From Pseudoalteromonas sp. NC201 (GTDB lineage Bacteria; Pseudomonadota; Gammaproteobacteria; Enterobacterales; Alteromonadaceae): a DNA stretch of 64,000 nt. The DNA lies in NCBI RefSeq assembly GCF_002850255.1, contig NZ_CP022522.1:3099125-3163124 (forward strand), in the 5' to 3' direction. Below, piece after piece: positions 1-64,000 of this stretch (within the stretch, counting starts at the first letter, position 1; every line of letters begins with the position of its first letter). Below the pieces are notes generated by a model, which saw nothing but the letters and a program-made list of their open reading frames with translations, did no database searches and was not told the origin of the DNA. The position numbers and the translations under genes were made by a program.

Positions 1-859
1 TGATTTAAGAAAACAAACAGAAGAAGAACTATTAACGAAACAAAAAGAACTTGAGAAATACGTAGATGAGCTGAACATGGCACAAGAGCGCTTAGTCGGC
101 TCTGAAAAAATGGCGGCACTTGGTGGTCTCGTTGCCGGTATTACGCACGATATTAATACCCCCGTTGGTATTGGCGTGACTGCGACGTCGTTCTTACAGG
201 AGCGTTTAGATCAGCTTGAGGCGGCTTACAACGGAAAAACCTTATCACCAAAAGCGTTAGAAGAATTCATTAGCGAAGCAAAGCAAAGTGCTAGCCTACT
301 TACAACCAATTTAGACCGCGCATCTGAGCTTGTCGCAAGCTTTAAACAAATTGCAGTCGATCAGGCCAGTGAGGCGGTTCGTACCATTAACCTGAAGCAA
401 TACCTTGGTGAAGTGATCCGCTCATTACATCCAAAATTGAAGAAAACTCATCATCAAGTGAATATTGAGTGCCCTGAAGACATGACGCTAAATTTACCAG
501 CTGGGGCAATTAGCCAAATATTCACTAATCTGATCATGAACTCTTTGATCCACGGTTTTGAAAATCAAGACCAAGGACAAATAGATATTAAGATTAAAGA
601 AGACAATGGTATGGTAAATATCGTCTACAAAGACAACGGCAAGGGCGTAAGTAAAGCCCAACTAGACCGGTTGTTTGACCCCTTCTTTACGACCAAACGC
701 GATCAAGGTGGCAGTGGGCTCGGTACCCATATTACCTTAAACCTCGTAAAACAAACCTTGAATGGGGATATCGAAGTAAATAGTGAAGAAGGCAAAGGCC
801 TCACCTACTACATCAGTTTCCCAAAAGACTTACAAAAACCAATGGCGATGTTTAGCTAA
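1..859 (+). CDS. Sensor histidine kinase, C-terminal part (5' end outside window)
   Basis: The reading frame is open to the left edge, so this is the end of a longer gene; the ATG at 77 is probably internal. The first visible residues are rich in Glu, Lys and Leu and look like a coiled-coil linker. The phosphoacceptor His lies in THDINTPVG, close to the usual HEINTP box. It is followed by an N box (NLIMNSLIHG), a DNGKGV box, an FFTTK motif and a GGSGLG lid, so a complete HATPase_c domain is present. The missing N-terminus would hold the sensor, which cannot be judged here. No response regulator lies downstream. Confidence 0.9.
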   Translation, partial: DLRKQTEEELLTKQKELEKYVDELNMAQERLVGSEKMAALGGLVAGITHDINTPVGIGVTATSFLQERLDQLEAAYNGKTLSPKALEEFISEAKQSASLLTTNLDRASELVASFKQIAVDQASEAVRTINLKQYLGEVIRSLHPKLKKTHHQVNIECPEDMTLNLPAGAISQIFTNLIMNSLIHGFENQDQGQIDIKIKEDNGMVNIVYKDNGKGVSKAQLDRLFDPFFTTKRDQGGSGLGTHITLNLVKQTLNGDIEVNSEEGKGLTYYISFPKDLQKPMAMFS

Positions 860-883
860 CCAAGTTTAGAGCACAACAACCAT

Positions 884-915
884 CCAATACGCCATACTGC
901 AAAGTGGCGTATTGG
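884..915. repeat. Hairpin after the kinase gene
   Basis: An 11-bp perfect inverted repeat (CCAATACGCCA / TGGCGTATTGG) with a 10-nt loop lies 24 nt past the kinase stop codon. No T-run follows on either strand, so it may be an imperfect terminator or an RNA 3'-end stabiliser. Confidence 0.5.
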
Positions 916-1016
916 CGCAAGATATCTCCCCCACCACCAAACATCATCTAGTGGAATACAAGCTGTGACCTTTTTGCTATGATGACCGCAATTTTATTCC
1001 AGACGGGCATATTTCT

Positions 1017-1931
1017 ATGTGGTTCAGTAACTTAATCTGCTACAAATTCAAACAAGATGTAACTTACGCACAAGAAGATTTCGAAAAAGCACTCGAGCAG
1101 GATATTTTTCGTCCTTGTGGTAGCCAAGACATGACCACTTTTGGCTGGACAAAAGCCTTCGGTAAACATGGTCAGATGCTTTCACATTTTTCTCAAGACA
1201 GTATCTTAGTTTGTGCTAAGCGTGAAGAAAAGGTGCTTCCTGCAGCCGTAGTCAATGAAATGGTCGCCGAAAAAATTGAGCAAATAGAGCAACAAGAAAA
1301 TCGTCCAGTAAAGAAAAAAGAAAAAGACGATATCAAGGAAAATATCCTAGCCACTTTATTGCCTCAAGCGTTTAAAAAATCGAGCCTACAATTTGCTTTT
1401 ATCGACCAAAAATCAGGTTGGGTGATTGTAAATAGTGCCAGCTTCAATAAAGCGGAAGAACTACTTGCACTACTGCGTAAGTCTCTGGGCACGCTTCCTG
1501 TTGTACCTGCGTTTGCAAACTATGATTTAGACTTACAGCTAACACACTGGCTCACCGAGTTTAGTGCACCTGAAGGCTTTGCAATAGGCACCGACGCTGA
1601 GTTGCAAGAGCCAGACGACAACGGCGCTCAAGTCAAGTTAAAACAACATGACCTTTCATCAGACGAAATCAAAACGCACCTAGAAAACGGTAAACGTGTG
1701 ACTAAACTCGCGTTAGATTGGCGTGAGCGCGTGAAATTCGTTTTACAAAACGATGGTACATTAAAACGTTTAAGCTATGCAGAAGCACTTAAAGACCAAA
1801 ATGCAGATATCCCAAAAGAAGATCTAGCCGTTAAACTTGATGCTGACTTTATTTTGGTATCGGAAGAAATCAAAGAGTTGTTAGAAGATCTAACCAAAGG
1901 TCTTGGTGACGACGAAGGCCTAGAGTCTTAA
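1017..1931 (+). CDS. rdgC: Recombination-associated protein RdgC
   Basis: 304 residues, the usual RdgC size. The N-terminus MWFSNLICYKF and the motif FGWTKAFG near residue 40 match the family. RdgC forms a ring-shaped dimer that binds duplex DNA without sequence preference and restrains RecA, for example at stalled forks. A short Lys/Glu-rich stretch sits near residues 90-110. The gene appears to be a single unit: the upstream gene ends 157 nt earlier and a strong terminator follows at 1967-1999. A TATGAT-like -10 box lies near 978, too weak to annotate separately. Identification rests on recognising the family, not on an alignment. Confidence 0.93.
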   Translation: MWFSNLICYKFKQDVTYAQEDFEKALEQDIFRPCGSQDMTTFGWTKAFGKHGQMLSHFSQDSILVCAKREEKVLPAAVVNEMVAEKIEQIEQQENRPVKKKEKDDIKENILATLLPQAFKKSSLQFAFIDQKSGWVIVNSASFNKAEELLALLRKSLGTLPVVPAFANYDLDLQLTHWLTEFSAPEGFAIGTDAELQEPDDNGAQVKLKQHDLSSDEIKTHLENGKRVTKLALDWRERVKFVLQNDGTLKRLSYAEALKDQNADIPKEDLAVKLDADFILVSEEIKELLEDLTKGLGDDEGLES

Positions 1932-1966
1932 TTTTACCATCTATAGTCTGTTGAGCTTTGGGTACG

Positions 1967-1999
1967 AAAAATTGATAGCGGATATGGCTATCAATTTTT
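1967..1999 (+). terminator. rdgC terminator
   Basis: A 13-nt arm AAAAATTGATAGC pairs with GCTATCAATTTTT; the T-rich arm gives a rho-independent terminator for rdgC. Its symmetry means it could also stop minus-strand transcription. Confidence 0.8.
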
Positions 2000-2137
2000 C
2001 TTTATCCAGCTCAATACGCTATCTTCACAAGGTCACTTTGCGCCAATAGCAAGCAGATTGCACGCACTCAAGTACGAGCGTATAGTTACTGACTCGCGAG
2101 TTTATTTGCACTAACCAACGTATTTGTCGCGCTTTAT

Positions 2138-2260
2138 TTACTCTTCAATGGCATGATAGCAATTCGGCTTTGGCAGTAACGCTTTGCTAACCTGAATTTC
2201 AGGCATCGAAGACAATTTACGCCAGTAGTCCGATACCCGAAAACGGTAACTCGTACAATT
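2138..2260 (-). pseudogene. Possible remnant of a glutathione S-transferase C-terminus
   Basis: Minus-strand codons ending at a TAA at 2138-2140 read SDYWRKLSSMPEIQ, then VSKALLPKPNCYHAIEE. A YW-x(3)-L-x(3)-P pattern near the end of a protein is reminiscent of glutathione S-transferases. The frame has no plausible start before it runs into the oppositely oriented transporter gene, so if real it is a truncated leftover. This is a weak, pattern-based call. Confidence 0.25.
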
Positions 2261-2278
2261 AAACGGAGTTTGACTCGC

Positions 2279-3172
2279 GTGAATGTAAAAAGCATTTCAT
2301 TGGCTTTAATAGTAGTGATAATTTGGGGGCTTAACTTTTCGGTCATTAAATTTGGCCTAGCAGAGTTACCTCCTATTTTATTCTCAGGCTTGCGTTTTTT
2401 GGTAGTCGCGATCCCAGCAGTATTCTTCATTCCTTTTCCTAACACGTCGGTATGGAACGTACTCGGGGTTGGGCTATTTTTAGGTGTGCTTAAGTTTAGC
2501 TTGCTGTTTATTGCGATGGAATCAAATGCATCAGCCGGCATTGCTTCTTTGCTGCTACAAGCCCAAGTCATTTTCACGATTTTGCTAAGTGTTTTGTTGT
2601 TAAAGGAAACCATGGATCGCTTTCAAGTGGTAGGGATTAGCATTGCAACGTTTGGCTTTAGTTTGTTTTTTATCAACTCCTCTGGGTCAACGACAATGTT
2701 GGGCGCGGTACTCATTCTATTCGCGGCATTATTTTGGTCGTTTTCAAACCTCATTATGAAGCGCCTGCAAGACGTGAATTTACTCCATTTTATTGTTTGG
2801 GTAAGCCTAGTGCCGCCGTTGCCACTTTTTACACTGTCTTATTTTATTGAAACTGACGCCCCATTGACCTTACTACTAAACACTACAACACAGTCTTGGT
2901 TATCCATTGCCTATGTGGGTTATATCTCGACACTGATTGCATTCGCAATATGGGGGTGGCTACTTAAAAATCACAAGGCCGCAGCAGTGACGCCTTTTGC
3001 TTTATTAATCCCTATTGTCGGCATTGTAGGTTCAGCCTTATTACTTAATGAGCGATTGATGCTAATTGAAGCCATCGGGGGTGGTTTTATTTTATGTGGC
3101 TTAACGATTTCAGTTACAGCTGCTCGGATAAGTAAAATATTTAGAAAGCCCCAGACCGAGGCTATCCCCTAA
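2279..3172 (+). CDS. EamA (DMT superfamily) inner-membrane transporter
   Basis: 297 residues from the GTG at 2279, with about ten hydrophobic segments in two homologous five-helix halves, as expected for EamA/DMT metabolite exporters. WGLNFSVIKFGL near the N-terminus is the typical EamA opening. I prefer this GTG over an in-frame TTG at 2270 because the GGAG at 2265-2268 is well spaced for the GTG and almost touches the TTG. The best-known relative in E. coli exports amino acids such as O-acetylserine, but the substrate here cannot be told from sequence. The gene stands alone and ends at a hairpin shared with the convergent gene. Confidence 0.85.
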   Translation: MNVKSISLALIVVIIWGLNFSVIKFGLAELPPILFSGLRFLVVAIPAVFFIPFPNTSVWNVLGVGLFLGVLKFSLLFIAMESNASAGIASLLLQAQVIFTILLSVLLLKETMDRFQVVGISIATFGFSLFFINSSGSTTMLGAVLILFAALFWSFSNLIMKRLQDVNLLHFIVWVSLVPPLPLFTLSYFIETDAPLTLLLNTTTQSWLSIAYVGYISTLIAFAIWGWLLKNHKAAAVTPFALLIPIVGIVGSALLLNERLMLIEAIGGGFILCGLTISVTAARISKIFRKPQTEAIP

Positions 3173-3176
3173 ACGG

Positions 3177-3200
3177 TAAAGACCTCAACAGAGGTCTTTA
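3177..3200. terminator. Bidirectional terminator between the EamA and HDOD genes
   Basis: Stem TAAAGACCTC / GAGGTCTTTA with an AACA loop, placed between two convergent genes. The T-runs are short on both sides, so efficiency is uncertain. Confidence 0.65.
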
Positions 3201-3248
3201 TATTCACGGCAAACGAAGGCGCTGAAACTGCGCATTAAGTTACAAGGA

Positions 3249-4088
3249 TTAGGCAAACATTGTTTTAACGTCTTCGAGTACATGCAAATAAGTGTCATCA
3301 GCAAACATATTCACCTCTCTTATTACCCCCTTTTCTTCATATTGCTTTAGCGCTGCAGACTTATCCGACACCTGCAAAATACCTTCTACAATCGCACCAA
3401 CACGAATAAAGTCGACATAACAAACATGTTCAGGTCGATAATTAGGATTTGCCCAGCTTTCTGCAACTTCAACAAACTCATCGGTGAATTCCCACTCTCG
3501 CATTATTGCCCCCCCAATTTTGCCGCCTAATTTCTGGATTGCATGAGCCAAAAAGCTTGGATTGGCAAACACTTCAGGGTGACGTTCGGCCTCCGTCAAA
3601 ATCGGTAAAACACCGATATTAAACACCAAAGAAGCCAGCGTGATTGTATCTTTGTTAAGCGACGTGTGCTTATTGACGCGAAGATAAAAATCCATCGTTG
3701 TTATCGCTTGGCAAGCAACTTTTAGCGTTTTCTGCCAAGCTTTGTCCATGTAAGTTTTAATAAGCTTGTTATTAGAAACAAATAGCTGCTCCATCGCCAT
3801 TGCAGTCGCTATATTCTTGATTTGTCTGAGACCGATACGAGTTACTGCTTGGTTTAAGGTGTTTACCTTCACCGAACGGCCCATAAATGCGCTGTTGGCA
3901 ACTTTGATCATACGTGCTGCAAGGGCTGGGTCGTGAGAAATAACATCTGCCATCTGCATCAAGTTAATTTCAGGGTCATCTGCCGCTTGCCTAACCCGCA
4001 CTGCAATTTCAGGTAATGTCGGCAATACCAAGGTATCGTTATTAATTCTGTCAGTTAGAATCGTGAGCAAAGCATTTTCTGTAGACAT
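3249..4088 (-). CDS. HDOD domain signalling protein
   Basis: 279 residues. An HDOD domain covers most of the protein: LPTLPEIAVRVRQAADDP near residue 25, then ISHDPALAARMIKVANSAF, and AVTRIGLRQIKNIA near residue 90. HDOD proteins resemble HD phosphohydrolases without the metal ligands and usually act as scaffolds in signalling, motility or cyclic-di-GMP circuits. No second output domain is present. The gene is monocistronic, convergent with the EamA gene and divergent from the peptidase gene at 4492. Its specific partner is unknown. Confidence 0.9.
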   Translation of the reverse strand: MSTENALLTILTDRINNDTLVLPTLPEIAVRVRQAADDPEINLMQMADVISHDPALAARMIKVANSAFMGRSVKVNTLNQAVTRIGLRQIKNIATAMAMEQLFVSNNKLIKTYMDKAWQKTLKVACQAITTMDFYLRVNKHTSLNKDTITLASLVFNIGVLPILTEAERHPEVFANPSFLAHAIQKLGGKIGGAIMREWEFTDEFVEVAESWANPNYRPEHVCYVDFIRVGAIVEGILQVSDKSAALKQYEEKGVIREVNMFADDTYLHVLEDVKTMFA

Positions 4089-4491
4089 GAAACCAAATCC
4101 CTTAATAACTGAATAAAAGACCCGACTACAAGCGTAAGCTTATGGCAAAAGTAAGCACTTGCTTGCTGGAGGTCACACTGCTGATTTTTAGTATCTATGA
4201 CGTAAGTATTGTCTAACTTTCGGATAAAGTTAAGAAAATCTAAAAAAATAATATTTTATTTATATACCCTCGATAATTAGCAAGTTAGAATTCATAGCAT
4301 ATGGTGCTTTGTGGCAAACTTTGCCGCAAAAATACTGAAGATGACCCATAGCTGGACACAAATGATGACCTTTCACGTTAACAGCGGCTTGCGTATCACA
4401 CGCCAACCAAAGTTAACTAAGTATTGTGATACAAAATCGTGTAAGGTGATCGCCACATAAATAAATAGAATACAGACAACAAGGGAGCATT
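4089..4491. other. Divergent promoter region between the HDOD gene and the M49-like gene
   Basis: A 403-nt AT-rich region. It contains a perfect 8-bp inverted repeat, GTATCACA (4393-4400) and TGTGATAC (4425-4432), about 60 nt upstream of the peptidase start. I see no small gene. Promoters for both flanking genes must lie here, but no -35/-10 pair stands out. Confidence 0.5.
4393..4432. promoter_or_regulatory. Candidate operator upstream of the M49-like peptidase gene
   Basis: Two perfectly inverted 8-mers, GTATCACA and TGTGATAC, are separated by 24 nt, putting their centres 32 bp apart (about three helical turns). The halves resemble CRP half-sites but face the opposite way from a CRP site. 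The regulator is unknown. Confidence 0.35.
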
Positions 4492-6192
4492 ATGAAACAC
4501 TCAATGATTTCGGTTGCAATCGCACTTGCAACAGGTCTCACCCTAACTGGCTGCTCTGAGCCATCAACCTCTTCTGAGAAACCTAGTGCACAAACTGAGC
4601 AAGGACAAGTTGATACTAAACAATCAGGCTATAAGCTAGTTAATGCATCTCAAGACCGGCTAGATATTTATACCCCAGTAACACTCGAAACAGACTTGAG
4701 TCACTTAAACGATAACCAGAAAAAGATGCTAGCTTTACTCATCGATGCTTCGGTTATTATGGATGATTTATTTTGGCAGCAAGCGTTCGGCGAAGACAAA
4801 GCAACATTCCTAAGCAAAATCTCAGACGAAAAAGTACGCCAATTCGCGGACATTAACTATGGGCCTTGGGATCGTTTAAATGGCGACCAAGTTTTTCTTT
4901 CTGGCTTTGAAGAAAAAGCACTGGGTGCAGAATTTTACCCAAGCGACATTACCAAAGACGAGCTAAATAACGCCGAAGTAAAAGATAAAACAGGATTGTA
5001 TTCTGTTATCCGCCGCGATGAAAACGGCAAGCTATACAGCACTTCTTACTCATCCGCGTATAAAGCTGAATTGGATAAAGCCGCAGAGCTTTTACGCCAA
5101 GCAAGTAAACTGGCACAAGACAAAGAGTTTGCAAACTACTTAAACTTGCGTGCAGATGCGTTAGTCAATAATAGCTACCAAGCGTCTGATTTTGCTTGGA
5201 TGGACATGAAGAATAACCCGATTGATGTGGTGATCGGCCCAATTGAAACCTATGAAGACCAGCTATTTGGCTATCGCGCCGCTTTTGAGTCTTACGTTCT
5301 GGTTAAAGACTTAGCGTGGAGTGAGCGTCTCGCTAAATTTGCCGCCTTCTTACCTGAGCTACAAACCGGCTTGCCTGTTGATGATAAATACAAGCAAGAA
5401 GTACCAGGCTCTGATGCCGACCTAAACGCATATGACGTCATTTATTATGCAGGCCATTCAAACGCGGGTAGTAAAACCATTGCGATTAACCTGCCAAATG
5501 ACGAAGAAGTGCAACTCCAAAAAGGTACACGTCGCCTACAGCTTAAAAACGCCATGCGCGCAAAATTCGATAAGATCTTAGTACCAATTGCTGACCAACT
5601 TATCGTCCCTGAGCAACGTAAGCACATCACCTTTGATGCTTTCTTTGCTAATACCATGTTCCATGAGGTGGCCCATGGTCTAGGCATTAAAAATACCATT
5701 ACAGGTAAAGGCACCGTGCGCCAATCACTGCAAGAACACGCCAGTGCACTTGAAGAAGGTAAAGCCGATATCCTAGGTCTATACATGGTCGAGCAATTGC
5801 TTAAAAAAGGCGAGATCACCGAAGGTACGCTTGAGGATTACTACATCACCTTTATGGCTGGTATCTTCCGCTCAGTACGTTTTGGTGCATCCAGTGCACA
5901 TGGTAAAGCGAACATGATCCGCTTTAACTTCTTTAAAGAAGAAGGCGCATTTTCTAAGAACACGGATGGTCTATATCAAGTGAATATGGAAAAGATGGGC
6001 GCAGCGATGGAGAAACTGTCTAACCTTATCCTAACGCTACAAGGTGACGGCGACTATCAAAAAGTAGATCAACTGATCGCCACACACGGCGATATCAAAG
6101 CGGAACTGCAAAAAGATCTAGATAAGCTTTCCAAAGCGAACATTCCTGTTGATGTTACCTTTAAGCAAGGTAAGCAGGTGCTAGGACTGTAA
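4492..6192 (+). CDS. Lipoprotein metallopeptidase of the DPP III (M49) type
   Basis: 566 residues with a lipoprotein signal ending in LTLTGC, so Cys21 is the likely lipid anchor and the enzyme is exported. The zinc site is HEVAH (His391, Glu392, His395) with EEGKAD at 421-426 supplying the third ligand. Classical dipeptidyl peptidase III uses a six-residue HExxGH motif; a five-residue HExxH variant is known from some bacterial members, and the EExxAD partner fits M49. A peptidase role in peptide scavenging is inferred. AAGGGAG lies 5 nt before the ATG. The gene is a single unit ending at the hairpin at 6212-6239. A broken copy of its last codons lies 480 nt downstream. Confidence 0.75.
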   Translation: MKHSMISVAIALATGLTLTGCSEPSTSSEKPSAQTEQGQVDTKQSGYKLVNASQDRLDIYTPVTLETDLSHLNDNQKKMLALLIDASVIMDDLFWQQAFGEDKATFLSKISDEKVRQFADINYGPWDRLNGDQVFLSGFEEKALGAEFYPSDITKDELNNAEVKDKTGLYSVIRRDENGKLYSTSYSSAYKAELDKAAELLRQASKLAQDKEFANYLNLRADALVNNSYQASDFAWMDMKNNPIDVVIGPIETYEDQLFGYRAAFESYVLVKDLAWSERLAKFAAFLPELQTGLPVDDKYKQEVPGSDADLNAYDVIYYAGHSNAGSKTIAINLPNDEEVQLQKGTRRLQLKNAMRAKFDKILVPIADQLIVPEQRKHITFDAFFANTMFHEVAHGLGIKNTITGKGTVRQSLQEHASALEEGKADILGLYMVEQLLKKGEITEGTLEDYYITFMAGIFRSVRFGASSAHGKANMIRFNFFKEEGAFSKNTDGLYQVNMEKMGAAMEKLSNLILTLQGDGDYQKVDQLIATHGDIKAELQKDLDKLSKANIPVDVTFKQGKQVLGL

Positions 6193-6211
6193 CTTCAGTA
6201 TCATCAAAAAC

Positions 6212-6239
6212 AAAAGGCGCTTCATATGAAACGCCTTTT
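6212..6239. terminator. Terminator after the M49-like gene
   Basis: Stem AAAAGGCG / CGCCTTTT around the palindromic centre TTCATATGAA. It lies between convergent genes and probably serves both. Confidence 0.75.
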
Positions 6240-6255
6240 AATCCAATATTCACGC

Positions 6256-6420
6256 TTAAGCTTTTTCTTTACAGGTAAAGCTTGTCGTTGATACCGATTT
6301 AACATTACCCTTGCCACACTCTACAACAGCCATCTCAGCATGTTTTTCTACTAATTGAACATTGTTAGAAGAGGTACAGCCGATTAGAGTCAAAGGTAAT
6401 ACAAGCAAAACAAGTTTCAT
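6256..6420 (-). CDS. Small lipoprotein, 54 residues
   Basis: Starting at the ATG at 6420, the protein has a short signal peptide ending in the lipobox LTLIGC. The mature part has about 38 residues and two further cysteines (VVECGKG, FTCKEK), which could form a disulfide. This start is chosen because an AAAGGATG ribosome site precedes it and it puts the signal peptide at the N-terminus; longer in-frame starts up to 6492 lack this logic. I do not recognise a family. It converges on the peptidase gene and shares its terminator. Confidence 0.65.
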   Translation of the reverse strand: MKLVLLVLPLTLIGCTSSNNVQLVEKHAEMAVVECGKGNVKSVSTTSFTCKEKA

Positions 6421-6621
6421 AATTTCATCCTTTAAATTACCCAAAAAAGGTAATTCCATATTATCAAAAAATTCTCGCCAAACAAAACTCATTATAATTG
6501 AAACTTGAAAACACCATCCAATTACGAAACAACAGTATCAACATCTTACTTTTACTTTGCCTCTCATAAAAGAGCCATCAAACTATAAAAAATAAGCTAA
6601 TTCAGATACTAACAAACGAAT

Positions 6622-6649
6622 ATTCCTGTTGATGTTACCTTTAAGCAAG
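6622..6649 (+). pseudogene. Duplicated 3' tail of the M49-like gene
   Basis: These 28 bases are identical to 6142-6169, inside the last codons of the peptidase gene; CGAA just upstream also matches, and the offset is exactly 480 nt. The frame encodes NIPVDVTFKQ and then diverges. No start or body of a second copy is present, so this is a scar of a duplication or recombination. Confidence 0.8.
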
Positions 6650-6673
6650 ATAACAGTTGCTCGGTAATTAACC

Positions 6674-6955
6674 CTAGATACAATAATCTTTGATTTCTCT
6701 TTGGTGTTTTTTGATGGCTTTTGTGGTTTTGTCAGATTTAGCAATCGCTAAATTTACTTTCGCATCATCGCATTTGTCTTGTAGCTCTTTGCGCATTAAA
6801 TAGTTTTGATCTTGCTGTTGCTGCGCCAACCCTTCCACACCACTATATTCAGTTCTGGACTCTGGTTCACGATCTTTTTGATAAGGCTCTGGCACAGTCG
6901 CCTTACAGGCGGATAATAATGATACTGCCAAAATAACCACTAAACTTTTATTCAT
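6674..6955 (-). CDS. Small lipoprotein, 93 residues
   Basis: MNKSLVVILAVSLLSAC is a clear lipoprotein signal with the lipid-bearing Cys at residue 17. The mature part is hydrophilic, has a Gln-rich stretch (AQQQQDQ) and a Lys-rich end, with two more Cys (DKCDDA and the penultimate residue). No known domain is recognised. It is probably a periplasm-facing envelope protein. The neighbouring small lipoprotein at 6256 has the same orientation but the 250-nt gap between them argues against a shared message. Confidence 0.65.
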   Translation of the reverse strand: MNKSLVVILAVSLLSACKATVPEPYQKDREPESRTEYSGVEGLAQQQQDQNYLMRKELQDKCDDAKVNLAIAKSDKTTKAIKKHQREIKDYCI

Positions 6956-7091
6956 ATCGCGTACTCATTGATTTAAAACGGCAAAAGTCAATTTCAGTTA
7001 TAACAGTTCCAGATATAAACACAAAACACGTAGAACTTAAAAGTTTGTAAAGCGCTTGATGTGTTTACAGTCTCATTGCCTTTTTGAGGCT

Positions 7092-7484
7092 TTAAGCAAA
7101 ACTCGCCTTTAGCTGCTCAATTTCCTCATCACTGTAGGGTTTTGCTGGATAGAGCCCCCAAACCGGTTTTGGCCATGCAATATCAGTTTTAAATCGTGCG
7201 ATGTGGTGCACATGTAGTTGTGGCACCATATTACCAAGCGCAGCCACGTTTAATTTATCTGGGGTAAAGGTGTCTTGTAACAGCTGACTAAGTTTGGCCG
7301 ATTCTTGCCAAAATTGAACTTGCTGCGACTCAGGTAAATCAATAATTTCTTTCGCGCCCACAACCCTAGGGACTAAGATAAACCAAGGGTACTGAACATC
7401 ATTCATTAACAACACGCTACACAGCGGCCACTCGGTAATTAAGATACAGTCTCGTTGTAATTCTTTAGCTAATTCAAATGACAT
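7092..7484 (-). CDS. HIT-family nucleotide-binding hydrolase/transferase
   Basis: 130 residues. The HIT motif reads QLHVHHIAR in place of the usual HxHxHxx: aligned to the family, the first His is replaced by Gln while the central, catalytic His of the QLHVH segment is kept. The AWPKPVWG stretch after it is typical of a proteobacterial HIT subgroup. Such proteins act on nucleoside phosphoramidates or dinucleoside polyphosphates, but the substrate is unknown. The gene is transcribed away from the DPP4-like gene and no neighbour hints at its role. Confidence 0.88.
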   Translation of the reverse strand: MSFELAKELQRDCILITEWPLCSVLLMNDVQYPWFILVPRVVGAKEIIDLPESQQVQFWQESAKLSQLLQDTFTPDKLNVAALGNMVPQLHVHHIARFKTDIAWPKPVWGLYPAKPYSDEEIEQLKASFA

Positions 7485-7596
7485 AGTGAAATTCTATAAA
7501 TCCTATTTACACGGCACTCTATCCGAATTTGTTGCTATTGCAAAGCGGCTTCATTACCATCCAATCAGACTTTAAAAATATAACAAGGTGGCTACC

Positions 7597-9828
7597 GTGC
7601 ACTCTCGCATTAAACACTACACCATCGCTCTTCCATTAGCACTTGCCTCTGTCACCGCTAGCGCAGAGCAACTAACGCTAGAGCGACTTTTTGACGATCC
7701 GTCTCTTTCAGGTAAAGCACCTGTAAAACTGCAATTTTCTCCTGACGGTTCTCGTGTTACTTATCTTCAAGGTAAAAAAGAAGACTATAACCGTTACGAC
7801 CTTTGGGAATACAATCTCAAAGACAATACAAACCGCTTGTTGGTAGATTCTGCGGCACTATTTTCTGGCCCAGAGAACCTCTCAGATGAAGAAAAAGCAC
7901 GTCGTGAGCGTCAACGTATTTTTGGCCGTGGTATTTTAGAATACAAATGGTCAAAAGATGGCAAAGCGCTACTTTTCCCACTCAATGGCGACTTGTACTA
8001 CTATGAAATCGCTTCTGGTAAGAGTAAGAAACTAACGGAAACTGAAGCATTCGAAACCGACGCTCGCTTCTCGCCAAAAGGCAATTTTGTTTCTTTTATT
8101 CGTGAGCAAAACCTCTATGCCATTAATCTTAAATCGGGTAAAGAAACGCAATTAACTAAAGACGGCGGTGGCGTAATTAAAAACGGCATGGCTGAGTTCG
8201 TTGCTCAAGAAGAAATGAGCCGTATGACAGGCTATTGGTGGTCGGGTGATGAGCAACAAATTGCTTTTACTCGCATTGATGAAAGCCCAGTTCAGGAAGC
8301 CATTCGTAACGAAATCTATGCCGAAGAGGTCAAGCTATTCAATCAACGTTATCCATACACCGGGACTGCTAACGTTGAGATTGAATTAGGTGTTGTAAAG
8401 ATCAATGACCAAAAGGTGGATTGGATTGATTTAGGCGAAGATAAAGATATCTATATTGCCCGTGCAAATTGGTTAAAAGACAATAAAACATTGTCATATC
8501 AGTGGCAAAATCGCTCACAGCAAAAACTGGAACTGCGCTTTTACGATACTAAAAGCAAAAAGCAGCAAGTCGCCCTAACCGAAACCAGTGATACTTGGAT
8601 TAACCTACACTTTGACCTTGAATTCTTAAAGGACAAAAAGCATTTCGTTTGGGCATCTGAGCGCGATGGCTTTAAACACCTTTACCTGTACAGAACCAAT
8701 GGCCAACTGGTGCGCCAAATCACTAAAGGCGATTGGATTGTTGAGAGCCTTCAGGGAATTGATGAGAAAAAAGGCATCGTATACTTCTCCGGCCGCAAAG
8801 ACACGCCGCTTGAAAGCCACCTATACAGCGTACCACTTTTTAAAGATGGCGATGCAAAACGTATTACCGAAAAAGGCAGCTATCATAGTGTCGTACTGGC
8901 AAAAGATAACCGTACCTTTATCGATAAAAGCTCTTCTGTAAACCGTCCACCAGCGGTTGCGCTACGCAAAGTGAATGGTGACTTTGTGACTTGGCTTGAA
9001 GAAAATGCGCTGAATAACGAACATCCGTTAACGCCTTATTTGAGCAATCTAGCTACGCCAGAATATGGCACACTTAAAGCGGAAGATGGTCAAACTATGT
9101 ATTACCGCTTATTTAAGCCAGCAAAGCTTGAAAACGGTAAGAAATATCCTGTTATTGTGAACGTGTATGGCGGACCTCATGCACAACGCGTGACCAACAG
9201 CTGGCGTAGTAAAAACTTGTACTTCCAATATCTTGCCCAGCAGGGTTATGTGATTTTCCAATTAGATAACCGAGGTTCTTACAACCGTGGTAAAAAGTTT
9301 GAAGATCCAATCTACAAGCACTTAGGTGTAGTGGAAGTGGCTGACCAAATTAAAGGCGTTGAGTTCTTACGTACACTAGAGTACGTCGACCCTGAGCGTA
9401 TCGGTATTTATGGTCACAGCTATGGTGGTTATATGGCGCTGATGACAATGTTTAAAGCAGGCGACTACTTTAAAGCTGGTGTCTCTGGTGCGCCAGTAAC
9501 AGATTGGGCTCTATATGACACCCATTACACTGAGCGTTACTTGGGTCACCCAGATACAAATGCTAAGGGCTATGAGCAAAGCGCGGTGTTCCCTTATGCT
9601 GATGGACTAAAAGGCCCGCTGATGATCTATCACGGTATGGCGGACGATAACGTGCTATTTACCCATGCAACGAAACTATTTAAGCAGTTGCAGGACGAGG
9701 TTAAGCCATTTGAAATGATGACTTACCCTGGATCGAAGCACAGTTTACGTGGCAAAAAAGTACAAACCCACTTGCATCAAACCATTACTGACTTCTTTAA
9801 TCGTCATTTTGAGGTTGAAGCTAAGTAA
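7597..9828 (+). CDS. Prolyl dipeptidyl peptidase, DPP4-like (S9B)
   Basis: 743 residues from the GTG at 7597, preceded by AAGGTGG at good spacing; a GTG three codons earlier overlaps that ribosome site. A cleavable signal peptide ends near SVTASA, so the enzyme is periplasmic or secreted. The N-terminal part is the beta-propeller (DPP4_N); the C-terminal part is the alpha/beta hydrolase with nucleophile Ser608 in GHSYGG, Asp683/684 in MADDN and His715 in SKHSL. The motif AEFVAQEEMSR carries the Glu pair that binds the substrate N-terminus in DPP4. The expected role is removal of X-Pro dipeptides from peptides. A strong terminator follows. Confidence 0.93.
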   Translation: MHSRIKHYTIALPLALASVTASAEQLTLERLFDDPSLSGKAPVKLQFSPDGSRVTYLQGKKEDYNRYDLWEYNLKDNTNRLLVDSAALFSGPENLSDEEKARRERQRIFGRGILEYKWSKDGKALLFPLNGDLYYYEIASGKSKKLTETEAFETDARFSPKGNFVSFIREQNLYAINLKSGKETQLTKDGGGVIKNGMAEFVAQEEMSRMTGYWWSGDEQQIAFTRIDESPVQEAIRNEIYAEEVKLFNQRYPYTGTANVEIELGVVKINDQKVDWIDLGEDKDIYIARANWLKDNKTLSYQWQNRSQQKLELRFYDTKSKKQQVALTETSDTWINLHFDLEFLKDKKHFVWASERDGFKHLYLYRTNGQLVRQITKGDWIVESLQGIDEKKGIVYFSGRKDTPLESHLYSVPLFKDGDAKRITEKGSYHSVVLAKDNRTFIDKSSSVNRPPAVALRKVNGDFVTWLEENALNNEHPLTPYLSNLATPEYGTLKAEDGQTMYYRLFKPAKLENGKKYPVIVNVYGGPHAQRVTNSWRSKNLYFQYLAQQGYVIFQLDNRGSYNRGKKFEDPIYKHLGVVEVADQIKGVEFLRTLEYVDPERIGIYGHSYGGYMALMTMFKAGDYFKAGVSGAPVTDWALYDTHYTERYLGHPDTNAKGYEQSAVFPYADGLKGPLMIYHGMADDNVLFTHATKLFKQLQDEVKPFEMMTYPGSKHSLRGKKVQTHLHQTITDFFNRHFEVEAK

Positions 9829-9838
9829 ACACTTAATA

Positions 9839-9877
9839 GCGCCTAGCTTCCTATGAGCTGGGCGCTTCTTCTTTTCT
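9839..9877 (+). terminator. Terminator of the DPP4-like gene
   Basis: GCGCCTAGCT pairs with AGCTGGGCGC (one G-T pair) and is followed by a T-rich tail. Confidence 0.85.
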
Positions 9878-9961
9878 CTCCATTTAGTTCTAATCCATTG
9901 GTCTAATTGTTTATTCTTCTAGACTAAGAAAAACTGAAATTATTGTTCTATCTCAAGTTAT

Positions 9962-10122
9962 ATATCAATTGCATTAAGCAAATGAGCTATTTGAAGCGGA
10001 GAAATAGCTTTAGTAGCAAGGCAAAAATTTTGCTATTTAGTTGTTCTAAATGAGAAATTTTTAACTAAGCTAATATGGTATTTCACCCTTCAAATTGGTT
10101 GGAGAATTAACGCAATTGGTAT
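9962..10122. mobile_element. Possible MITE-like element, 161 bp
   Basis: The ends are imperfect inverted repeats, ATATCAATTGCATTAA at 9962-9977 and TTAACGCAATTGGTAT at 10107-10122, matching at 14 of 16 positions. The interior is AT-rich and noncoding, with partial internal symmetry (for example AAAATTT and TTGAAG/CTTCAA pieces). No transposase is encoded, so this would be a non-autonomous element. No second copy was seen in this window, so repetition in the genome is unproven. Confidence 0.5.
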
Positions 10123-10205
10123 TACTACTAAGATTAACTAGTATGAATTGATGAGGCGTTCGCGCTTGCTACTTTCAATAATAAAAACGACATAAGGATT
10201 GCGTT

Positions 10206-11846
10206 ATGTCCAAACAGTTTTTTCGAAATCTCACCATTTTCCAGCGCCTCGCGTTACTGATCATTGTCGTTATTATCGGCGTTATCCTTCAAAGCGCAGT
10301 AAGCTTATCGCAACAGTATGATGCTCTCGAAAAGCAGCAATATCATAAAACTCAAAACCTTGTTGAAAATGCCTATAGTTTAGTGGCTTACTTTCACCAA
10401 CAATATGTATCTGGGAAACTCCCAGAGGCGCAAGCGAAATCCGCAGCCCTTGATGCCGTTGCCGCTTTACGATACGAAGGAAACAATTACTTTTGGATCA
10501 ACGACTATCATCCAAAAATGGTGATGCACCCATTTAAAAGCGAGCTCAACGGTAAAGATCTCAGCCAATCAAAAGATCCCACCGGCAAGCGCTTATTCGT
10601 TGAAATGGTACAAGTGGCAGAAAAAAGTGGTGCGGGATTTGTTCCCTACCTTTGGCCAAAGCCTGGTAAAGAAGCCCCTGTCGAAAAAATATCTTACGTC
10701 AAAGCGTTTACACCTTGGGGTTGGATCATCGGCTCCGGTGTATACCTCGACACTATCGAAGCTGAGTTTGCCTATATTCGAAATTTGCTATTAATTGAGA
10801 TGGCTGCACTCATCGTGCTGCTATTCCCGTTTAGCGCAGTCATTAGTAAGAGCATAATCACCCCCATTCAACAAGCCAAAGACATGATGAAAGATATCGC
10901 TCAAGGCGAAGGCGATTTGACTCGACAACTCGACGAAAGCGGTAAAGATGAGATAACCGCGCTTGCCAAATACTTTAACTTGTATACTGAGAAGATGCGT
11001 CATTCCATCGCGACAGTGGCCCATAACGCTAAAGAAGTTGAAACACTGGCTAATCAGGTAAAAGCGGCTGGCGAAGAAAACTTGGCATTTATTGAGTCGC
11101 AAAATGACAATAACCGCCAAGTCGCCACAGCTGCCGAACAAATGACCATGCAAGTTCGCGAGATCAGTAGCAATGCAGATACTGCAGAACATTCCGCCGC
11201 AGACGCACGCAATTACAGTGAAAAAGGCAAACAAACGATTTCTCAAACCATTGCCGCCATTAAAAAGCTGTCGGAGCAAATTCAATCTGTGAGCGTGACA
11301 ACGACAAGCCTTGCACAAGAGAGTCAGCATATAGGATCGGTGCTCGATGTTATTCGAGGTATTGCGGAGCAAACCAATTTACTTGCACTAAACGCGGCAA
11401 TAGAAGCCGCTCGAGCAGGTGAACAAGGACGAGGCTTTGCCGTAGTTGCAGATGAAGTTCGCACCCTTGCAAGTCGTACAGGTCAAAGCACAGATGAAAT
11501 CCACAACATGATCGAGCGACTGCAAAAAGAAGCGCAGCAGGCCGTAGCAGCAGTTAAAGTTAGCCAACAAATCTCGGAGCAAACGGTTGAACAGGTACAG
11601 CTTGCCGATAACGCATTAACCGAAATTGAGCGCCTTATTGACGCTATCTCAGATATGAGTACCCACATCGCCAAAGCCACCGACGAGCAAAGTCTTGCAG
11701 CACAAGAAGTTAATGAGCGAATAGCTCAGCTTTCTGACTCCACCCATCACTCTTTGGATACCACGCATTCGCTCAACAACACCAGTGAGCAACTAACACG
11801 AGCAAGTCACGAATTGAGTGACATAGTTAACCGCTTTAGAGTATGA
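10206..11846 (+). CDS. Methyl-accepting chemotaxis protein with a single Cache sensor
   Basis: 546 residues. A membrane helix at about 12-32 and another at about 195-215 flank a periplasmic single-Cache domain ([15 protein letters not shown] near residue 98, then [15 protein letters not shown] near 170). A HAMP linker follows, then the cytoplasmic signalling coiled coil with the invariant hairpin tip [19 protein letters not shown] near residue 390. Single-Cache receptors of this type often bind small carboxylates, but the ligand is not predictable here. The gene stands alone; AAGGATTG precedes the ATG and a terminator follows at 11857. Confidence 0.95.
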
Positions 11847-11856
11847 TATCCACCCT

Positions 11857-11885
11857 GCAGAGCACCTGTCAGTGCTCTGCTTCTT
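11857..11885 (+). terminator. Terminator of the Cache chemoreceptor gene
   Basis: Perfect 9-bp stem GCAGAGCAC / GTGCTCTGC with a 6-nt loop, followed by TTCTT. Confidence 0.8.
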
Positions 11886-11993
11886 GCCCAATAGATGATT
11901 GATATTCCTTATCTTGTCGATAAAAATAATCCGTGAGCGTCTAAGCTATTTTACCGCTATATTGCCAATTTATTTGCTGAGCAAAAATAGCCC

Positions 11994-13040
11994 GTGAAAA
12001 TCTGTTTTATTATGTACCCTTGGGAGCGTGTAGAAGCTGAAAACGACAGCACGCTAAGACTTATCCACGAAGCCGTATCGCGCGGTCACGTCGTTGCCAT
12101 CACCACCGTAAACAACCTCACTATTCGCGAAAGTGTCGCCAGTGCCTTCTGTGATGTATTTGTTGCGGGCCAAAAAGTATCTGACAACTTAGTGAGCTTT
12201 TACAACAAAGCTGAGTTTAAAAAAGTACAGCTTCCTTTGGCAGGTTTTGACGCAATATTTATGCGCGCCAATCCGCCGCTTGATACCTTGGCGATGAACT
12301 TTTTAGACTCTGTTCGTGATGATACTTTCATCATCAACGACATCGATGGCCTGCGTATCGCAAATAACAAGCTATACACGGCATCTTTCCAAGGCATCGC
12401 GAGAGAGTTTATTCCAAATACGCATGTATCTAAAAACAAAGAGTATTTAGAGCGTATATTCTCTGAATCAGAGCAAGAGAAAATGATCTTAAAGCCGCTT
12501 GATGGCTTTGGCGGTCGCGGTGTTATCGTCGTTGAAAAACGCGCGAAACAAAGCTTTAGCTCACTCCTTGAGTTTTATATTGGTGGCGACGAGGCTGGTA
12601 AAGGCAGCAACTACGTCATTTTACAAGACTATGTTGAAGGTGCCGACGAGGGTGATGTTCGTATTCTAATGCTTAACGGCGAACCGATTGGCGCCATGAA
12701 ACGTGTGCCTGCAGCAAATGAAGTGCGTGCCAACGTACATGCCGGTGGCAAAGTAGTGAAACACAAACTCACCAACCAAGAAAAAGCGCTATGTAAGCAC
12801 ATCGGCCCTAAGCTTGTGCGTGATGGTTTGTATTTTGTTGGCATTGACGTGATAGGCGGCAAGCTTATTGAAGTTAACGTGCTCTCGCCTGGCGGGATAA
12901 CCCGTATTAACCGTTTAAACCGCTGTAAGCTGCAAGTGCAAGTTATCGATTTTGTAGAGAGTGTGGTGCACGCCAAAGAGCTAGTAACGCATCGCAAAAA
13001 CCAATTCCGTCAAGTAATAGAAGATGCTCATGCTATCTGA
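11994..13040 (+). CDS. ATP-grasp ligase, glutathione-synthetase-like
   Basis: 348 residues starting at GTG; the start is chosen because MKICFIMYPWERV matches the opening strand of GshB-type proteins. ATP-grasp features are present: MILKPLDGFGGRG near residue 165 (nucleotide loop), QDYVEGADEGDVRI near 212, RANVHAGGK near 245 and EVNVLSPGG near 300 (metal site). These enzymes join a carboxylate to an amine through an acyl phosphate. It overlaps the next gene by 17 nt, so the two are very probably co-expressed. No glutamate-cysteine ligase is nearby, and with this partner a role other than glutathione synthesis, such as adding an amino acid to a peptide or metabolite, is a reasonable inference. 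Confidence 0.85.
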   Translation: MKICFIMYPWERVEAENDSTLRLIHEAVSRGHVVAITTVNNLTIRESVASAFCDVFVAGQKVSDNLVSFYNKAEFKKVQLPLAGFDAIFMRANPPLDTLAMNFLDSVRDDTFIINDIDGLRIANNKLYTASFQGIAREFIPNTHVSKNKEYLERIFSESEQEKMILKPLDGFGGRGVIVVEKRAKQSFSSLLEFYIGGDEAGKGSNYVILQDYVEGADEGDVRILMLNGEPIGAMKRVPAANEVRANVHAGGKVVKHKLTNQEKALCKHIGPKLVRDGLYFVGIDVIGGKLIEVNVLSPGGITRINRLNRCKLQVQVIDFVESVVHAKELVTHRKNQFRQVIEDAHAI

Positions 13041-15003
13041 ACAAGCCATCATTGCCGCGCTTGAAGCCGGCAAACCCATCAATGGACAATTTGCTGAAGG
13101 TGCTTTTCACCTCGAAGTGAGGGAATACGTGCCTTATGTCGCCACTGCTGTACACGCAGGCCACCGCACCCGTGCTAGCCTAAAAGGCTTGTTCGCCATT
13201 AGCGATGCTGAGCGTTTACAAGAGGAAGATCCGTTTACCGACGGCATGATTGAATCATTACCCATCACGCTTATCGCGCGTGACTCACGTTACGAATACG
13301 ATCTTAACCGTGCGCCAGAGCTTGCGATATACAAAGAAGCATGGGGTAAACAAGTGTGGAGCCAAGCGCTACCAAATGCAGACATAGATGTTAGCTTGTC
13401 TAAGCATGCAGCCTATTACCGTGTGCTCAGTGCGCTGTTAACCACGCTTGAGCGCAAGTTTGGTGCCTGCTTGCTATTTGATGTGCACAGCTATAATTAT
13501 CAAATTCGTAGCTACCCTTATGCACCAACCTTTAATATTGGCACTGCACAACTTGATACCTTGCGTTTTCGCGCCGTATTAGATGAGCTGAAAAAACAGC
13601 TAGGACTGAAAAAACTGGCAGGCCAGCTGGTGGATTGTGCTGAAAATACCGTCTTTCAGGGCCATGGTTATCAAGCGCAATATATTACCAGCCACTTTGA
13701 TAACACCTTAGTGGTACCGCTTGAAGTAAAAAAAGTCTTTATGGACGAAAACAGCAGCGAATTATTCCCTGTAGTGTTTGAAAAACTACAGCGCAACATG
13801 CATGTTGCTTTGAGCAAAACGGCAAAAACATTTGCTAAAAATCACTGCTATAAGCCACTTCGCAAAGCAAAATCAACGTCGCAGCTTGACCCTGCGCTGA
13901 TTAACGTGGACTCTGCGCTGTACCGCATAGCCAGAAACCTTGAAACGCTGCATTATGTTAACCCAAGCAATATCGCACAAGAGAAACGTCGCTTTTTCTC
14001 GAAACGTCATTATCAGCCTGCGTTTAAATATCGCCCGCTGAAAATTGACCCGTATGAGTTTAAAGAGCAACTCTATCGCTTGCCCGTTGGAAAAATCCAA
14101 GATCCGATCGTAAAAGATTTATATCGTAAAGTGATCGACAGCTACGCGACTAAAATCGAACTGATCACCCAAATTGGTCGCGAAGCCTTTTTGTATAACT
14201 CGCTACGCTATTATGGTGAGCCGGATTACAACGATATAAATAATGCGACCTTCTTGCTGCACGCGCGCGAAACAGAGACCTTGCCAAAAAAAGACATTAC
14301 AGCCGAGCAAGCCTTGGTACGTTTTAATCAAGCGATTGAGGCTATGGGCTTACCTTGTAAGGTCGCTATATCAAGCAAGCTCGTTGCCAAAGCAATGGTC
14401 GACAATAGTAAGCGTCTTCTGCTTGTAAATAGCAGTGCGATGCTATCTGAGCTTGATATCAATGCCTTGATAGAGCATGAAATTGGCGTGCACTTACTCA
14501 CGACTTTAAATGCTGACGCCCAGCAACTTAAAGTGCTGCACTTAGGTTTACCTGGCAATACCTATACTCAAGAGGGCCTTGCCATCTACCGCGAGTATCA
14601 ATCTGGGCAAATAAATCTGACACGATTGAAAGTATTAGCGCTTAGGGTGATTGCGGTTAACATGCTACTTAAAGGCGATAAATTCTATCAAGTGTATGAG
14701 TTTTTAGCTGACTCGGGTGTATTAAACGTCAATGAAGCCTTTGCGCTGACCACTCGGATTTTCCGTGGTGGTGGCTTTACTAAAGATCATCTCTACTTAA
14801 AAGGCTTTAAAGACATAGTGCAGCTTGCCAATACCCGCAGCTTAGATAATTTATATCTCGGTAAAACGGGCATTGCGCACTTAGATGCACTGGACGCGTT
14901 AGTAGAACAAGGTATATTCACAAGACCTAAATATCTGCCGGATACGAACCGAGATCCCGAGCCAGATGCAATCCTAAGTTATTTAATTTCTTCAATTAAA
15001 TAG
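13024..15003 (+). CDS. N-formylglutamate-amidohydrolase-like domain fused to a MATCAP-type (DUF1704, QEGLA-motif) metallopeptidase
   Basis: 659 residues. Residues about 20-260 look like an N-formylglutamate amidohydrolase domain: VHAGHRT near 43 and FDVHSYN with Asp153 and His155. Residues about 300-655 match the DUF1704/QEGLA family, with HEIGVH (His485, Glu486, His490) and the downstream Glu517 of TQEGLA. The eukaryotic members of this fold (MATCAP) are zinc tyrosine carboxypeptidases acting on tubulin; bacterial members have no settled function, though one family name links them to flavohemoglobin expression. All expected zinc and catalytic residues appear intact, so an active peptidase is likely. 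ATG at 13024 or 13030 could be used. It overlaps the ATP-grasp gene. Confidence 0.82.
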   Translation: MLMLSEQAIIAALEAGKPINGQFAEGAFHLEVREYVPYVATAVHAGHRTRASLKGLFAISDAERLQEEDPFTDGMIESLPITLIARDSRYEYDLNRAPELAIYKEAWGKQVWSQALPNADIDVSLSKHAAYYRVLSALLTTLERKFGACLLFDVHSYNYQIRSYPYAPTFNIGTAQLDTLRFRAVLDELKKQLGLKKLAGQLVDCAENTVFQGHGYQAQYITSHFDNTLVVPLEVKKVFMDENSSELFPVVFEKLQRNMHVALSKTAKTFAKNHCYKPLRKAKSTSQLDPALINVDSALYRIARNLETLHYVNPSNIAQEKRRFFSKRHYQPAFKYRPLKIDPYEFKEQLYRLPVGKIQDPIVKDLYRKVIDSYATKIELITQIGREAFLYNSLRYYGEPDYNDINNATFLLHARETETLPKKDITAEQALVRFNQAIEAMGLPCKVAISSKLVAKAMVDNSKRLLLVNSSAMLSELDINALIEHEIGVHLLTTLNADAQQLKVLHLGLPGNTYTQEGLAIYREYQSGQINLTRLKVLALRVIAVNMLLKGDKFYQVYEFLADSGVLNVNEAFALTTRIFRGGGFTKDHLYLKGFKDIVQLANTRSLDNLYLGKTGIAHLDALDALVEQGIFTRPKYLPDTNRDPEPDAILSYLISSIK

Positions 15004-15012
15004 GCCAAATTC

Positions 15013-15062
15013 GCCACTGTGGTTATACTAGTGCCATCTAGTATCTACCCAGTGGCTTTGTT
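15013..15062 (+). terminator. Long nested hairpin between the MATCAP-like gene and the next start codon
   Basis: Outer arms GCCACTG (15013-15019) and CAGTGGC (15050-15056) and inner arms ATACTAG (15025-15031) and CTAGTAT (15038-15044) form one long stem, followed by TTTGTTTT. It fits a rho-independent terminator for the upstream pair, but its base lies only 6 nt from the next start codon, so it could also control that gene. Confidence 0.65.
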
Positions 15063-15848
15063 TTGACACAACAGGAAATAGATTTACTCGCTTTTGAGCT
15101 GGCAAACCTTCGTCTCAATGCCGATCTCACGCTCGCACCAAAGTACAGTTATTTTTCAGATAAACCCTACCCGCTTGGTCGCTGCCTAGAAATTCGCGAT
15201 GAAATGTTTAAACTCGTCACCACGGAGCTCAAGCAAAATTCAGAACGTTTATCTGTGCTCAGAAATTACATGCTTAAAGAGAATGCCGAGCTCAAAAAAG
15301 TATGGGGTTCGCTACGCGATGAGTACTTTCAAAATGCGATGTTGGTGGGAGATTGGTATATAGATACCGCAAACGATACGGTGAATGCAAACAAACCCAG
15401 AGTTGAAATCAAACCCATCGCACAATCAGGCTTTTCAGCCATCACTAATTTCGAGCAGTTTGTTAAGATTGCTCGCGCTTATTGGCAAGTGGAGGTGTTT
15501 AAAAACACCGCCTTTCCAGCTATCGCGCCTTATTTACCGTTAATTTGTGTCAACGCAAAAGGCGCTACTTGGTTAGCTGCGGCCAATGACGATATGATCA
15601 AGGTCGCTACCAACAGTGAGTTTAGGCTATCTGAGCAAATCCTCTGTCAGCTGCCAGAGCCTGACTCTGTTATCGTATCTCGCTGGCAACAGACCCTAAC
15701 TGGCATCGATGCTTTAGATGACATCTTATTGCAAACAGGAAAGCCCGAGGGGTTTTGCCAACTATACAGAGCTGCCGAAAAGGCAACGGATTTAGCATTT
15801 AGGGATAGGGTCGTACGCGCCTATATGAGCTTACCCAAAGGCGCGTAG
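15063..15848 (+). CDS. Conserved-looking protein of unknown function, 261 residues
   Basis: The TTG at 15063 is the only start near the 5' end: an in-frame stop lies at 15039-15041 and the next in-frame ATG is about 47 codons further in. No clear ribosome site precedes the TTG because the hairpin occupies that space. The product has no signal peptide or membrane segment. It is Trp- and Tyr-containing, mixed alpha/beta in appearance, with a run VWGSLRDEYFQNAMLVGDWYIDTAN in its first half (given here as a landmark around residues 80-105). I do not recognise a family. Position suggests, but does not prove, a link to the ATP-grasp/MATCAP pair. Confidence 0.6.
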   Translation: MTQQEIDLLAFELANLRLNADLTLAPKYSYFSDKPYPLGRCLEIRDEMFKLVTTELKQNSERLSVLRNYMLKENAELKKVWGSLRDEYFQNAMLVGDWYIDTANDTVNANKPRVEIKPIAQSGFSAITNFEQFVKIARAYWQVEVFKNTAFPAIAPYLPLICVNAKGATWLAAANDDMIKVATNSEFRLSEQILCQLPEPDSVIVSRWQQTLTGIDALDDILLQTGKPEGFCQLYRAAEKATDLAFRDRVVRAYMSLPKGA

Positions 15849-15852
15849 TGAA

Positions 15853-16131
15853 TTAGAAGGAAGTGGGATAAGTCGGTTTTTCGTCCGTAATTTCCCATTT
15901 ATCTTCTGTTGGTCTATCCACTCGACATTGATTTTGCTGTTGGAAACACCTGTCCTCACAGTTTTGTACTTGCATCGGATCTGAGTAATCTTTGCGACAG
16001 CTCATAGAACACGAACGTGAATCACCTTCGCAATCGACCGGCACATTGCTGACTCTAGTTGTAAAATGTCCACTACAGCCACTCACAAACGCAGCGGCGA
16101 ACACTGCTGCTACACATAATTTTGTTGTCAT
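15853..16131 (-). CDS. Cysteine-rich lipoprotein, 92 residues
   Basis: The signal peptide ends in the lipobox FVSGC at residue 19. The mature part has seven more Cys in a short stretch ([15 protein letters not shown], then [13 protein letters not shown]), suggesting disulfides or metal binding in the periplasm. The ATG overlaps the yaaA stop codon as ATGA, so its translation is coupled to yaaA. No family is recognised. The coupling to a peroxide-stress gene makes a thiol or redox role plausible, but this is inference. Confidence 0.7.
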
Positions 16132-16904
16132 TGTTCTGCTCTCAAAAACACCGGTTCTTGAGCCTTTTGCGTTGCTTCTTCACTAAAGCGGTATCCTGCA
16201 ATATCAAACGCTTTCAGGCTTTCCAAATCCGATACTTGGTTCTCAATGATATACCTTGCCATCATACCGCGCGCTTTCTTCGCGTAAAAACTGATGACTT
16301 TGTATTGACCATTTTTACAATCTTTAAAGATAGGAGTGATAATGTCACCTTTCAGCGCCTTCTTATCTACCGCTTTAAAGTACTCATTTGAAGCTAAGTT
16401 CACCAAGTATTGTGTTTGTGCCCCTTCCATGACCTTATTCAGTTTTTCAGCGATAATCGTGCCCCAAAACTCATACAGGTTTTTGCCACGCGGGTTACTT
16501 AACTTTGTACCCATTTCTAAACGATAGGCCTGCATTAAGTCAAGTGGTTTTAGGATGCCATACAGCCCAGATAAGATACGTAAATGATTTTGCGCATAAT
16601 TTAAATTAGCCTCAGTTAGGCTTTGTGCTTCTAAACCGACATACACATCGCCATTAAAAGCAAAAATAGCTTGTTTAGCATTGTCTTGTGTAAAAGGCTC
16701 TGACCACTCGGCAAACCTTGCCGCATTTAAGCCAGCGAGCTTGTCGCTTATCTTCATTAAGCTACCGATCTGCTGTGGTGATAAATCGCGACAAACTTGA
16801 ATAAGTGACTCGCTATGCTCCAGCAGCTCTGGCTGTGTGTGCATCTTGGTTGGTGCGGGTGTTTCATAGTCTAGGTTTTTCGCTGGAGAGATAACTGTGA
16901 TCAT
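16128..16904 (-). CDS. yaaA: Peroxide stress protein YaaA
   Basis: 258 residues, the normal YaaA (DUF328) length. It opens [16 protein letters not shown], the family signature, with [14 protein letters not shown] near residue 50 and [21 protein letters not shown] near residue 190. In E. coli YaaA is OxyR-induced and limits free iron and DNA damage under peroxide. It is the first gene of a two-gene unit with the Cys-rich lipoprotein gene. It diverges from transaldolase across 272 nt, where no OxyR site could be confirmed by eye. Confidence 0.95.
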
Positions 16905-17176
16905 GGTTTGCCTATTGACTTAGCTAGTAATTAATGTCAATTTCAACACTATCCCCAAGTAACTTCAAGTGTTTGTCCGCTTTCACTTGGGTTTAAGCAA
17001 TTCGCTGTTAAAGTACAGCTTCGCTTTACAACTCGACCTTATATAACAACAACCTCAAATAGCGAGTGTGATATGTCGCCCGATACGGACATATGACCTA
17101 TTCAGCTATTTCACGGTGTTGCAACATAAGGCGTCTAATATCACTTCGCTGTTATCAATATTGGAATGAGGAACAC

Positions 17177-18127
17177 ATGACTTCAGCATTAGATAGGCTA
17201 AAACAACATTCATCAATCGTCGCTGACACCGGTGACATTGAAGCCATCCGCAAGCTACAGCCTGAGGATGCAACAACTAACCCTTCTCTTTTACTTAAAG
17301 CGGCAGAGACGCCTGCTTATCAGCCTTATCTAACAGAAGCTTGGGATTATGCCAAAGCCAATGAAAGTGACGCTGACAAGCAATTAGCGCTTGCTTGTGA
17401 CTATTTTGCCGTTGTGATTGGTAAAGAAATCGCAAACTCTGTGCCGGGATATATCTCAACCGAAGTAGACGCACGTTTATCTTTTGATACCGAAGCGACT
17501 ATCGCAAAAGCAAAAACGCTATTAAATTTATATGAAGCGCAAGGCGTAAGCAAAGACAAAATCTTGATTAAGATTGCATCGACTTGGGAAGGTATTAAAG
17601 CCGCTGAAGCACTGGAAAAAGAAGGTGTTAAGTGTAACCTAACGTTGCTATTTAGCGAAGCGCAAGCACGTGCATGTGCCGACGCAAACGTATTTTTAAT
17701 CTCACCATTTGTTGGGCGTATTCTAGATTGGCACGTTGCCAACGGCCTAGAAAAACCAACTAACCCACTACAAGATCCGGGTGTGCAATCTGTTCGTAGT
17801 ATTTTTGAATTCTATAAACAGCACGGTTATAAAACCGTTGTAATGGGCGCCAGCTTCAGAAATACAGGTGAAATTCTAGCCCTAACAGGTTGCGATAAGC
17901 TCACGATTAGCCCTTCTCTATTAGAAGAGCTTGCTGCAATGCCTGCAAACGAAGATTACCTACTTGAGGCTGACTTTACGCCTAAAGCAAAACCTGCAGC
18001 GCTTAGCGAAAGTGAGTTCCGTTGGTTACATAACCAAGACGCAATGGCCACAGAAAAGCTTGCTGAAGGTATTCGCTCATTTGCCGATGCACAAGAAACA
18101 CTAGTCGCACGCTTTAAAGCACTGTAA
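17177..18127 (+). CDS. tal: Transaldolase
   Basis: 316 residues from the ATG at 17177, preceded by GAGG at good spacing. An open frame reaches back to 17093 but adds residues that the family lacks. The Schiff-base Lys is Lys132 in [11 protein letters not shown], the same number as in E. coli Tal[13 protein letters not shown] near residue 33 and NLTLLFS near 155 are family signatures. The enzyme moves a dihydroxyacetone unit between sedoheptulose 7-phosphate and glyceraldehyde 3-phosphate in the pentose phosphate pathway. rpiA, another enzyme of this pathway, lies at the far end of the window. A terminator follows. Confidence 0.97.
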
Positions 18128-18149
18128 GTGCCTTAAACATTCGATTTCG

Positions 18150-18175
18150 AAACGCCGCAATATGCGGCGTTTTTG
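18150..18175 (+). terminator. tal terminator
   Basis: AAACGCCGCA pairs with TGCGGCGTTT, followed by TT. A classic strong terminator. Confidence 0.9.
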
Positions 18176-18303
18176 TTATCGCTCTCAATACAAAACTTTC
18201 TGAACACCTCCTAGATATCACCCGAATTGACCTTCATCAAACTGTCACTTGCTTTTAACCCAAAAGACACAATTGTGTTTTATTTTTATCCCGTCTGTGG
18301 TAT

Positions 18304-18331
18304 ATCAATATCACTTGAAGTGAAAATTGAT
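18304..18331. repeat. Nested inverted repeat upstream of the DUF3545 gene
   Basis: ATCAAT-a-TCACTT-g-AAGTGA-aa-ATTGAT: twelve of the bases on each side are complementary around a one-base centre. The near-zero loop favours a protein-binding site over an RNA hairpin. Confidence 0.5.
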
Positions 18332-18533
18332 GCCGCTACTTTCTGGTTTTGGTACAAAAAGCAAGCAACGCGGGGTTGTTTGTAGCGTACTTTAGCTATC
18401 AGACTTTTATCGGTTCCTCATATTGAGGTTTGCCAAATAGTATGAAGAGATCAACGGTGTCATTGCAGTTGTAATGCTAACAACAGCCAAAGCAAATGCC
18501 ACTTTAGGTTGTTTTTATCAATAGGAGATTTTC

Positions 18534-18725
18534 ATGGATACCCTAGACGAGTTATTAGAATTATTAGAAAGTCCGGATACTAGGAAAAAAACTTCATCTA
18601 AGGGCAAAAAAAGAAAATGGCGTGAAATTGAAGCGCTAAAAGATAAACAGCGACTACGCAAAGAACTACAGGAATTGGATATTTTCGCAGACAATGTTGA
18701 TTTAGACGAATTTGATTTTAACTAA
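18534..18725 (+). CDS. DUF3545 family small protein
   Basis: 63 residues. Acidic ends (DTLDELLELLE and DNVDLDEFDFN) flank a basic centre (KKTSSKGKKRKWREIEALKDKQRLRKEL), a layout seen in the DUF3545 family of marine gammaproteobacteria; function unknown. AGGAG lies 6 nt before the ATG. The strong charge split suggests a nucleic-acid- or protein-binding role, which is inference only. It converges with ung on a shared terminator. Confidence 0.8.
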   Translation: MDTLDELLELLESPDTRKKTSSKGKKRKWREIEALKDKQRLRKELQELDIFADNVDLDEFDFN

Positions 18726-18754
18726 AAAGAGCGCCCTTCACGGCGCTCTTTTTG
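18724..18754. terminator. Bidirectional terminator between the DUF3545 gene and ung
   Basis: AAAAAGAGCGCC pairs with GGCGCTCTTTTT, giving a T-run on either strand. On the minus strand it ends the long B12 operon. Confidence 0.92.
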
Positions 18755-18765
18755 GTTTTTATCTG

Positions 18766-19434
18766 CTATAGCTCGGCCAATCGCCAGTCGATTGGCTGCT
18801 TACCCATTTGTGTGAGCAGCTGATTGGTTTTGCTGAAATGGCCACTACCAAAAAAGCCGCGATGTGCTGAGAGCGGCGAAGGATGTGGCGCGTGTAAAAC
18901 ATGGTGACGGTTTGTATCTATGCTTTTACCCTTTTTCTGGGCGTGTGAGCCCCAGAGTAAGAAAATCACACCTTCGCTGTGGGCATTCAGCCTTTCAATC
19001 ACTACATCTGTAAAGCGCTCCCAGCCCAAATGCTTGTGTGAATGGGCTTGGCCTTGTTCTACCGTCAACACCGTATTTAACAGCAGTACGCCCTGTTTAG
19101 CCCAGTCAATTAGGTAGCCGTGATTAGGTATGCGAAAGCCGTCAATATCCTGCACTAATTCTTTATACATATTATTTAACGACGGCGGCGGCTTAATCCC
19201 TGGTAACACAGAGAAACATAGACCATGAGCTTGATTGGGGCCGTGATAGGGATCTTGCCCTAAAATCACCACTTTAACCTGATCAAAAGGCGTGACTTTG
19301 AACGCGTCAAATACTTGTTCATGGGGCGGAAACACATTTATACCTTGAGCACGACGCTCTGCCACGTAATCCATGGTTTGTTTAAAGTAATCTTGTTGTT
19401 TTTCCTGACCTAACACGTCACTCCACGTTGTCAT
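18766..19434 (-). CDS. ung: Uracil-DNA glycosylase
   Basis: 222 residues with the family-1 signatures: the water-activating loop GQDPYHG near residue 60, LLLNTVLTV near 118, and [11 protein letters not shown] near 185 carrying the catalytic His. It removes uracil from DNA at the start of base excision repair. Its ATG overlaps the stop codon of btuF (ATGA), making it the last gene of the B12 operon, an unusual position for a housekeeping repair gene. An internal promoter within btuF could give separate expression; none was identified. Confidence 0.97.
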
Positions 19435-20282
19435 GCTTCACCTTTTTTCATCATATTATAATGGCTTCGAGAAACGTCGAGTTTACCACATAAATCCGAT
19501 ATTCCCTCAAGCATACGATAGCTGTAACGATGGAGCAGATCGGCATCTACCGAAATAGTTTGTTGATACTTTACCGCAGGGATCGACGGCCATTGCTGCC
19601 ATGCAATTGCTTTAACCTCTTGTTTGGTCTTTTCTTCAGGGATCACAATCACTTGCGGTGATTTCAACAGAACATTCTCAATGCTAATTTGTGGATAGTC
19701 CGTGGTGGCGTCGGCAAAAACATTTTTCACATTACACACAGTAAAGACTTGCTGTAACCAACTTTCGCCTCCTACGGTCATCAGCGGTGATGGCCACAAT
19801 TGATAAAATACAGCTAAGCTAGCGCTTTGTTTATACTGGGCCTTTAGTTCATTTAAACGTTTAGCAAATAAATCAGCCTGTTGCTGAGCTTGAGCTCCAA
19901 GGCCAGTAATTTTACCTAGGCGTAGTAACTCCTCGGGTAGTTTATCTAGATATTTCGCTTCACTATAAATCACGTCAACACCAAAACTCTCCAGCTTTTC
20001 AAGCATAGGAACGTGACTTGCATTTTTCCACGCAATGATAAGATCAGGCTTAAGTGCCAAAATTTTCTCAACCGAAATGCCTTGATAGTCGCCAACTTGA
20101 GGCAGTTGCTTGGCTGATTCTGGATAATCGGCATAGGCGACCGTGCCTACAATCCGCTCCCCAGCTCCTATTGCATACAAATTTTCGACAATATGAGGCG
20201 CAAGCGCGATGATCCGCTCTGCGGGCTTAGCACTAACGCTAAAGGCAAAGCCTAGTACAATAAACAAGGCGAATTTTAGCAT
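19431..20282 (-). CDS. btuF: Periplasmic cobalamin-binding protein BtuF
   Basis: 283 residues with a signal peptide ([17 protein letters not shown]). The mature part shows the class III binding-protein pattern: [24 protein letters not shown], then [11 protein letters not shown], and [19 protein letters not shown]. It delivers cobalamin or cobinamide to the BtuC-type permease. The ATG overlaps the cobO stop (TGATG) and its own stop overlaps the ung start. The transport genes are split, ATPase and permease at the head of the operon and binding protein near the end, which still fits one message. Confidence 0.9.
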
Positions 20283-20878
20283 CAGTAGTCAAACCCTTTT
20301 TGCGCCTTAATGCCGGCCTCAAACGCATGCTTCACATTACGCACTTCGCTCACGGTATCTGCAAGCTCGGTCAGGCGACGATGTGCACCGCGTCCAGTTA
20401 CAATCACTGACTGCATGGTAGGACGGTTTTCTAGCGCCGTTATGACTTCGTCCAAATCTAAATAGTCATAGCTCAACATATACGTAATTTCGTCAAGCAA
20501 TACCAAATCGATGCTTTCATCTTGTAGCCATACTTTTGCTTGCTGCCACGTCGCCTGCGCAGCGGCAGTATCGGTTTCACGGTTTTGCGTTTCCCACGTA
20601 AAGCCTGTTTTCATTACCGCAAATGGCACGCCGACTTTTTCGAGCAAATTGCGTTCACCGCAATCCCAAGTTCCTTTAATAAACTGTACAACCGCAGCGT
20701 TCATACCATGACCGACACAACGCGCAACGGTGCCAAAACCAGATGTTGACTTACCTTTACCGTTACCTGTGATCACTTGCAAAATGCCCTGCTCTTGCTG
20801 CGCCGCGGCAATTTTTTCATCGACTTGTTGTTTTACTTTTTGCTGTCGTTGCTGATGCTTATTTTGTTGTTCGCTCAT
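20282..20878 (-). CDS. cobO: Corrinoid adenosyltransferase CobO/BtuR
   Basis: 198 residues from the ATG at 20878, preceded by GAGGAATAAC; a TTG four codons earlier would lie inside that ribosome site. A Lys/Gln-rich N-terminal helix (residues 1-30) leads to the P-loop TGNGKGKSTSG, as in CobA/BtuR enzymes, and LVLLDEITYML is the Walker B region. It transfers 5'-deoxyadenosyl from ATP to the reduced corrinoid cobalt. It starts 1 nt after cobQ ends and overlaps btuF. Confidence 0.95.
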   Translation of the reverse strand: MSEQQNKHQQRQQKVKQQVDEKIAAAQQEQGILQVITGNGKGKSTSGFGTVARCVGHGMNAAVVQFIKGTWDCGERNLLEKVGVPFAVMKTGFTWETQNRETDTAAAQATWQQAKVWLQDESIDLVLLDEITYMLSYDYLDLDEVITALENRPTMQSVIVTGRGAHRRLTELADTVSEVRNVKHAFEAGIKAQKGFDY

Positions 20879-20879
20879 G

Positions 20880-22352
20880 TTATTCCTCAATTATTTTCAT
20901 CAATTTTTGCCAATCTAAATGTGCTTCACAGCTGTCGGCAAGACGCGTAATTTGCTGCTCTCTGTGCCTCGCTAAATCAATCGCGGCAGTGCCCGCTTGC
21001 TTACTACCGGCCCAAGACAAGATAGCCTGTGTGGCGGCGACCGTATCAAATAAACCATGTAAATAGGTGGCTGCAATTTGATTATCTCGGGAGATAAAAC
21101 CGTCCTGCACACTGTTATTTGGATGTGTGTTAAATCGCAAGAATGGCACCTTTAGTGCCGCTCCAGAAGAAATCCCAGCATGGATCTCGTAACCACAAAT
21201 TTCAGCACTTTGCTCATCCAATTGGCAAGTGCCAGACACTTGCGTCAGTACTTTTTGCTCTGAGAGTGTGGTCTCAAAGTCAGCCAGACCAAGTCCTGCA
21301 ACTTCACCGAGTGTTGATTCCACCGCATTTGGATCTCTGATGAACTTACCTAACATTTGCAAACCGCCACACACACCTAGTACCTTACCACCGTACCTCA
21401 GGTGCCGTTTGATTTCTTCTGCCCAACCCTGTTTGCGTAAGAAGGTTAAATCGCTCAACACATTTTTGCTGCCAGGCAGAATGATTAAGTCACAAGGACC
21501 GATAGATTCTTGATAGCGTACGTAACGCAAATCCACTTCAGGGTTTAAGCGCAAGGTGTCAAAGTCGGTGTGATTGCTAATATGAGGAAATAGTAAAACC
21601 CTGATGCTTAACGATCCCCGTTCACAGATATTGTCCACCGTCACCGCATCTTCTGCATCGAGCGCTAAGCCATGCAAATAGGGCAATACCCCAAGTACAG
21701 GCTTACCCGTTTTTTGCTCGAGCCAGTCAAGTCCAGATTGCAATAACGCAATATCACCACGGAAGCGATTGATCACAAAGCCTTTAACTAAGCTTTGTTC
21801 ATAGTCACTTAATAGCGCAAGTGTGCCAACCAAGTGTGCGAACACCCCGCCTTTGTCGATATCAGCGATAATGATCACGGGGCATACAACTTCACAGGCA
21901 AACCCCATATTGGCAATGTCATTTTCACGCAGATTGATCTCAGCAGGGCTCCCCGCCCCTTCCACTATGCACAGCTCAAATTGTTCGCTGAGGCGTTGAT
22001 GTGAGGAAAGTACGGCCTCCATCGCTACCTTTTTGTAATCATGATAAGCGGCTGCTTCCATATTGCTAATGGCTTTGCCGTGAATGATCACTTGTGCGCC
22101 AGTGTCAGAGTTTGGCTTAAGCAAAATAGGATTAAAGTCTGTGGATAGCGGGACTTTTGCGGCTTCGGCTTGGAGTGCTTGTGCCCGACCAATTTCACCG
22201 CCACAAGGTGTGACGGCACTATTTAGTGCCATATTTTGCGGCTTAAAAGGCGCAACAGATAAGCCTCTTCGTTGCAGCACCCGGCAAAGTCCCGCAACCA
22301 GTGTACTTTTACCGGCATCAGACGTGGTGCCCTGCACCATTAAGGTTTTCAT
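20880..22352 (-). CDS. cobQ: Cobyric acid synthase
   Basis: 490 residues from the ATG at 22352 ([16 protein letters not shown]); upstream in-frame starts extend into cobU. The N-terminal dethiobiotin-synthetase-like ATPase domain carries the P-loop [10 protein letters not shown]; the C-terminal class I amidotransferase has the Cys in [11 protein letters not shown] near residue 330 and the partner His in YLHGLFD. It amidates four side chains (b, d, e, g) of adenosylcobyrinate a,c-diamide. The ATG overlaps the cobU stop (ATGA). No a,c-diamide synthase (cobB/cbiA) is in the window. Confidence 0.96.
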
Positions 22353-22888
22353 ACGTCTTGACCTTTTAAACATTGTGGCAAGCCTGCAATAACAAAATCG
22401 ACTCTGTCGGCCACTTTAGCAATGTCTTGATGGAGCCAACCAGATTCATCAACAAACTCACGGCTTAGCTCGCCAAGCGGAATTATCCCATGCCCCACTT
22501 CGTTACTCACCAAAATAACAGTGGCAGCACAGCTTTCTAGTGCCGCCAGCACATGTTCTTTTTTGTCTATGGTCGCGGCCTTACCCATTTCGCATAAGCC
22601 AAAACTCAGCCATAAGGTCAAACAATCGATAAGTAACAGCGCATCTTCGCGTGCAGTAGCAATAAGCTTATCAATATGCCACGGCTCTTCCACTAGCTGC
22701 CAGCGGCTATCACGCTGCATCTGGTGAGCAAACACTCGGCTTTTCATTTCTTCATCTTGGGCTTTTGCAGTTGCAACATAGTAAAGTTCGTTCACCGCAC
22801 CTTGCTCTAACAATAGAATAGCGCGCTGCTCTGCCAAGCGACTTTTGCCTGAGCGAGCACCGCCCAGTATTAACTGTATTTGTGCCAT
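22349..22888 (-). CDS. cobU: Adenosylcobinamide kinase / GTP:cobinamide-phosphate guanylyltransferase
   Basis: 179 residues. The P-loop [13 protein letters not shown] is at residue 8, with [12 protein letters not shown] near 125 and the guanylylated-His region HQMQRDSRW near 55. It activates cobinamide as the GDP derivative for loop assembly. Its ATG overlaps the cobS stop by one base and its stop overlaps the cobQ ATG. Confidence 0.96.
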
Positions 22889-23670
22889 TAGAGATGACCC
22901 ACAATAAAAAGCAAAATAACAAGCTCAGCAAGCTGTTGCGCAGCCCCTAAACAATCTCCGGTGTAACCACCAAGCTGAGCGTTAAACCATTTAATGCACA
23001 CACGCCTTAGCACAAACAAGCAAGTACACAGCATCAACAAGTCGAACAGTGAAAGCGCAAGCCATGACCAACAAAAAATTAAAATCGCGATGGTAGTGAG
23101 CGTAAGGCGGGTCGCCGCAGCACTCGATAGATGTTTCGCTACCGGCTTAACTTTGCTCAGCTCATCAGCCTGTACATAGTTAAGCGCACCGATTAAAGAC
23201 ACCGCAAAGGCACGGCTTAGGCTATGGGCTAAAATAAGTGCAGCGAGTGTCACAGCAAAGTCATTAAAGAGCATGGTCAAAAGCGAAAATTTGGCCAATA
23301 ACAGCAATATCAGCGCACAACTACCGTATGTACCAAGACGGCTATCTTTCATGATCTCAAGCTTTTGTTCACGGCTCCAGCCACCGCCAAAACCGTCAAA
23401 AACATCGGCAAGACCATCTTCGTGAAAAGCCCCGGTAAGTAAGATACTCGCAGCCAGTACGATAACGGCACCAAACATCGGCGATACACCACTACTGGCA
23501 ACATAGCCAAGCATGGCCGAGAAGCTACCAACAAATAAACCAACCAAAGCAAAGTAACCACTCACTTCGCTGAGTTCATCAGAAGAAGGGGCTGGTTCCA
23601 AACGAATTGGCACCCGCGTTAAAAACACCACAGCAAACTTAAACAGTCGCCACTCTTGTTGCCACTGCAT
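22888..23670 (-). CDS. cobS: Cobalamin 5'-phosphate synthase
   Basis: 260 residues from the ATG at 23670 (MQWQQEWRLFKFAVVF), which overlaps the cobT stop codon as TAATG; the longer open frame runs back into cobT. It is a polytopic inner-membrane protein, and GAFHEDGLADVFDGFGGG near residue 85 holds the metal-binding acidic motif of the family. It joins GDP-cobinamide with alpha-ribazole phosphate to finish the lower loop. Confidence 0.94.
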   Translation of the reverse strand: MQWQQEWRLFKFAVVFLTRVPIRLEPAPSSDELSEVSGYFALVGLFVGSFSAMLGYVASSGVSPMFGAVIVLAASILLTGAFHEDGLADVFDGFGGGWSREQKLEIMKDSRLGTYGSCALILLLLAKFSLLTMLFNDFAVTLAALILAHSLSRAFAVSLIGALNYVQADELSKVKPVAKHLSSAAATRLTLTTIAILIFCWSWLALSLFDLLMLCTCLFVLRRVCIKWFNAQLGGYTGDCLGAAQQLAELVILLFIVGHL

Positions 23671-24725
23671 TATGCGTCTACCACTTGCGTAACATCGGCA
23701 TCGGCAAAGCTTGCCATTTCGCAAAAGAAGCCTAGCGCAGCTTGTAATAATGGAAGCGCTAGAGCGGCGCCCGTTCCCTCACCCAAGCGCATATCTAAAT
23801 GCAGTAATGGCTCAGCGTTTAACTGCTCTAACATTAACTTATGGCCTTGCTCCATAGAGCCGTGAGCAAACACCATATATTGCTTACTTTGCGGTGCTAT
23901 TCTACTTGCCAACATAGCCGCTGTGGTAGAGATGAAGCCATCCACTATGATTACTTTTTGTGCCCGTGCAACCGCCAGCATGGCACCAACCATTTGCACA
24001 ATTTCAAAGCCACCTAGGCGCTGCAAAATTTGTTCTGGTGTCGCAAGCTTATCTTGATGATATTCTAGAGCCTGTTTGATAAGTGCCCGTTTTTTGCAAA
24101 GCGTTTCATCGTCAATGCCTGTACCGCGCCCCACACATAATTCCACACTCGCCCCGCTGAGCGCCGCTAAAATTGCAGCTGCAGAACTGGTATTGCCAAT
24201 CCCCATCTCACCAAAAGCAATCACGTTGCTACCCGCTTCAATAGCGGGCATCACCACTTGCTCTCCATATTCAAGTCCTTGCTTGAGCTGCATTTCGCTC
24301 ATCGCGGGCTGTTTATGGAAAGCATGAGTAATATCGCCAAGTCGCTGCGAGCGCAAATTCGGCGAAGGCTCGCATGGCACTAATGTGCCACAGTCTACTA
24401 CGGTTAACTGCCAACCAAGTTGTCGACAAAAGACATTGATCGCGGCCCCCCCCTGCACAAAGTTTGCAACCATTTGCCCAGTTACTTCGCTTGGCGCAAT
24501 AGAAACCCCTTGGCTTGCAATACCATGATCACCCGCAAAAACAAACATTGCAGGGCGTGTTATTGCTAACTGCTCTATGTCTAATTGCGTCAGCCCTTGT
24601 GAGAAGATCTGTACTAGCTGCGCAGCCAAGGCTTCAAGCTTACCAAGCGCACCTAGCGGTTTGGTTTTTAAGTCAATGCGCTGTTGAATAAGTGTGTTTA
24701 AGCGAGTATCTAACGGTTTAACCAT
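23670..24725 (-). CDS. cobT: Nicotinate-nucleotide:dimethylbenzimidazole phosphoribosyltransferase
   Basis: 351 residues, the normal length. FAGDHGIASQGVS near residue 80, GEMGIGNTSSAAA near 170 and the catalytic Glu in MRLGEGTGAALALP near 315 are all present. It makes alpha-ribazole phosphate, the lower-ligand precursor. Its start lies 8 nt inside btuC. No dimethylbenzimidazole synthesis gene (bluB or bza) is present in the window, so the base may come from elsewhere. Confidence 0.96.
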   Translation of the reverse strand: MVKPLDTRLNTLIQQRIDLKTKPLGALGKLEALAAQLVQIFSQGLTQLDIEQLAITRPAMFVFAGDHGIASQGVSIAPSEVTGQMVANFVQGGAAINVFCRQLGWQLTVVDCGTLVPCEPSPNLRSQRLGDITHAFHKQPAMSEMQLKQGLEYGEQVVMPAIEAGSNVIAFGEMGIGNTSSAAAILAALSGASVELCVGRGTGIDDETLCKKRALIKQALEYHQDKLATPEQILQRLGGFEIVQMVGAMLAVARAQKVIIVDGFISTTAAMLASRIAPQSKQYMVFAHGSMEQGHKLMLEQLNAEPLLHLDMRLGEGTGAALALPLLQAALGFFCEMASFADADVTQVVDA

Positions 24726-25743
24726 GGGTAACTCCGACGCCTCCAGAGCGGCGATTTTTGAAAATAAGCAATGCTAAGAAGAACACGCTGCCAATGGCGG
24801 CGGTGATCACACCCACAGGAAGTTCCTGATTATCGATAAGAGTGCGCGACAATACATCCACCCATAGCATCAAAAGCGAACCGCAAAGCGCGGTGGCCAC
24901 AAGCCCAATGACCTTTGCTTGCGAGATAAAAAAGCGTACGATATGCGGGATCATCAAGCCTACAAATCCGACTCCGCCGCACGCAGCCACAAGTACTGCG
25001 GTGAGTAAGGAGCTCAATAACAACATACCTATTCGCACTCGTCCTACATTCACGCCAAGCGTGGTGGCGCTCTCATCTCCGAGTAACAAGGCGTTGAGCG
25101 GCCGACGCATCACTAAAAGCGTGATAAAACTCAGCAACACGACCAAACATGGAAGCCATAGCCATTGCCAGCTCGCCCTTGCAAACGAGCCTAGATTCCA
25201 AAACAAGATTGCACTGATGGCTTGAGGGTCACTCCAATAGAGCAACAAGCTAGTAAAGGCACTGAACAGAAAAGAAAGTGCGACGCCCGCCAAGAGCATA
25301 GTTTCTACCTGCTGTAGTGCATTGCGTTTTGCCACAAATAAAAGCAGCAAGATAGACAGCAAACTTCCGACAAATGCAGCCCCAGACATCATTAGGCTAG
25401 ACTGTGCACCAAATAGCGCAATAAGCACCACCACACCGAATGAAGCACCTGAAGAAATACCAAATAAATAAGGATCAGCTAGCGGGTTACGCGTCACGGT
25501 TTGTAAAATAAGACCCGCTATCGCCAGTCCTGCTCCCGCGCTCATCGCCAGTAACGTCCGTGGCAGACGAAGCTCAACTACCACCCGTTGTTGAAGTACG
25601 TTGGGATCGAAATTAATAATCGCTTGTATAACCGTATGCCAAGATAAATCAATCGCACCGATCTTAAGTGCCATCAGCATGCTAAAACAGCACAAGCTCA
25701 ATAGCAGTATCGATATCAACGCGATCCGCTTTGCGGCAATCAT
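24718..25743 (-). CDS. btuC: Cobalamin ABC transporter permease (FecCD family)
   Basis: 341 residues with about ten hydrophobic helices. Family signatures include LRLPRTLLAMSAGAGLAIAG near residue 60, RNPLADPYLFGISSGASFG near 88, and VGFVGLMIPHIVRF near 260. Assignment to cobalamin rather than iron-siderophore transport rests on the riboswitch and the surrounding cob genes. Its ATG overlaps the ATPase gene stop (ATGA). Confidence 0.9.
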   Translation of the reverse strand: MIAAKRIALISILLLSLCCFSMLMALKIGAIDLSWHTVIQAIINFDPNVLQQRVVVELRLPRTLLAMSAGAGLAIAGLILQTVTRNPLADPYLFGISSGASFGVVVLIALFGAQSSLMMSGAAFVGSLLSILLLLFVAKRNALQQVETMLLAGVALSFLFSAFTSLLLYWSDPQAISAILFWNLGSFARASWQWLWLPCLVVLLSFITLLVMRRPLNALLLGDESATTLGVNVGRVRIGMLLLSSLLTAVLVAACGGVGFVGLMIPHIVRFFISQAKVIGLVATALCGSLLMLWVDVLSRTLIDNQELPVGVITAAIGSVFFLALLIFKNRRSGGVGVTHG

Positions 25744-26537
25744 AATTGATACCCGTAATGAAAGCGTATATGTGGGATCTCACTGTTATTTGGCGGATGG
25801 CGGACAGTAGAAACCTCTGTACATACCCCAAAAACTTGGCTTAATAGGCTTTCGGTAATGACTTCAAGTGGCGACCCATCTGCAACAAGCTCACCGTTAT
25901 TTAATACTAATAAGCGGTCGCACAAGGCGCTAGCCAAATTTAAGTCGTGAAAAGACGCAATGATAGTAACACCAAGCTGTTTGGCCAGCTCCATAATTTG
26001 GATTTGATATTTAATGTCCAAATGGCTGGTGGGCTCATCCATTATCAATACTTGAGGCGCTTGCACCATGGCACGTGCGATCATTGCCCTTTGCTTCTCC
26101 CCACCAGACAAGGAGCTAAAACATTGCTCTAATTTATGGCTCAATCCAACCTGCTCAATGGCATGTAAGATTGCCTGTTTTTCAGCAGCCGTCGTTGTCG
26201 CGAGCAGTGATTTGTTCGGTGTTAGCCCCATCAATACCATATCAAATAATGGCAGAGTAAACTCAGCGGGGATCTCTTGTAGCACCACAGCAACATGTCT
26301 CGCGTAGGCTTTACGTCCATAACTAGCTAGCGGCTTACCATTGAAAAGTAGCGACCCAGAACTTGGCGCTGTGTATTGATATAAAGTGCGCAGCAAAGTC
26401 GACTTTCCAGCACCATTCGGTCCGAGCAAACCAATAAATTCACCCGAATTAATAGCAAAGCTGAGTGCCTTTAAGATGGCTTTACCACCAAGCTGCACGC
26501 TAAGTTTATCGACTTGAAACTGTGGAGTGACTGCCAT
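25740..26537 (-). CDS. btuD: Cobalamin ABC transporter ATP-binding protein
   Basis: 265 residues from the ATG at 26537; a TTG eight codons upstream is less likely because AGAGGTG lies just before the ATG. Walker A GPNGAGKSTL near residue 40, signature SSLSGGEKQRAMIARAM near 138 and Walker B VLIMDEPTSHLD near 160 are intact. It is the first gene after the riboswitch and overlaps btuC, so it should power cobalamin uptake. The gene name follows context; by sequence it is a FecE/BtuD-type ATPase. Confidence 0.88.
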   Translation of the reverse strand: MAVTPQFQVDKLSVQLGGKAILKALSFAINSGEFIGLLGPNGAGKSTLLRTLYQYTAPSSGSLLFNGKPLASYGRKAYARHVAVVLQEIPAEFTLPLFDMVLMGLTPNKSLLATTTAAEKQAILHAIEQVGLSHKLEQCFSSLSGGEKQRAMIARAMVQAPQVLIMDEPTSHLDIKYQIQIMELAKQLGVTIIASFHDLNLASALCDRLLVLNNGELVADGSPLEVITESLLSQVFGVCTEVSTVRHPPNNSEIPHIRFHYGYQL

Positions 26538-26619
26538 AGCACCTCTGATTGGGCACGGCAAAGTAGTAGCTTATAGACAAGCGACAACTTTGACTTAAGT
26601 CTGCCCGCTTAAGTATATA

Positions 26620-26720
26620 GATAGGCCTTGGTATCTGACTTATGCAAGAGGTAACACTCATACACTTACAGTTGCGGGGACAGTTGAGGACTCACACCTC
26701 ATTCCCAATATCTGCCTATC
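26620..26720 (-). promoter_or_regulatory. Cobalamin riboswitch
   Basis: Read on the minus strand, a perfect 7-bp P1 stem (GATAGGC at 26720-26714 with GCCTATC at 26626-26620) encloses the conserved core: GGGAAT, GAGGTGTGAGTCC, CCCCGCAACTGTAAG and the B12-box-like AGTCAGATACCAAGGCC. This order and wording match the class I cobalamin aptamer. It lies about 80 nt upstream of the transporter ATPase start, so binding of cobalamin should reduce expression of the operon. Minus-strand ACCTCT within the aptamer could pair with AGAGGT at the ribosome site, but that is only a suggestion for the mechanism. Confidence 0.93.
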
Positions 26721-26752
26721 ACGAAATTTGCAATATTATGAAGTCTAGACGT

Positions 26753-27352
26753 CTAAAATACAACTTTTGGCCAAGCAGTTTGGCTGCTGTCGTAAAACAC
26801 CTCAACTTTTACTATACCCGCATAAGGAATATCTATCTTCGATTGGTATGCAGTAAGCTCAGGCGATAGGTCAAGAATAAGTGCTACAAGCGCTTTTATT
26901 ACTCCAGCATGCGCTACGACGGCGGTACACTCTTCACTTGGCGATTCCAAAATGCTGTGCCACCATGTGGCAACCCGATGATGAAAATCATACATAGACT
27001 CGCCCTCAGGAGGCGTGTGCAGCCAAGGGTTTTGCCAAAAGTCACCAATACTTGGAAATTGGGTTTCTCGCCAAAGCGTATCATAAGGTTGTCCATCCCA
27101 TAATCCAAAATCAAATTCGGCGAGATTTGGCTCCACCTCAACGGGGAGTTGATACTGCTTTGCAAAGGCTGTGGCTGTATTCAGGCAGCGCTTCCTTGGA
27201 GAGCTAATAATACCCTGCAGGCCACTTAGGCTCGTTAACGATTGCAGCAATTGCTGAGCACCAGTACTACTGAGTTCGGGATCTGTCACTCCAAGTAAAT
27301 GGCCTGATAGGGTCGTTTCACCATGACGAACAAAATATAGCTGCCGCTGCAT
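26753..27352 (-). CDS. cobC: Alpha-ribazole phosphatase-like histidine phosphatase
   Basis: 199 residues. The phosphohistidine motif is YFVRHGETTLSG at residue 5, with SSPRKRCLNTA near 50, EFDFGLWDGQPYD near 85 and VAHAGVIKAL near 145, a full branch-1 histidine phosphatase. Next to cob genes the likely task is removing the 5'-phosphate from alpha-ribazole phosphate or from cobalamin phosphate. It lies upstream of the riboswitch, so it would not be controlled by it unless read through from the nqrM side, where a terminator intervenes. Confidence 0.85.
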   Translation of the reverse strand: MQRQLYFVRHGETTLSGHLLGVTDPELSSTGAQQLLQSLTSLSGLQGIISSPRKRCLNTATAFAKQYQLPVEVEPNLAEFDFGLWDGQPYDTLWRETQFPSIGDFWQNPWLHTPPEGESMYDFHHRVATWWHSILESPSEECTAVVAHAGVIKALVALILDLSPELTAYQSKIDIPYAGIVKVEVFYDSSQTAWPKVVF

Positions 27353-27385
27353 TTTTACTTAACCTGAGGTTTGTTACCCAAAAAG

Positions 27386-27412
27386 CAAAAACGCAAGCTA
27401 AGCTTGCGTTTT
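27386..27412 (-). terminator. nqrM terminator
   Basis: Minus strand: AAAACGCAAGC pairs with GCTTGCGTTTT around TTA, followed by T. It separates nqrM from cobC. Confidence 0.88.
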
Positions 27413-27432
27413 CAATTAATACCATTCTACGG

Positions 27433-27645
27433 TTATAGGATCTGGTTTTCTTTCCACATCTCTTCTTTTGCTAACCGCTTTTTGCGTTTGTCGCATGGAT
27501 CGTCGCAATCACAAATTTTGTCAATGCCCATTGAGCCCAAACCACCACAGCTACTTGCCATGGATTTCTTTTGTACGATAACGCCTACAGCCATCGCAAC
27601 AGCGATAAGCATAAGTAAACCGAAAGTAAGGAGGAATAAAGACAT
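27433..27645 (-). CDS. nqrM: Na+-NQR maturation factor NqrM
   Basis: 70 residues: an N-terminal membrane helix (about 4-24) followed by a Cys-rich segment SSCGGLGSMGIDKICDCDDPC, the hallmark of the NqrM (DUF539) family. NqrM is required to assemble active Na+-NQR, probably by delivering iron for the Cys-ligated iron site between NqrD and NqrE. It lies 100 nt after apbE, in the same direction and just downstream of the nqr operon, matching the common arrangement. Confidence 0.93.
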   Translation of the reverse strand: MSLFLLTFGLLMLIAVAMAVGVIVQKKSMASSCGGLGSMGIDKICDCDDPCDKRKKRLAKEEMWKENQIL

Positions 27646-27745
27646 TATCTAGCCCCTTTTATTGCTACATTGAATTGAGTGACGACGCGCAAATTATACG
27701 CTTTCATGGCGTCACTCACAATTAAATTATGGGGTGTTGTACAGC

Positions 27746-28777
27746 TTAATTCAAGTACGGCTGAAATGCTTCACTCGCGTAACTCTTGATCCCTTCAGGA
27801 CTTTTATACATCAAATACACGGGGAGTTGATGCTCAGTGGCATACGCCTTTGCACGCTCAGTGCCCATCACAGTCAATGCTGTCGCTAGGCCATCAGCCG
27901 TCATCGCAGATGGATGTAGTACCGTTACAGACACCAGCTCATGTTTAACTGGGCGACCCGTTGTAGGGTCAATAAGGTGTGTAAAGGTTTCACCGTCCAT
28001 TTCATAAAAAATACGGTAGTCTCCTGAAGTTGCAATACCGTTTTTACCAGGCTCTATCACGCGGTGAATTTGGCGTTGACCAACAGGCGCATCGGGTTTC
28101 TCGATAGCAATACGCCACTCACCATCCGGCTTCTTGCCAGAAACGCGAAGCTCGCCACCGATTTCTACCATATAGTCATGAATATCATGACTCTCAATCA
28201 CCTCAGCGACCTTATCTATGCCATAGCCTTTAGCGGTTGCAGAAAATGATAATTCCAGCCCCGTAACTGTTTTCGCAAGACCACGGTCATTTAAAATAAG
28301 CTTATCAACACCGATACGAGTGCGCATATCGTCTAACTCGACCTGTGACGGACGCATTGTTGGTCTTTTGTCAGGACCAAATCCCCACAAATCGATAAGC
28401 GGTCCCATCGTAACATCAAGCGTTTTGGTCGACTTTCCAAGGCGGATAGATTCGGCAACTACCAAGCGAAAGTCTTCACTGATAGGCATAACGGTATTTG
28501 CGGCTAAACGGTTGAACTGGTTAATCTCAGAATCTGGGATATAGGTGGACATAGATTGATTAACAGCCTTTAATGCTTGCTCGACCTCATCGTGCAACTG
28601 CGCTTGTTCGAGCGGCTTTTCACCGGGGAATACCTTGATGTTGTAAGTCGTGCCCATGGTTTTACCAGACAGCACAATTTCCTTGGCTTCAGGTTTGGCG
28701 TCTTGGCACCCTGTTAAAAAAACGAATAAAAACGAAATAATAAAAAATCGAGATAAAAAAGCGTAACTTGCTTGCAT
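27746..28777 (-). CDS. apbE: FAD:protein FMN transferase
   Basis: 343 residues with a lipoprotein signal ending in FLTGC. Family signatures are TMGTTYNIKVF near residue 42, FSATAKGYGIDKVAE near 175, IATSGDYR near 245, THLIDPTTGRPV near 262 and MTADGLATALTVMG near 295. It moves FMN from FAD onto a Thr in target proteins, here almost certainly NqrB and NqrC encoded upstream. It is separated from nqrF by a terminator, so it probably has its own promoter or depends on read-through. Confidence 0.95.
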   Translation of the reverse strand: MQASYAFLSRFFIISFLFVFLTGCQDAKPEAKEIVLSGKTMGTTYNIKVFPGEKPLEQAQLHDEVEQALKAVNQSMSTYIPDSEINQFNRLAANTVMPISEDFRLVVAESIRLGKSTKTLDVTMGPLIDLWGFGPDKRPTMRPSQVELDDMRTRIGVDKLILNDRGLAKTVTGLELSFSATAKGYGIDKVAEVIESHDIHDYMVEIGGELRVSGKKPDGEWRIAIEKPDAPVGQRQIHRVIEPGKNGIATSGDYRIFYEMDGETFTHLIDPTTGRPVKHELVSVTVLHPSAMTADGLATALTVMGTERAKAYATEHQLPVYLMYKSPEGIKSYASEAFQPYLN

Positions 28778-28810
28778 CAGAATTCCCTGAGTTTAGTACC
28801 AACGGGTATA

Positions 28811-28848
28811 AAAAAGCCCTCGAGCAAAGTATTTTGCTGGAGGGCTTA
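28811..28848 (-). terminator. nqr operon terminator
   Basis: Minus strand: AAGCCCTCCAGCAAA pairs with TTTGCTCGAGGGCTT (one mismatch), followed by TTTT. It ends nqrABCDEF before apbE. Confidence 0.9.
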
Positions 28849-28885
28849 TATTCTAACTTAAGTTCATTGTTAGACCGAAACCTAA

Positions 28886-30112
28886 TTAACCACCGAAGTC
28901 ATCAAGTAGGATGTTTTCGTCTTCAACACCTAAGTCTTTAAGCATGTTAATAACTGCCGCGTTCATCATTGGAGGACCACACATGTAGAACTCACAATCT
29001 TCTGGCGCTTCATGGTCTTTAAGATAGTTTTCAAAAAGTACGTTATGAATGAAGCCAGTGTAACCTTCCCAGTTATCCTCTGGTTGAGGATCTGAAAGGG
29101 CAACATGCCATTGGAAGTTATCATTTTCTTCAGCTAGACCGTCAAAGTCTTCCACGTAGAACATTTCACGCTTAGAACGTGCACCGTACCAGAAAGACAT
29201 CTTACGCTTAGAGTTAAGACGCTTAAGCTGATCGAAGATGTGTGAGCGCATTGGCGCCATACCAGCACCACCACCAACAAATACCATTTCTGCATCTGTG
29301 TCTTTCGCGAAGAATTCACCGAATGGACCAGAAATAGTAACCTTATCACCTTCTTTAAGTGACCAGATGTACGATGACATCTTACCACAAGGTAATGTTA
29401 GGTTATTTGGCGGCGGAGTTGCGATACGTACGTTTAGCATGATGATGCCAAACTCTTCTGGGTAGTTAGCCATTGAGTACGCACGGATCGTTTCGTCGTC
29501 AACTTTAGACTCTAGCTTAAAGAAACCAAAACGTTCCCAGTCAGCACGATATTCTTCAGGAATATCATAGTCTGCATATTTAACATGGTGAGCTGGTGCT
29601 TCAATCTGAATGTAACCACCGGCACGGAAAGGTACAACTTCACCTTCAGGGATGCCTAGTTTTAGCTCCTTGATGAAAGTTGCTTTGTTATCGTTAGAGA
29701 TAACAGTACATTCCCACTTTTTAACACCGAAGATTGATTCTTCAACTTCGATTTCCATGTCGTTTTTAACATTAACCTGACACGCTAGACGACAGCCTTC
29801 ACGTGCTTCACCTTTAGAGATGTGGTCAAGTTCGGTTGGTAGAATATCACCACCACCCTCTTTAACATGTACGCGACACTGACCACATGAGCCACCGCCA
29901 CCACATGCAGACGATACGAAAATACCCGCGTTTGCAAGTGCACCTAGTAGCTTACCGCCAGCAGGAGTCTTGATCGCTTTTTCAGGATCGCCGTTAATAT
30001 CAATTGTAACGTCACCGCTTGCTACAAGCTTCGATTTCGCTGCAATGATGATAAGCACTAGCATCACAACGATAGCGATGAACATGCTTACGCCTAATAC
30101 AATAGTTTCCAT
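28886..30112 (-). CDS. nqrF: Na+-NQR subunit F (NADH dehydrogenase, 2Fe-2S and FAD)
   Basis: 408 residues. An N-terminal membrane helix anchors it; a ferredoxin domain has [10 protein letters not shown] and the fourth Cys in CRLACQV; then an FAD domain with RAYSMANYP and an NADH-binding domain with [14 protein letters not shown] and MCGPPMM. It takes electrons from NADH on the cytoplasmic side and passes them into the pump. It is the last gene of the operon. Confidence 0.98.
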
Positions 30113-30132
30113 CGTATAGTTTCCTCGCTACC

Positions 30133-30741
30133 TTACAGTGAAATACCAGAGAATGACATGAAGCCAAAGCCCATTAGACCTACAGTAACAAAGGTAATAC
30201 CTAAGCCACGTAAACCATCAGGAACGTCTGCATACTTCATCTTCTCACGAATACCTGCTAACAATACGATAGCAAGTGCCCAGCCCACACCTGAACCTAG
30301 ACCATAAACTACAGATTCACCGAAGTTTAAGTTACGCTCAACCATGAATGATACCGCACCGAAAATCGCACAGTTAACTGTGATTAGCGGTAGGAAGATA
30401 CCTAGTGCGTTATATAGCGCAGGGAAGAACTTATCCAATGTCATTTCTAGAATTTGAACAAGCGCTGCGATTACACCGATAAACGTCAAGAAGCGTAGGA
30501 AGCTAAGATCCACTTCAGGGAAGCCTAACCATTCCAATGCGCCCGGCGCTAGCACTGCGTGATAAACCAAGTTGTTTACTGGTACAGAGATACCAAGAAC
30601 TACAACTACCGCAATACCTAGACCTAGCGACGTTGTTACTTTCTTAGATACCGCCAAGAAAGTACACATACCTAAGAAGAAAGACAAAGCTAAGTTTTCA
30701 ATGAAAACTGCTTTTATAAATAAATTGATATATTGTTCCAT
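30133..30741 (-). CDS. nqrE: Na+-NQR subunit E
   Basis: 202 residues with six membrane helices and the paired motifs [20 protein letters not shown] near the start and [12 protein letters not shown] near residue 115; the two conserved Cys help bind the intramembrane iron centre with NqrD. Homologous to RnfA. It is 20 nt upstream of nqrF. Confidence 0.98.
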
Positions 30742-30751
30742 CTCTCTCCCC

Positions 30752-31384
30752 TTATGCCTTCGCTTCTACTTGCTCTTTCTTCCAAGTACGTAGTGCCCAA
30801 ATAAATGCACCTACGATGAAGAACGAACTGAATGGCATAACTAGTAGACCCATAGGCTGATACCAACCACCTTCAGAGATAAGTGGTAAGATTTCAACGC
30901 CAAACAATGTGCCCGCACCGAATAGCTCACGGATAAAGCCAACTGTTAAAAGCACAACAGAATAACCTAAACCGTTACCAATACCGTCAAGGAACGACAT
31001 TGTTGGTGGTGACTTCATTGCGTATGCTTCTGCACGACCCATTACAATACAGTTAGTAATGATAAGGCCGATGAACGTTGATAGTTCTTTTGCTGTTGAA
31101 TAAACAACGGCTTGAAGCACTTGGTCTACAACGATTACTAAAGATGCAATAATCGTCATTTGGACAATGATACGCACACTTGAAGGAATGTGATTACGGA
31201 TCATTGAGATAAATAAACTTGAAAACGCAGTAACCAATGTCAACGCAATTGACATGATAAGTGCATTTTTAAGGCTTGAAGTTACCGCTAGTGCAGAACA
31301 GATACCCAACACTTGCAGTGCAATCGGGTTGTTCGCAAAAACAGGACCAAACAAGACTTCCTTCATTTCTTTTGCATTAGCCAT
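30752..31384 (-). CDS. nqrD: Na+-NQR subunit D
   Basis: 210 residues with six helices; [17 protein letters not shown] near residue 20 and [19 protein letters not shown] near 105 hold the two Cys that pair with those of NqrE. Homologous to RnfE. Its start overlaps the nqrC stop by one base. Confidence 0.98.
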
Positions 31385-32133
31385 TAGTTCAATGCTCCTT
31401 TACGTACTTTCGCAAGGAATGGACCAAACGCTTTGTCGCTTGTCCAGAAATCTACTGTATGATCAACACCATTAGAAGTAAGTGTCGCACCAGATAGACC
31501 ATCTACCTTGTGTTCGTTACCGCCAGCACTACCTTTAACAACGTCGATAGGAAGCTCTTTTCCTTCCCAAAGTGCAGTCCACTTAGGGTTTTGGATTTCG
31601 CCACCAAGACCAGGAGTTTCACTGTGCTTATAAAAGTTGATTGACTTAATCGTCTCACCATCAGCTTCTAGCGCAATGAAGCCATACATCACACCCCAAA
31701 GGCCATAACCTTGGATTGGTAGAATGATAGTGGACACTTTACCTTGGTCATCTTTTGCAAAATAAACTGGAGAGTTATTTGTGATACGTTGAATACCCGC
31801 TTTGTCTTCTTCTTTTGAAAGCTTGTAACTACGTTTGGCATCAAACTTAGTCGCTTCAAAATCAAAAGTTTCCGCTTTAACGTCTTCAACAAACTCACCC
31901 GTTTTAAGACTAACAACACGTGATTCGATATTTTGGTTAAAAACTTCAGATACGTTTTTAACTTTATCGTAGCCAGCAACGGCTAAAATGTTACGCTGAA
32001 TATCTTCGTTTTTGTTTGCTTGCTGCATAGGACGAAGCTGAACCGAAGCAAAAGATACTACGATTGCACACACTAAACATAAGCCAACAACTACGCCGAG
32101 CGTTTTGCCCATTGATTCATTATTAGTTGACAC
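31384..32133 (-). CDS. nqrC: Na+-NQR subunit C (covalent FMN)
   Basis: 249 residues: one N-terminal helix and a periplasmic FMN domain. The flavinylation motif SGATLTS is near the C-terminus, with Thr217 as the likely FMN site modified by ApbE. It overlaps nqrB by 11 nt. The motif [12 protein letters not shown] is typical of the family. Confidence 0.98.
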
Positions 32134-33325
32134 GTGCCAATCTCCTCTTCACATTTGACTGCACTACGAAGTGGTCGAATAGTGGAGCAAAAAGGTTAGC
32201 GAATAAGATTGCTAACATCATGCCCTCTGGGTATGCCGGGTTAACAACACGGATAAGCACAACCATTACACCGATTAGCGCACCGTATAACCACTTACCT
32301 TTGTCTGTGAAAGACGCAGATACTGGGTCTGTTGCCATAAAGAACATACCAAATGCAAAACCACCAAGTACTAAGTGCCAGTGCCAAGGCATAGCAAACG
32401 CAGCGTTTGTTTCAGAGCCAATTGCATTTAGAACGAATGACATTACAACCATACCAATGAATGTACCTAGTACGATGCGCCATGAAGCGATACGAACATA
32501 AACAAGGAACAAACCACCAAGTAAGATTGCTAGTGTTGATGTTTCACCTACAGAGCCTTGGATAAAACCGTAAAACGCGTTAAACCAAAGGTCCATATTG
32601 CTGTAGTCTAGTGAACCTGCAGTCGCTTGACCTAAGTAAGTTGCACCAGAGAACGAATCAACAGCTGTCCACACTGTGTCACCAGAAATGTCAGCAGGGT
32701 ACGCAAAGAATAAGAACGCACGGCCTGCAAGTGCTGGGTTTAGGAAGTTACGACCTGTACCGCCGAAGATTTCCTTCGCGATTACAACACCGAACGTAAT
32801 ACCTAAAGCAGCTTGCCATAGCGGAATTGTTGCAGGCAGGATAAGCGCGAATAACACTGAGGTTACGAAGAAGCCTTCGTTTACTTCGTGCTTGCGAACT
32901 GACGCGAATAACACTTCCCAGAAGCCACCAACCGCAAACACAGTTGCATAAATAGGCAAGAAGAAACACGCACCATAGAACGTCTTGGCGCCCCACCCGG
33001 CATCAGCGGTTAATTCTCCGCCAAGCGCTTGGAAGATAGCTACCTGCCAAGTATTAGCAAGCTCAAAACCGTTACCTAGTGCAAGTGCAGCTTGGTGACC
33101 GATGTTGAACATACCAAAGAACATTGCAGGGAACGTCGCCATCCACACTAAAATCATAATACGTTTTAGGTCGATGTTATCACGAACGTGCGTTGCACCT
33201 TTGTTTACATAACCAGGAGTATAGAAGATAGTTGCTACGGCTTCGTAAAGCGCGTACCACTTCTCGTGTTTACCACCAGGTTCAAAGTGAGGTTCAATGT
33301 CTTCTAAAAATTTCTTTAAGGCCAT
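32123..33325 (-). CDS. nqrB: Na+-NQR subunit B (covalent FMN)
   Basis: 400 residues from the ATG at 33325 ([12 protein letters not shown]), preceded by AAGG; an in-frame start further upstream lies in nqrA. About ten membrane helices carry the ion path. The flavinylation site is Thr229 in SGATYLG, and [18 protein letters not shown] just before it is invariant in the family. Also binds riboflavin and quinone in characterised pumps. Confidence 0.98.
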
Positions 33326-33327
33326 TT

Positions 33328-34671
33328 TTAACCTTCCTTCTCGATAGTAGTCAGGCAATCGCGCAGGATTGAACCGTACTCATATTTGCCCGGACATACG
33401 TAAGTACATAGTGCTAAATCTTCTTCATCTAGCTCTAGTGCACCCAACGAAATCGCAGAATCTAGATCACGTGAAATAAGATCACGTAATAATAGCGTTG
33501 GCAAAATATCGAGTGGCATAACACGCTCATAGTTACCGATTGGTACCATCGCACGCTTAGAACCACCAGTAGACGTTGTCATCTTGAACAAACGGCTAGG
33601 TGTTAAGTGTGAAATGAATGTACGTGTTACTGAGAATTTGTCACTACCCGGAGCGATCCAGCCAAATAGCTCTTTCTCGCGACCTTCAAGTAAAACTGAT
33701 ACTTGAGTATGGTAACGACCAAGGTAAGCGTGAGGGCCAGTTGCTGTTTTACCAGCTAACACAGAGCCAGAAATGACTCGGTTATCACCGTCTTCAAGCT
33801 CGCCTGCAACTAAATCTGTTAGCGACGCACCGACATGAGTTTTTACTAAGCGAGGGTTCTTAACTCGAGGACCTGCTAGAGCAATAACTCTGTCTGAGTA
33901 GATTTCACCTGTCAGGAACAACTTACCAAACGCGATGACATCTTGATAACCAATGTGCCAAACTTGCTTGTTTGTACCTACAGAATCTAGGAAGTGAATG
34001 TGAGTACCCACGTTACCTGCTGGATGCACACCTGCAAACTCATGAACTTCTACTTGTGAGATAGAAGAACTAGGTACATTAGCACCCGCTTTCTTACACA
34101 CAAATACTTTGCCTTCAGTCAAACGAGATACAACCGCTAGACCCGCTTCAAACGCTTCCACGTTTTCTGCGATGATAACAGCAGGATCTGCTGCTAACGG
34201 ATTAGTATCTGTTGCTGTCACAAAGATTGAGCTAGGTGTTGCACTCGGCACAGCGACACGGCTGAATGGACGTGCACGAAGCGCTGGCCATTGACCAGAC
34301 TCGATTAGCACTTCCTTCACTTTTTCAGAGTCTAAGTTGCTTAAATCAGCAGCTGAAAACTTCTCGAAAGTGATTTGCTCGTCGCCTTGAACTTCGATCA
34401 CAACGGATTGAAGTACACGCTTAGCACCACGGTTAATTTCTTTAACTACACCAGAAGCTGGCGCAGTAAACTTGACGCCTGGGTTCTTTTTATCTTCAAA
34501 AAGAACTTGGCCTTTTTTGACTTGGTCATCCACACGAATATGCATGGTAGGACGCATACCGATGAATTCTTCACCTAGCACAGCTACTCGTTTGACAGCA
34601 GAACCATCATGAATAACTTGCTGAGGTGCGCCCTCTATTGGTAAGTCCAGACCTTTTTTTATGTTGATCAT
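33328..34671 (-). CDS. nqrA: Na+-NQR subunit A
   Basis: 447 residues from the ATG at 34671 ([11 protein letters not shown]), which matches the usual family N-terminus; an ATG four codons earlier (34683) overlaps the stop of a possible leader peptide and could be the one used. [14 protein letters not shown] near residue 35 and [15 protein letters not shown] near 70 are family signatures. It is the cytoplasmic quinone-side subunit and the first gene of the six-gene operon. Confidence 0.96.
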
Positions 34672-34682
34672 ACGCACTTGCA

Positions 34683-34724
34683 TTACATTAACGGAAAGAA
34701 ACTGAAAATATCTTTAGTCACCAC
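34683..34724 (-). CDS. Possible 13-residue leader peptide before nqrA
   Basis: On the minus strand, GAGG is followed seven bases later by GTG-GTG and the frame reads [13 protein letters not shown], ending at a TAA that overlaps an in-frame ATG of nqrA (TAATG). The good ribosome site here contrasts with the lack of one directly before nqrA, so translation may be passed on by coupling. Very short and untested. Confidence 0.35.
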
Positions 34725-35113
34725 AGCGCCACCTCGTTTGTACTAAGTATTAGGTATAAAGAGCAGAAAGTTATGAGTCCGGATAGGGTTCCCAAACAAG
34801 CCCCTTTAAAATACCTCTCAACGCGCACAAAAAAGCAGCGTCGTGATAAAAGTCCTCACATATTTCTCTGATTTTAACATTAATCGTACTGAGTATGCGA
34901 GTGGAATTATGAAATTAATACGACTTTAACGTGGATTTAGATTAGTTGAAAAATCCATCACTGGAAGGAGTATAGACCAAAGTTGCATAGATAAAATTTT
35001 TCTTACCCTAATCTGCAAAATAAGTAAAAATTCACGGTCAAACAAAAACGGGCAAAGTACCAATTAGCACTTTGCCCGCAAAATCAAAAACAGTGAGATC
35101 AAAAACCGTGAAA
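34725..35113. other. Upstream region of the nqr operon
   Basis: About 390 nt between the nqr leader and fabV. It holds the fabV terminator (35043-35079). The rest must carry the nqr promoter on the minus strand, but I cannot choose a -35/-10 pair with confidence. No other gene is apparent. Confidence 0.5.
35043..35079 (-). terminator. fabV terminator
   Basis: Minus strand: GCGGGCAAAGT pairs with ACTTTGCCCG, then TTTTTG. It lies 35 nt after the fabV stop. Confidence 0.9.
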
Positions 35114-36304
35114 TTAAACTAGGTGATTAATTTCTACCGTTGCATCCACATCAGCTTCGTAATCTACGCCGTCAACCCCGAAGCCGAATAGCTTCAAGAA
35201 TTCGTTGTGATAACCAACATAATCCGTCAATTCATCAATTGTATCTGTGTCAACAGTATCCCAAATAGTTTGCACACGAGCTTGAACGCCGTCTTCTAGT
35301 TCTTTATAGTTTTGGAACAAGTGACCGCCATCATCAAAGCGTGGTGATTGACCATATAGATTTTCAGTAAACAACCCATGGATTTGCTCAATTGTGCCCT
35401 CATAAGTTCCATCACCTTTCATCACTTTGAATAGCGCAGAGATATAAAGAGGCATAATTGGAATAGCAGAGCTCGCCTGTGTCACTACCGCATTCAAGGA
35501 CGATACATACGCTTCGCCTTTAATATCCGCTGTGGTTTCACGAATTGCCAGCGTCGCACGGTCCAAGTCTTCTTTTGCTTTACCAATCGTTGCATGACCG
35601 TATATTGGCCAAGTCAACTCTTTACCGATATAAGTGTATGCCGTTGTTTTGAAACCATCAGCCAGTACATCAGCTTGCTTAAGCGCATCAATCCAAAGTT
35701 CCCAGTCTTCACCACCCATCACTTTAACCGTATTGGCGATTTCGTCTTCGTTAGCAGCTTCAACTGTCATTTCATCAATAACGCGCTTTGAAGTATTTAG
35801 ATTTTTAGTCGTGATAGCTGAGCCAATTGGCTTAAGTGTTGAAGAATAAACTTCATCTGATTTAGGATCTTTACGACGAGGAGACGCAAGGCTATATACC
35901 ACTAAATCTACTTTACCCAATTCAGCTTTGATTGTGTCGATAGTTTTTTGCTTCAACTCATCAGAAAACGCATCACCATTGATATTTTTAGACCATAAAC
36001 CCGCTTCTTCTGCAGCTTGCTGGAATGCAGCCGTATTATACCAACCCGCTGACGCGGTTTTCTTCTCTGAGCCTTCTTTTTCAAAGAAGATACCTAGCGT
36101 TTTCGCACCGGCACCAAATGCAGCGGTGATACGCGACGCCAAGCCATAGCCTGTCGATGCACCAATTACTAATACATTCTTAGGACCATTTTCGATTTGG
36201 CCTTGTTGTTTTACGTATTCAATCTGTTCTTGAACGTGTGCAGCACAGCCTACTGGATGCGCATTAGTACAAATAAATCCACGAATTTTTGGTTTGATGA
36301 CCAT
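35114..36304 (-). CDS. fabV: Enoyl-[ACP] reductase FabV
   Basis: 396 residues, the FabV length. [20 protein letters not shown] starts the family consensus, [15 protein letters not shown] near residue 45 is the NADH-binding loop, [12 protein letters not shown] lies near 138, and the catalytic Tyr-x8-Lys is [10 protein letters not shown]. It performs the last reduction of fatty acid elongation and is intrinsically resistant to triclosan in characterised members. It is monocistronic between two terminators. Confidence 0.97.
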
Positions 36305-36332
36305 AAGAGATCCTATCCATTGATTTGATACA

Positions 36333-36363
36333 AAATAAAAGTGAGATTGGTCTCACTTTATTA
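36333..36363 (-). terminator. bolA terminator
   Basis: Minus strand: AATAAAGTGAGA pairs with TCTCACTTTTATT, followed by TT. It lies between bolA and fabV. Confidence 0.8.
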
Positions 36364-36409
36364 AAATTACTGCGTAGTGTACTGGCAGATATGTAAAACA
36401 CACATCTGA

Positions 36410-36724
36410 TCAGCTATCGAACTTAGAGCCACCCAAGCATTTTGGTGACTCTGGCGTCTGACCTTCTTTGTCCGAAAACTCTTCTGGTGTATAGGCATGA
36501 ATGGCCAAAGCGTGAATATGGTTTTGTAATTCATCTTTTAGCACTTCATTGATCTTTCGGTGACGTTGCAGCAGCCTCTGGCCGATAAATTGTTCGCTTA
36601 CAACAATGACTTTAAAATGAGACTCTTCGCCACGGCTGTGCATATGGCTTTCATTGATAACGTTCAGATGCTTGCACGCAACGGCTTCAGCTATTTTGTC
36701 ATAAATCTGTGATTGCATTGACAT
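36410..36724 (-). CDS. bolA: BolA family protein
   Basis: 104 residues. The BolA core has NVINESHMHSRGEESHFKV near residue 25 and GQRLLQRHRKINEVLKDEL near 48, including the invariant His of the BolA signature. BolA works with monothiol glutaredoxins in Fe-S trafficking and affects cell shape under stress. In E. coli bolA lies beside yajG and ampG; here the same genes are within 5 kb but separated by alkB, rlmG and a cyclophilin gene, and bolA is in the opposite orientation. Confidence 0.95.
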   Translation of the reverse strand: MSMQSQIYDKIAEAVACKHLNVINESHMHSRGEESHFKVIVVSEQFIGQRLLQRHRKINEVLKDELQNHIHALAIHAYTPEEFSDKEGQTPESPKCLGGSKFDS

Positions 36725-36769
36725 TATACTTTGTCTCCTTGAGCAATTCGTGACGCTACTATACGCCGT

Positions 36770-37363
36770 TCAGCGCGTATTTCCAACACTTCGAAAAGTG
36801 AGATTAATACGCCCCTGAGTCACCTTGGCCTGCTTTGGCAAAGCATGTTGATAATCGCGCTGACTATCACCTTGCATTACCAATAGGCTGCCAGTTTCCA
36901 ATAAAATGTCGGTTACAGAGTGGCTTACTTTGTGGCGTATTTTAAATTTGCGGGTCGCGCCAAGCGACAGTGAAGCGATTGTGGGCGTCAAACCAAGTTC
37001 GGGTTCATCATCACTGTGCCAGCCCATACTGTCTTGACCATCACGATAAAAATTAGCCAATACCGCATTAAAAGGAATATTAAATCTGCGTTCTAGCGTT
37101 TGTCTCATCCCAAGCAATACCGAAGGCCAAGGAGCATTTTCAAGTCGCTTTCCAGAATAACTGTAATGCACGTCAGGGTCGGCAATAAATCGTTCAAGTC
37201 GAGGCGTTTGATGGGTCTTACCAAATAAGGTGATGGTATTTTGCTGCCACGCAAGGGTATTCAGTAGTACATTATATAGCGCTAGACTTTTATCGAAGCT
37301 AATAGCCTGTGCTTGATAGCTAAAACCGCACGGCAAGTTCCGTGCTTTGTCTACTGCTCTCAT
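36770..37363 (-). CDS. alkB: AlkB-like 2-oxoglutarate/Fe(II) dioxygenase
   Basis: 197 residues. The iron triad is visible as WHSDDE (His and Asp) near residue 117 and YQHALPK near 172; RINLTFR at the C-terminus supplies the 2-oxoglutarate-binding Arg. PSVLLGMRQTLE and FNAVLANFYRDGQDSMGWHSD match the AlkB homologues that repair methylated bases. By length and motifs it resembles the ALKBH2/3-like bacterial group more than E. coli AlkB itself. Divergent from rlmG across 38 nt. Confidence 0.88.
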   Translation of the reverse strand: MRAVDKARNLPCGFSYQAQAISFDKSLALYNVLLNTLAWQQNTITLFGKTHQTPRLERFIADPDVHYSYSGKRLENAPWPSVLLGMRQTLERRFNIPFNAVLANFYRDGQDSMGWHSDDEPELGLTPTIASLSLGATRKFKIRHKVSHSVTDILLETGSLLVMQGDSQRDYQHALPKQAKVTQGRINLTFRSVGNTR

Positions 37364-37401
37364 GTTAAACTACCCGCTGCTTTTATTTATAGAACATTCA
37401 C

Positions 37402-38532
37402 ATGACGACTGATGCAATTCTAGCCGGAAACCCTTTTACGCTACATAGGTTTCCACTCGATCAAAAAAATCGTAGCTTACAAGCTTGGGATTCAGCCGAC
37501 GAATACCTGTTAGATTATGTCTTTGAACATCACCGCGATGCAAATCGTATTCTCATTCTCAACGATAGTTTTGGCGCATTATGCTGTGCACTTGCTGACA
37601 AGCACTGTACGGTAGTGACCGACTCTTATGTGAGTACCCTCGCCTATGAGTATAATTTAGAGGCCAACGAACTTGCGGACGCTAAGGTTGATGTACTCAC
37701 TAGCATGGATGAGCTGCCAAAAGATATCGATCTGATATTAATAAAAATTCCCAAAAACTCAGGGCTATTGCAAGCGCAACTTGCACAGTTAAGTAAACTG
37801 ACTACAGACATTCCCGTAATTGCGGCTGGCAAAGCAAAAGAAATTCACACCTCAACATTAAAAAGCTTTAGCCACTTTTTGACGGAGCCAACGACTAGCT
37901 TAGCGGTAAAAAAATCGCGTTTAGTGTTCAGCAAGACGTCAGCCAAAGCCATTGATAGTAAATTCCCTGTGTCTTGGCCGCTGGAAAAAACCAATTTTGC
38001 CTTGTCGAATGAAGCAAATGTCTTCTCACGAGATTCTCTTGATATTGGCGCACGTTTTTTTATCAATTACCTTCCTATGGGGAAAAAACCATTGAAGGTC
38101 ATTGATCTCGGCTGTGGTAACGGTGTTATTGGATTGATGACGCTCGCAAAAATGCCAAATGCCACCGTCACCTTTATCGACGAGTCGGCGATGGCTGTGC
38201 ATAGCGCGGAGCAAAATATCGTCAATAACCTACCCGAGCGTGTTGCTGATTGTCAGTTCGTACAAAACGACTGCCTTACGGGTTTTGAAAATTACGGTGC
38301 GGATCTGATACTGTGTAACCCGCCATTCCATCAGGCCAATGCAATCACCGATCACATCGCTTGGCAGATGTTTTTACAAGCTAAGGCAGCGCTTCGCCAT
38401 GGGGGAGAGTTAAGAATTATCGGTAACCGCCACTTGGAATATGACGACAAACTCAAGCGCTTATTCGGTAACAGCAAGACACTAGGCAACAACAAAAAAT
38501 TCACTGTTTTAAGTGCAATAAAAAGGAGCTAA
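37402..38532 (+). CDS. rlmG: 23S rRNA (guanine-N2)-methyltransferase RlmG
   Basis: 376 residues in two halves. The N-terminal half (LQAWDSADEYLL, LILNDSFGALCCALA) is a degenerate methyltransferase fold; the C-terminal half is catalytic, with VIDLGCGNGVIGL near residue 234 and ILCNPPFHQ near 302. Length and N-terminus fit RlmG (G1835 of 23S rRNA) better than the shorter RsmC. It begins a run of four plus-strand genes with very short gaps. Confidence 0.9.
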   Translation: MTTDAILAGNPFTLHRFPLDQKNRSLQAWDSADEYLLDYVFEHHRDANRILILNDSFGALCCALADKHCTVVTDSYVSTLAYEYNLEANELADAKVDVLTSMDELPKDIDLILIKIPKNSGLLQAQLAQLSKLTTDIPVIAAGKAKEIHTSTLKSFSHFLTEPTTSLAVKKSRLVFSKTSAKAIDSKFPVSWPLEKTNFALSNEANVFSRDSLDIGARFFINYLPMGKKPLKVIDLGCGNGVIGLMTLAKMPNATVTFIDESAMAVHSAEQNIVNNLPERVADCQFVQNDCLTGFENYGADLILCNPPFHQANAITDHIAWQMFLQAKAALRHGGELRIIGNRHLEYDDKLKRLFGNSKTLGNNKKFTVLSAIKRS

Positions 38533-38536
38533 CTTC

Positions 38537-39094
38537 ATGCGTTTTTCATTGCTGATTATTCTGCTAACCTTGATACTCGTGGGCTGTGAAAGCTCACCAC
38601 GCAGTGTCATTCTTCATCCGGAATATCAAGGTCCTTCGTCAAACGCGCTTGCCGCCAACGTGGCGGTACAAGTAAACGACCTACGGACTACAAAATACAC
38701 CATTCGCGTGAAGAACCAAGAACCCGCACTTTACGTACCCGATGCTAATTTACCGGTTAACTTCAATCAGGTATTAACGCAAGCACTCACTGCACATGGC
38801 GCGCAAATAACACCGGTTGCAGCAACGCAAGTCACTGTGGATATCAATCGCTTTAAAGCCATTATTGAGGAGTCTTTCTCGACTCACCAAAGTGATGCTG
38901 AAGCTGACGTCACCGTACTGATAAAGCAAGGCACTCGCAGTTTCAAAAAGCAATATAAAGGTAGCGCTAATTTAAATGGTCCACTAAAACACGACCAAGC
39001 TAAAATCGAAGAACAGCTCAACAATCTAGCTCAACAGGTTGTTACTCGAATCATTCAAGATCCTGAATTTATTCAATTTGTGAGAGGAAGTTAA
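38537..39094 (+). CDS. yajG: YajG family lipoprotein
   Basis: 185 residues with a lipobox LILVGC at residue 17. NVAVQVNDLRTTKYTIRVK near residue 45 and the following beta-rich body match the YajG family, envelope lipoproteins of unknown role encoded beside ampG. It begins 4 nt after rlmG and its last base overlaps the next start. Confidence 0.9.
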   Translation: MRFSLLIILLTLILVGCESSPRSVILHPEYQGPSSNALAANVAVQVNDLRTTKYTIRVKNQEPALYVPDANLPVNFNQVLTQALTAHGAQITPVAATQVTVDINRFKAIIEESFSTHQSDAEADVTVLIKQGTRSFKKQYKGSANLNGPLKHDQAKIEEQLNNLAQQVVTRIIQDPEFIQFVRGS

Positions 39095-39711
39095 TGAAAA
39101 AAATAATTCTAAGCTTAACCATCCTATTATTAAGTATGAATGTATTTGCCGAAATGAACGGTAAATTCGTACAAAAGAATAACCTATTCCCTCGAGTTCA
39201 AATCAATACTAGTAAAGGGCCTATTATTGTCGAACTAGACAGATCGAGAGCGCCTATAACAGTAAATAACTTTTTAACTTACGTTATTAACAAAGATTAT
39301 AACGGCTCTGTCTTTCATCGAGTTGAGCGTGATGAAGCCAACGAAAAAGACTTTGTTATCCAAGGTGGAGGTTACGACAAAGAGTACGATGGTATGTTTG
39401 AGCGCGAAGCTATCTTCAATGAAAGCGGTAATGGCTTGAAAAATGATATGTACACCATTGCCATGGCCTACCAAGACAACAAACCACACTCAGGTACTAG
39501 GCAGTTTTTCTTTAATATGGATGACAACGATCACTTGAACCCGGGAAGAGGCTGGGGTTTTGCCGTATTCGGGAACGTCTCTGAAGGTTATGAAACACTG
39601 GACGCAATTATGAAGGTGGAAACCGGCTACAATGAAAAACTTGGCTATACCTTTATACCTAAAGAGCCCGTCATTATTCTTTCAGTTGAAGTATTAAAGC
39701 AGCCAGAGTAA
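39094..39711 (+). CDS. Periplasmic cyclophilin-type peptidyl-prolyl isomerase
   Basis: 205 residues with a cleavable signal peptide ending near NVFAEM. The cyclophilin domain shows ITVNNFLTYV, GSVFHRV (catalytic Arg), FVIQGGGYD, and SGTRQFFFNM; FNESGNGLKNDMYTIAMA replaces the usual N-G-L-x-N-x-R-G-T-I stretch. Relatives are PpiA-type enzymes that help fold outer-membrane and periplasmic proteins. It sits between yajG and ampG with 1-9 nt spacing. Confidence 0.92.
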   Translation: MKKIILSLTILLLSMNVFAEMNGKFVQKNNLFPRVQINTSKGPIIVELDRSRAPITVNNFLTYVINKDYNGSVFHRVERDEANEKDFVIQGGGYDKEYDGMFEREAIFNESGNGLKNDMYTIAMAYQDNKPHSGTRQFFFNMDDNDHLNPGRGWGFAVFGNVSEGYETLDAIMKVETGYNEKLGYTFIPKEPVIILSVEVLKQPE

Positions 39712-39720
39712 TTACCTTTT

Positions 39721-41106
39721 ATGTTGATATCATCTAGCTTTTCGCAATATCTCGGTTATTACAAAGACAAACGTCTATTAACTGTCTTTGCTTTTGGAAT
39801 AAGTAGCGGTTTTCCTTGGGTATTGATTGGCTCTGTGATGTCAGCTTGGCTTAAAGATGAAGGGTTAAGCCGTAGCACCATTGGCCTATTTGGCCTAGTA
39901 TATGGTGCCTATACAATCAACTTTTTGTGGTCCCCACTCGTTGACCGAATAAAAATCCCCCTACTGTACAATCGCTTAGGGCAACGACGAAGTTGGATAG
40001 CAGGTTGTCAGTTTATTATTATTATTGCCACCTTTGCATTAGCCACTATTTCAATTAAAGACCATCTTTCACATGCCGCATTATTGTGCTTTATTATTGC
40101 GTTATTTTCAGCTACCCAAGATATTGCAATAGATGCTTATCGCATCGACATTTTACCAGAAGACGAAAGTGAAAAGGCAACGGCAGCGGCAGCGATGGCG
40201 ACTTCAGGTTGGTGGTCTGGCTATGCCTTACTTGGTGCAATTCCATTCTTTATGGCTGATTTACCCGGCTTTAGTTGGCCCATTATCTATCAGATGCTAA
40301 GCGTCATCGTAGTGTGTTTATTAGTTGTCACTTTGTTGGCAAAAGAACCAAAATCTCATCGGGAGCAAGTACAAGCACAGCTACAGAAGAGTTACGAGCA
40401 TAAACTTAACCACAGCGCATCATCAAATGCTTCTAAAAAGATCTATGCCTGGCTTGCTGTGACTCTGGTTGAACCCTTTAAGCGATTTTTTGAAAAGAAT
40501 GGGGTTAAAACTGCATGTGCACTACTCGCCTTTATTTTCCTATTTAAGATAGGAGAAGCTTTCTTAGCCCGTATGTCCATCGTATTTTATAAAGAAGTGG
40601 GGTTTTCAAACACCCAAATTGGGCAATATTCTAAGCTTGGTACCGGTGTGATCACTATCGTATTTGCTTTTCTTGGCAGTATCTTTAACCATAAATACGG
40701 TATCGTAAAGGGCTTATTTATTAGCGGCGTTGCTATGGCCGCATCAAATTTAATGTTCTCTTGGATTGCAATTGCAGGACCTAAAGAACACCTTTACGCA
40801 CTGGCAATTGTAGTGGATGGCTTTACCCAAGCTTGGTCACTAGTAGCGATGGTAGCATTTATTTCTATGCTCTGTGATAGAGCTTTTAGCGCAACCCACT
40901 ATGCCTTACTTGCATCACTTGGCAGTTTAGGCCGTACTGTGCTGTCTGGCTATAGTGGTTTTGTGATAGATGATTTGCTTGGAGGTAATTGGGCACTCTT
41001 CTTCGCGCTAACTGCGCTTATGGTGCTTCCGTCGTTATTGTTTTTATATTTAATTCGGCACAAGCTTTATGCTATTGAAAAGGCGTATCATGCTAACAAA
41101 GACTAG
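39721..41106 (+). CDS. ampG: AmpG-type muropeptide permease (MFS)
   Basis: 461 residues, about twelve membrane helices. FGISSGFPWVLIGSVMSAWLKDEG near residue 26 and FSATQDIAIDAYRI near 135 are AmpG signatures. AmpG imports anhydro-muropeptides for cell-wall recycling and can feed beta-lactamase induction. It is the last gene of the rlmG-yajG-cyclophilin-ampG run, with a hairpin following. Confidence 0.93.
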   Translation: MLISSSFSQYLGYYKDKRLLTVFAFGISSGFPWVLIGSVMSAWLKDEGLSRSTIGLFGLVYGAYTINFLWSPLVDRIKIPLLYNRLGQRRSWIAGCQFIIIIATFALATISIKDHLSHAALLCFIIALFSATQDIAIDAYRIDILPEDESEKATAAAAMATSGWWSGYALLGAIPFFMADLPGFSWPIIYQMLSVIVVCLLVVTLLAKEPKSHREQVQAQLQKSYEHKLNHSASSNASKKIYAWLAVTLVEPFKRFFEKNGVKTACALLAFIFLFKIGEAFLARMSIVFYKEVGFSNTQIGQYSKLGTGVITIVFAFLGSIFNHKYGIVKGLFISGVAMAASNLMFSWIAIAGPKEHLYALAIVVDGFTQAWSLVAMVAFISMLCDRAFSATHYALLASLGSLGRTVLSGYSGFVIDDLLGGNWALFFALTALMVLPSLLFLYLIRHKLYAIEKAYHANKD

Positions 41107-41131
41107 AGGTGCAGGTCCTTGCACCTTTTAC
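41107..41131 (+). terminator. ampG terminator
   Basis: AGGTGCA pairs with TGCACCT across a 6-nt loop and is followed by TTT. Confidence 0.75.
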
Positions 41132-41150
41132 GTTTTTGCTAACTAAACGC

Positions 41151-41393
41151 TTATTGATCTTCTTTGATTAGCTGTAAGCCCTCATAAGGATCAACTTCTA
41201 ACGCTTCGCAGTAACGTAAAAACTCAATGACATCCAATCGACGCTCTTGGTTTTCAATTTTACCGATGAATGAATGAGGCGTACCCAACACCTGCGCAAG
41301 ACTACGCATTGTGTGACCTTTCTCGTGGCGCTTTGATTTTAGCCACTTCGTTAGTTTGCCGTTTTCTTCAGAAGAAACCGTTTTACCCATCAT
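41151..41393 (-). CDS. Small Xre-type helix-turn-helix regulator
   Basis: 80 residues, essentially one HTH_3 domain: WLKSKRHEKGHTMRSLAQVLG then TPHSFIGKIENQERRLDVIEF as the helix-turn-helix, with FLRYCEALEVDPYEGLQLI closing the fold. GTAGGAG precedes the ATG with slightly long spacing. Two inverted 8-mers lie just upstream, as expected for self-control. Targets are unknown. Confidence 0.9.
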   Translation of the reverse strand: MMGKTVSSEENGKLTKWLKSKRHEKGHTMRSLAQVLGTPHSFIGKIENQERRLDVIEFLRYCEALEVDPYEGLQLIKEDQ

Positions 41394-41861
41394 AATTAAA
41401 CATCTCCTACTAGATGAAAGACTAAATTATCTAAATGAAATATGCCCGTCTCATTTAGCTATTATCTAAATATTACAGTTGTAGCTTATCGAAGAACTCT
41501 ACAATGCAAAATGTTAAGCCTGTATGAACTCAGCACTTTGTCTTTAGAACTCGATCAAGCCTACAGTTTACCCCGAATGCGGTACAACTTACCAGCTAGC
41601 TGCGATAAATTGTGCCAAACCAGTGACACGTAGACAAAATGTTAACTTGTCCCTATGTACCCAATTAGGTATAGACTAAAACACGCGTAACACCTAATTA
41701 ATTTTTACTTTTTATTAATTCATTAAGGGTTGTAATATCCAGTAACACTTTAACAAATTTTTTAAAAAATGTACCAGTATTTGAAATAAATTATTTTTCT
41801 TTAAAAAATAAAAACTTACAGCTAACATTTACTAAGTGGTTAAAAAAGAGGCTATTACTAG
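41394..41861. other. Intergenic region between the Xre gene and the small membrane protein
   Basis: A 468-nt, increasingly AT-rich region. It has the candidate operator near its left end and A/T runs around 41750-41810. The open frame at 41442-41633 has no ribosome site and no recognisable protein features, so I do not call it. Nothing else is apparent. Confidence 0.5.
41431..41458. promoter_or_regulatory. Candidate operator of the Xre regulator
   Basis: CTAAATGA (41431-41438) and TCATTTAG (41451-41458) are perfectly inverted with a 12-nt spacer, 38 nt upstream of the regulator start. A further ATCTAAAT lies at about 41464-41471, partly repeating the half-site. Confidence 0.5.
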
Positions 41862-42038
41862 ATGATTCGATTACTGTTTTTACTGCCAATTCTATTGTGC
41901 TTAGGCTGGGTTTACTTCCTTCGTTCAAACGGCGTGCCGCTTAAGCAAGGGAAAAAAGGCTTTATCTACATCTTAGTATTTTCATCTTTTGTTTTAGGTT
42001 TTTTTGTCTTAATGATGTATCTAACAGGTAGTTTGTGA
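41862..42038 (+). CDS. Small membrane protein, 58 residues
   Basis: Two hydrophobic helices (about 3-20 and 36-55) flank a basic loop RSNGVPLKQGKKG. AAGAGG lies 11 nt before the ATG. The protein begins MIRLLFLLPILLCLGWVYFL. It ends just before a good hairpin. It looks like a real two-helix inner-membrane protein of unknown role; similar short proteins are common near erpA in marine gammaproteobacteria as far as I can judge, which is unverified. Confidence 0.65.
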   Translation: MIRLLFLLPILLCLGWVYFLRSNGVPLKQGKKGFIYILVFSSFVLGFFVLMMYLTGSL

Positions 42039-42073
42039 AAAATAAAGCAAATTGAGTTTTGATGGGCAGAAAC

Positions 42074-42104
42074 AAAAAGAGCCATGACAAAAGCATGACT
42101 CTTT
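42074..42104. terminator. Bidirectional terminator between the small membrane protein gene and erpA
   Basis: AAAGAGCCATG pairs with CATGACTCTTT (one mismatch). On the minus strand TTTTT follows, so it is strongest as the erpA terminator. Confidence 0.85.
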
Positions 42105-42133
42105 AGCTTAGCAGAACGTAGTGCGAATAATGT

Positions 42134-42472
42134 CTAGACGCTGAAACTTGCACCACAGCCACAAGTGGTTGTTGCATTGGGATTATTCACAAAGAAACGT
42201 GCGCCCTCAAGCCCTTCGGTATAATCTACGATACCGTCAATTAGATACTGAATACTCATTGGATCGACAACCATAGTGACACCGTTTTTTACGATTTCCA
42301 AATCACCTGGATTTACTTTTTCATCGAAAGTGAAACCATATTGAAAGCCTGAGCAACCGCCACCCGTTACATACACGCGTAGCTTAAGATTGGCATTCTC
42401 TTCTTCTTCAATAAGTTCCTTTACGCGGCTTGCAGCAGCGTCAGAAAACTGAATTGGTAATTGTTCAGACAT
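42134..42472 (-). CDS. erpA: Iron-sulfur cluster insertion protein ErpA
   Basis: 112 residues, an A-type carrier. The three cluster-binding Cys are in [11 protein letters not shown] near residue 39 and CGCGASFSV at the C-terminus. ErpA passes Fe-S clusters to apo-proteins, among them isoprenoid synthesis enzymes. It is transcribed alone and diverges from the CLC gene; in many gammaproteobacteria it is near hemL, as here (about 4 kb away). Confidence 0.96.
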
Positions 42473-42799
42473 AGATTTAGACCCCTAATCCTGTAATCTG
42501 CAAATTATCTAATACCTGAGTATTTTAATCAAGTATAGCGTTTGTACCAGTCACATTTGTTAAGCTACCTCTTTTTAAAGAAAAAGAGAGCCCCATTGAT
42601 TACACCGCAAAATTTTTCTATTTTTTCCCATCGAGAAACTTTTAACTCTATGTGCTGCAAACTTATGCGCCCATATTGATATAAATTGGTAATAGCACGT
42701 TTAACCAAGGAAAATATGACTATTGCCTTAGTTAAGTTGCGTTGGCACAAGGACTTAGTATAAAAAATTTGATATTCTTAAACGGTTTACTATTGTGGA
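42473..42799. other. Divergent promoter region between erpA and the CLC gene
   Basis: A 327-nt region with one perfect hairpin, CTCTTTTT (42569-42576) / AAAAAGAG (42581-42588), 97-116 nt upstream of erpA. No IscR-type site could be confirmed by eye and no small gene is apparent. Confidence 0.45.
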
Positions 42800-44491
42800 A
42801 TGACGTTCATGTCGTTGGATACATTAAGACGAAGCCTTGCAAAACCTAAAACTTCAGCGCAACTGTGCCTACTTGGTGCCGGTGCAGGCCTGCTTGCAGC
42901 GATACTTATCATTGCTTTTCGTCTTACTATTGAATTAATCCAAGGCACATTTCTCGATAAACCAGATGACTTTACTGAGCTTTCTGAGCTACATCGACTA
43001 TTTTTGCCTGTCCTTGCCGCGCTACTCATCGCTGTCTTTGCTGCTTTGACAGGGTTTAAGCACTACCGTTTGGGCATTCCATATGTGATCAATCGGATCA
43101 AACACCACTACGGTCATATGCCAATTTGGAATTCTGCCAACCAGTTTTTTGGTGGTGCTGTTGCTTTGATCAGTGGTTTCTCTGTTGGTCGAGAAGGACC
43201 ATCTGTACACATGGGGGCTACAGCTGCAAGCGTTTTATCAGAGCGTTTACATCTACCACTCAATGCTGCGCGAACTTTGGCCGGATGCGGTGTAGCTGCA
43301 GGTATTGCCGCCTCATTTAATACCCCACTCGCGGCAGTGATATTCGTCATGGAAGTCGTGCTCCGGGAGTATAAAATCCACATTTTCGTTCCCGTGATGT
43401 TGGCTTCAGTGATCGGTGCGATGAGCACACAATATGTGTTTGGTAACAGTTCCGAGCTGGCACTAATTCATATCACCCCGTTGAGTTTTTGGCATTACCC
43501 TTATTTAATTATTTGTGGTGCAGCATTAGGGGCAGTTGCTTTTGCCTTTAATCAAAATCTAATGCTGATCATCAAAACTTTTAAGCCCATCAGTATGTTT
43601 CCTCGTCTTCTATTAGCGGGTTTAATTGCGGGATTAATTGGCTATGCCGTACCAGGGGCCATGGGCTCAGGTATGAGCGCTATCACCCAAGCAGTTGAAT
43701 CTCCGCATAACTTACAACTACTTACCACAATTTTGATTGCCAAGCTGATGGCAACTTTATTTGCGATTGGACTTGGTATTCCCGGTGGTATTATTGGTCC
43801 AGTGATTGGGCTTGGGGTTATCATGGGCACCTTAATGTCTTTCTTTGCCCAGTTTATAGAGCCAAGCGTTGATGTTGCAGGAACTTATGGTGTACTCGGT
43901 ATGGCAGGCTTACTTGCTGCGACTTTGCACGCCCCGCTTGCTGCGCTTACTGCGGTGATGGAGCTGACTTCAAACCCAAAAATAATCGTTCCAGCTATGC
44001 TGGTGATCACCACCGCTTACGTTACGGCTTTACAGGCGTTTGGCAATCGCTCCATTTTTATTCAACAACTGGACTTTCAAGGACTACCTTACCAAGTATC
44101 GCCCGCAAAAGAGGCATTGCAGAAAGTGGGGATAGTGGCTGAGATGGATGAGAATTTTAAACTGCTCTATTCCGACGACAAAGAGCAAATAAAAGAAACC
44201 CTATCCGCGGTTGATAGCCAAACACCGCTTATTGTTTATGACGAACAAAGCGGCTACCGCTTAGCCGAATACGATTTGAACTTAATCTCCGAGGGCAGCG
44301 TATCGGTCTCTTATATCGAGCTGCAAGGATTAAGCACACAAGCGACCTTAGCAGATGCTTTTGATGTGCTAAAAGATAAACGTTCAGGCGCGGTGTATAT
44401 ATACAATCAAAAGGATGATAAACAAATACTTGGATTATTGCGATGGGACCAAATTCGTCACATACTCACCACCAGAAACAGTTTACTCTAG
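42800..44491 (+). CDS. CLC-family chloride channel/antiporter
   Basis: 563 residues. About ten or more membrane helices to residue 400, with GREGPSVHMGA near residue 131 (gating Glu), GVAAGIAASFNTPLAAV near 168 and GLGIPGGIIGP near 325, the three ion-path segments of CLC proteins. A cytoplasmic tail of about 150 residues has CBS-like pieces (TLADAFDVLKDKRSGAVYIYN). The tail distinguishes it from E. coli ClcA. Whether it is a channel or an H+/Cl- exchanger is not settled by sequence alone. ATG 42800 or 42812 could be the start. Confidence 0.9.
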   Translation: MTFMSLDTLRRSLAKPKTSAQLCLLGAGAGLLAAILIIAFRLTIELIQGTFLDKPDDFTELSELHRLFLPVLAALLIAVFAALTGFKHYRLGIPYVINRIKHHYGHMPIWNSANQFFGGAVALISGFSVGREGPSVHMGATAASVLSERLHLPLNAARTLAGCGVAAGIAASFNTPLAAVIFVMEVVLREYKIHIFVPVMLASVIGAMSTQYVFGNSSELALIHITPLSFWHYPYLIICGAALGAVAFAFNQNLMLIIKTFKPISMFPRLLLAGLIAGLIGYAVPGAMGSGMSAITQAVESPHNLQLLTTILIAKLMATLFAIGLGIPGGIIGPVIGLGVIMGTLMSFFAQFIEPSVDVAGTYGVLGMAGLLAATLHAPLAALTAVMELTSNPKIIVPAMLVITTAYVTALQAFGNRSIFIQQLDFQGLPYQVSPAKEALQKVGIVAEMDENFKLLYSDDKEQIKETLSAVDSQTPLIVYDEQSGYRLAEYDLNLISEGSVSVSYIELQGLSTQATLADAFDVLKDKRSGAVYIYNQKDDKQILGLLRWDQIRHILTTRNSLL

Positions 44492-44511
44492 CCTAAAAAG
44501 TGGAATTTATA

Positions 44512-44946
44512 ATGAGCTTATTGCTAACGTATAAAGCCTTACATATCTTTTTTATGATTGCCTGGTTTGCAGGGATTTTTTATCTGCCACGCCTCTTTGT
44601 ATACCACGCGATGACTGAAGAAAAATCTTGCAGCTCAATGCTCAAAATCATGGAGCGCCGCCTACTCTATTTTGTAACCCCATTTGCTATTCTCACCGCT
44701 GTGTTTGGGGTCTTAACGATTACAGAATACGGACGCGAATGGTTTAAGCACAGTATGTGGCTGCACTACAAGCTGACTTTAGTGATTTTACTTTATATTT
44801 ATCATGGCTATTGCTTTAAATTGCTTGCCGATTTCAAACATGATCGCAATCGTAAAAGTGACAAGTTCTATCGTTTTTTCAACGAATTTCCCGTGCTAAT
44901 CCTATTAGCCATTGTCTTTCTTGCCGTTTTAAAACCTGCACTGTAA
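44512..44946 (+). CDS. hemJ: HemJ-type protoporphyrinogen oxidase
   Basis: 144 residues from the ATG at 44512 with AGTGGA upstream. Four membrane helices. The conserved His in KALHIFFMIAWFAG near residue 11 and Lys in HYKLTLVILLY near 88 are the residues linked to heme binding and activity in HemJ (UPF0093). It oxidises protoporphyrinogen IX in the penultimate step of heme synthesis in organisms lacking HemY/HemG. It starts 20 nt after the CLC gene, and hemL lies 1.2 kb downstream, supporting the assignment. Confidence 0.88.
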   Translation: MSLLLTYKALHIFFMIAWFAGIFYLPRLFVYHAMTEEKSCSSMLKIMERRLLYFVTPFAILTAVFGVLTITEYGREWFKHSMWLHYKLTLVILLYIYHGYCFKLLADFKHDRNRKSDKFYRFFNEFPVLILLAIVFLAVLKPAL

Positions 44947-44964
44947 CCGTGCATTATTGGGGGT

Positions 44965-44989
44965 ACTTGGGTATAATATGCGCCCAAGT
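44965..44989 (+). promoter_or_regulatory. pyrB promoter with inverted repeat around the -10 box
   Basis: TATAAT at 44972-44977 is a perfect -10 box, followed by a GC-rich stretch (GCGCCC) like the discriminators of stringently controlled promoters. ACTTGGG (44965-44971) and CCCAAGT (44983-44989) are perfectly inverted around it. No good -35 is visible. Confidence 0.5.
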
Positions 44990-45069
44990 AACCGCCCACA
45001 ATCTGCGTGTTATCTGGTTGGGTAAGCGACCTGCAACCCGGTAGTCAATTTGTCTTTAGGAATCGCCAA

Positions 45070-46086
45070 ATGTTCAGTTTCCAAGGTGAAAACATTCTTT
45101 CTGTCAATCAATTAGACAGGGATTCTATTGAACACATCTTCTCCATTGCCAAAAAAATGGAACCCTATGCTAAAAAGCAAAAACGTACCCAAGTACTCAA
45201 TGGGGCGATTTTGGCAAATCTATTCTTTGAACCAAGTACGAGAACACGCGTAAGTTTCGGCACCGCATTTAACCTGCTCGGCGGCCTAGTCCGTGAAACC
45301 ACAGGTATGCAAAGCTCAGCACTGACAAAAGGCGAATCTTTGTATGATACCGCCCGTGTGATTTCCGCTTATGCTGACGCGGTGGCAATGCGCCACCCAG
45401 ATGCAGGTTCAGTAGCCGAGTTTGCAACCGGTTCCGATGTTCCTGTCATAAACGGGGGCGATGGCCCTAATGAGCACCCTACCCAAGCTCTGTTGGACTT
45501 ACTGACAATTGACCGAGAGCTTAGCCGCTTTGGTACTGGAATTGATAACATGCACATCGCCCTAGTCGGGGATTTAAAATACGGCCGCACCGTGCATTCT
45601 TTATCAAAGTTACTTAGCCACTACAAAGATATCCACTTTACAATGGTTGCACCGGATGGCTTACAAATGCCTCAGTCAATTTTAGATGTCGTAGACAATG
45701 CCGGTCACCGTATCGAAGTCGTGTCTAAGATGGAAGGCAATTTAGCTGCCGATATCGTTTACCAGACCCGTATTCAAGAAGAGCGTTTCCCTTCCCAAGA
45801 AGAAGCAAACAAATACCGTGGTGGCTTTAGGATCAGCCAAGCGATTTATGACGCTCACTGTAAACCTAGCTCAGTATTAATGCACCCGTTACCTCGCGAC
45901 AGCCGTAGCGATGCAAACGAGCTAGACAACGACCTAAATAATAACGACAACCTAGCTATCTTCCGCCAAGTTCAAAATGGTGTATTGATCCGTATGGCAC
46001 TTTTTGCCCTAACGCTAGGTGTTGAAAACCAAGTGGAAAAACACGAGGTAGAAGTACCTTGGTTTAGCCGCAAACGTGAAAGCTAA
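45070..46086 (+). CDS. pyrB: Aspartate carbamoyltransferase catalytic chain
   Basis: 338 residues from the ATG at 45070 (MFSFQGENIL), with GGA 8 nt before; the open frame extends upstream without family support. FFEPSTRTRVSF near residue 55 binds carbamoyl phosphate; MRHPDAGS near 110 and HPLPRDSRSDAN near 275 complete the site. It catalyses the first committed step of pyrimidine synthesis. No regulatory subunit gene (pyrI) is adjacent, so the enzyme may be unregulated by nucleotides or use a partner elsewhere. hemL follows after 12 nt. Confidence 0.95.
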   Translation: MFSFQGENILSVNQLDRDSIEHIFSIAKKMEPYAKKQKRTQVLNGAILANLFFEPSTRTRVSFGTAFNLLGGLVRETTGMQSSALTKGESLYDTARVISAYADAVAMRHPDAGSVAEFATGSDVPVINGGDGPNEHPTQALLDLLTIDRELSRFGTGIDNMHIALVGDLKYGRTVHSLSKLLSHYKDIHFTMVAPDGLQMPQSILDVVDNAGHRIEVVSKMEGNLAADIVYQTRIQEERFPSQEEANKYRGGFRISQAIYDAHCKPSSVLMHPLPRDSRSDANELDNDLNNNDNLAIFRQVQNGVLIRMALFALTLGVENQVEKHEVEVPWFSRKRES

Positions 46087-46098
46087 AAAGGATCGACA

Positions 46099-47379
46099 AT
46101 GACAATCAGTCAAGACTTATTCAAACGCGCCCAAGACTCAATCCCTGGAGGCGTTAACTCTCCTGTTCGCGCTTTTAATGGTGTAGGTGGTACGCCACTA
46201 TTTATCACCAAAGCCGAAGGCGTTCACACCTTTGATGCCGATGGTAAACAGTACATTGATTATGTGGGTTCTTGGGGCCCGATGATCTTAGGTCATAACC
46301 ATCCTGAGATTAAACAAGCAGTGCTTGAAGCGGTTGAAAATGGCCTATCGTACGGCGCGCCGACGGAAACTGAAATCCTAATGGCGGAAAAAGTAAAAGC
46401 GCTAGTACCATCTATTGAAAAAGTACGCATGGTAAGCTCTGGTACAGAAGCGACCATGAGCGCTATTCGCCTTGCTCGTGGTTACACCGGCCGCGATAAA
46501 ATCTTAAAGTTTGAAGGCTGTTACCACGGTCACGCTGACTCCTTGCTTGTTAAAGCAGGTTCAGGTGCACTTACCATGGGCGTGCCTAACTCCCCTGGTA
46601 TTCCTGCCGACTTTGCTAAGCATACGCTAACGGTTTCATTTAATAACCTTGATGAAGTAAAAGCGATTTTTGAGCAGTACAAAGATCAAATTGCCTGTGT
46701 GATCATCGAGCCTGTTGCTGGAAACATGAACTGCATTCCACCGGTAGAAGGCTTTTTAGAAGGCCTGCGCGAAGTATGTACTGACAATCAAAGTGTGCTT
46801 ATCTTTGATGAAGTCATGACGGGTTTCCGTGTTGCTCTTGGTGGTGCTCAACAGTACTACAACATCACCCCAGACTTAACCTGTTTAGGTAAAGTGATTG
46901 GTGGCGGTATGCCAGTGGGTGCGTTTGGCGGTAAAAAAGAAATCATGGATTACATCGCCCCAGTTGGTCCTGTTTATCAAGCGGGCACGCTATCTGGTAA
47001 CCCAATAGCCATGGCTGCTGGTTTAAAAGCACTAGAGCTACTTTCAAAAGAAAGGCTACACGCAGAGCTTGAAGCTAAGAGTAAAGCCCTGTGTGAAGGC
47101 TTCCAAGCGGCTGCTGATGAAGCAGGTATCGCACTTACGACTAACTACGCAGGTGGTATGTTTGGCTTCTTCTTTACTGACGCTAAGAAAGTAACCAGCT
47201 ATCAACAAGCAACTGAATGTGACCTAGAGCGCTTCAAAAAGTTCTTCCATCTGATGCTAGATGAAGGCGTTTATTTGGCCCCATCTGCATTCGAAGCGGG
47301 TTTCGTGAGCACAATGCATTCTGACAAAGAAATTGCTAACACTATTAATGCTGCAAAGCGTGCATTTGCCAAGTTGTAA
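46099..47379 (+). CDS. hemL: Glutamate-1-semialdehyde 2,1-aminomutase
   Basis: 426 residues, the normal length. The PLP Lys is Lys265 in [16 protein letters not shown], the same number as in E. coli; [14 protein letters not shown] near 122 and [10 protein letters not shown] near 238 complete the cofactor site. It makes 5-aminolevulinate from glutamate semialdehyde in the C5 heme pathway. Co-direction and 12-nt spacing suggest it shares a message with pyrB. Confidence 0.98.
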
Positions 47380-47411
47380 TCACTGATTGTAACCCACATT
47401 AGTTTGTATTT

Positions 47412-47443
47412 AAAAAGCCCGTTCAGGGCTTTTTTTGTTTTTT
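47412..47443 (+). terminator. hemL terminator
   Basis: AAAAAGCCC pairs with GGGCTTTTT across GTTCA and is followed by more T. Confidence 0.92.
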
Positions 47444-47547
47444 CAGCTACGCTTTGAATAAGCTTTTCAAAAGCTTCGGTCTAGTTAACCAAGGCGTACT
47501 TAATTAATAACGCTGTGCTAAGTTAAAACTATCATACAGAGGAAGTG

Positions 47548-49392
47548 ATGGCTGGATTTAATACACTAATTAATCCTGCAACCCGTTTGATGGCGCGGTT
47601 GCGATACAAAACCAAAATGGCCGTTGTATTTGGTATTTTATTACTACCGCTAAGCCTCAGCTTGTTTTTTCTAAACAGTGTACTTAACCATTCTATTTCT
47701 GTAAGTGAGATGCAAAGGCAAGGGCTCACGCTTTACCCTAGTATGTTGGAAAACATTTTAGCGGGTAAAGCTTCCGATAATTCAATTTTATTGCAACGCG
47801 CTAAGTTACCCAAAGTGAGCGCCGCAGGTGCAAGCGCCCTTGAGCAGCTCTCAATTGCCTCTCAACTTGCCGTCGATGATGATCTTGGACGCAGTTACCT
47901 GAATCGCACACTTGTTGAGTCTGCGCCAAGACTTATATCGCAAATCAATGAAATTGAAGCGCAAGCAAGCGATATCATCAGTAGAGGCAGTTTTACTCCA
48001 GATAGTTTTATTGCGCTGTCCAATTTAAACAAAGGATTGCCAGGCGTCACGACACTATTTTCAGGCAAACTTAACATTGCTATCAATGATAATCAGCAAC
48101 TCAAAAAGCAGCTTAGTCAGCCCTTAGCTGAGCTTGAGTCTAGCCTCTCTGATTACCAGCAAGCGGTGAAAACAGGTTTGTTAGACCCTGATGAACTGGC
48201 ACTCTCACAAGCGCAATTTAACCGTTACTACCAAAGTGCAAGTGATGCTATCAAGCAGTTTGTTAATGTTGCAACACCCACGCTTGCCGGGCTTGTCGCC
48301 GAAAAACAAAACCAGCAACGGTGGATCAGAAACACCGTTGCCATGGCTTCGCTACTCGCACTGATCATCGCTATTTATCTTATGGTTGGCTTTTACTTGT
48401 CGGTCATGGGCACCATCACGACTTTCTCACATGCCGCGCAGGCCGCCTCTCGAGGGGATTTAAGCATCAAAGCGCAGGCAACTGGCTCTGACGAGCTTAG
48501 CCAAATTATTGAACAATTTAATGCGGTACTACATGCCTTTATCTCTTTACTTGGTAGCGTTCGATTAAGTAGTGACGAGCTACAGCAAGCAACAAAAACA
48601 CTCAATAAGATAAGCCAAGATACTGAGAAGGACGTCGCCCAGCAGGAGAATAAAATCCAGTCTATTCACCACTCACTCGAGAATATGGCGCAGTCCGCTC
48701 GCTCGGTTGAGGATGCCGCATTTAGCGCCACAGAGTTGGCCTCCGTAGCAGCCAAACAAGTAAAGCAAAGTAGCGTCAATACCACAGCCCTTGCAGAGCA
48801 AATGACCGAACTACAAGCTGAGTTTCAACAAAGTCGAGCGGCCTTAGATAAGCTCGCGGAAGACACGCAAAACATTAGTCAGGTGAGTTCCGCGATTAGA
48901 GAGATTGCCGAGCAAACCAATTTACTCGCGCTCAATGCCGCAATTGAGGCTGCTCGTGCAGGTGAACAAGGCCGAGGATTTGCGGTGGTAGCGGATGAAG
49001 TTAGAACGCTTGCGCAAAGAACGCAGCAACAAACAGAAGAAATACACAATATTATTCAATCTTTACAAGCTGCATCCAGAGACACGCAAGACAAAATGCG
49101 CAGCAGTGAAGACAATATGGCACAAAGTGTTATCTCCGCGAATGATACTAATGAAGTCCTACAGCACGCAGAGCAAAGTATGCGAGACATAGACGAGCAA
49201 GGAAAACTGATAAGTCAGCTGGTACAACAACAAACTCAAGCAACAGAGCAGGCTTTAAATGAATCCTCTGAGATTAACGAGCTTGCTCAACACACATTGA
49301 GCTCAGCACGAGAAACCCAAGCTAATGCGTTCTCACTTACCGATACTGCAGCCGTTATGGAGGAAAATATAACTAAGTACAAAACGGAATAA
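47548..49392 (+). CDS. Methyl-accepting chemotaxis protein
   Basis: 614 residues from the ATG at 47548, with AGAGGA just upstream; an adjacent GTG at 47545 is too close to it. A membrane helix at about 28-52 and another at about 255-285 enclose a helical periplasmic sensor of some 200 residues, not a Cache domain. HAMP follows, then the signalling coiled coil with [19 protein letters not shown] near residue 455. The C-terminus has no CheR-docking pentapeptide. Ligand unknown. Converges with the TonB receptor gene. Confidence 0.93.
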
Positions 49393-49414
49393 AAAAGGGA
49401 AGCTAAGCTTCCCC
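49391..49414 (-). terminator. Terminator of the Oar-like receptor gene
   Basis: Minus strand: GGGAAGC TTA GCTTCCC followed by TTTTTT. Confidence 0.88.
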
Positions 49415-49433
49415 TATAACATGGTATTAAGTA

Positions 49434-52415
49434 TTAAAACTTAAATGTCGCACTCAAGCGAATCTTACGAGGCTCTTGGAAGTACTTAGGTAACAGGTAG
49501 TCTGGGTTTGAAGCACCACGATACCCTTTGAAATTATCACCGTCATCAAGTACTGTTTTTCTAATTTCAGAAACTTCATTATACTTGGTCGGTTTATCGT
49601 TATTAAACACGTTGAATACGTCCGCTCTGAATGTCAGGTCGTGATCATAAACAGTCGTGTTATATTGTAAGCTCAAGTCTAGACTCCAAGTGTTAGGGGT
49701 AGTCCCTAAAGAGCCACGAGGTACAAGCTCGCCACCGCGATAAAATGACTCTGCATCATAAAAAGATGCGAATACATCTGTCGGATGGTATCCATAAGCC
49801 CCATATGGACGACCCGTCTGCCATAAGAAGTTTGAACCTAACAGAATATTTTCTGTGATTTCGTAAGCAAACTGAGCTTTGATCTGATGACGTCTGTCAT
49901 TAGGCAAGTTGCCTTTTGCACCATCAGTCAAGCCTGGTTGGTCAAAGTTGGTTGTTGCACCCGCATCATCTTGCTCGTTATCTGAGCGTACGAAACCTTC
50001 ATTATTACCCCAGCTATGCGCCCAAGTATACGTTAGATCTAACATCCAACCATCGCCCCAAGCTTTGCTAAGGTTGATGTCAACTGCCCCATATTGACGC
50101 TCTGACTCTGGATAACCTAGGTATGAAGCTGGAATAGTATACTCTTGGTTTGCTAGCGGTCCATCACCATCAGGGTCAGTCGCAAAGGTTACATCTGAAC
50201 CAGGGTTGGTTAGCACATAGTAATGGAAACCATCACACAGGGTACAACCACTGCCAAACTCAGCTTTTAAATAGTCGTCAAAGCCTTTGTCAACCGCAAT
50301 GTCCTCAAGCGAGCTACCAAGATTACGGTAAGTCCCTTTAACACCTAAGCTCCAATCATCATCAAGTATCATCTGAAAACCTAAAATAAATTCATCTTGA
50401 TACATAGGATCTAGGTCTTGATTAACGGTTTCAGCGGTGTTTTTCAAAGTACCATCTGCTAGTACCAATAAGCCATCTTTCGCTTCACCTAAAATTGGCT
50501 CTTTAGAAATATCATCGGCGATACCAAGTACTTCAAATTGCTGGCGAGTATAAAGCTCATCACCTGCCATACGAACGTTTGTATTCGTTGCAACCGGTAA
50601 GAAATAGCGGCCAAAATTAGCAAATACTTTAAACTCACCTTCCCCGTATGGGTCCCAACTTAACCCAACTCGAGGAGCCCATTGGTCGCTCACATCAATA
50701 AACTTTTCACCTGCTTTATTATAGTTTTCAAATGTTTCGTTTCTTAAGCCTAAAGTAACCGTTAGATCGTCAGTGACAGTCCACGTATCAGTAATATAAT
50801 AGGCTGAACTCTTGGTTTCAAAATCACCGATATTGCGGTATATCTCTTTACGTACTGACGTACACGATGAAGGGTCTCCTGCACGTACAGCGTCAATATC
50901 CGCACAGTCTTCGTAACGATATGAAGCACCGCCAGCACGCTGTGTCTGGTTAACCGCCTCTAACTCTTCTCTATCAATACCAAAACGTAGAGTATGATTA
51001 TCCGTCACATACCAATCAAAATCTAAGCGGTAAGCTGTTCGTTTATCTTCTTCCAAGCTAGGTGTACTTAGTGCCCAATCACCCAGATCGGTACTAGAGA
51101 AGCGCTCGTATACACGTGGATACTCACCAAAAGGTGAACTACCTGCGTTAACGTTACTGTAGTTTGCTTCATTTACACCATACATTGCACTCATTGTGAA
51201 AGTATCAGTCAAAATACCTGTATATTTGAATGAGTAAGTTTTACCACCACGCTTTTCAGTGTAGTCTCCTCGGCGAGAAGTCGTTTTGTGCGCTTTTGAA
51301 TCCCAGTTATATTTCACACTATCAAGATCACTTGAGCTATCCCACCCAGTAAACTCAATAATGTGATCATCTGTAATGTAATAATCTAATTTAAGAGCAA
51401 GGAACAAATCGCCTGATTCACGAACGTATTTTGTGGACTCCTCTGCGTAATCAGAATCACGTTCGTTATAATTTGCAAGGCCAAAGAAGAAAAGCTTATC
51501 TTCTATCAACGCACCACCAGCGTACAGTGTATATTCGTTTTTACCTACTTTTCGTTCTTCTTGGTCACGGTGATAGATGTCCGTACCATAAAGTGCTTCA
51601 CCTTCCGCCGAACGATAAGCCTGAGGACTAGTCTCGCGCAGTGAGCTTGGCTCTAAAACTACCCCGCCACCGTATTCAAAAGTATTGCTACCGCGACGTG
51701 TTGTGGCATTAATTACACCACCCGTTGAGCGACCAAACTCGGCAGAGTAACCACCTGTTTTCACCTCAAAGCTATCGTAAAAGTCAAACGGAACATCTGC
51801 ACCACCTAGACCATTACGGAAGTTTGTGACATTCATACCGTTAACATAGTAGCTGTTTTCACCTACTGATGACCCACCAAACGAAGCGATATTACCGAAT
51901 GATTCATCACCTTTTGTCGTGCCTGGCGCTAACATTGCAACTGAGGCAATATCTCGCGAAACAGGAACTCGAGCAAGGAACTCTTGGTCGACAATAGTCA
52001 CCGCTTCACTGGATGCCACATCTATCGAACTAATGCGAGATCCTACAACTTCAATCACTTCAGTACCATTGCTAGAAGTAACAGAGAGTGGAATATTTGT
52101 ACGTGTACCCACTCTAACATTTACATCTGTTTGCTGGTGTAATATTTGGCCATTCTTTTTAACGGTCACATCATAGGTACCCGCTGGCAACAACGGGAAT
52201 CGGTAACTACCGTTATTACCTGTAGTAACTACACGCTGCAGTCCAGTATCTTTATTAAGTATCTCAATAGTAACGCCTGATACTGATTCTCCCGCAGTGT
52301 TCTCTACAACACCGTATAGAAACCCTGAAGATGTGGCATCGGCTGCGATCGCGGTACCTGAAACCAAGGCACCAACTACAGCCAAAGAAAGGATATTTCT
52401 TTGAAATGTCTTCAT
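49434..52415 (-). CDS. Oar-like TonB-dependent receptor with carboxypeptidase regulatory-like N-terminus
   Basis: 993 residues from the ATG at 52415, with AAAGGAA upstream. Signal peptide to about GTAIAA; residues about 28-105 form a carboxypeptidase regulatory-like beta-sandwich (GVVENTAGESVSGVTIEIL, GNNGSYRFPLLPAGTYDVTVK); the plug follows (AVTIVDQEFLARVPVSRD, INATTRRGSN), then a large beta-barrel ending in the aromatic residue of SATFKF. A segment with SGCTLCDGF near residue 725 may form an extracellular disulfide. Such receptors in marine bacteria take up large substrates such as peptides; the substrate here is unknown. Confidence 0.92.
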   Translation of the reverse strand: MKTFQRNILSLAVVGALVSGTAIAADATSSGFLYGVVENTAGESVSGVTIEILNKDTGLQRVVTTGNNGSYRFPLLPAGTYDVTVKKNGQILHQQTDVNVRVGTRTNIPLSVTSSNGTEVIEVVGSRISSIDVASSEAVTIVDQEFLARVPVSRDIASVAMLAPGTTKGDESFGNIASFGGSSVGENSYYVNGMNVTNFRNGLGGADVPFDFYDSFEVKTGGYSAEFGRSTGGVINATTRRGSNTFEYGGGVVLEPSSLRETSPQAYRSAEGEALYGTDIYHRDQEERKVGKNEYTLYAGGALIEDKLFFFGLANYNERDSDYAEESTKYVRESGDLFLALKLDYYITDDHIIEFTGWDSSSDLDSVKYNWDSKAHKTTSRRGDYTEKRGGKTYSFKYTGILTDTFTMSAMYGVNEANYSNVNAGSSPFGEYPRVYERFSSTDLGDWALSTPSLEEDKRTAYRLDFDWYVTDNHTLRFGIDREELEAVNQTQRAGGASYRYEDCADIDAVRAGDPSSCTSVRKEIYRNIGDFETKSSAYYITDTWTVTDDLTVTLGLRNETFENYNKAGEKFIDVSDQWAPRVGLSWDPYGEGEFKVFANFGRYFLPVATNTNVRMAGDELYTRQQFEVLGIADDISKEPILGEAKDGLLVLADGTLKNTAETVNQDLDPMYQDEFILGFQMILDDDWSLGVKGTYRNLGSSLEDIAVDKGFDDYLKAEFGSGCTLCDGFHYYVLTNPGSDVTFATDPDGDGPLANQEYTIPASYLGYPESERQYGAVDINLSKAWGDGWMLDLTYTWAHSWGNNEGFVRSDNEQDDAGATTNFDQPGLTDGAKGNLPNDRRHQIKAQFAYEITENILLGSNFLWQTGRPYGAYGYHPTDVFASFYDAESFYRGGELVPRGSLGTTPNTWSLDLSLQYNTTVYDHDLTFRADVFNVFNNDKPTKYNEVSEIRKTVLDDGDNFKGYRGASNPDYLLPKYFQEPRKIRLSATFKF

Positions 52416-52456
52416 TATTATATTTCCTTTGAACATTGTAATTGTTATATGTTCAG

Positions 52457-52477
52457 TTTCTGTTCCCTGAACGGAAA
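52457..52477. promoter_or_regulatory. Candidate operator upstream of the Oar-like receptor gene
   Basis: TTTC-t-GTTC-cct-GAAC-g-GAAA is a dyad with eight paired bases, centred 52 nt upstream of the start codon. The outer GTTCAG/CTGAAC repeat (52451-52472) overlaps it. The regulator is unknown. Confidence 0.45.
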
Positions 52478-52544
52478 TATACTATGATAAACAAGAGAAT
52501 AATTAAAGATTAGTTTACAAAAATACTTTCAAGTTCCTAAATTA

Positions 52545-54866
52545 CTAACAATCTGGTCTGGGTTCAAACATACTCTCTCTAATAGGTAGCTGTAATACAG
52601 GACCACAACTCGGAGGCGACTGCTTACCCGTTTTCGGATTGATAAAGGCCCAGCGAATGGACTTTGGACGCTCATCAACAATCGCTTGTGGATTCAGCGG
52701 CTTGAGATACCGAATATAAAGTTCAAGCGCTCCTTGACTGCCCGTTAATCCCGTTGGCTTATTATCATCACGGCCAATCCAAGCCACGGTGACCGTATTT
52801 TGGTCAAAACCTGCAAACCAGCTATCTCTTAAATCATTACTAGTCCCCGTTTTCCCTGCAAGTTGAATTGAGGGGAAGTGAAGGTTAAGACGTTTAGCAG
52901 TGCCTTTTTTAGTTACACGCTTCATACCGTATTTCGTCATGTATACCGCATCGCTGTCTAGCGTTTGGCTTTTTTGTACTGGATGTTCGTATACCAGCTT
53001 ACCCAGTGAATCGGTGATCGCCATGACACTAGTCAACTCGCTCTGCTTACCATCTGCAGCAAGTGTGGTGTACGCCTGTGCAACATCAAAACTGGATAAC
53101 TCTAACGCGCCCAACAATAAAGAAGGATAAAGTGGAATCGACTTAGAAACACCAAGGTCATTCAAAGTTTGCGCGACTCGATTCACACCCACATCCAAGC
53201 CAAGGTTTACTGCTGGAATATTGATACTATTGCTGAACGCTTCAAACATTGGTACTTGGCCTCTGAATTTATGATCAAAGTTCTCTGGAGACCAAACTTT
53301 ACCTGAACCGTCAGTCACTTCGAGTGGACTGTCATCAAGTAGCATACCCAAATGGTAGTTTGGATTCGACAAAGCGCTCAAATAAATAGCGGGTTTAACC
53401 AGTGAACCTATATTGCGCTCGGTGTCTAATACCCGATTAAAACCTGAAAACTTCAACTGGCGACCAGCAACTAACGCCGATACGCCCGCTTTTTCAACAT
53501 TAACTGACAGCATCGCGGTTTCTAACTCTTCCGTTTTGAAACGGCGTTCTAAGTAAGGTAAGCCTTTTTTAACAGCATCTTCCATCGCCGTTTGCTTTTG
53601 TAAATCGAGATAGGTAAAAATCCGAATTCCAGAGTCGACAATGTCATCATCAGGCACCAGTTTCTTTAACTCGCGATTCACCAACTCCAAATATCCAGGA
53701 TAAGACTGCATACGGCTCGCTTTTAAAGGCTGTACATCAATCGGCCTAGAGAGCGCCGCGCGATACTCAGGGGTTGTGATGAGGCCATTTTCCACCATCA
53801 ACCTTAAGACTAAATCGCGCCTTTCCATTACCCGCTCAGGATATCGTCTTGGGTTATAAAAAGACGGTCCTTTAACCATTGCAACTAACATAGCGACTTG
53901 GTCAAACTCAAGCTCGTCCACTGGTTTACCAAAATAAAAATCGGCCGCAAGCCCCATACCATGAACGCCTTGATTATAGGCTTGTCCCAAAAACACTTCG
54001 TTTAAATAGGCTTCAAGGATTTCATCTTTGCTGTAACGGAAATCTAAAATCAATGCGATGAATGCTTCATTCACCTTGCGGATTAAGGTGCGATCTCTGG
54101 TGAGATAAAAGTTCTTTGCGAGCTGTTGCGTAAGCGTACTGCCACCTTGCACAGTTCGCCCCGCTTTGATGTTGGCATACAGCGCACGCAAAATAGACAG
54201 CGCAGAAACACCATGATGTTCGTAAAAGTCTCGATCTTCTACCACCAGCAGTGTTTCTTTTAAAATATTAGGGAATTTATCGAACGGAACAAACTCTCTG
54301 TCTTGGCGCGATTCATTGCCGATCCGAGCAATCTGCACCGGCTCTAAGCGAGCGCCGGCTAAGCGCCGACCTTGATTATCAACAATATTGGCAAGCTTTT
54401 TACCAGCAAAATTAAGCGTAAAAATACGCGCCACTTCTGGGCCATCGTAGAATTCGAACGCGCGACGATGGATGGTGATTGTGCGACCTTGAACGATATA
54501 TTGACCGGTACGGCTGATACGATTTACACGAGAATAGTTAAGCCGCTTCAGCTCCCACAGCACTTCATCCTCATTAAGGAATTGATCGGGGAAAAACTGC
54601 ATCGATCTGGCATAAACCTGAACGGGAAGTTCCCACTTATTGCCCTCAAACTGCCGGCTTATTTTGGCGTCTAAGTAGATGATATAAATTGCAACAAGGA
54701 ATATCGCCGCAATAGTCCCTTTCCAAAAGAAAGACCACAACGTGCTCAGTACACGGCTTTTAACTCTTTGCATCTTAGAACCGTTTTGCTGGGTATTGTT
54801 TTTACGCGAAGTGTTCGCTTTGACGTTTGATTTGTTGGCAGGTTTTCGTTTCTTTTTATCCGTCAT
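52545..54866 (-). CDS. mrcB: Penicillin-binding protein 1B
   Basis: 773 residues. A basic cytoplasmic tail precedes one membrane helix (about 45-65); the UB2H domain (about 75-160) is where LpoB binds in E. coli; the glycosyltransferase domain has catalytic Glu210 in VVEDRDFYEHHG and GGSTLTQQLAKN; the transpeptidase has Ser488 in SLVKP, SNS in AFSNSINIP and KTG in LAGKTGTSN. It polymerises and cross-links peptidoglycan. Monocistronic by spacing; lpoB was not seen nearby. Confidence 0.97.
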   Translation of the reverse strand: MTDKKKRKPANKSNVKANTSRKNNTQQNGSKMQRVKSRVLSTLWSFFWKGTIAAIFLVAIYIIYLDAKISRQFEGNKWELPVQVYARSMQFFPDQFLNEDEVLWELKRLNYSRVNRISRTGQYIVQGRTITIHRRAFEFYDGPEVARIFTLNFAGKKLANIVDNQGRRLAGARLEPVQIARIGNESRQDREFVPFDKFPNILKETLLVVEDRDFYEHHGVSALSILRALYANIKAGRTVQGGSTLTQQLAKNFYLTRDRTLIRKVNEAFIALILDFRYSKDEILEAYLNEVFLGQAYNQGVHGMGLAADFYFGKPVDELEFDQVAMLVAMVKGPSFYNPRRYPERVMERRDLVLRLMVENGLITTPEYRAALSRPIDVQPLKASRMQSYPGYLELVNRELKKLVPDDDIVDSGIRIFTYLDLQKQTAMEDAVKKGLPYLERRFKTEELETAMLSVNVEKAGVSALVAGRQLKFSGFNRVLDTERNIGSLVKPAIYLSALSNPNYHLGMLLDDSPLEVTDGSGKVWSPENFDHKFRGQVPMFEAFSNSINIPAVNLGLDVGVNRVAQTLNDLGVSKSIPLYPSLLLGALELSSFDVAQAYTTLAADGKQSELTSVMAITDSLGKLVYEHPVQKSQTLDSDAVYMTKYGMKRVTKKGTAKRLNLHFPSIQLAGKTGTSNDLRDSWFAGFDQNTVTVAWIGRDDNKPTGLTGSQGALELYIRYLKPLNPQAIVDERPKSIRWAFINPKTGKQSPPSCGPVLQLPIRESMFEPRPDC

Positions 54867-54952
54867 GACCCAAGTAAAACTAAAAAATGAATCGCAAGAT
54901 GGTAGGGTAACCTAAATTAACAACTGCTGAAAGTAGAATAATATATATAAAG

Positions 54953-54980
54953 AAAAGTGAGCCCTGTTGGACTCACTTTG
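54953..54980 (-). terminator. glnK-amtB terminator
   Basis: Minus strand: AAAGTGAGTCC pairs with GGGCTCACTTT (one G-T pair) and is followed by TCTTT. Confidence 0.8.
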
Positions 54981-55027
54981 TTTAGACAACGAGAACTTTA
55001 CAATATTGACTGAGAGCCAAATTGGTA

Positions 55028-56257
55028 TTATTGTCCGCGAACTGTCACGAACTCGGGATAGGCATCTACGCCGCAATCATGTTGATCCATACCGCTTAGT
55101 TCTTCTTCTTCGCCAACGCGGATCCCCATGCTCGCTTTCAATACACTCCAGACAATATAAGAAGCAATGAAAACAAAACCTAAAATAGTGATAAGTCCCA
55201 CAGCCTGACCTTGGAAAGTAGCGTCTGAGTTTGAAAATGGCACCATCATCACACCTAGCGCACCACATATACCGTGAACAGAGATAGCACCGACAGGATC
55301 ATCAATTTTTGCCTTATCTAGTGCAACGATACTAAACACCACCAATGCACCGCCTATGGCACCGAGAATAAGCGCTAATACAGGTGTTGGAGAGGCAGGC
55401 TCAGCGGTAATAGTCACCAGACCTGCTAGCGCACCATTAAGTACCATAGTTAAATCCGCCTTGCCCCACATTAATTTACACACCAACAGTGCAGCAACCG
55501 CACCTGCCGCCGCCGCCGCATTGGTATTTAGCATGATTTGGCTGACCGCGATGGCATTTTCTTTGTCGGCAAGGAACAGTTGAGAGCCACCGTTAAAGCC
55601 AAACCATCCCATCCACAAAATAAAGGTGCCTAGTGTAGCCAGTGGCATGTTGGAACCAGGAATTGGGTAAATCTCACCATTTTTGCCATATTTTCCTTTG
55701 CGCGCACCAAGTAACAGAACACCCGCTAGTGCCGCAGCAGCACCGGCACCATGCACAATGGCTGAACCGGCAAAGTCAACAAAGCCAAGCTCAGATAAGA
55801 AACCACCGCCCCACGTCCAATAGCCTTCTAACGGGTAGATAAAACCAGTTAACACCACACAAAATGCTAAAAACGCCCACAATTTCATACGCTCGGCAAC
55901 AGCGCCAGAGACAATTGACATAGCCGTTGCAACAAATACCACTTGGAAGAAAAAGTCGGATTGCAGTGCATGGTCGGCATCATCAGCAGCACTGCCAATG
56001 AGCGCACCAAGACTTGGTAAAACCCCACCTTCGGCATTATCGACATACATGATGTTGTAACCAATAAGCAGATACATAGTACAAGCAATGGCGTACAGTG
56101 CGACGTTCTTGGTAAGGATTTCAGTGGTATTTTTTGAGCGTACTAATCCCGCTTCAAGCATAGCGAATCCGGCAGCCATCCACATAACTAAAACACCAGA
56201 GATCAAAAAGTAAAAGGTATTTAATGAAAATTTTAGTTCTATTATTGTATTTTCCAT
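55028..56257 (-). CDS. amtB: Ammonium transporter AmtB
   Basis: 409 residues from the ATG at 56257 (MENTIIELKF), with GGGGAG upstream; the longer open frame overlaps glnK. Eleven helices are expected; FAMLEAGLVRSKN near residue 30, DFAGSAIVHGAGAAAALAG near 150 (pore His) and ISVHGICGALGVM near 300 (second pore His) are family signatures. It is transcribed 13 nt after glnK, whose product blocks it when nitrogen is ample. Unlike E. coli AmtB it lacks a long cleavable signal peptide. Confidence 0.97.
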   Translation of the reverse strand: MENTIIELKFSLNTFYFLISGVLVMWMAAGFAMLEAGLVRSKNTTEILTKNVALYAIACTMYLLIGYNIMYVDNAEGGVLPSLGALIGSAADDADHALQSDFFFQVVFVATAMSIVSGAVAERMKLWAFLAFCVVLTGFIYPLEGYWTWGGGFLSELGFVDFAGSAIVHGAGAAAALAGVLLLGARKGKYGKNGEIYPIPGSNMPLATLGTFILWMGWFGFNGGSQLFLADKENAIAVSQIMLNTNAAAAAGAVAALLVCKLMWGKADLTMVLNGALAGLVTITAEPASPTPVLALILGAIGGALVVFSIVALDKAKIDDPVGAISVHGICGALGVMMVPFSNSDATFQGQAVGLITILGFVFIASYIVWSVLKASMGIRVGEEEELSGMDQHDCGVDAYPEFVTVRGQ

Positions 56258-56270
56258 TGCTTGGCTCCCC

Positions 56271-56684
<414 letters not shown>

Positions 56685-56723
56685 TTAACAATGAATTAAA
56701 GTGGGAGGTGGAATTTCACGCAT

Positions 56724-56748
56724 AAAAAATGCACCATCTAGGTGCATT
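56724..56748 (-). promoter_or_regulatory. NtrC-type dyad that is also a terminator hairpin
   Basis: TGCACC-N5-GGTGCA at 56730-56746 matches the NtrC consensus (TGCACY-N5-GGTGCA) perfectly and lies about 97 nt upstream of the predicted glnK start. On the minus strand the extended stem AATGCACC/GGTGCATT is followed by TTTT, a rho-independent terminator for the upstream cyclase gene. Confidence 0.75.
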
Positions 56749-56798
56749 GATATTAAGTCTGAACTGAGTTGGTGCATAAACACCCAAATAACGAAAAG

Positions 56799-58028
56799 CT
56801 AATGCGCGATAACGCAATTTCGTTGTTTGTCCTTCGCTTTGTAGAGCGCCTTATCTGCCTTGCGCATTACTTCGCTTAAACTCTTTGATTGGCAAGCCGC
56901 GAGGCCAATACTGATGGTGCAATAATGCTTACCCTCAGGAATTTTGAATGCTTGCTGTGCAAGGCGCTCTCTAAAGTCTTCTAGCATGTGCTTTGCCATC
57001 TTCATATCTGAGCTTGGAATAAGCAAAGCAAACTCTTCCCCACCAATACGTGCGACAATGTAGTGACCAAATGCACTACGCAGTAAATCAGCAACTTGTT
57101 TAAGTACATCATCACCGCTTTCATGACCATATTGATCATTAATAGACTTAAAGTGATCGAGGTCTAACAATGCCAATATATGCTGGCTCGGTTTGTTCTT
57201 GATTAAACGCTCTGCTTGCTGACAAAAATAGCGGCGGTTATAAAGCCCTGTTAAATAGTCTCGATGCGCATATTCTTTGATTTCTGCGATCAAATTGAGC
57301 TGTTCCATCGTCTGCATGATACGACAATGAAACTCTTCACTCATAAAAGGTTTTGCCAAAAAGTCATTGGCGCCGTATTTGATAAACTTTGCTGACAAGC
57401 CATGACTTCCTGCGCCAGACAGACCAATAATCGCCAACTCATCTCGTCCACGACTATTACGAACGGATTTTACCAACTCAAAGCCATCCATCGTCGGCAT
57501 CGCAAAGTCCGTCAGCAGTAGCTTAATTTCATGGTCAGATAGCAACATCTCCAATGCCTGTTCGCCATCTTGCGCCTCAAGCACTGTAAATAATTGCTTT
57601 TCAAGCATCTGCTTCATTACCGCTCGACTGATCACAGAATCATCGGCGATCAGCGCCTTGCAACCTTGGTTTCTCAATAGTCTAGATGCTAACTTGACCG
57701 CGTATAGGTATGAATCGCGGTTATCTTTAATCACATAATCCACCACACCCATTTCAAGCATTTGCTGGCGGCTATATTCATCTATTTTTGAGGTCAACAC
57801 CACGGTGGGTATTTTGTGGCTAAGCGTGAGCTGCACGACCTCTGCGTCCATCGCATCGGGCAGCGTTAAATCTACCAGCGCCAATGTATATTGGTGCTGT
57901 GCTAAGAAGTCCTTACTTTCCTTGAGGGACCAAGCAAAATCGATTTCGACATCTAGATGCTGAGCAGCAAGGTGTCGCAATACCTGTTGTACGACTTTAC
58001 TGTCTTCAACAATTAAAATTCTTTGCAT
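56799..58028 (-). CDS. Diguanylate cyclase with two receiver domains (REC-REC-GGDEF)
   Basis: 409 residues. The first receiver has VEDSK, the acceptor Asp in LALVDLTLPDA near residue 53 and the Lys in YVIKDN; the second has IADDS, Asp in LLTDFAMPTMDG near 175 and Lys in LAKPF. The GGDEF domain has DYLTGLYNRRYF near 258 and the active site GGEEF near 329. The RxxD inhibitory site expected five residues before GGEEF is not present (GHYI instead), so product inhibition is unlikely. It should make cyclic-di-GMP on phosphorylation; no kinase is next to it. Confidence 0.94.
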   Translation of the reverse strand: MQRILIVEDSKVVQQVLRHLAAQHLDVEIDFAWSLKESKDFLAQHQYTLALVDLTLPDAMDAEVVQLTLSHKIPTVVLTSKIDEYSRQQMLEMGVVDYVIKDNRDSYLYAVKLASRLLRNQGCKALIADDSVISRAVMKQMLEKQLFTVLEAQDGEQALEMLLSDHEIKLLLTDFAMPTMDGFELVKSVRNSRGRDELAIIGLSGAGSHGLSAKFIKYGANDFLAKPFMSEEFHCRIMQTMEQLNLIAEIKEYAHRDYLTGLYNRRYFCQQAERLIKNKPSQHILALLDLDHFKSINDQYGHESGDDVLKQVADLLRSAFGHYIVARIGGEEFALLIPSSDMKMAKHMLEDFRERLAQQAFKIPEGKHYCTISIGLAACQSKSLSEVMRKADKALYKAKDKQRNCVIAH

Positions 58029-58304
58029 GGATTGAGATCTCTTAAGTACAACGAGAAGCGCAGTGAAACAAGAATTTAACGAGGCTAAATACTTTATTAC
58101 TACATAATTAAGTATTAAATATACGCGAATCTTGCACTAAAAAAAACCAAATCGGCTCAAATTCGTTACTTTTCGATAAACGAGGTTACAACAGCCTATT
58201 TTTCAAACCTGCCGTTTTTTTTGTTGAGTTTGTCTCAACGGCTTTGAATTTCAGATGAAATACTTCTTTAATGCAGACATACCTAATGCAATACCGAGGA
58301 AGCA

Positions 58305-59816
58305 ATGAAAAAACTACTACCACTATTGCTCGTGAGTTGTGCCCTACTCTCAGCACCAAGCATAGCTGAAGAGCACAACCGCGCAATTGAGATAGATCAT
58401 AAAATAACAACTGAGCATAGAGCCGAAATAAAAGGTGAACGTATTAACTACACCGCGACAACAGGCACGCAGCCGGTGTGGAATGAAAACGGCGACGCAG
58501 TTGCAACGTTGCATTACACCTACTACAAGCGCACAAAAATCAAAGATATGAGCAAACGTCCGCTGCTGATCTCATTTAACGGTGGTCCGGGCTCTGCTTC
58601 CGTGTGGATGCACATTGCCTATACTGGCCCAAGAGTATTAAAAATTGATGACGAAGGATATCCACTGCAACCTTACGGCTTGAAAGACAACCCATATTCA
58701 GTGCTAGATGTTGCCGATATTGTTTATGTAAACCCAGTCAACACAGGTTATTCTCGCGTACTCAAAAATGCTGAAGGTAAATATCCGAGTAAAGCCGAAC
58801 AAACAAAGATGTTTTTTGGCGTCAACGCGGACGTGAAGTACTTAGCCGAATGGCTCAATACATTTATTCATCGCAATGAGCGTATGCTTTCTCCTAAGTA
58901 CCTGATTGGTGAGAGCTACGGCACGACTCGAGTGTCAGGTCTTGCGCACGCGATGCAAAACAATCAGTGGCTTTATCTCAATGGCGTGGTGTTGGTATCT
59001 CCTACAGAAATCGGCATTAAACGAGAAGGTCCGGTTGAAGTGGCAAACCGTTTACCGTATTACGCTGCCGCCGCTTGGTACCACAAAGCGCTGTCTTCTG
59101 AATTGCAAAATAAAGATTTACTCGAAGTACTTGCAGAGGTTGAACAATATACGGTTGATCAGTATCTTCCCGCACTCGCCAAAGGCGCATTTATCAGTGC
59201 CCAAGAAAAGCAAAGTGTGACACAGGCCGTTGCTAAATATAGTGGCTTAAGCGAGCGCTTTGTAGCTCAAAACAACCTAGATATTCCTACTGCGGCATTT
59301 TGGAAAGAGCTATTGCGTGAGCGTGGCTATACCCTAGGTCGGTTGGACTCACGCTATCTTGGTATTGATAAAAGAGACGCTGGTTCTCGCCCTGATTATT
59401 GGCCTGAGCTGACCTCTTGGTTGCACTCATTTACGCCAGCGATTAATCATTACTTCGCTACAGAACTCAACTATAAAACCGATGTAAAATATAATATGTT
59501 TGGTTCAGTTCACCCTTGGGATAGCAGCGATAATAATGTCGGTGAACAATTACGATTAGCGATGGCACAAAACCCTTACCTAAACGTGATGATCCAGTCT
59601 GGCTACTACGATGGCGCAACGAATTACTTTGATGCCAAGTACAATATGTGGCAACTCGATCCGAGCGGAAAAATGCGTGATCGCTTAAGCTTTAAAGGTT
59701 ACCGCTCCGGGCACATGATGTACCTGCGTCATGAAGATTTACAAAAATCGAACGAAGATCTCCGCGAGTTTATCTTAAAAACAACACCCAAGGCGGATCA
59801 GTCAGCGCTTTACTAA
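58305..59816 (+). CDS. S10-like serine carboxypeptidase, secreted
   Basis: 503 residues with a signal peptide ending near SAPSIAE. The oxyanion region FNGGPGSASVWMH lies near residue 90 and the nucleophile Ser is in IGESYGTTR near 205; the C-terminal GYRSGHMMYLRHEDL holds the His of the triad, and the Asp is expected near YYDGATN. Such bacterial S10 relatives trim amino acids from peptide C-termini. GAGGAAG precedes the ATG. With the DPP4-like and M49-like enzymes it forms a set of exported peptidases. Confidence 0.9.
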   Translation: MKKLLPLLLVSCALLSAPSIAEEHNRAIEIDHKITTEHRAEIKGERINYTATTGTQPVWNENGDAVATLHYTYYKRTKIKDMSKRPLLISFNGGPGSASVWMHIAYTGPRVLKIDDEGYPLQPYGLKDNPYSVLDVADIVYVNPVNTGYSRVLKNAEGKYPSKAEQTKMFFGVNADVKYLAEWLNTFIHRNERMLSPKYLIGESYGTTRVSGLAHAMQNNQWLYLNGVVLVSPTEIGIKREGPVEVANRLPYYAAAAWYHKALSSELQNKDLLEVLAEVEQYTVDQYLPALAKGAFISAQEKQSVTQAVAKYSGLSERFVAQNNLDIPTAAFWKELLRERGYTLGRLDSRYLGIDKRDAGSRPDYWPELTSWLHSFTPAINHYFATELNYKTDVKYNMFGSVHPWDSSDNNVGEQLRLAMAQNPYLNVMIQSGYYDGATNYFDAKYNMWQLDPSGKMRDRLSFKGYRSGHMMYLRHEDLQKSNEDLREFILKTTPKADQSALY

Positions 59817-59955
59817 ATTCCCAACCCATTGTGGCCGCGCAAGCGGTCACTTATCTTAATGCTTACCAGGTTGCAAAAATTTCCTTTTATCCTTCTACAG
59901 TTACCTATAATCTAGATATACTCAATACTATCTCTCTACAACTTAGGCACGCACC

Positions 59956-60489
59956 ATGAACGAGCAGTTTAAAGTCGTCTTCGTTGGCATGGCCGACGGT
60001 AAGGATCAACAAAGCGCCGCTATCGCGATGGCAGACAGGTTGAAAACCTCACCCTCAAAGATCCAGCAATTTTACGCTGGCAAAAACTTGTTTGCTCCTG
60101 CAGATAAAGCCAAAGCGCTAAAACAGGTAAAATTACTTGCAAGCGCGGGGATCAACGCCAAGCTACAAAGCCAAACAGCCGCTACCCCAACTAACGCAGA
60201 TCAAGAGCGCGTATTTGAAGCGCTGGATTACATCACAAGCAGTCTAATACGTATCGAAGAGCGATTAGAAGAACTTGAGCAACGCGTAGCACCAACCGCT
60301 CATACTGAAATTGAAGATACAACAGACGAAGAGTGGGAGACGAAGGAGCTATTCGATGAGCTGGACTTTGAGCCTAGCCCTCCGGCTAAATCTAAAACTT
60401 GGCTATATTATCTGCTCGCTGTATTAATTATTTTATTTATTCTGCTTGGTGTAAGTTTGTTTTTCCCTGAGTGGCTCGCGTTAGAATGA
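59956..60489 (+). CDS. Tail-anchored protein of unknown function, 177 residues
   Basis: The N-terminal 70 residues (FKVVFVGMADGKD, then KTSPSKIQQFYAGK and ALKQVKLLASAGINAKL) resemble a small module found at the N-terminus of some bacterial membrane proteins; this is a pattern impression. A coiled-coil-like stretch (IRIEERLEELEQRV) and an acidic linker lead to a single membrane helix at about 151-171 close to the C-terminus, so the bulk is probably cytoplasmic. Its stop overlaps the fau ATG, so the two are coupled. Confidence 0.7.
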   Translation: MNEQFKVVFVGMADGKDQQSAAIAMADRLKTSPSKIQQFYAGKNLFAPADKAKALKQVKLLASAGINAKLQSQTAATPTNADQERVFEALDYITSSLIRIEERLEELEQRVAPTAHTEIEDTTDEEWETKELFDELDFEPSPPAKSKTWLYYLLAVLIILFILLGVSLFFPEWLALE

Positions 60490-61115
60490 ATAAAACTAAT
60501 AACAACATAAATAAATCTCAAGTTACTCGTGCTGATTTGAGAAAAATGATTAGAAACGCAAGAAACTCGCTATCAGCAGAGCAACAGAAGACAGCCGCGG
60601 CACATCTCAACATTAATTTTTTTCAACAAATAAACCTCCCAAAAAATGCCAATATAGGGGTCTATATTCAAAACGATGGCGAACTAGATACATCCCTTTT
60701 AATTCAATCGCTTTGGGATAAAAATCATCAGGTTTTCTTACCCGTAATCCATCCCTTCAACCCTGCAAATTTACTCTTCCAGAAGTATGAAAAAAACTCA
60801 CCCATGAAGGCAAATCGCTATGCTATCTTGGAACCTAAGTTAGATTGTTCAGCTGTGGCACCGCTTGCATCACTGGATTTACTTTTGATGCCTCTGGTTG
60901 CTTTTGATGAGCAAGGTAATCGCCTCGGTATGGGCGGTGGGTACTACGATAGAACTTTAGCGTTACACTACGCTGAGCAGCGAGCTAAACCAGCACTTGT
61001 TGGCCTTGCTCATGATTGCCAGCAAGTTCCGAGCTTACCAACAGCAGCTTGGGATGTACCGCTCCCAACTATCCTCACTCCGACCAAACTGTACACTTGG
61101 CCAAAAAATAATTGA
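60486..61115 (+). CDS. fau: 5-formyltetrahydrofolate cyclo-ligase
   Basis: 209 residues from the ATG at 60486, which overlaps the upstream stop as ATGA; a GTG five codons earlier is less likely. RADLRKMIRNARNSLS near the N-terminus and the substrate loop RLGMGGGYYDRTL near 148 are family signatures. It converts 5-formyl-THF to 5,10-methenyl-THF using ATP. In E. coli this gene (ygfA) follows zapA and 6S RNA; here neither is present upstream. rpiA and serA follow, as in other gammaproteobacteria. Confidence 0.93.
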   Translation: MNKTNNNINKSQVTRADLRKMIRNARNSLSAEQQKTAAAHLNINFFQQINLPKNANIGVYIQNDGELDTSLLIQSLWDKNHQVFLPVIHPFNPANLLFQKYEKNSPMKANRYAILEPKLDCSAVAPLASLDLLLMPLVAFDEQGNRLGMGGGYYDRTLALHYAEQRAKPALVGLAHDCQQVPSLPTAAWDVPLPTILTPTKLYTWPKNN

Positions 61116-61219
61116 GCAGGCAAATAGTTAAGCGCATTTTGAGGCACTTTTGACCATGACGCTGACACTTTGATTGAGTTATACTCCATACAACTTCAAT
61201 GACAACTAAGTGTAGCGTT

Positions 61220-61873
61220 ATGACTCAAGATGAAATGAAAAAAGCCGCAGCATGGGCAGCTTTGAACTATGTAGAAGAAAACACCATTGTTGGGGTTGGT
61301 ACAGGCTCAACGGTAAACCACTTTATTGATGCGCTTGGCAGTATCAAGGATCAAATCAAAGGGGCAGTATCAAGCTCTGAAGCTTCAACAGAGAAGCTAA
61401 AAGCACTTGGTATTGAAGTTTTCGAGCTAAACGATGTGTCAGAGCTTGCGGTATATGTTGATGGCGCAGATGAAATCAACAGCACCAATGAAATGATAAA
61501 AGGCGGTGGCGCAGCACTGACACGCGAGAAAATCGTTGCAGCCGTTGCCAAGAAATTTGTTTGTATCGTTGATAATACAAAGCATGTTGAGACGCTAGGC
61601 GCATTTCCACTACCTGTTGAAGTGATCCCAATGGCGCGTAGCTACGTGGCAAGAGAGTTACTAAAACTAGGTGGCGATCCAGTTTACCGCCAAGGCGTTA
61701 TCACTGATAACGGCAATGTCATTCTTGATGTGCATGGCCTAGAAATTAGCGCAGCAAAAGCGCTTGAAGAAAAAATTAACCAGATTGTTGGCGTCGTGAC
61801 TAATGGCTTATTTGCCGCGCGTGGCGCTGACGTTGTAATAACAGGCACTCCAGAAGGGCCTAAAATCAACTAG
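61220..61873 (+). CDS. rpiA: Ribose-5-phosphate isomerase A
   Basis: 217 residues from the ATG at 61220 ([12 protein letters not shown]), matching the E. coli start; an ATG at 61199 adds seven residues without family support. [16 protein letters not shown] near residue 24, VSSSEAS near 52, DGADEIN near 81 and [12 protein letters not shown] near 94 form the active site. It interconverts ribose 5-phosphate and ribulose 5-phosphate. It ends close to serA. Confidence 0.96.
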
Positions 61874-61884
61874 TGAGATTACAG

Positions 61885-63114
61885 ATGAGCAAGGTTTCGT
61901 TATCAAAGGATAAAATTCGAATTTTGTTGTTAGAAGGCGTGCACCAAAGCGCCGTTGAGACACTAAAGCGCAACGGTTATAGCAACATAGACTACGTTAA
62001 AACATCCTTACCGGAGCCTGAGCTGATCGAGCGGATCAAAGATGCTCACTTTGTCGGGATCCGCTCACGTACCCACCTTACGGAAGCAGTATTAGAACAG
62101 GCTGAAAAGCTGGTCGCTGTTGGCTGTTTCTGCATCGGCACCAACCAAGTGGATTTGGATGCCGCTAAAAAACGTGGTATCGCCGTATTCAACGCACCAT
62201 TTTCTAACACCCGCTCTGTGGCTGAGCTCGTACTAGGTGAAATTCTCTTGTTATTGCGCCGTGTTCCTGAGCGTAACGCAAAGGCGCATCGCGGTGAGTG
62301 GGATAAATCTGCCGACGGTTCATACGAAGCTCGTGGTAAAACGCTAGGTATTATTGGTTATGGTCACATTGGCACCCAGCTTGGCATTATGGCTGAGAAT
62401 ATCGGGATGAACGTCGAGTTTTATGACATCGAAGATAAGCTCACGCTCGGCAACGCAACGCAGTTACACACGCTTACGCAATTGTTACAAAGAGCGGACG
62501 TGGTCAGTTTGCATGTACCGGAGACATCACAGACCAAAAACCTTATCGGCATGGCTGAAATTGAAGTGATGAAGCAAGGCGCAATCCTAATTAACGCATC
62601 ACGTGGAACGGTTGTTGATATCGACGCCTTAGCTGAAGCATTGGCGGCCAAGAAGCTTTCCGGCGCTGCTATTGATGTATTCCCCGTTGAGCCAAAATCT
62701 AATCATGAAGAATTCGTCTCACCACTACGCGAGTTTGACAATGTACTGCTAACCCCACACGTTGGTGGTTCTACCCAAGAAGCACAAGAAAACATCGGTG
62801 TAGAAGTCGCGGGTAAGTTGGCGAAATATTCAGATAACGGTTCAACAGTCACGGCAGTTAACTTCCCTGAGGTTTCTTTACCTGAATTATCAAACCGAAG
62901 TCGTTTATTACACGTACACGTAAACCGCCCAGGCGTACTAACACAAATCAACCAAGCGTTCGCTCAGCACGGTATCAATATTGCGGCGCAATACCTACAA
63001 ACGGATGAATCTATTGGTTACGTGGTTATCGACGTCGATAGCGACCACTCTGAAGTGGCGTTGAAAGAGTTAAGTGCAGTTGAAGGAACTATCAGAGCAC
63101 GTATTCTTCACTAA
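61885..63114 (+). CDS. serA: D-3-phosphoglycerate dehydrogenase
   Basis: 409 residues from the ATG at 61885 (MSKVSLSKDKI), as in E. coli; a GTG at 61873 is also in frame. The NAD-binding motif GYGHIGTQLG lies near residue 158, the catalytic His in LLTPHVGGSTQEA near 290, and a C-terminal ACT domain (about 335-409) suggests feedback inhibition by serine. It is the first step of serine synthesis. A strong terminator follows. Confidence 0.97.
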   Translation: MSKVSLSKDKIRILLLEGVHQSAVETLKRNGYSNIDYVKTSLPEPELIERIKDAHFVGIRSRTHLTEAVLEQAEKLVAVGCFCIGTNQVDLDAAKKRGIAVFNAPFSNTRSVAELVLGEILLLLRRVPERNAKAHRGEWDKSADGSYEARGKTLGIIGYGHIGTQLGIMAENIGMNVEFYDIEDKLTLGNATQLHTLTQLLQRADVVSLHVPETSQTKNLIGMAEIEVMKQGAILINASRGTVVDIDALAEALAAKKLSGAAIDVFPVEPKSNHEEFVSPLREFDNVLLTPHVGGSTQEAQENIGVEVAGKLAKYSDNGSTVTAVNFPEVSLPELSNRSRLLHVHVNRPGVLTQINQAFAQHGINIAAQYLQTDESIGYVVIDVDSDHSEVALKELSAVEGTIRARILH

Positions 63115-63128
63115 GAATAATCACACAT

Positions 63129-63164
63129 AAAAAAACCAGTCACTGTGAAGCGACTGGTTTTTTT
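63129..63164. terminator. Bidirectional terminator between serA and mdh
   Basis: AAAAAACCAGTC pairs with GACTGGTTTTTT across about ten bases, giving a T-run for both convergent genes. Confidence 0.93.
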
Positions 63165-63177
63165 GTATCAATCTGGC

Positions 63178-64000
63178 TTACGCCATGAAATCAACACCTT
63201 CTTTGATGTCTTTTTCAAGTGTCGCTAGCATGTCGTCTTTTGCTTTTTGCTCAAACGCGCTTAGCTCACCGTAAGGAAGTAACTGCTCTACACCGTTTTT
63301 ACCAAGGATAACTGGCTGTGCAAAGAATGTTGCATCGCCTGTGTTACCTTCAACGTATGCGTACTCAAGTACTTCTTCACCTTGTAGACCTTTCACTAGT
63401 GAGAAGCAGAAACGTGCTGCTGCTGCTCCCATTGAAAGTGTAGCTGAACCGCCACCCGCTTTAGCTTCAACCACTTCAGTACCCGCGTTTTGGATACGAG
63501 TTGTTAGTGCAGCAACTTCTTCGTCAGTGAACTCAACACCTTCAACTTGAGAAAGTAGAGGTAGAATTGTAGTACCTGAGTGACCACCAATTACTGGGAT
63601 CTTAACTTCAGCAACGTCTAGACCTTTAAGCTCTGCGATGAAGGTTTCAGCGCGGATAACGTCAAGGGTTGTTACACCGAATACGCGAGCTGGATCATAA
63701 GTACCTGCTTTTTTGAACACTTCAGCAACGATTGGTACCGTCCCATTTACTGGGTTTGTGATGATACCAACAAGTGCTTTAGGGCAGCTTCTAACGATAC
63801 CTTCAGCAAGTGTCTTGATGATACCTGCGTTAACGTTGAAAAGGTCAGCACGGTCCATACCAGGCTTACGAGGCATACCAGCAGGGATAAGCACTACGTC
63901 AGCACCTGCAAGAGCCGGGTCTAGGTCGTCTTTACCATAACCCGCTACTTTTACCGCAGTTGGGATGTGAGATAAGTCAACTGCAACACCAGGTACAACA
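63178..64000 (-). CDS. mdh: Malate dehydrogenase, C-terminal part (5' end outside window)
   Basis: The frame stays open past the ATG at 63894 to the right edge: [16 protein letters not shown] and ADVVLIPAG are read before it, so the start lies beyond 64000. [19 protein letters not shown] carries the substrate Args, and [12 protein letters not shown] then [13 protein letters not shown] (catalytic His) follow. It interconverts malate and oxaloacetate with NAD. About 274 residues are visible of an expected 310 or so. Confidence 0.97.

Follow-up and report, generated by a model that had tools for sequence, protein, structure and literature searches.

Several systems are known in which a ligase is paired with a peptidase; LysX and LysK, for example, act on the carrier LysW. 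In the RimK/RimB pair, an S6 alpha-L-glutamate ligase is accompanied by a retropepsin-like peptidase: RimK attaches glutamates to RpsF, and RimB takes them off again and also stimulates RimK (PMC11957791). The Rlo system combines a retropepsin (RloA), a 7TM/inactive transglutaminase protein (RloB) and an ATP-grasp protein (RloC); according to PMC12239564, the Rlo proteases serve hypo-osmotic survival, and the rlo genes are hypo-osmotic tolerance genes of P. aeruginosa. Finally, the human enzymes TMCP1 (MATCAP) and TMCP2 strip C-terminal residues and poly-glutamate off tubulin, with the activity of TMCP2 being highest on a terminal glutamate, according to PMC10499314.

The locus considered here, in Pseudoalteromonas sp. 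NC201, belongs to a module that is real and widespread and that would work like the known ligase/peptidase pairs, but is built from other families: a GshB-like ATP-grasp ligase, an N-formylglutamate-amidohydrolase-like (FGase) domain and a MATCAP metallopeptidase domain. Whereas RimB is retropepsin-like, the peptidases of the module are from metalloenzyme families, and a RimB-RimK-like pair is encoded separately in the NC201 genome (L004). We found no description of the three-enzyme module in the open-licence papers searched; an earlier account of neighbourhoods of this kind would most likely be in the amidoligase survey of Iyer et al. 2009, and a prior prediction is possible.

Two overlapping genes and their domains

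Within the window (the whole 64,000-nucleotide stretch of NC201 DNA that was analysed), the module consists of two genes on the plus strand, as are all the features given below. The first (positions 11994 to 13040; GTG start, 348 residues) encodes a GshB-like ATP-grasp carboxylate-amine ligase of the NF009110 subfamily, belonging to module ligase clade 1, and the second (13024 to 15003; ATG start, 659 residues) encodes an FGase::MATCAP fusion, a TIGR02421 QEGLA protein. The original prediction of a GshB-like ligase overlapping a fusion of FGase and DUF1704/QEGLA domains was confirmed by the open reading frames, Pfam, NCBIfam and structure models. By their ORF coordinates, the two frames overlap by 17 bases (13024 to 13040), which corresponds to 14 bases in domain coordinates. 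Among the 38 loci of the same layout (type I, below) that were measured, the coding domains overlap in 34, by an identical 14 bases in 25; since the same overlap recurs so often, it suggests a translational coupling of ligase and fusion. Promoter-like and terminator-like sites around the pair are about as frequent as in shuffled sequence (10 versus 7.5, sd 3.0, and 5 versus 4.3, sd 2.0, respectively).

The ligase has both domains of the GshB set, GSH-S_N (residues 1-121, 84.9 bits) and GSH-S_ATP (125-309, 192.5 bits). The FGase domain of the fusion (PF05013, residues 37-235, 72.8 bits; positions 13132 to 13728) has an M14-like fold and contains the motifs HAGH (13153 to 13164) and DVHSYN (13480 to 13497), whose residues H44, D153 and H155 are invariant in 67 sequences and are presumably metal ligands. 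The zincin-type MATCAP/QEGLA domain (PF08014, residues 324-653, 327.9 bits; positions 13993 to 14982) carries the metal-binding motif HEIGVH (14476 to 14493) and the motif TQEGLA (14566 to 14583). As had been predicted, His485, Glu486, His490 and Glu517, the last being the expected third metal ligand, are in place and intact; all four are invariant in 67 aligned fusion sequences, and the HEIGVH residues are invariant in 39 + 22 + 34 loci. The fusion as a whole scores 381 bits with TIGR02421 (cut-off 338.65), and PF08014, whose curated cut-off is likewise exceeded, now carries the Pfam name MATCAP. Structure prediction gave confident models (mean pLDDT 92.3 for the fusion and 86.2 for the ligase), which match E. 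coli GshB, N-formylglutamate amidohydrolase and human MATCAP in fold.

A phmmer search with the single fusion protein at 1e-3 found no relative in the PDB; a profile search matched human MATCAP. The bacterial domain has its fold and metal motif in common with human MATCAP/TMCP1 and TMCP2, and the R..RG...KD..Y block, which is conserved in the bacterial loci, aligns with human MATCAP at an identity between the domains of about 22%. The FGase domain and the ligase partner, on the other hand, are bacterial features. The ligase has no match to the TTL Pfam domain at 1e-3, and no TTL chain is among its 50 structure-comparison matches listed, although one may lie beyond them. One ligase homologue (P0216) among the 120 listed carries a precomputed tag for PF03133, which we take to be TTL.

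Linkage, layout and spread of the module

In a quick tree, 113 MATCAP domains fall into a clade A (n = 79) and a clade B (n = 34), with an SH-aLRT value of 100. In 74 of the 79 clade A rows, and in none of the 34 of clade B, a module ligase is encoded on the strand of the MATCAP gene and no more than 4.5 kb from it (Fisher p 6.8e-24, a value that ignores kinship and treats as independent rows that are not, because they include near-identical Pseudoalteromonas and Shewanella copies and multi-locus genomes). This count comprises the window and 112 of 114 loci; it omits L236, with its gene in two pieces, and L071, a record too short for the purpose in which an earlier scan had found the ligase adjacent, while L036, with no MATCAP domain in its stretch, was outside the set from the start. 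In three of the 34 loci of clade B, the sequence on one side is shorter than 3 kb. The clade A MATCAPs with no adjacent ligase are L067, L135, L146, L147 and L148. The pair, recurring as it does in distant genomes with a conserved overlap, is more than a chance association and is not limited to this strain.

The three domains recur fused, split or re-ordered in the Pseudomonadota and Bacteroidota. In the type I layout the ligase is followed by the FGase::MATCAP fusion; the type II layout, found for example on plasmids of Sinorhizobium, Pararhizobium and Shinella, has the order FGase, MATCAP, ligase; and some Bacteroidota (L221, L222, L223 and L227) have three separate genes in type I order. 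With respect to its spread, PF08014 was detected in 43 of the 276 genomes that represent the class of the window and in 46 of 348 from its phylum, in 4 of 31 and 7 of 289 from the classes of G354 and G513, and in 15 of 296 from the phylum of G608, a Cryomorphaceae metagenome-assembled genome (MAG); these samples overlap. None of 14 control genomes had a match. A record of Synechococcus sp. PCC 7336 is among the homologues of both ligase and fusion. Matches occur in 127 plasmid records, mostly from Sinorhizobium and other rhizobia. A phage origin was considered and set aside: 50,697 phage records yielded only one partial match, in a record with no annotation, so that the module is, to that extent, not a phage trait.

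The FGase domain shares its fold and motif residues with N-formylglutamate amidohydrolase, differing from it in being fused to, or placed beside, a MATCAP domain. Relatives of this enzyme act on N-acyl-glutamates. No histidine-degradation genes are annotated around the FGase gene in four annotated plasmid regions that bear the module. In type II loci, the N-terminal part of the MATCAP protein can be aligned to the FGase domain (hhalign 97.3%, E 1.8e-11, in a single comparison), and both FGase motifs are missing from this part in all 20 cases with enough sequence; in the separate type II FGase, every piece that reaches the position retains His44 (20 of 20) and His155 (19 of 19). Among 39 fused FGase domains, two have lost His155: L149, which retains its ligase, and L067, from a genome (G089) that lacks a module-type ligase. 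The degenerate type II region and these two losses imply that the structure of the domain is kept while its catalysis is separable. More generally, the parts of the module appear separable, given the five of 79 clade A MATCAPs with no adjacent ligase and the two of 39 FGases with no His155.

Neighbouring genes and a candidate substrate

In our preferred reading, which we hold tentatively as possible rather than probable, the module would be a cycle that makes and breaks an amide on a short glutamate-type peptide, free rather than protein-bound, and that is adjusted when salt falls; its most likely location is the cytoplasm. The ligase would activate a carboxylate as an acyl phosphate and then couple an amino acid with it. 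The MATCAP domain, acting as a metallo-carboxypeptidase, would remove the terminal residue again, and the FGase domain would act on substrates of this kind by cleaving another amide, N-acyl or gamma-glutamyl. Peptide length or capping could thereby be adjusted as the external salt falls, beside or in the style of RimK/RimB and rlo. Substrate, direction, physiological role and the opposition of the enzymes are all things that we infer, and sequence alone cannot show that enzymes share a substrate or counteract each other. The FGase family, the preference of TMCP2 and three kinds of neighbour (a symporter, rlo genes and rimK-rimB, each in one or two lineages) suggest that the substrate is of the glutamate type.

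In six Bacteroidota loci (L221-L225 and L227), the first ligase gene is preceded on its own strand, at a distance of 18 to 125 bases, by the symporter, a member of the SDF family. In NCBIfam it scores highest with GltP, a glutamate/aspartate symporter (267 bits, below the cut-off of 638), with DctA close behind; the linkage may be the arrangement of a single lineage, since the six genomes share other neighbours too. In L136 and L138, which are of one genus, the ligase is directly followed, on a single strand, by genes of the same make-up as rlo (retropepsin, 7TM and ATP-grasp), and genes for MscS-type channels are nearby in L137 and L138. Over 4.2 kb in 114 loci, no rloB was found beyond L136 and L138, and only an rloC remnant in L137; nor were rloA-rloB-rloC present among the Pfam-scanned flanking proteins of the window or in the near-identical Pseudoalteromonas loci. 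The clade B MATCAPs L092 and L093 (two of 34 rows) adjoin rimK and rimB. Among 157 partly overlapping MATCAP loci, retropepsin genes are confined to the L092 and L093 genomes, where they belong to rimK-rimB, and to the two rlo cases; a later scan of 114 longer loci revealed no others.

A hypo-osmotic role, which the module would have in common with the Rlo system, is suggested by this rlo linkage together with published expression in Photobacterium damselae. According to PMC10308900, growth of this single species at 1% versus 3% NaCl (three precultures each; 1,808 genes changed) raised A0J47_RS17020, called GshB, 38-fold, A0J47_RS17025, a QEGLA protein, 27.5-fold, and RimK 52-fold; its authors treat A0J47_RS17020 as a glutathione synthetase. 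We equate these two genes with the module because of their adjacent locus numbers, their names and the presence of the same pair in two Photobacterium loci (L028 and L154).

It is also possible, if doubtful, that the module is a glutamate-peptide code for osmotic downshift, widespread in bacteria, in which one or two dedicated ligases would write a short acidic peptide or tail and MATCAP plus FGase (or an intact FGase plus the degenerate domain) would erase it. Between a free peptide and a protein tail, the former is slightly favoured, because no substrate gene was found to accompany the module and some operons have two ligases. Editing of a protein tail, in which the ligase would add a C-terminal residue to a particular protein and MATCAP would remove it, as RimK and RimB do on S6 (RpsF) or LysX and LysK on LysW, is rather unlikely. 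The original interpretation is supported in part; in the neighbourhoods examined, no gene for a carrier or for a protein with such a tail was seen to travel with the module. Moreover, among the structure-comparison matches listed for the ligase, GshB, an enzyme that acts on small peptides, is closer than RimK, and the ligase has GSH-S_N in place of the pre-ATP-grasp domain Rimk_N, which has no Pfam match in the ligase at 1e-3 and is present in both RimKs tested. For editing of this sort, RimK/RimB is a better precedent than TTL.

The neighbours that might supply such a protein were tabulated for 59 loci, after the removal of 19 near-copy, ligase-free or broken ones. The commonest third neighbour is a LysR regulator, which we take to be HdfR-like (19 of the 59 loci, opposite and upstream in 14), and the next is a DUF413 protein (10), the only recurrent small neighbour outside close relatives. 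The C-termini of these DUF413/MaoP-like proteins are often acidic, as is the end of E. coli MaoP. DUF413 occurs in 12 of 19 searched genomes, including seven of the eight with no PF08014 match, and is missing from six of the 11 with the module; we rejected it as a general tail substrate. The 261-residue protein encoded at 15063-15848, mentioned originally as possibly involved, is probably not part of the module: it is adjacent only in Pseudoalteromonas, in 10 of the 70 loci listed, the window included. It has no Pfam family match and 94 homologues, some of them named from Marinomonas, Vibrio and others.

To the same rather low degree, the module could be a one-way pathway of non-ribosomal peptide biosynthesis, with one or two ligases assembling a product that FGase and MATCAP would unmask or trim. 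The GshB-like character of the ligase and the failure to find a linked protein substrate gene are in its favour, as are four operons with two ligases, one of each clade in L224 and L225 and two of clade 2 in L068 and L069, which point to the stepwise joining expected of such an assembly. Nevertheless, of the 74 clade A rows that bear a ligase, 70 have just one nearby. Among the gene clusters common to at least three of the 59 loci, furthermore, no tailoring enzyme or exporter was recognised, and the sole transporter is the SDF symporter, a member of an uptake family.

The ligase and glutathione synthesis

In view of its annotation, the ligase might be thought simply to make glutathione, with the hydrolases being unrelated neighbours or enzymes of glutathione breakdown. 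Database sources call it a glutathione synthase; it exceeds the cut-offs of NF009110 'glutathione synthetase' (472 versus 408 bits) and of the glutathione synthase equivalog NF003573 (285 versus 272), and its nucleotide/metal and catalytic residues align with those of GshB. It falls short, however, of the equivalog TIGR01380 (249 versus 299 bits). In quick trees, for which the program warned of long branches and the canonical GshBs came from the same genomes, the module ligases form two clades that are jointly apart from 23 canonical GshBs, across a branch with an SH-aLRT of 99. Positions invariant in canonical GshB are replaced in them (Asp by Tyr8, TSPT by LSPG, and Glu by Asn at 125).

A separate canonical GshB above the TIGR01380 cut-off coexists in 23 of the 29 genomes searched, all of which hold a clade A MATCAP (G089, the one with no module ligase, included), and the window's genome encodes both a canonical GshB and gshA. 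The exceptions are G275, G280, G305, G354, G364 and G608. Four of these, G280, G305, G354 and G364, possess a strong PF04107 (glutamate-cysteine-ligase-type) gene, so that glutathione might there be a product of the module ligase; G275 has only a weak PF04107 match, and G608 has neither PF04262 nor PF04107, though it is a MAG of unstated completeness. As an account of the module in general plain glutathione synthesis is improbable, and such a role is unlikely in the window's organism. Peptide scavenging, with FGase and MATCAP being catabolic and the ligase co-located for other reasons, is very improbable: genes for DPP IV- and M49-type peptidases lie upstream of the pair in the window and the Bacteroidota symporter is of an uptake family, but among the matches listed those peptidase genes are common only to close Pseudoalteromonas loci, whereas 74 of 79 clade A rows retain the ligase.

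If the cycle on a short glutamate-type peptide is the correct reading, the DUF1704/QEGLA proteins, a large family that bears a flavohemoglobin-expression name in the databases, would gain a testable biochemical role, and the module ligase would lose its default label of glutathione synthase. The bacterial kin of the tubulin-tail carboxypeptidases would gain a physiological setting, and the low-salt, rlo and symporter links indicate the condition and the metabolites worth examining first. Should the system prove to be a glutamate-peptide code, it would join RimK/RimB and Rlo as another bacterial pairing of ligase and peptidase, and the bacterial MATCAPs would be the kin, perhaps even the source, of the tubulin-tail erasers.

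Neighbours of the ligase and fusion genes

Two peptidase genes, one for an M49-type peptidase and one for dipeptidyl peptidase IV (4492-6192 and 7588-9828), lie in the window upstream of the pair formed by the ATP-grasp ligase gene and the FGase-MATCAP fusion gene. With respect to the Bacteroidota, six loci carrying this module (L221-L225 and L227) have an SDF-family symporter gene of the glutamate/dicarboxylate type, on the same strand, 18-125 bases 5' of the ligase; in the first of them it lies at L221:11050-12375.

At four loci (L134, L137, L138 and L155), genes for MscS-type mechanosensitive channels lie no more than a few kilobases from the module. The betaine-synthesis genes betI-betB-betA and a BCCT transporter gene near a solo QEGLA gene of Pseudoalteromonas sp. 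HL-AS2 (L158:6779-8059) are a further osmotic neighbour.

MATCAP genes beside rimK and rimB

In two genomes, solo MATCAP genes of clade B are adjoined by rimK, the S6 glutamate ligase gene, and rimB, encoding a retropepsin-like peptidase (L092:7948-10601 and L093:5558-9324). These neighbourhoods raise the possibility that MATCAP is tied to the trimming of S6 or of poly-glutamate without the module ligase. The genome of the window has a DUF413 gene about 8 kb away from a rimK-like gene (G000:C1:3463460-3463723 and 3471904-3472626).

Partial, broken and solitary copies

In Pseudoalteromonas sp. XMcav2-N, the fusion gene (L016:10001-11815) is broken by a stop codon in its FGase part. An unannotated record of Pseudomonas phage Y1 contains a partial MATCAP-like stretch (match H41, OQ572403.1:63515-64081) that covers 27% of the query at 37% identity. 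Finally, relatives of the window's order (L146, L147 and L148) carry three short MATCAPs of clade A, the clade of the window, each with an open frame of 393 aa; since these MATCAPs have neither an FGase domain nor an adjoining ligase gene, the MATCAP peptidase can persist alone.
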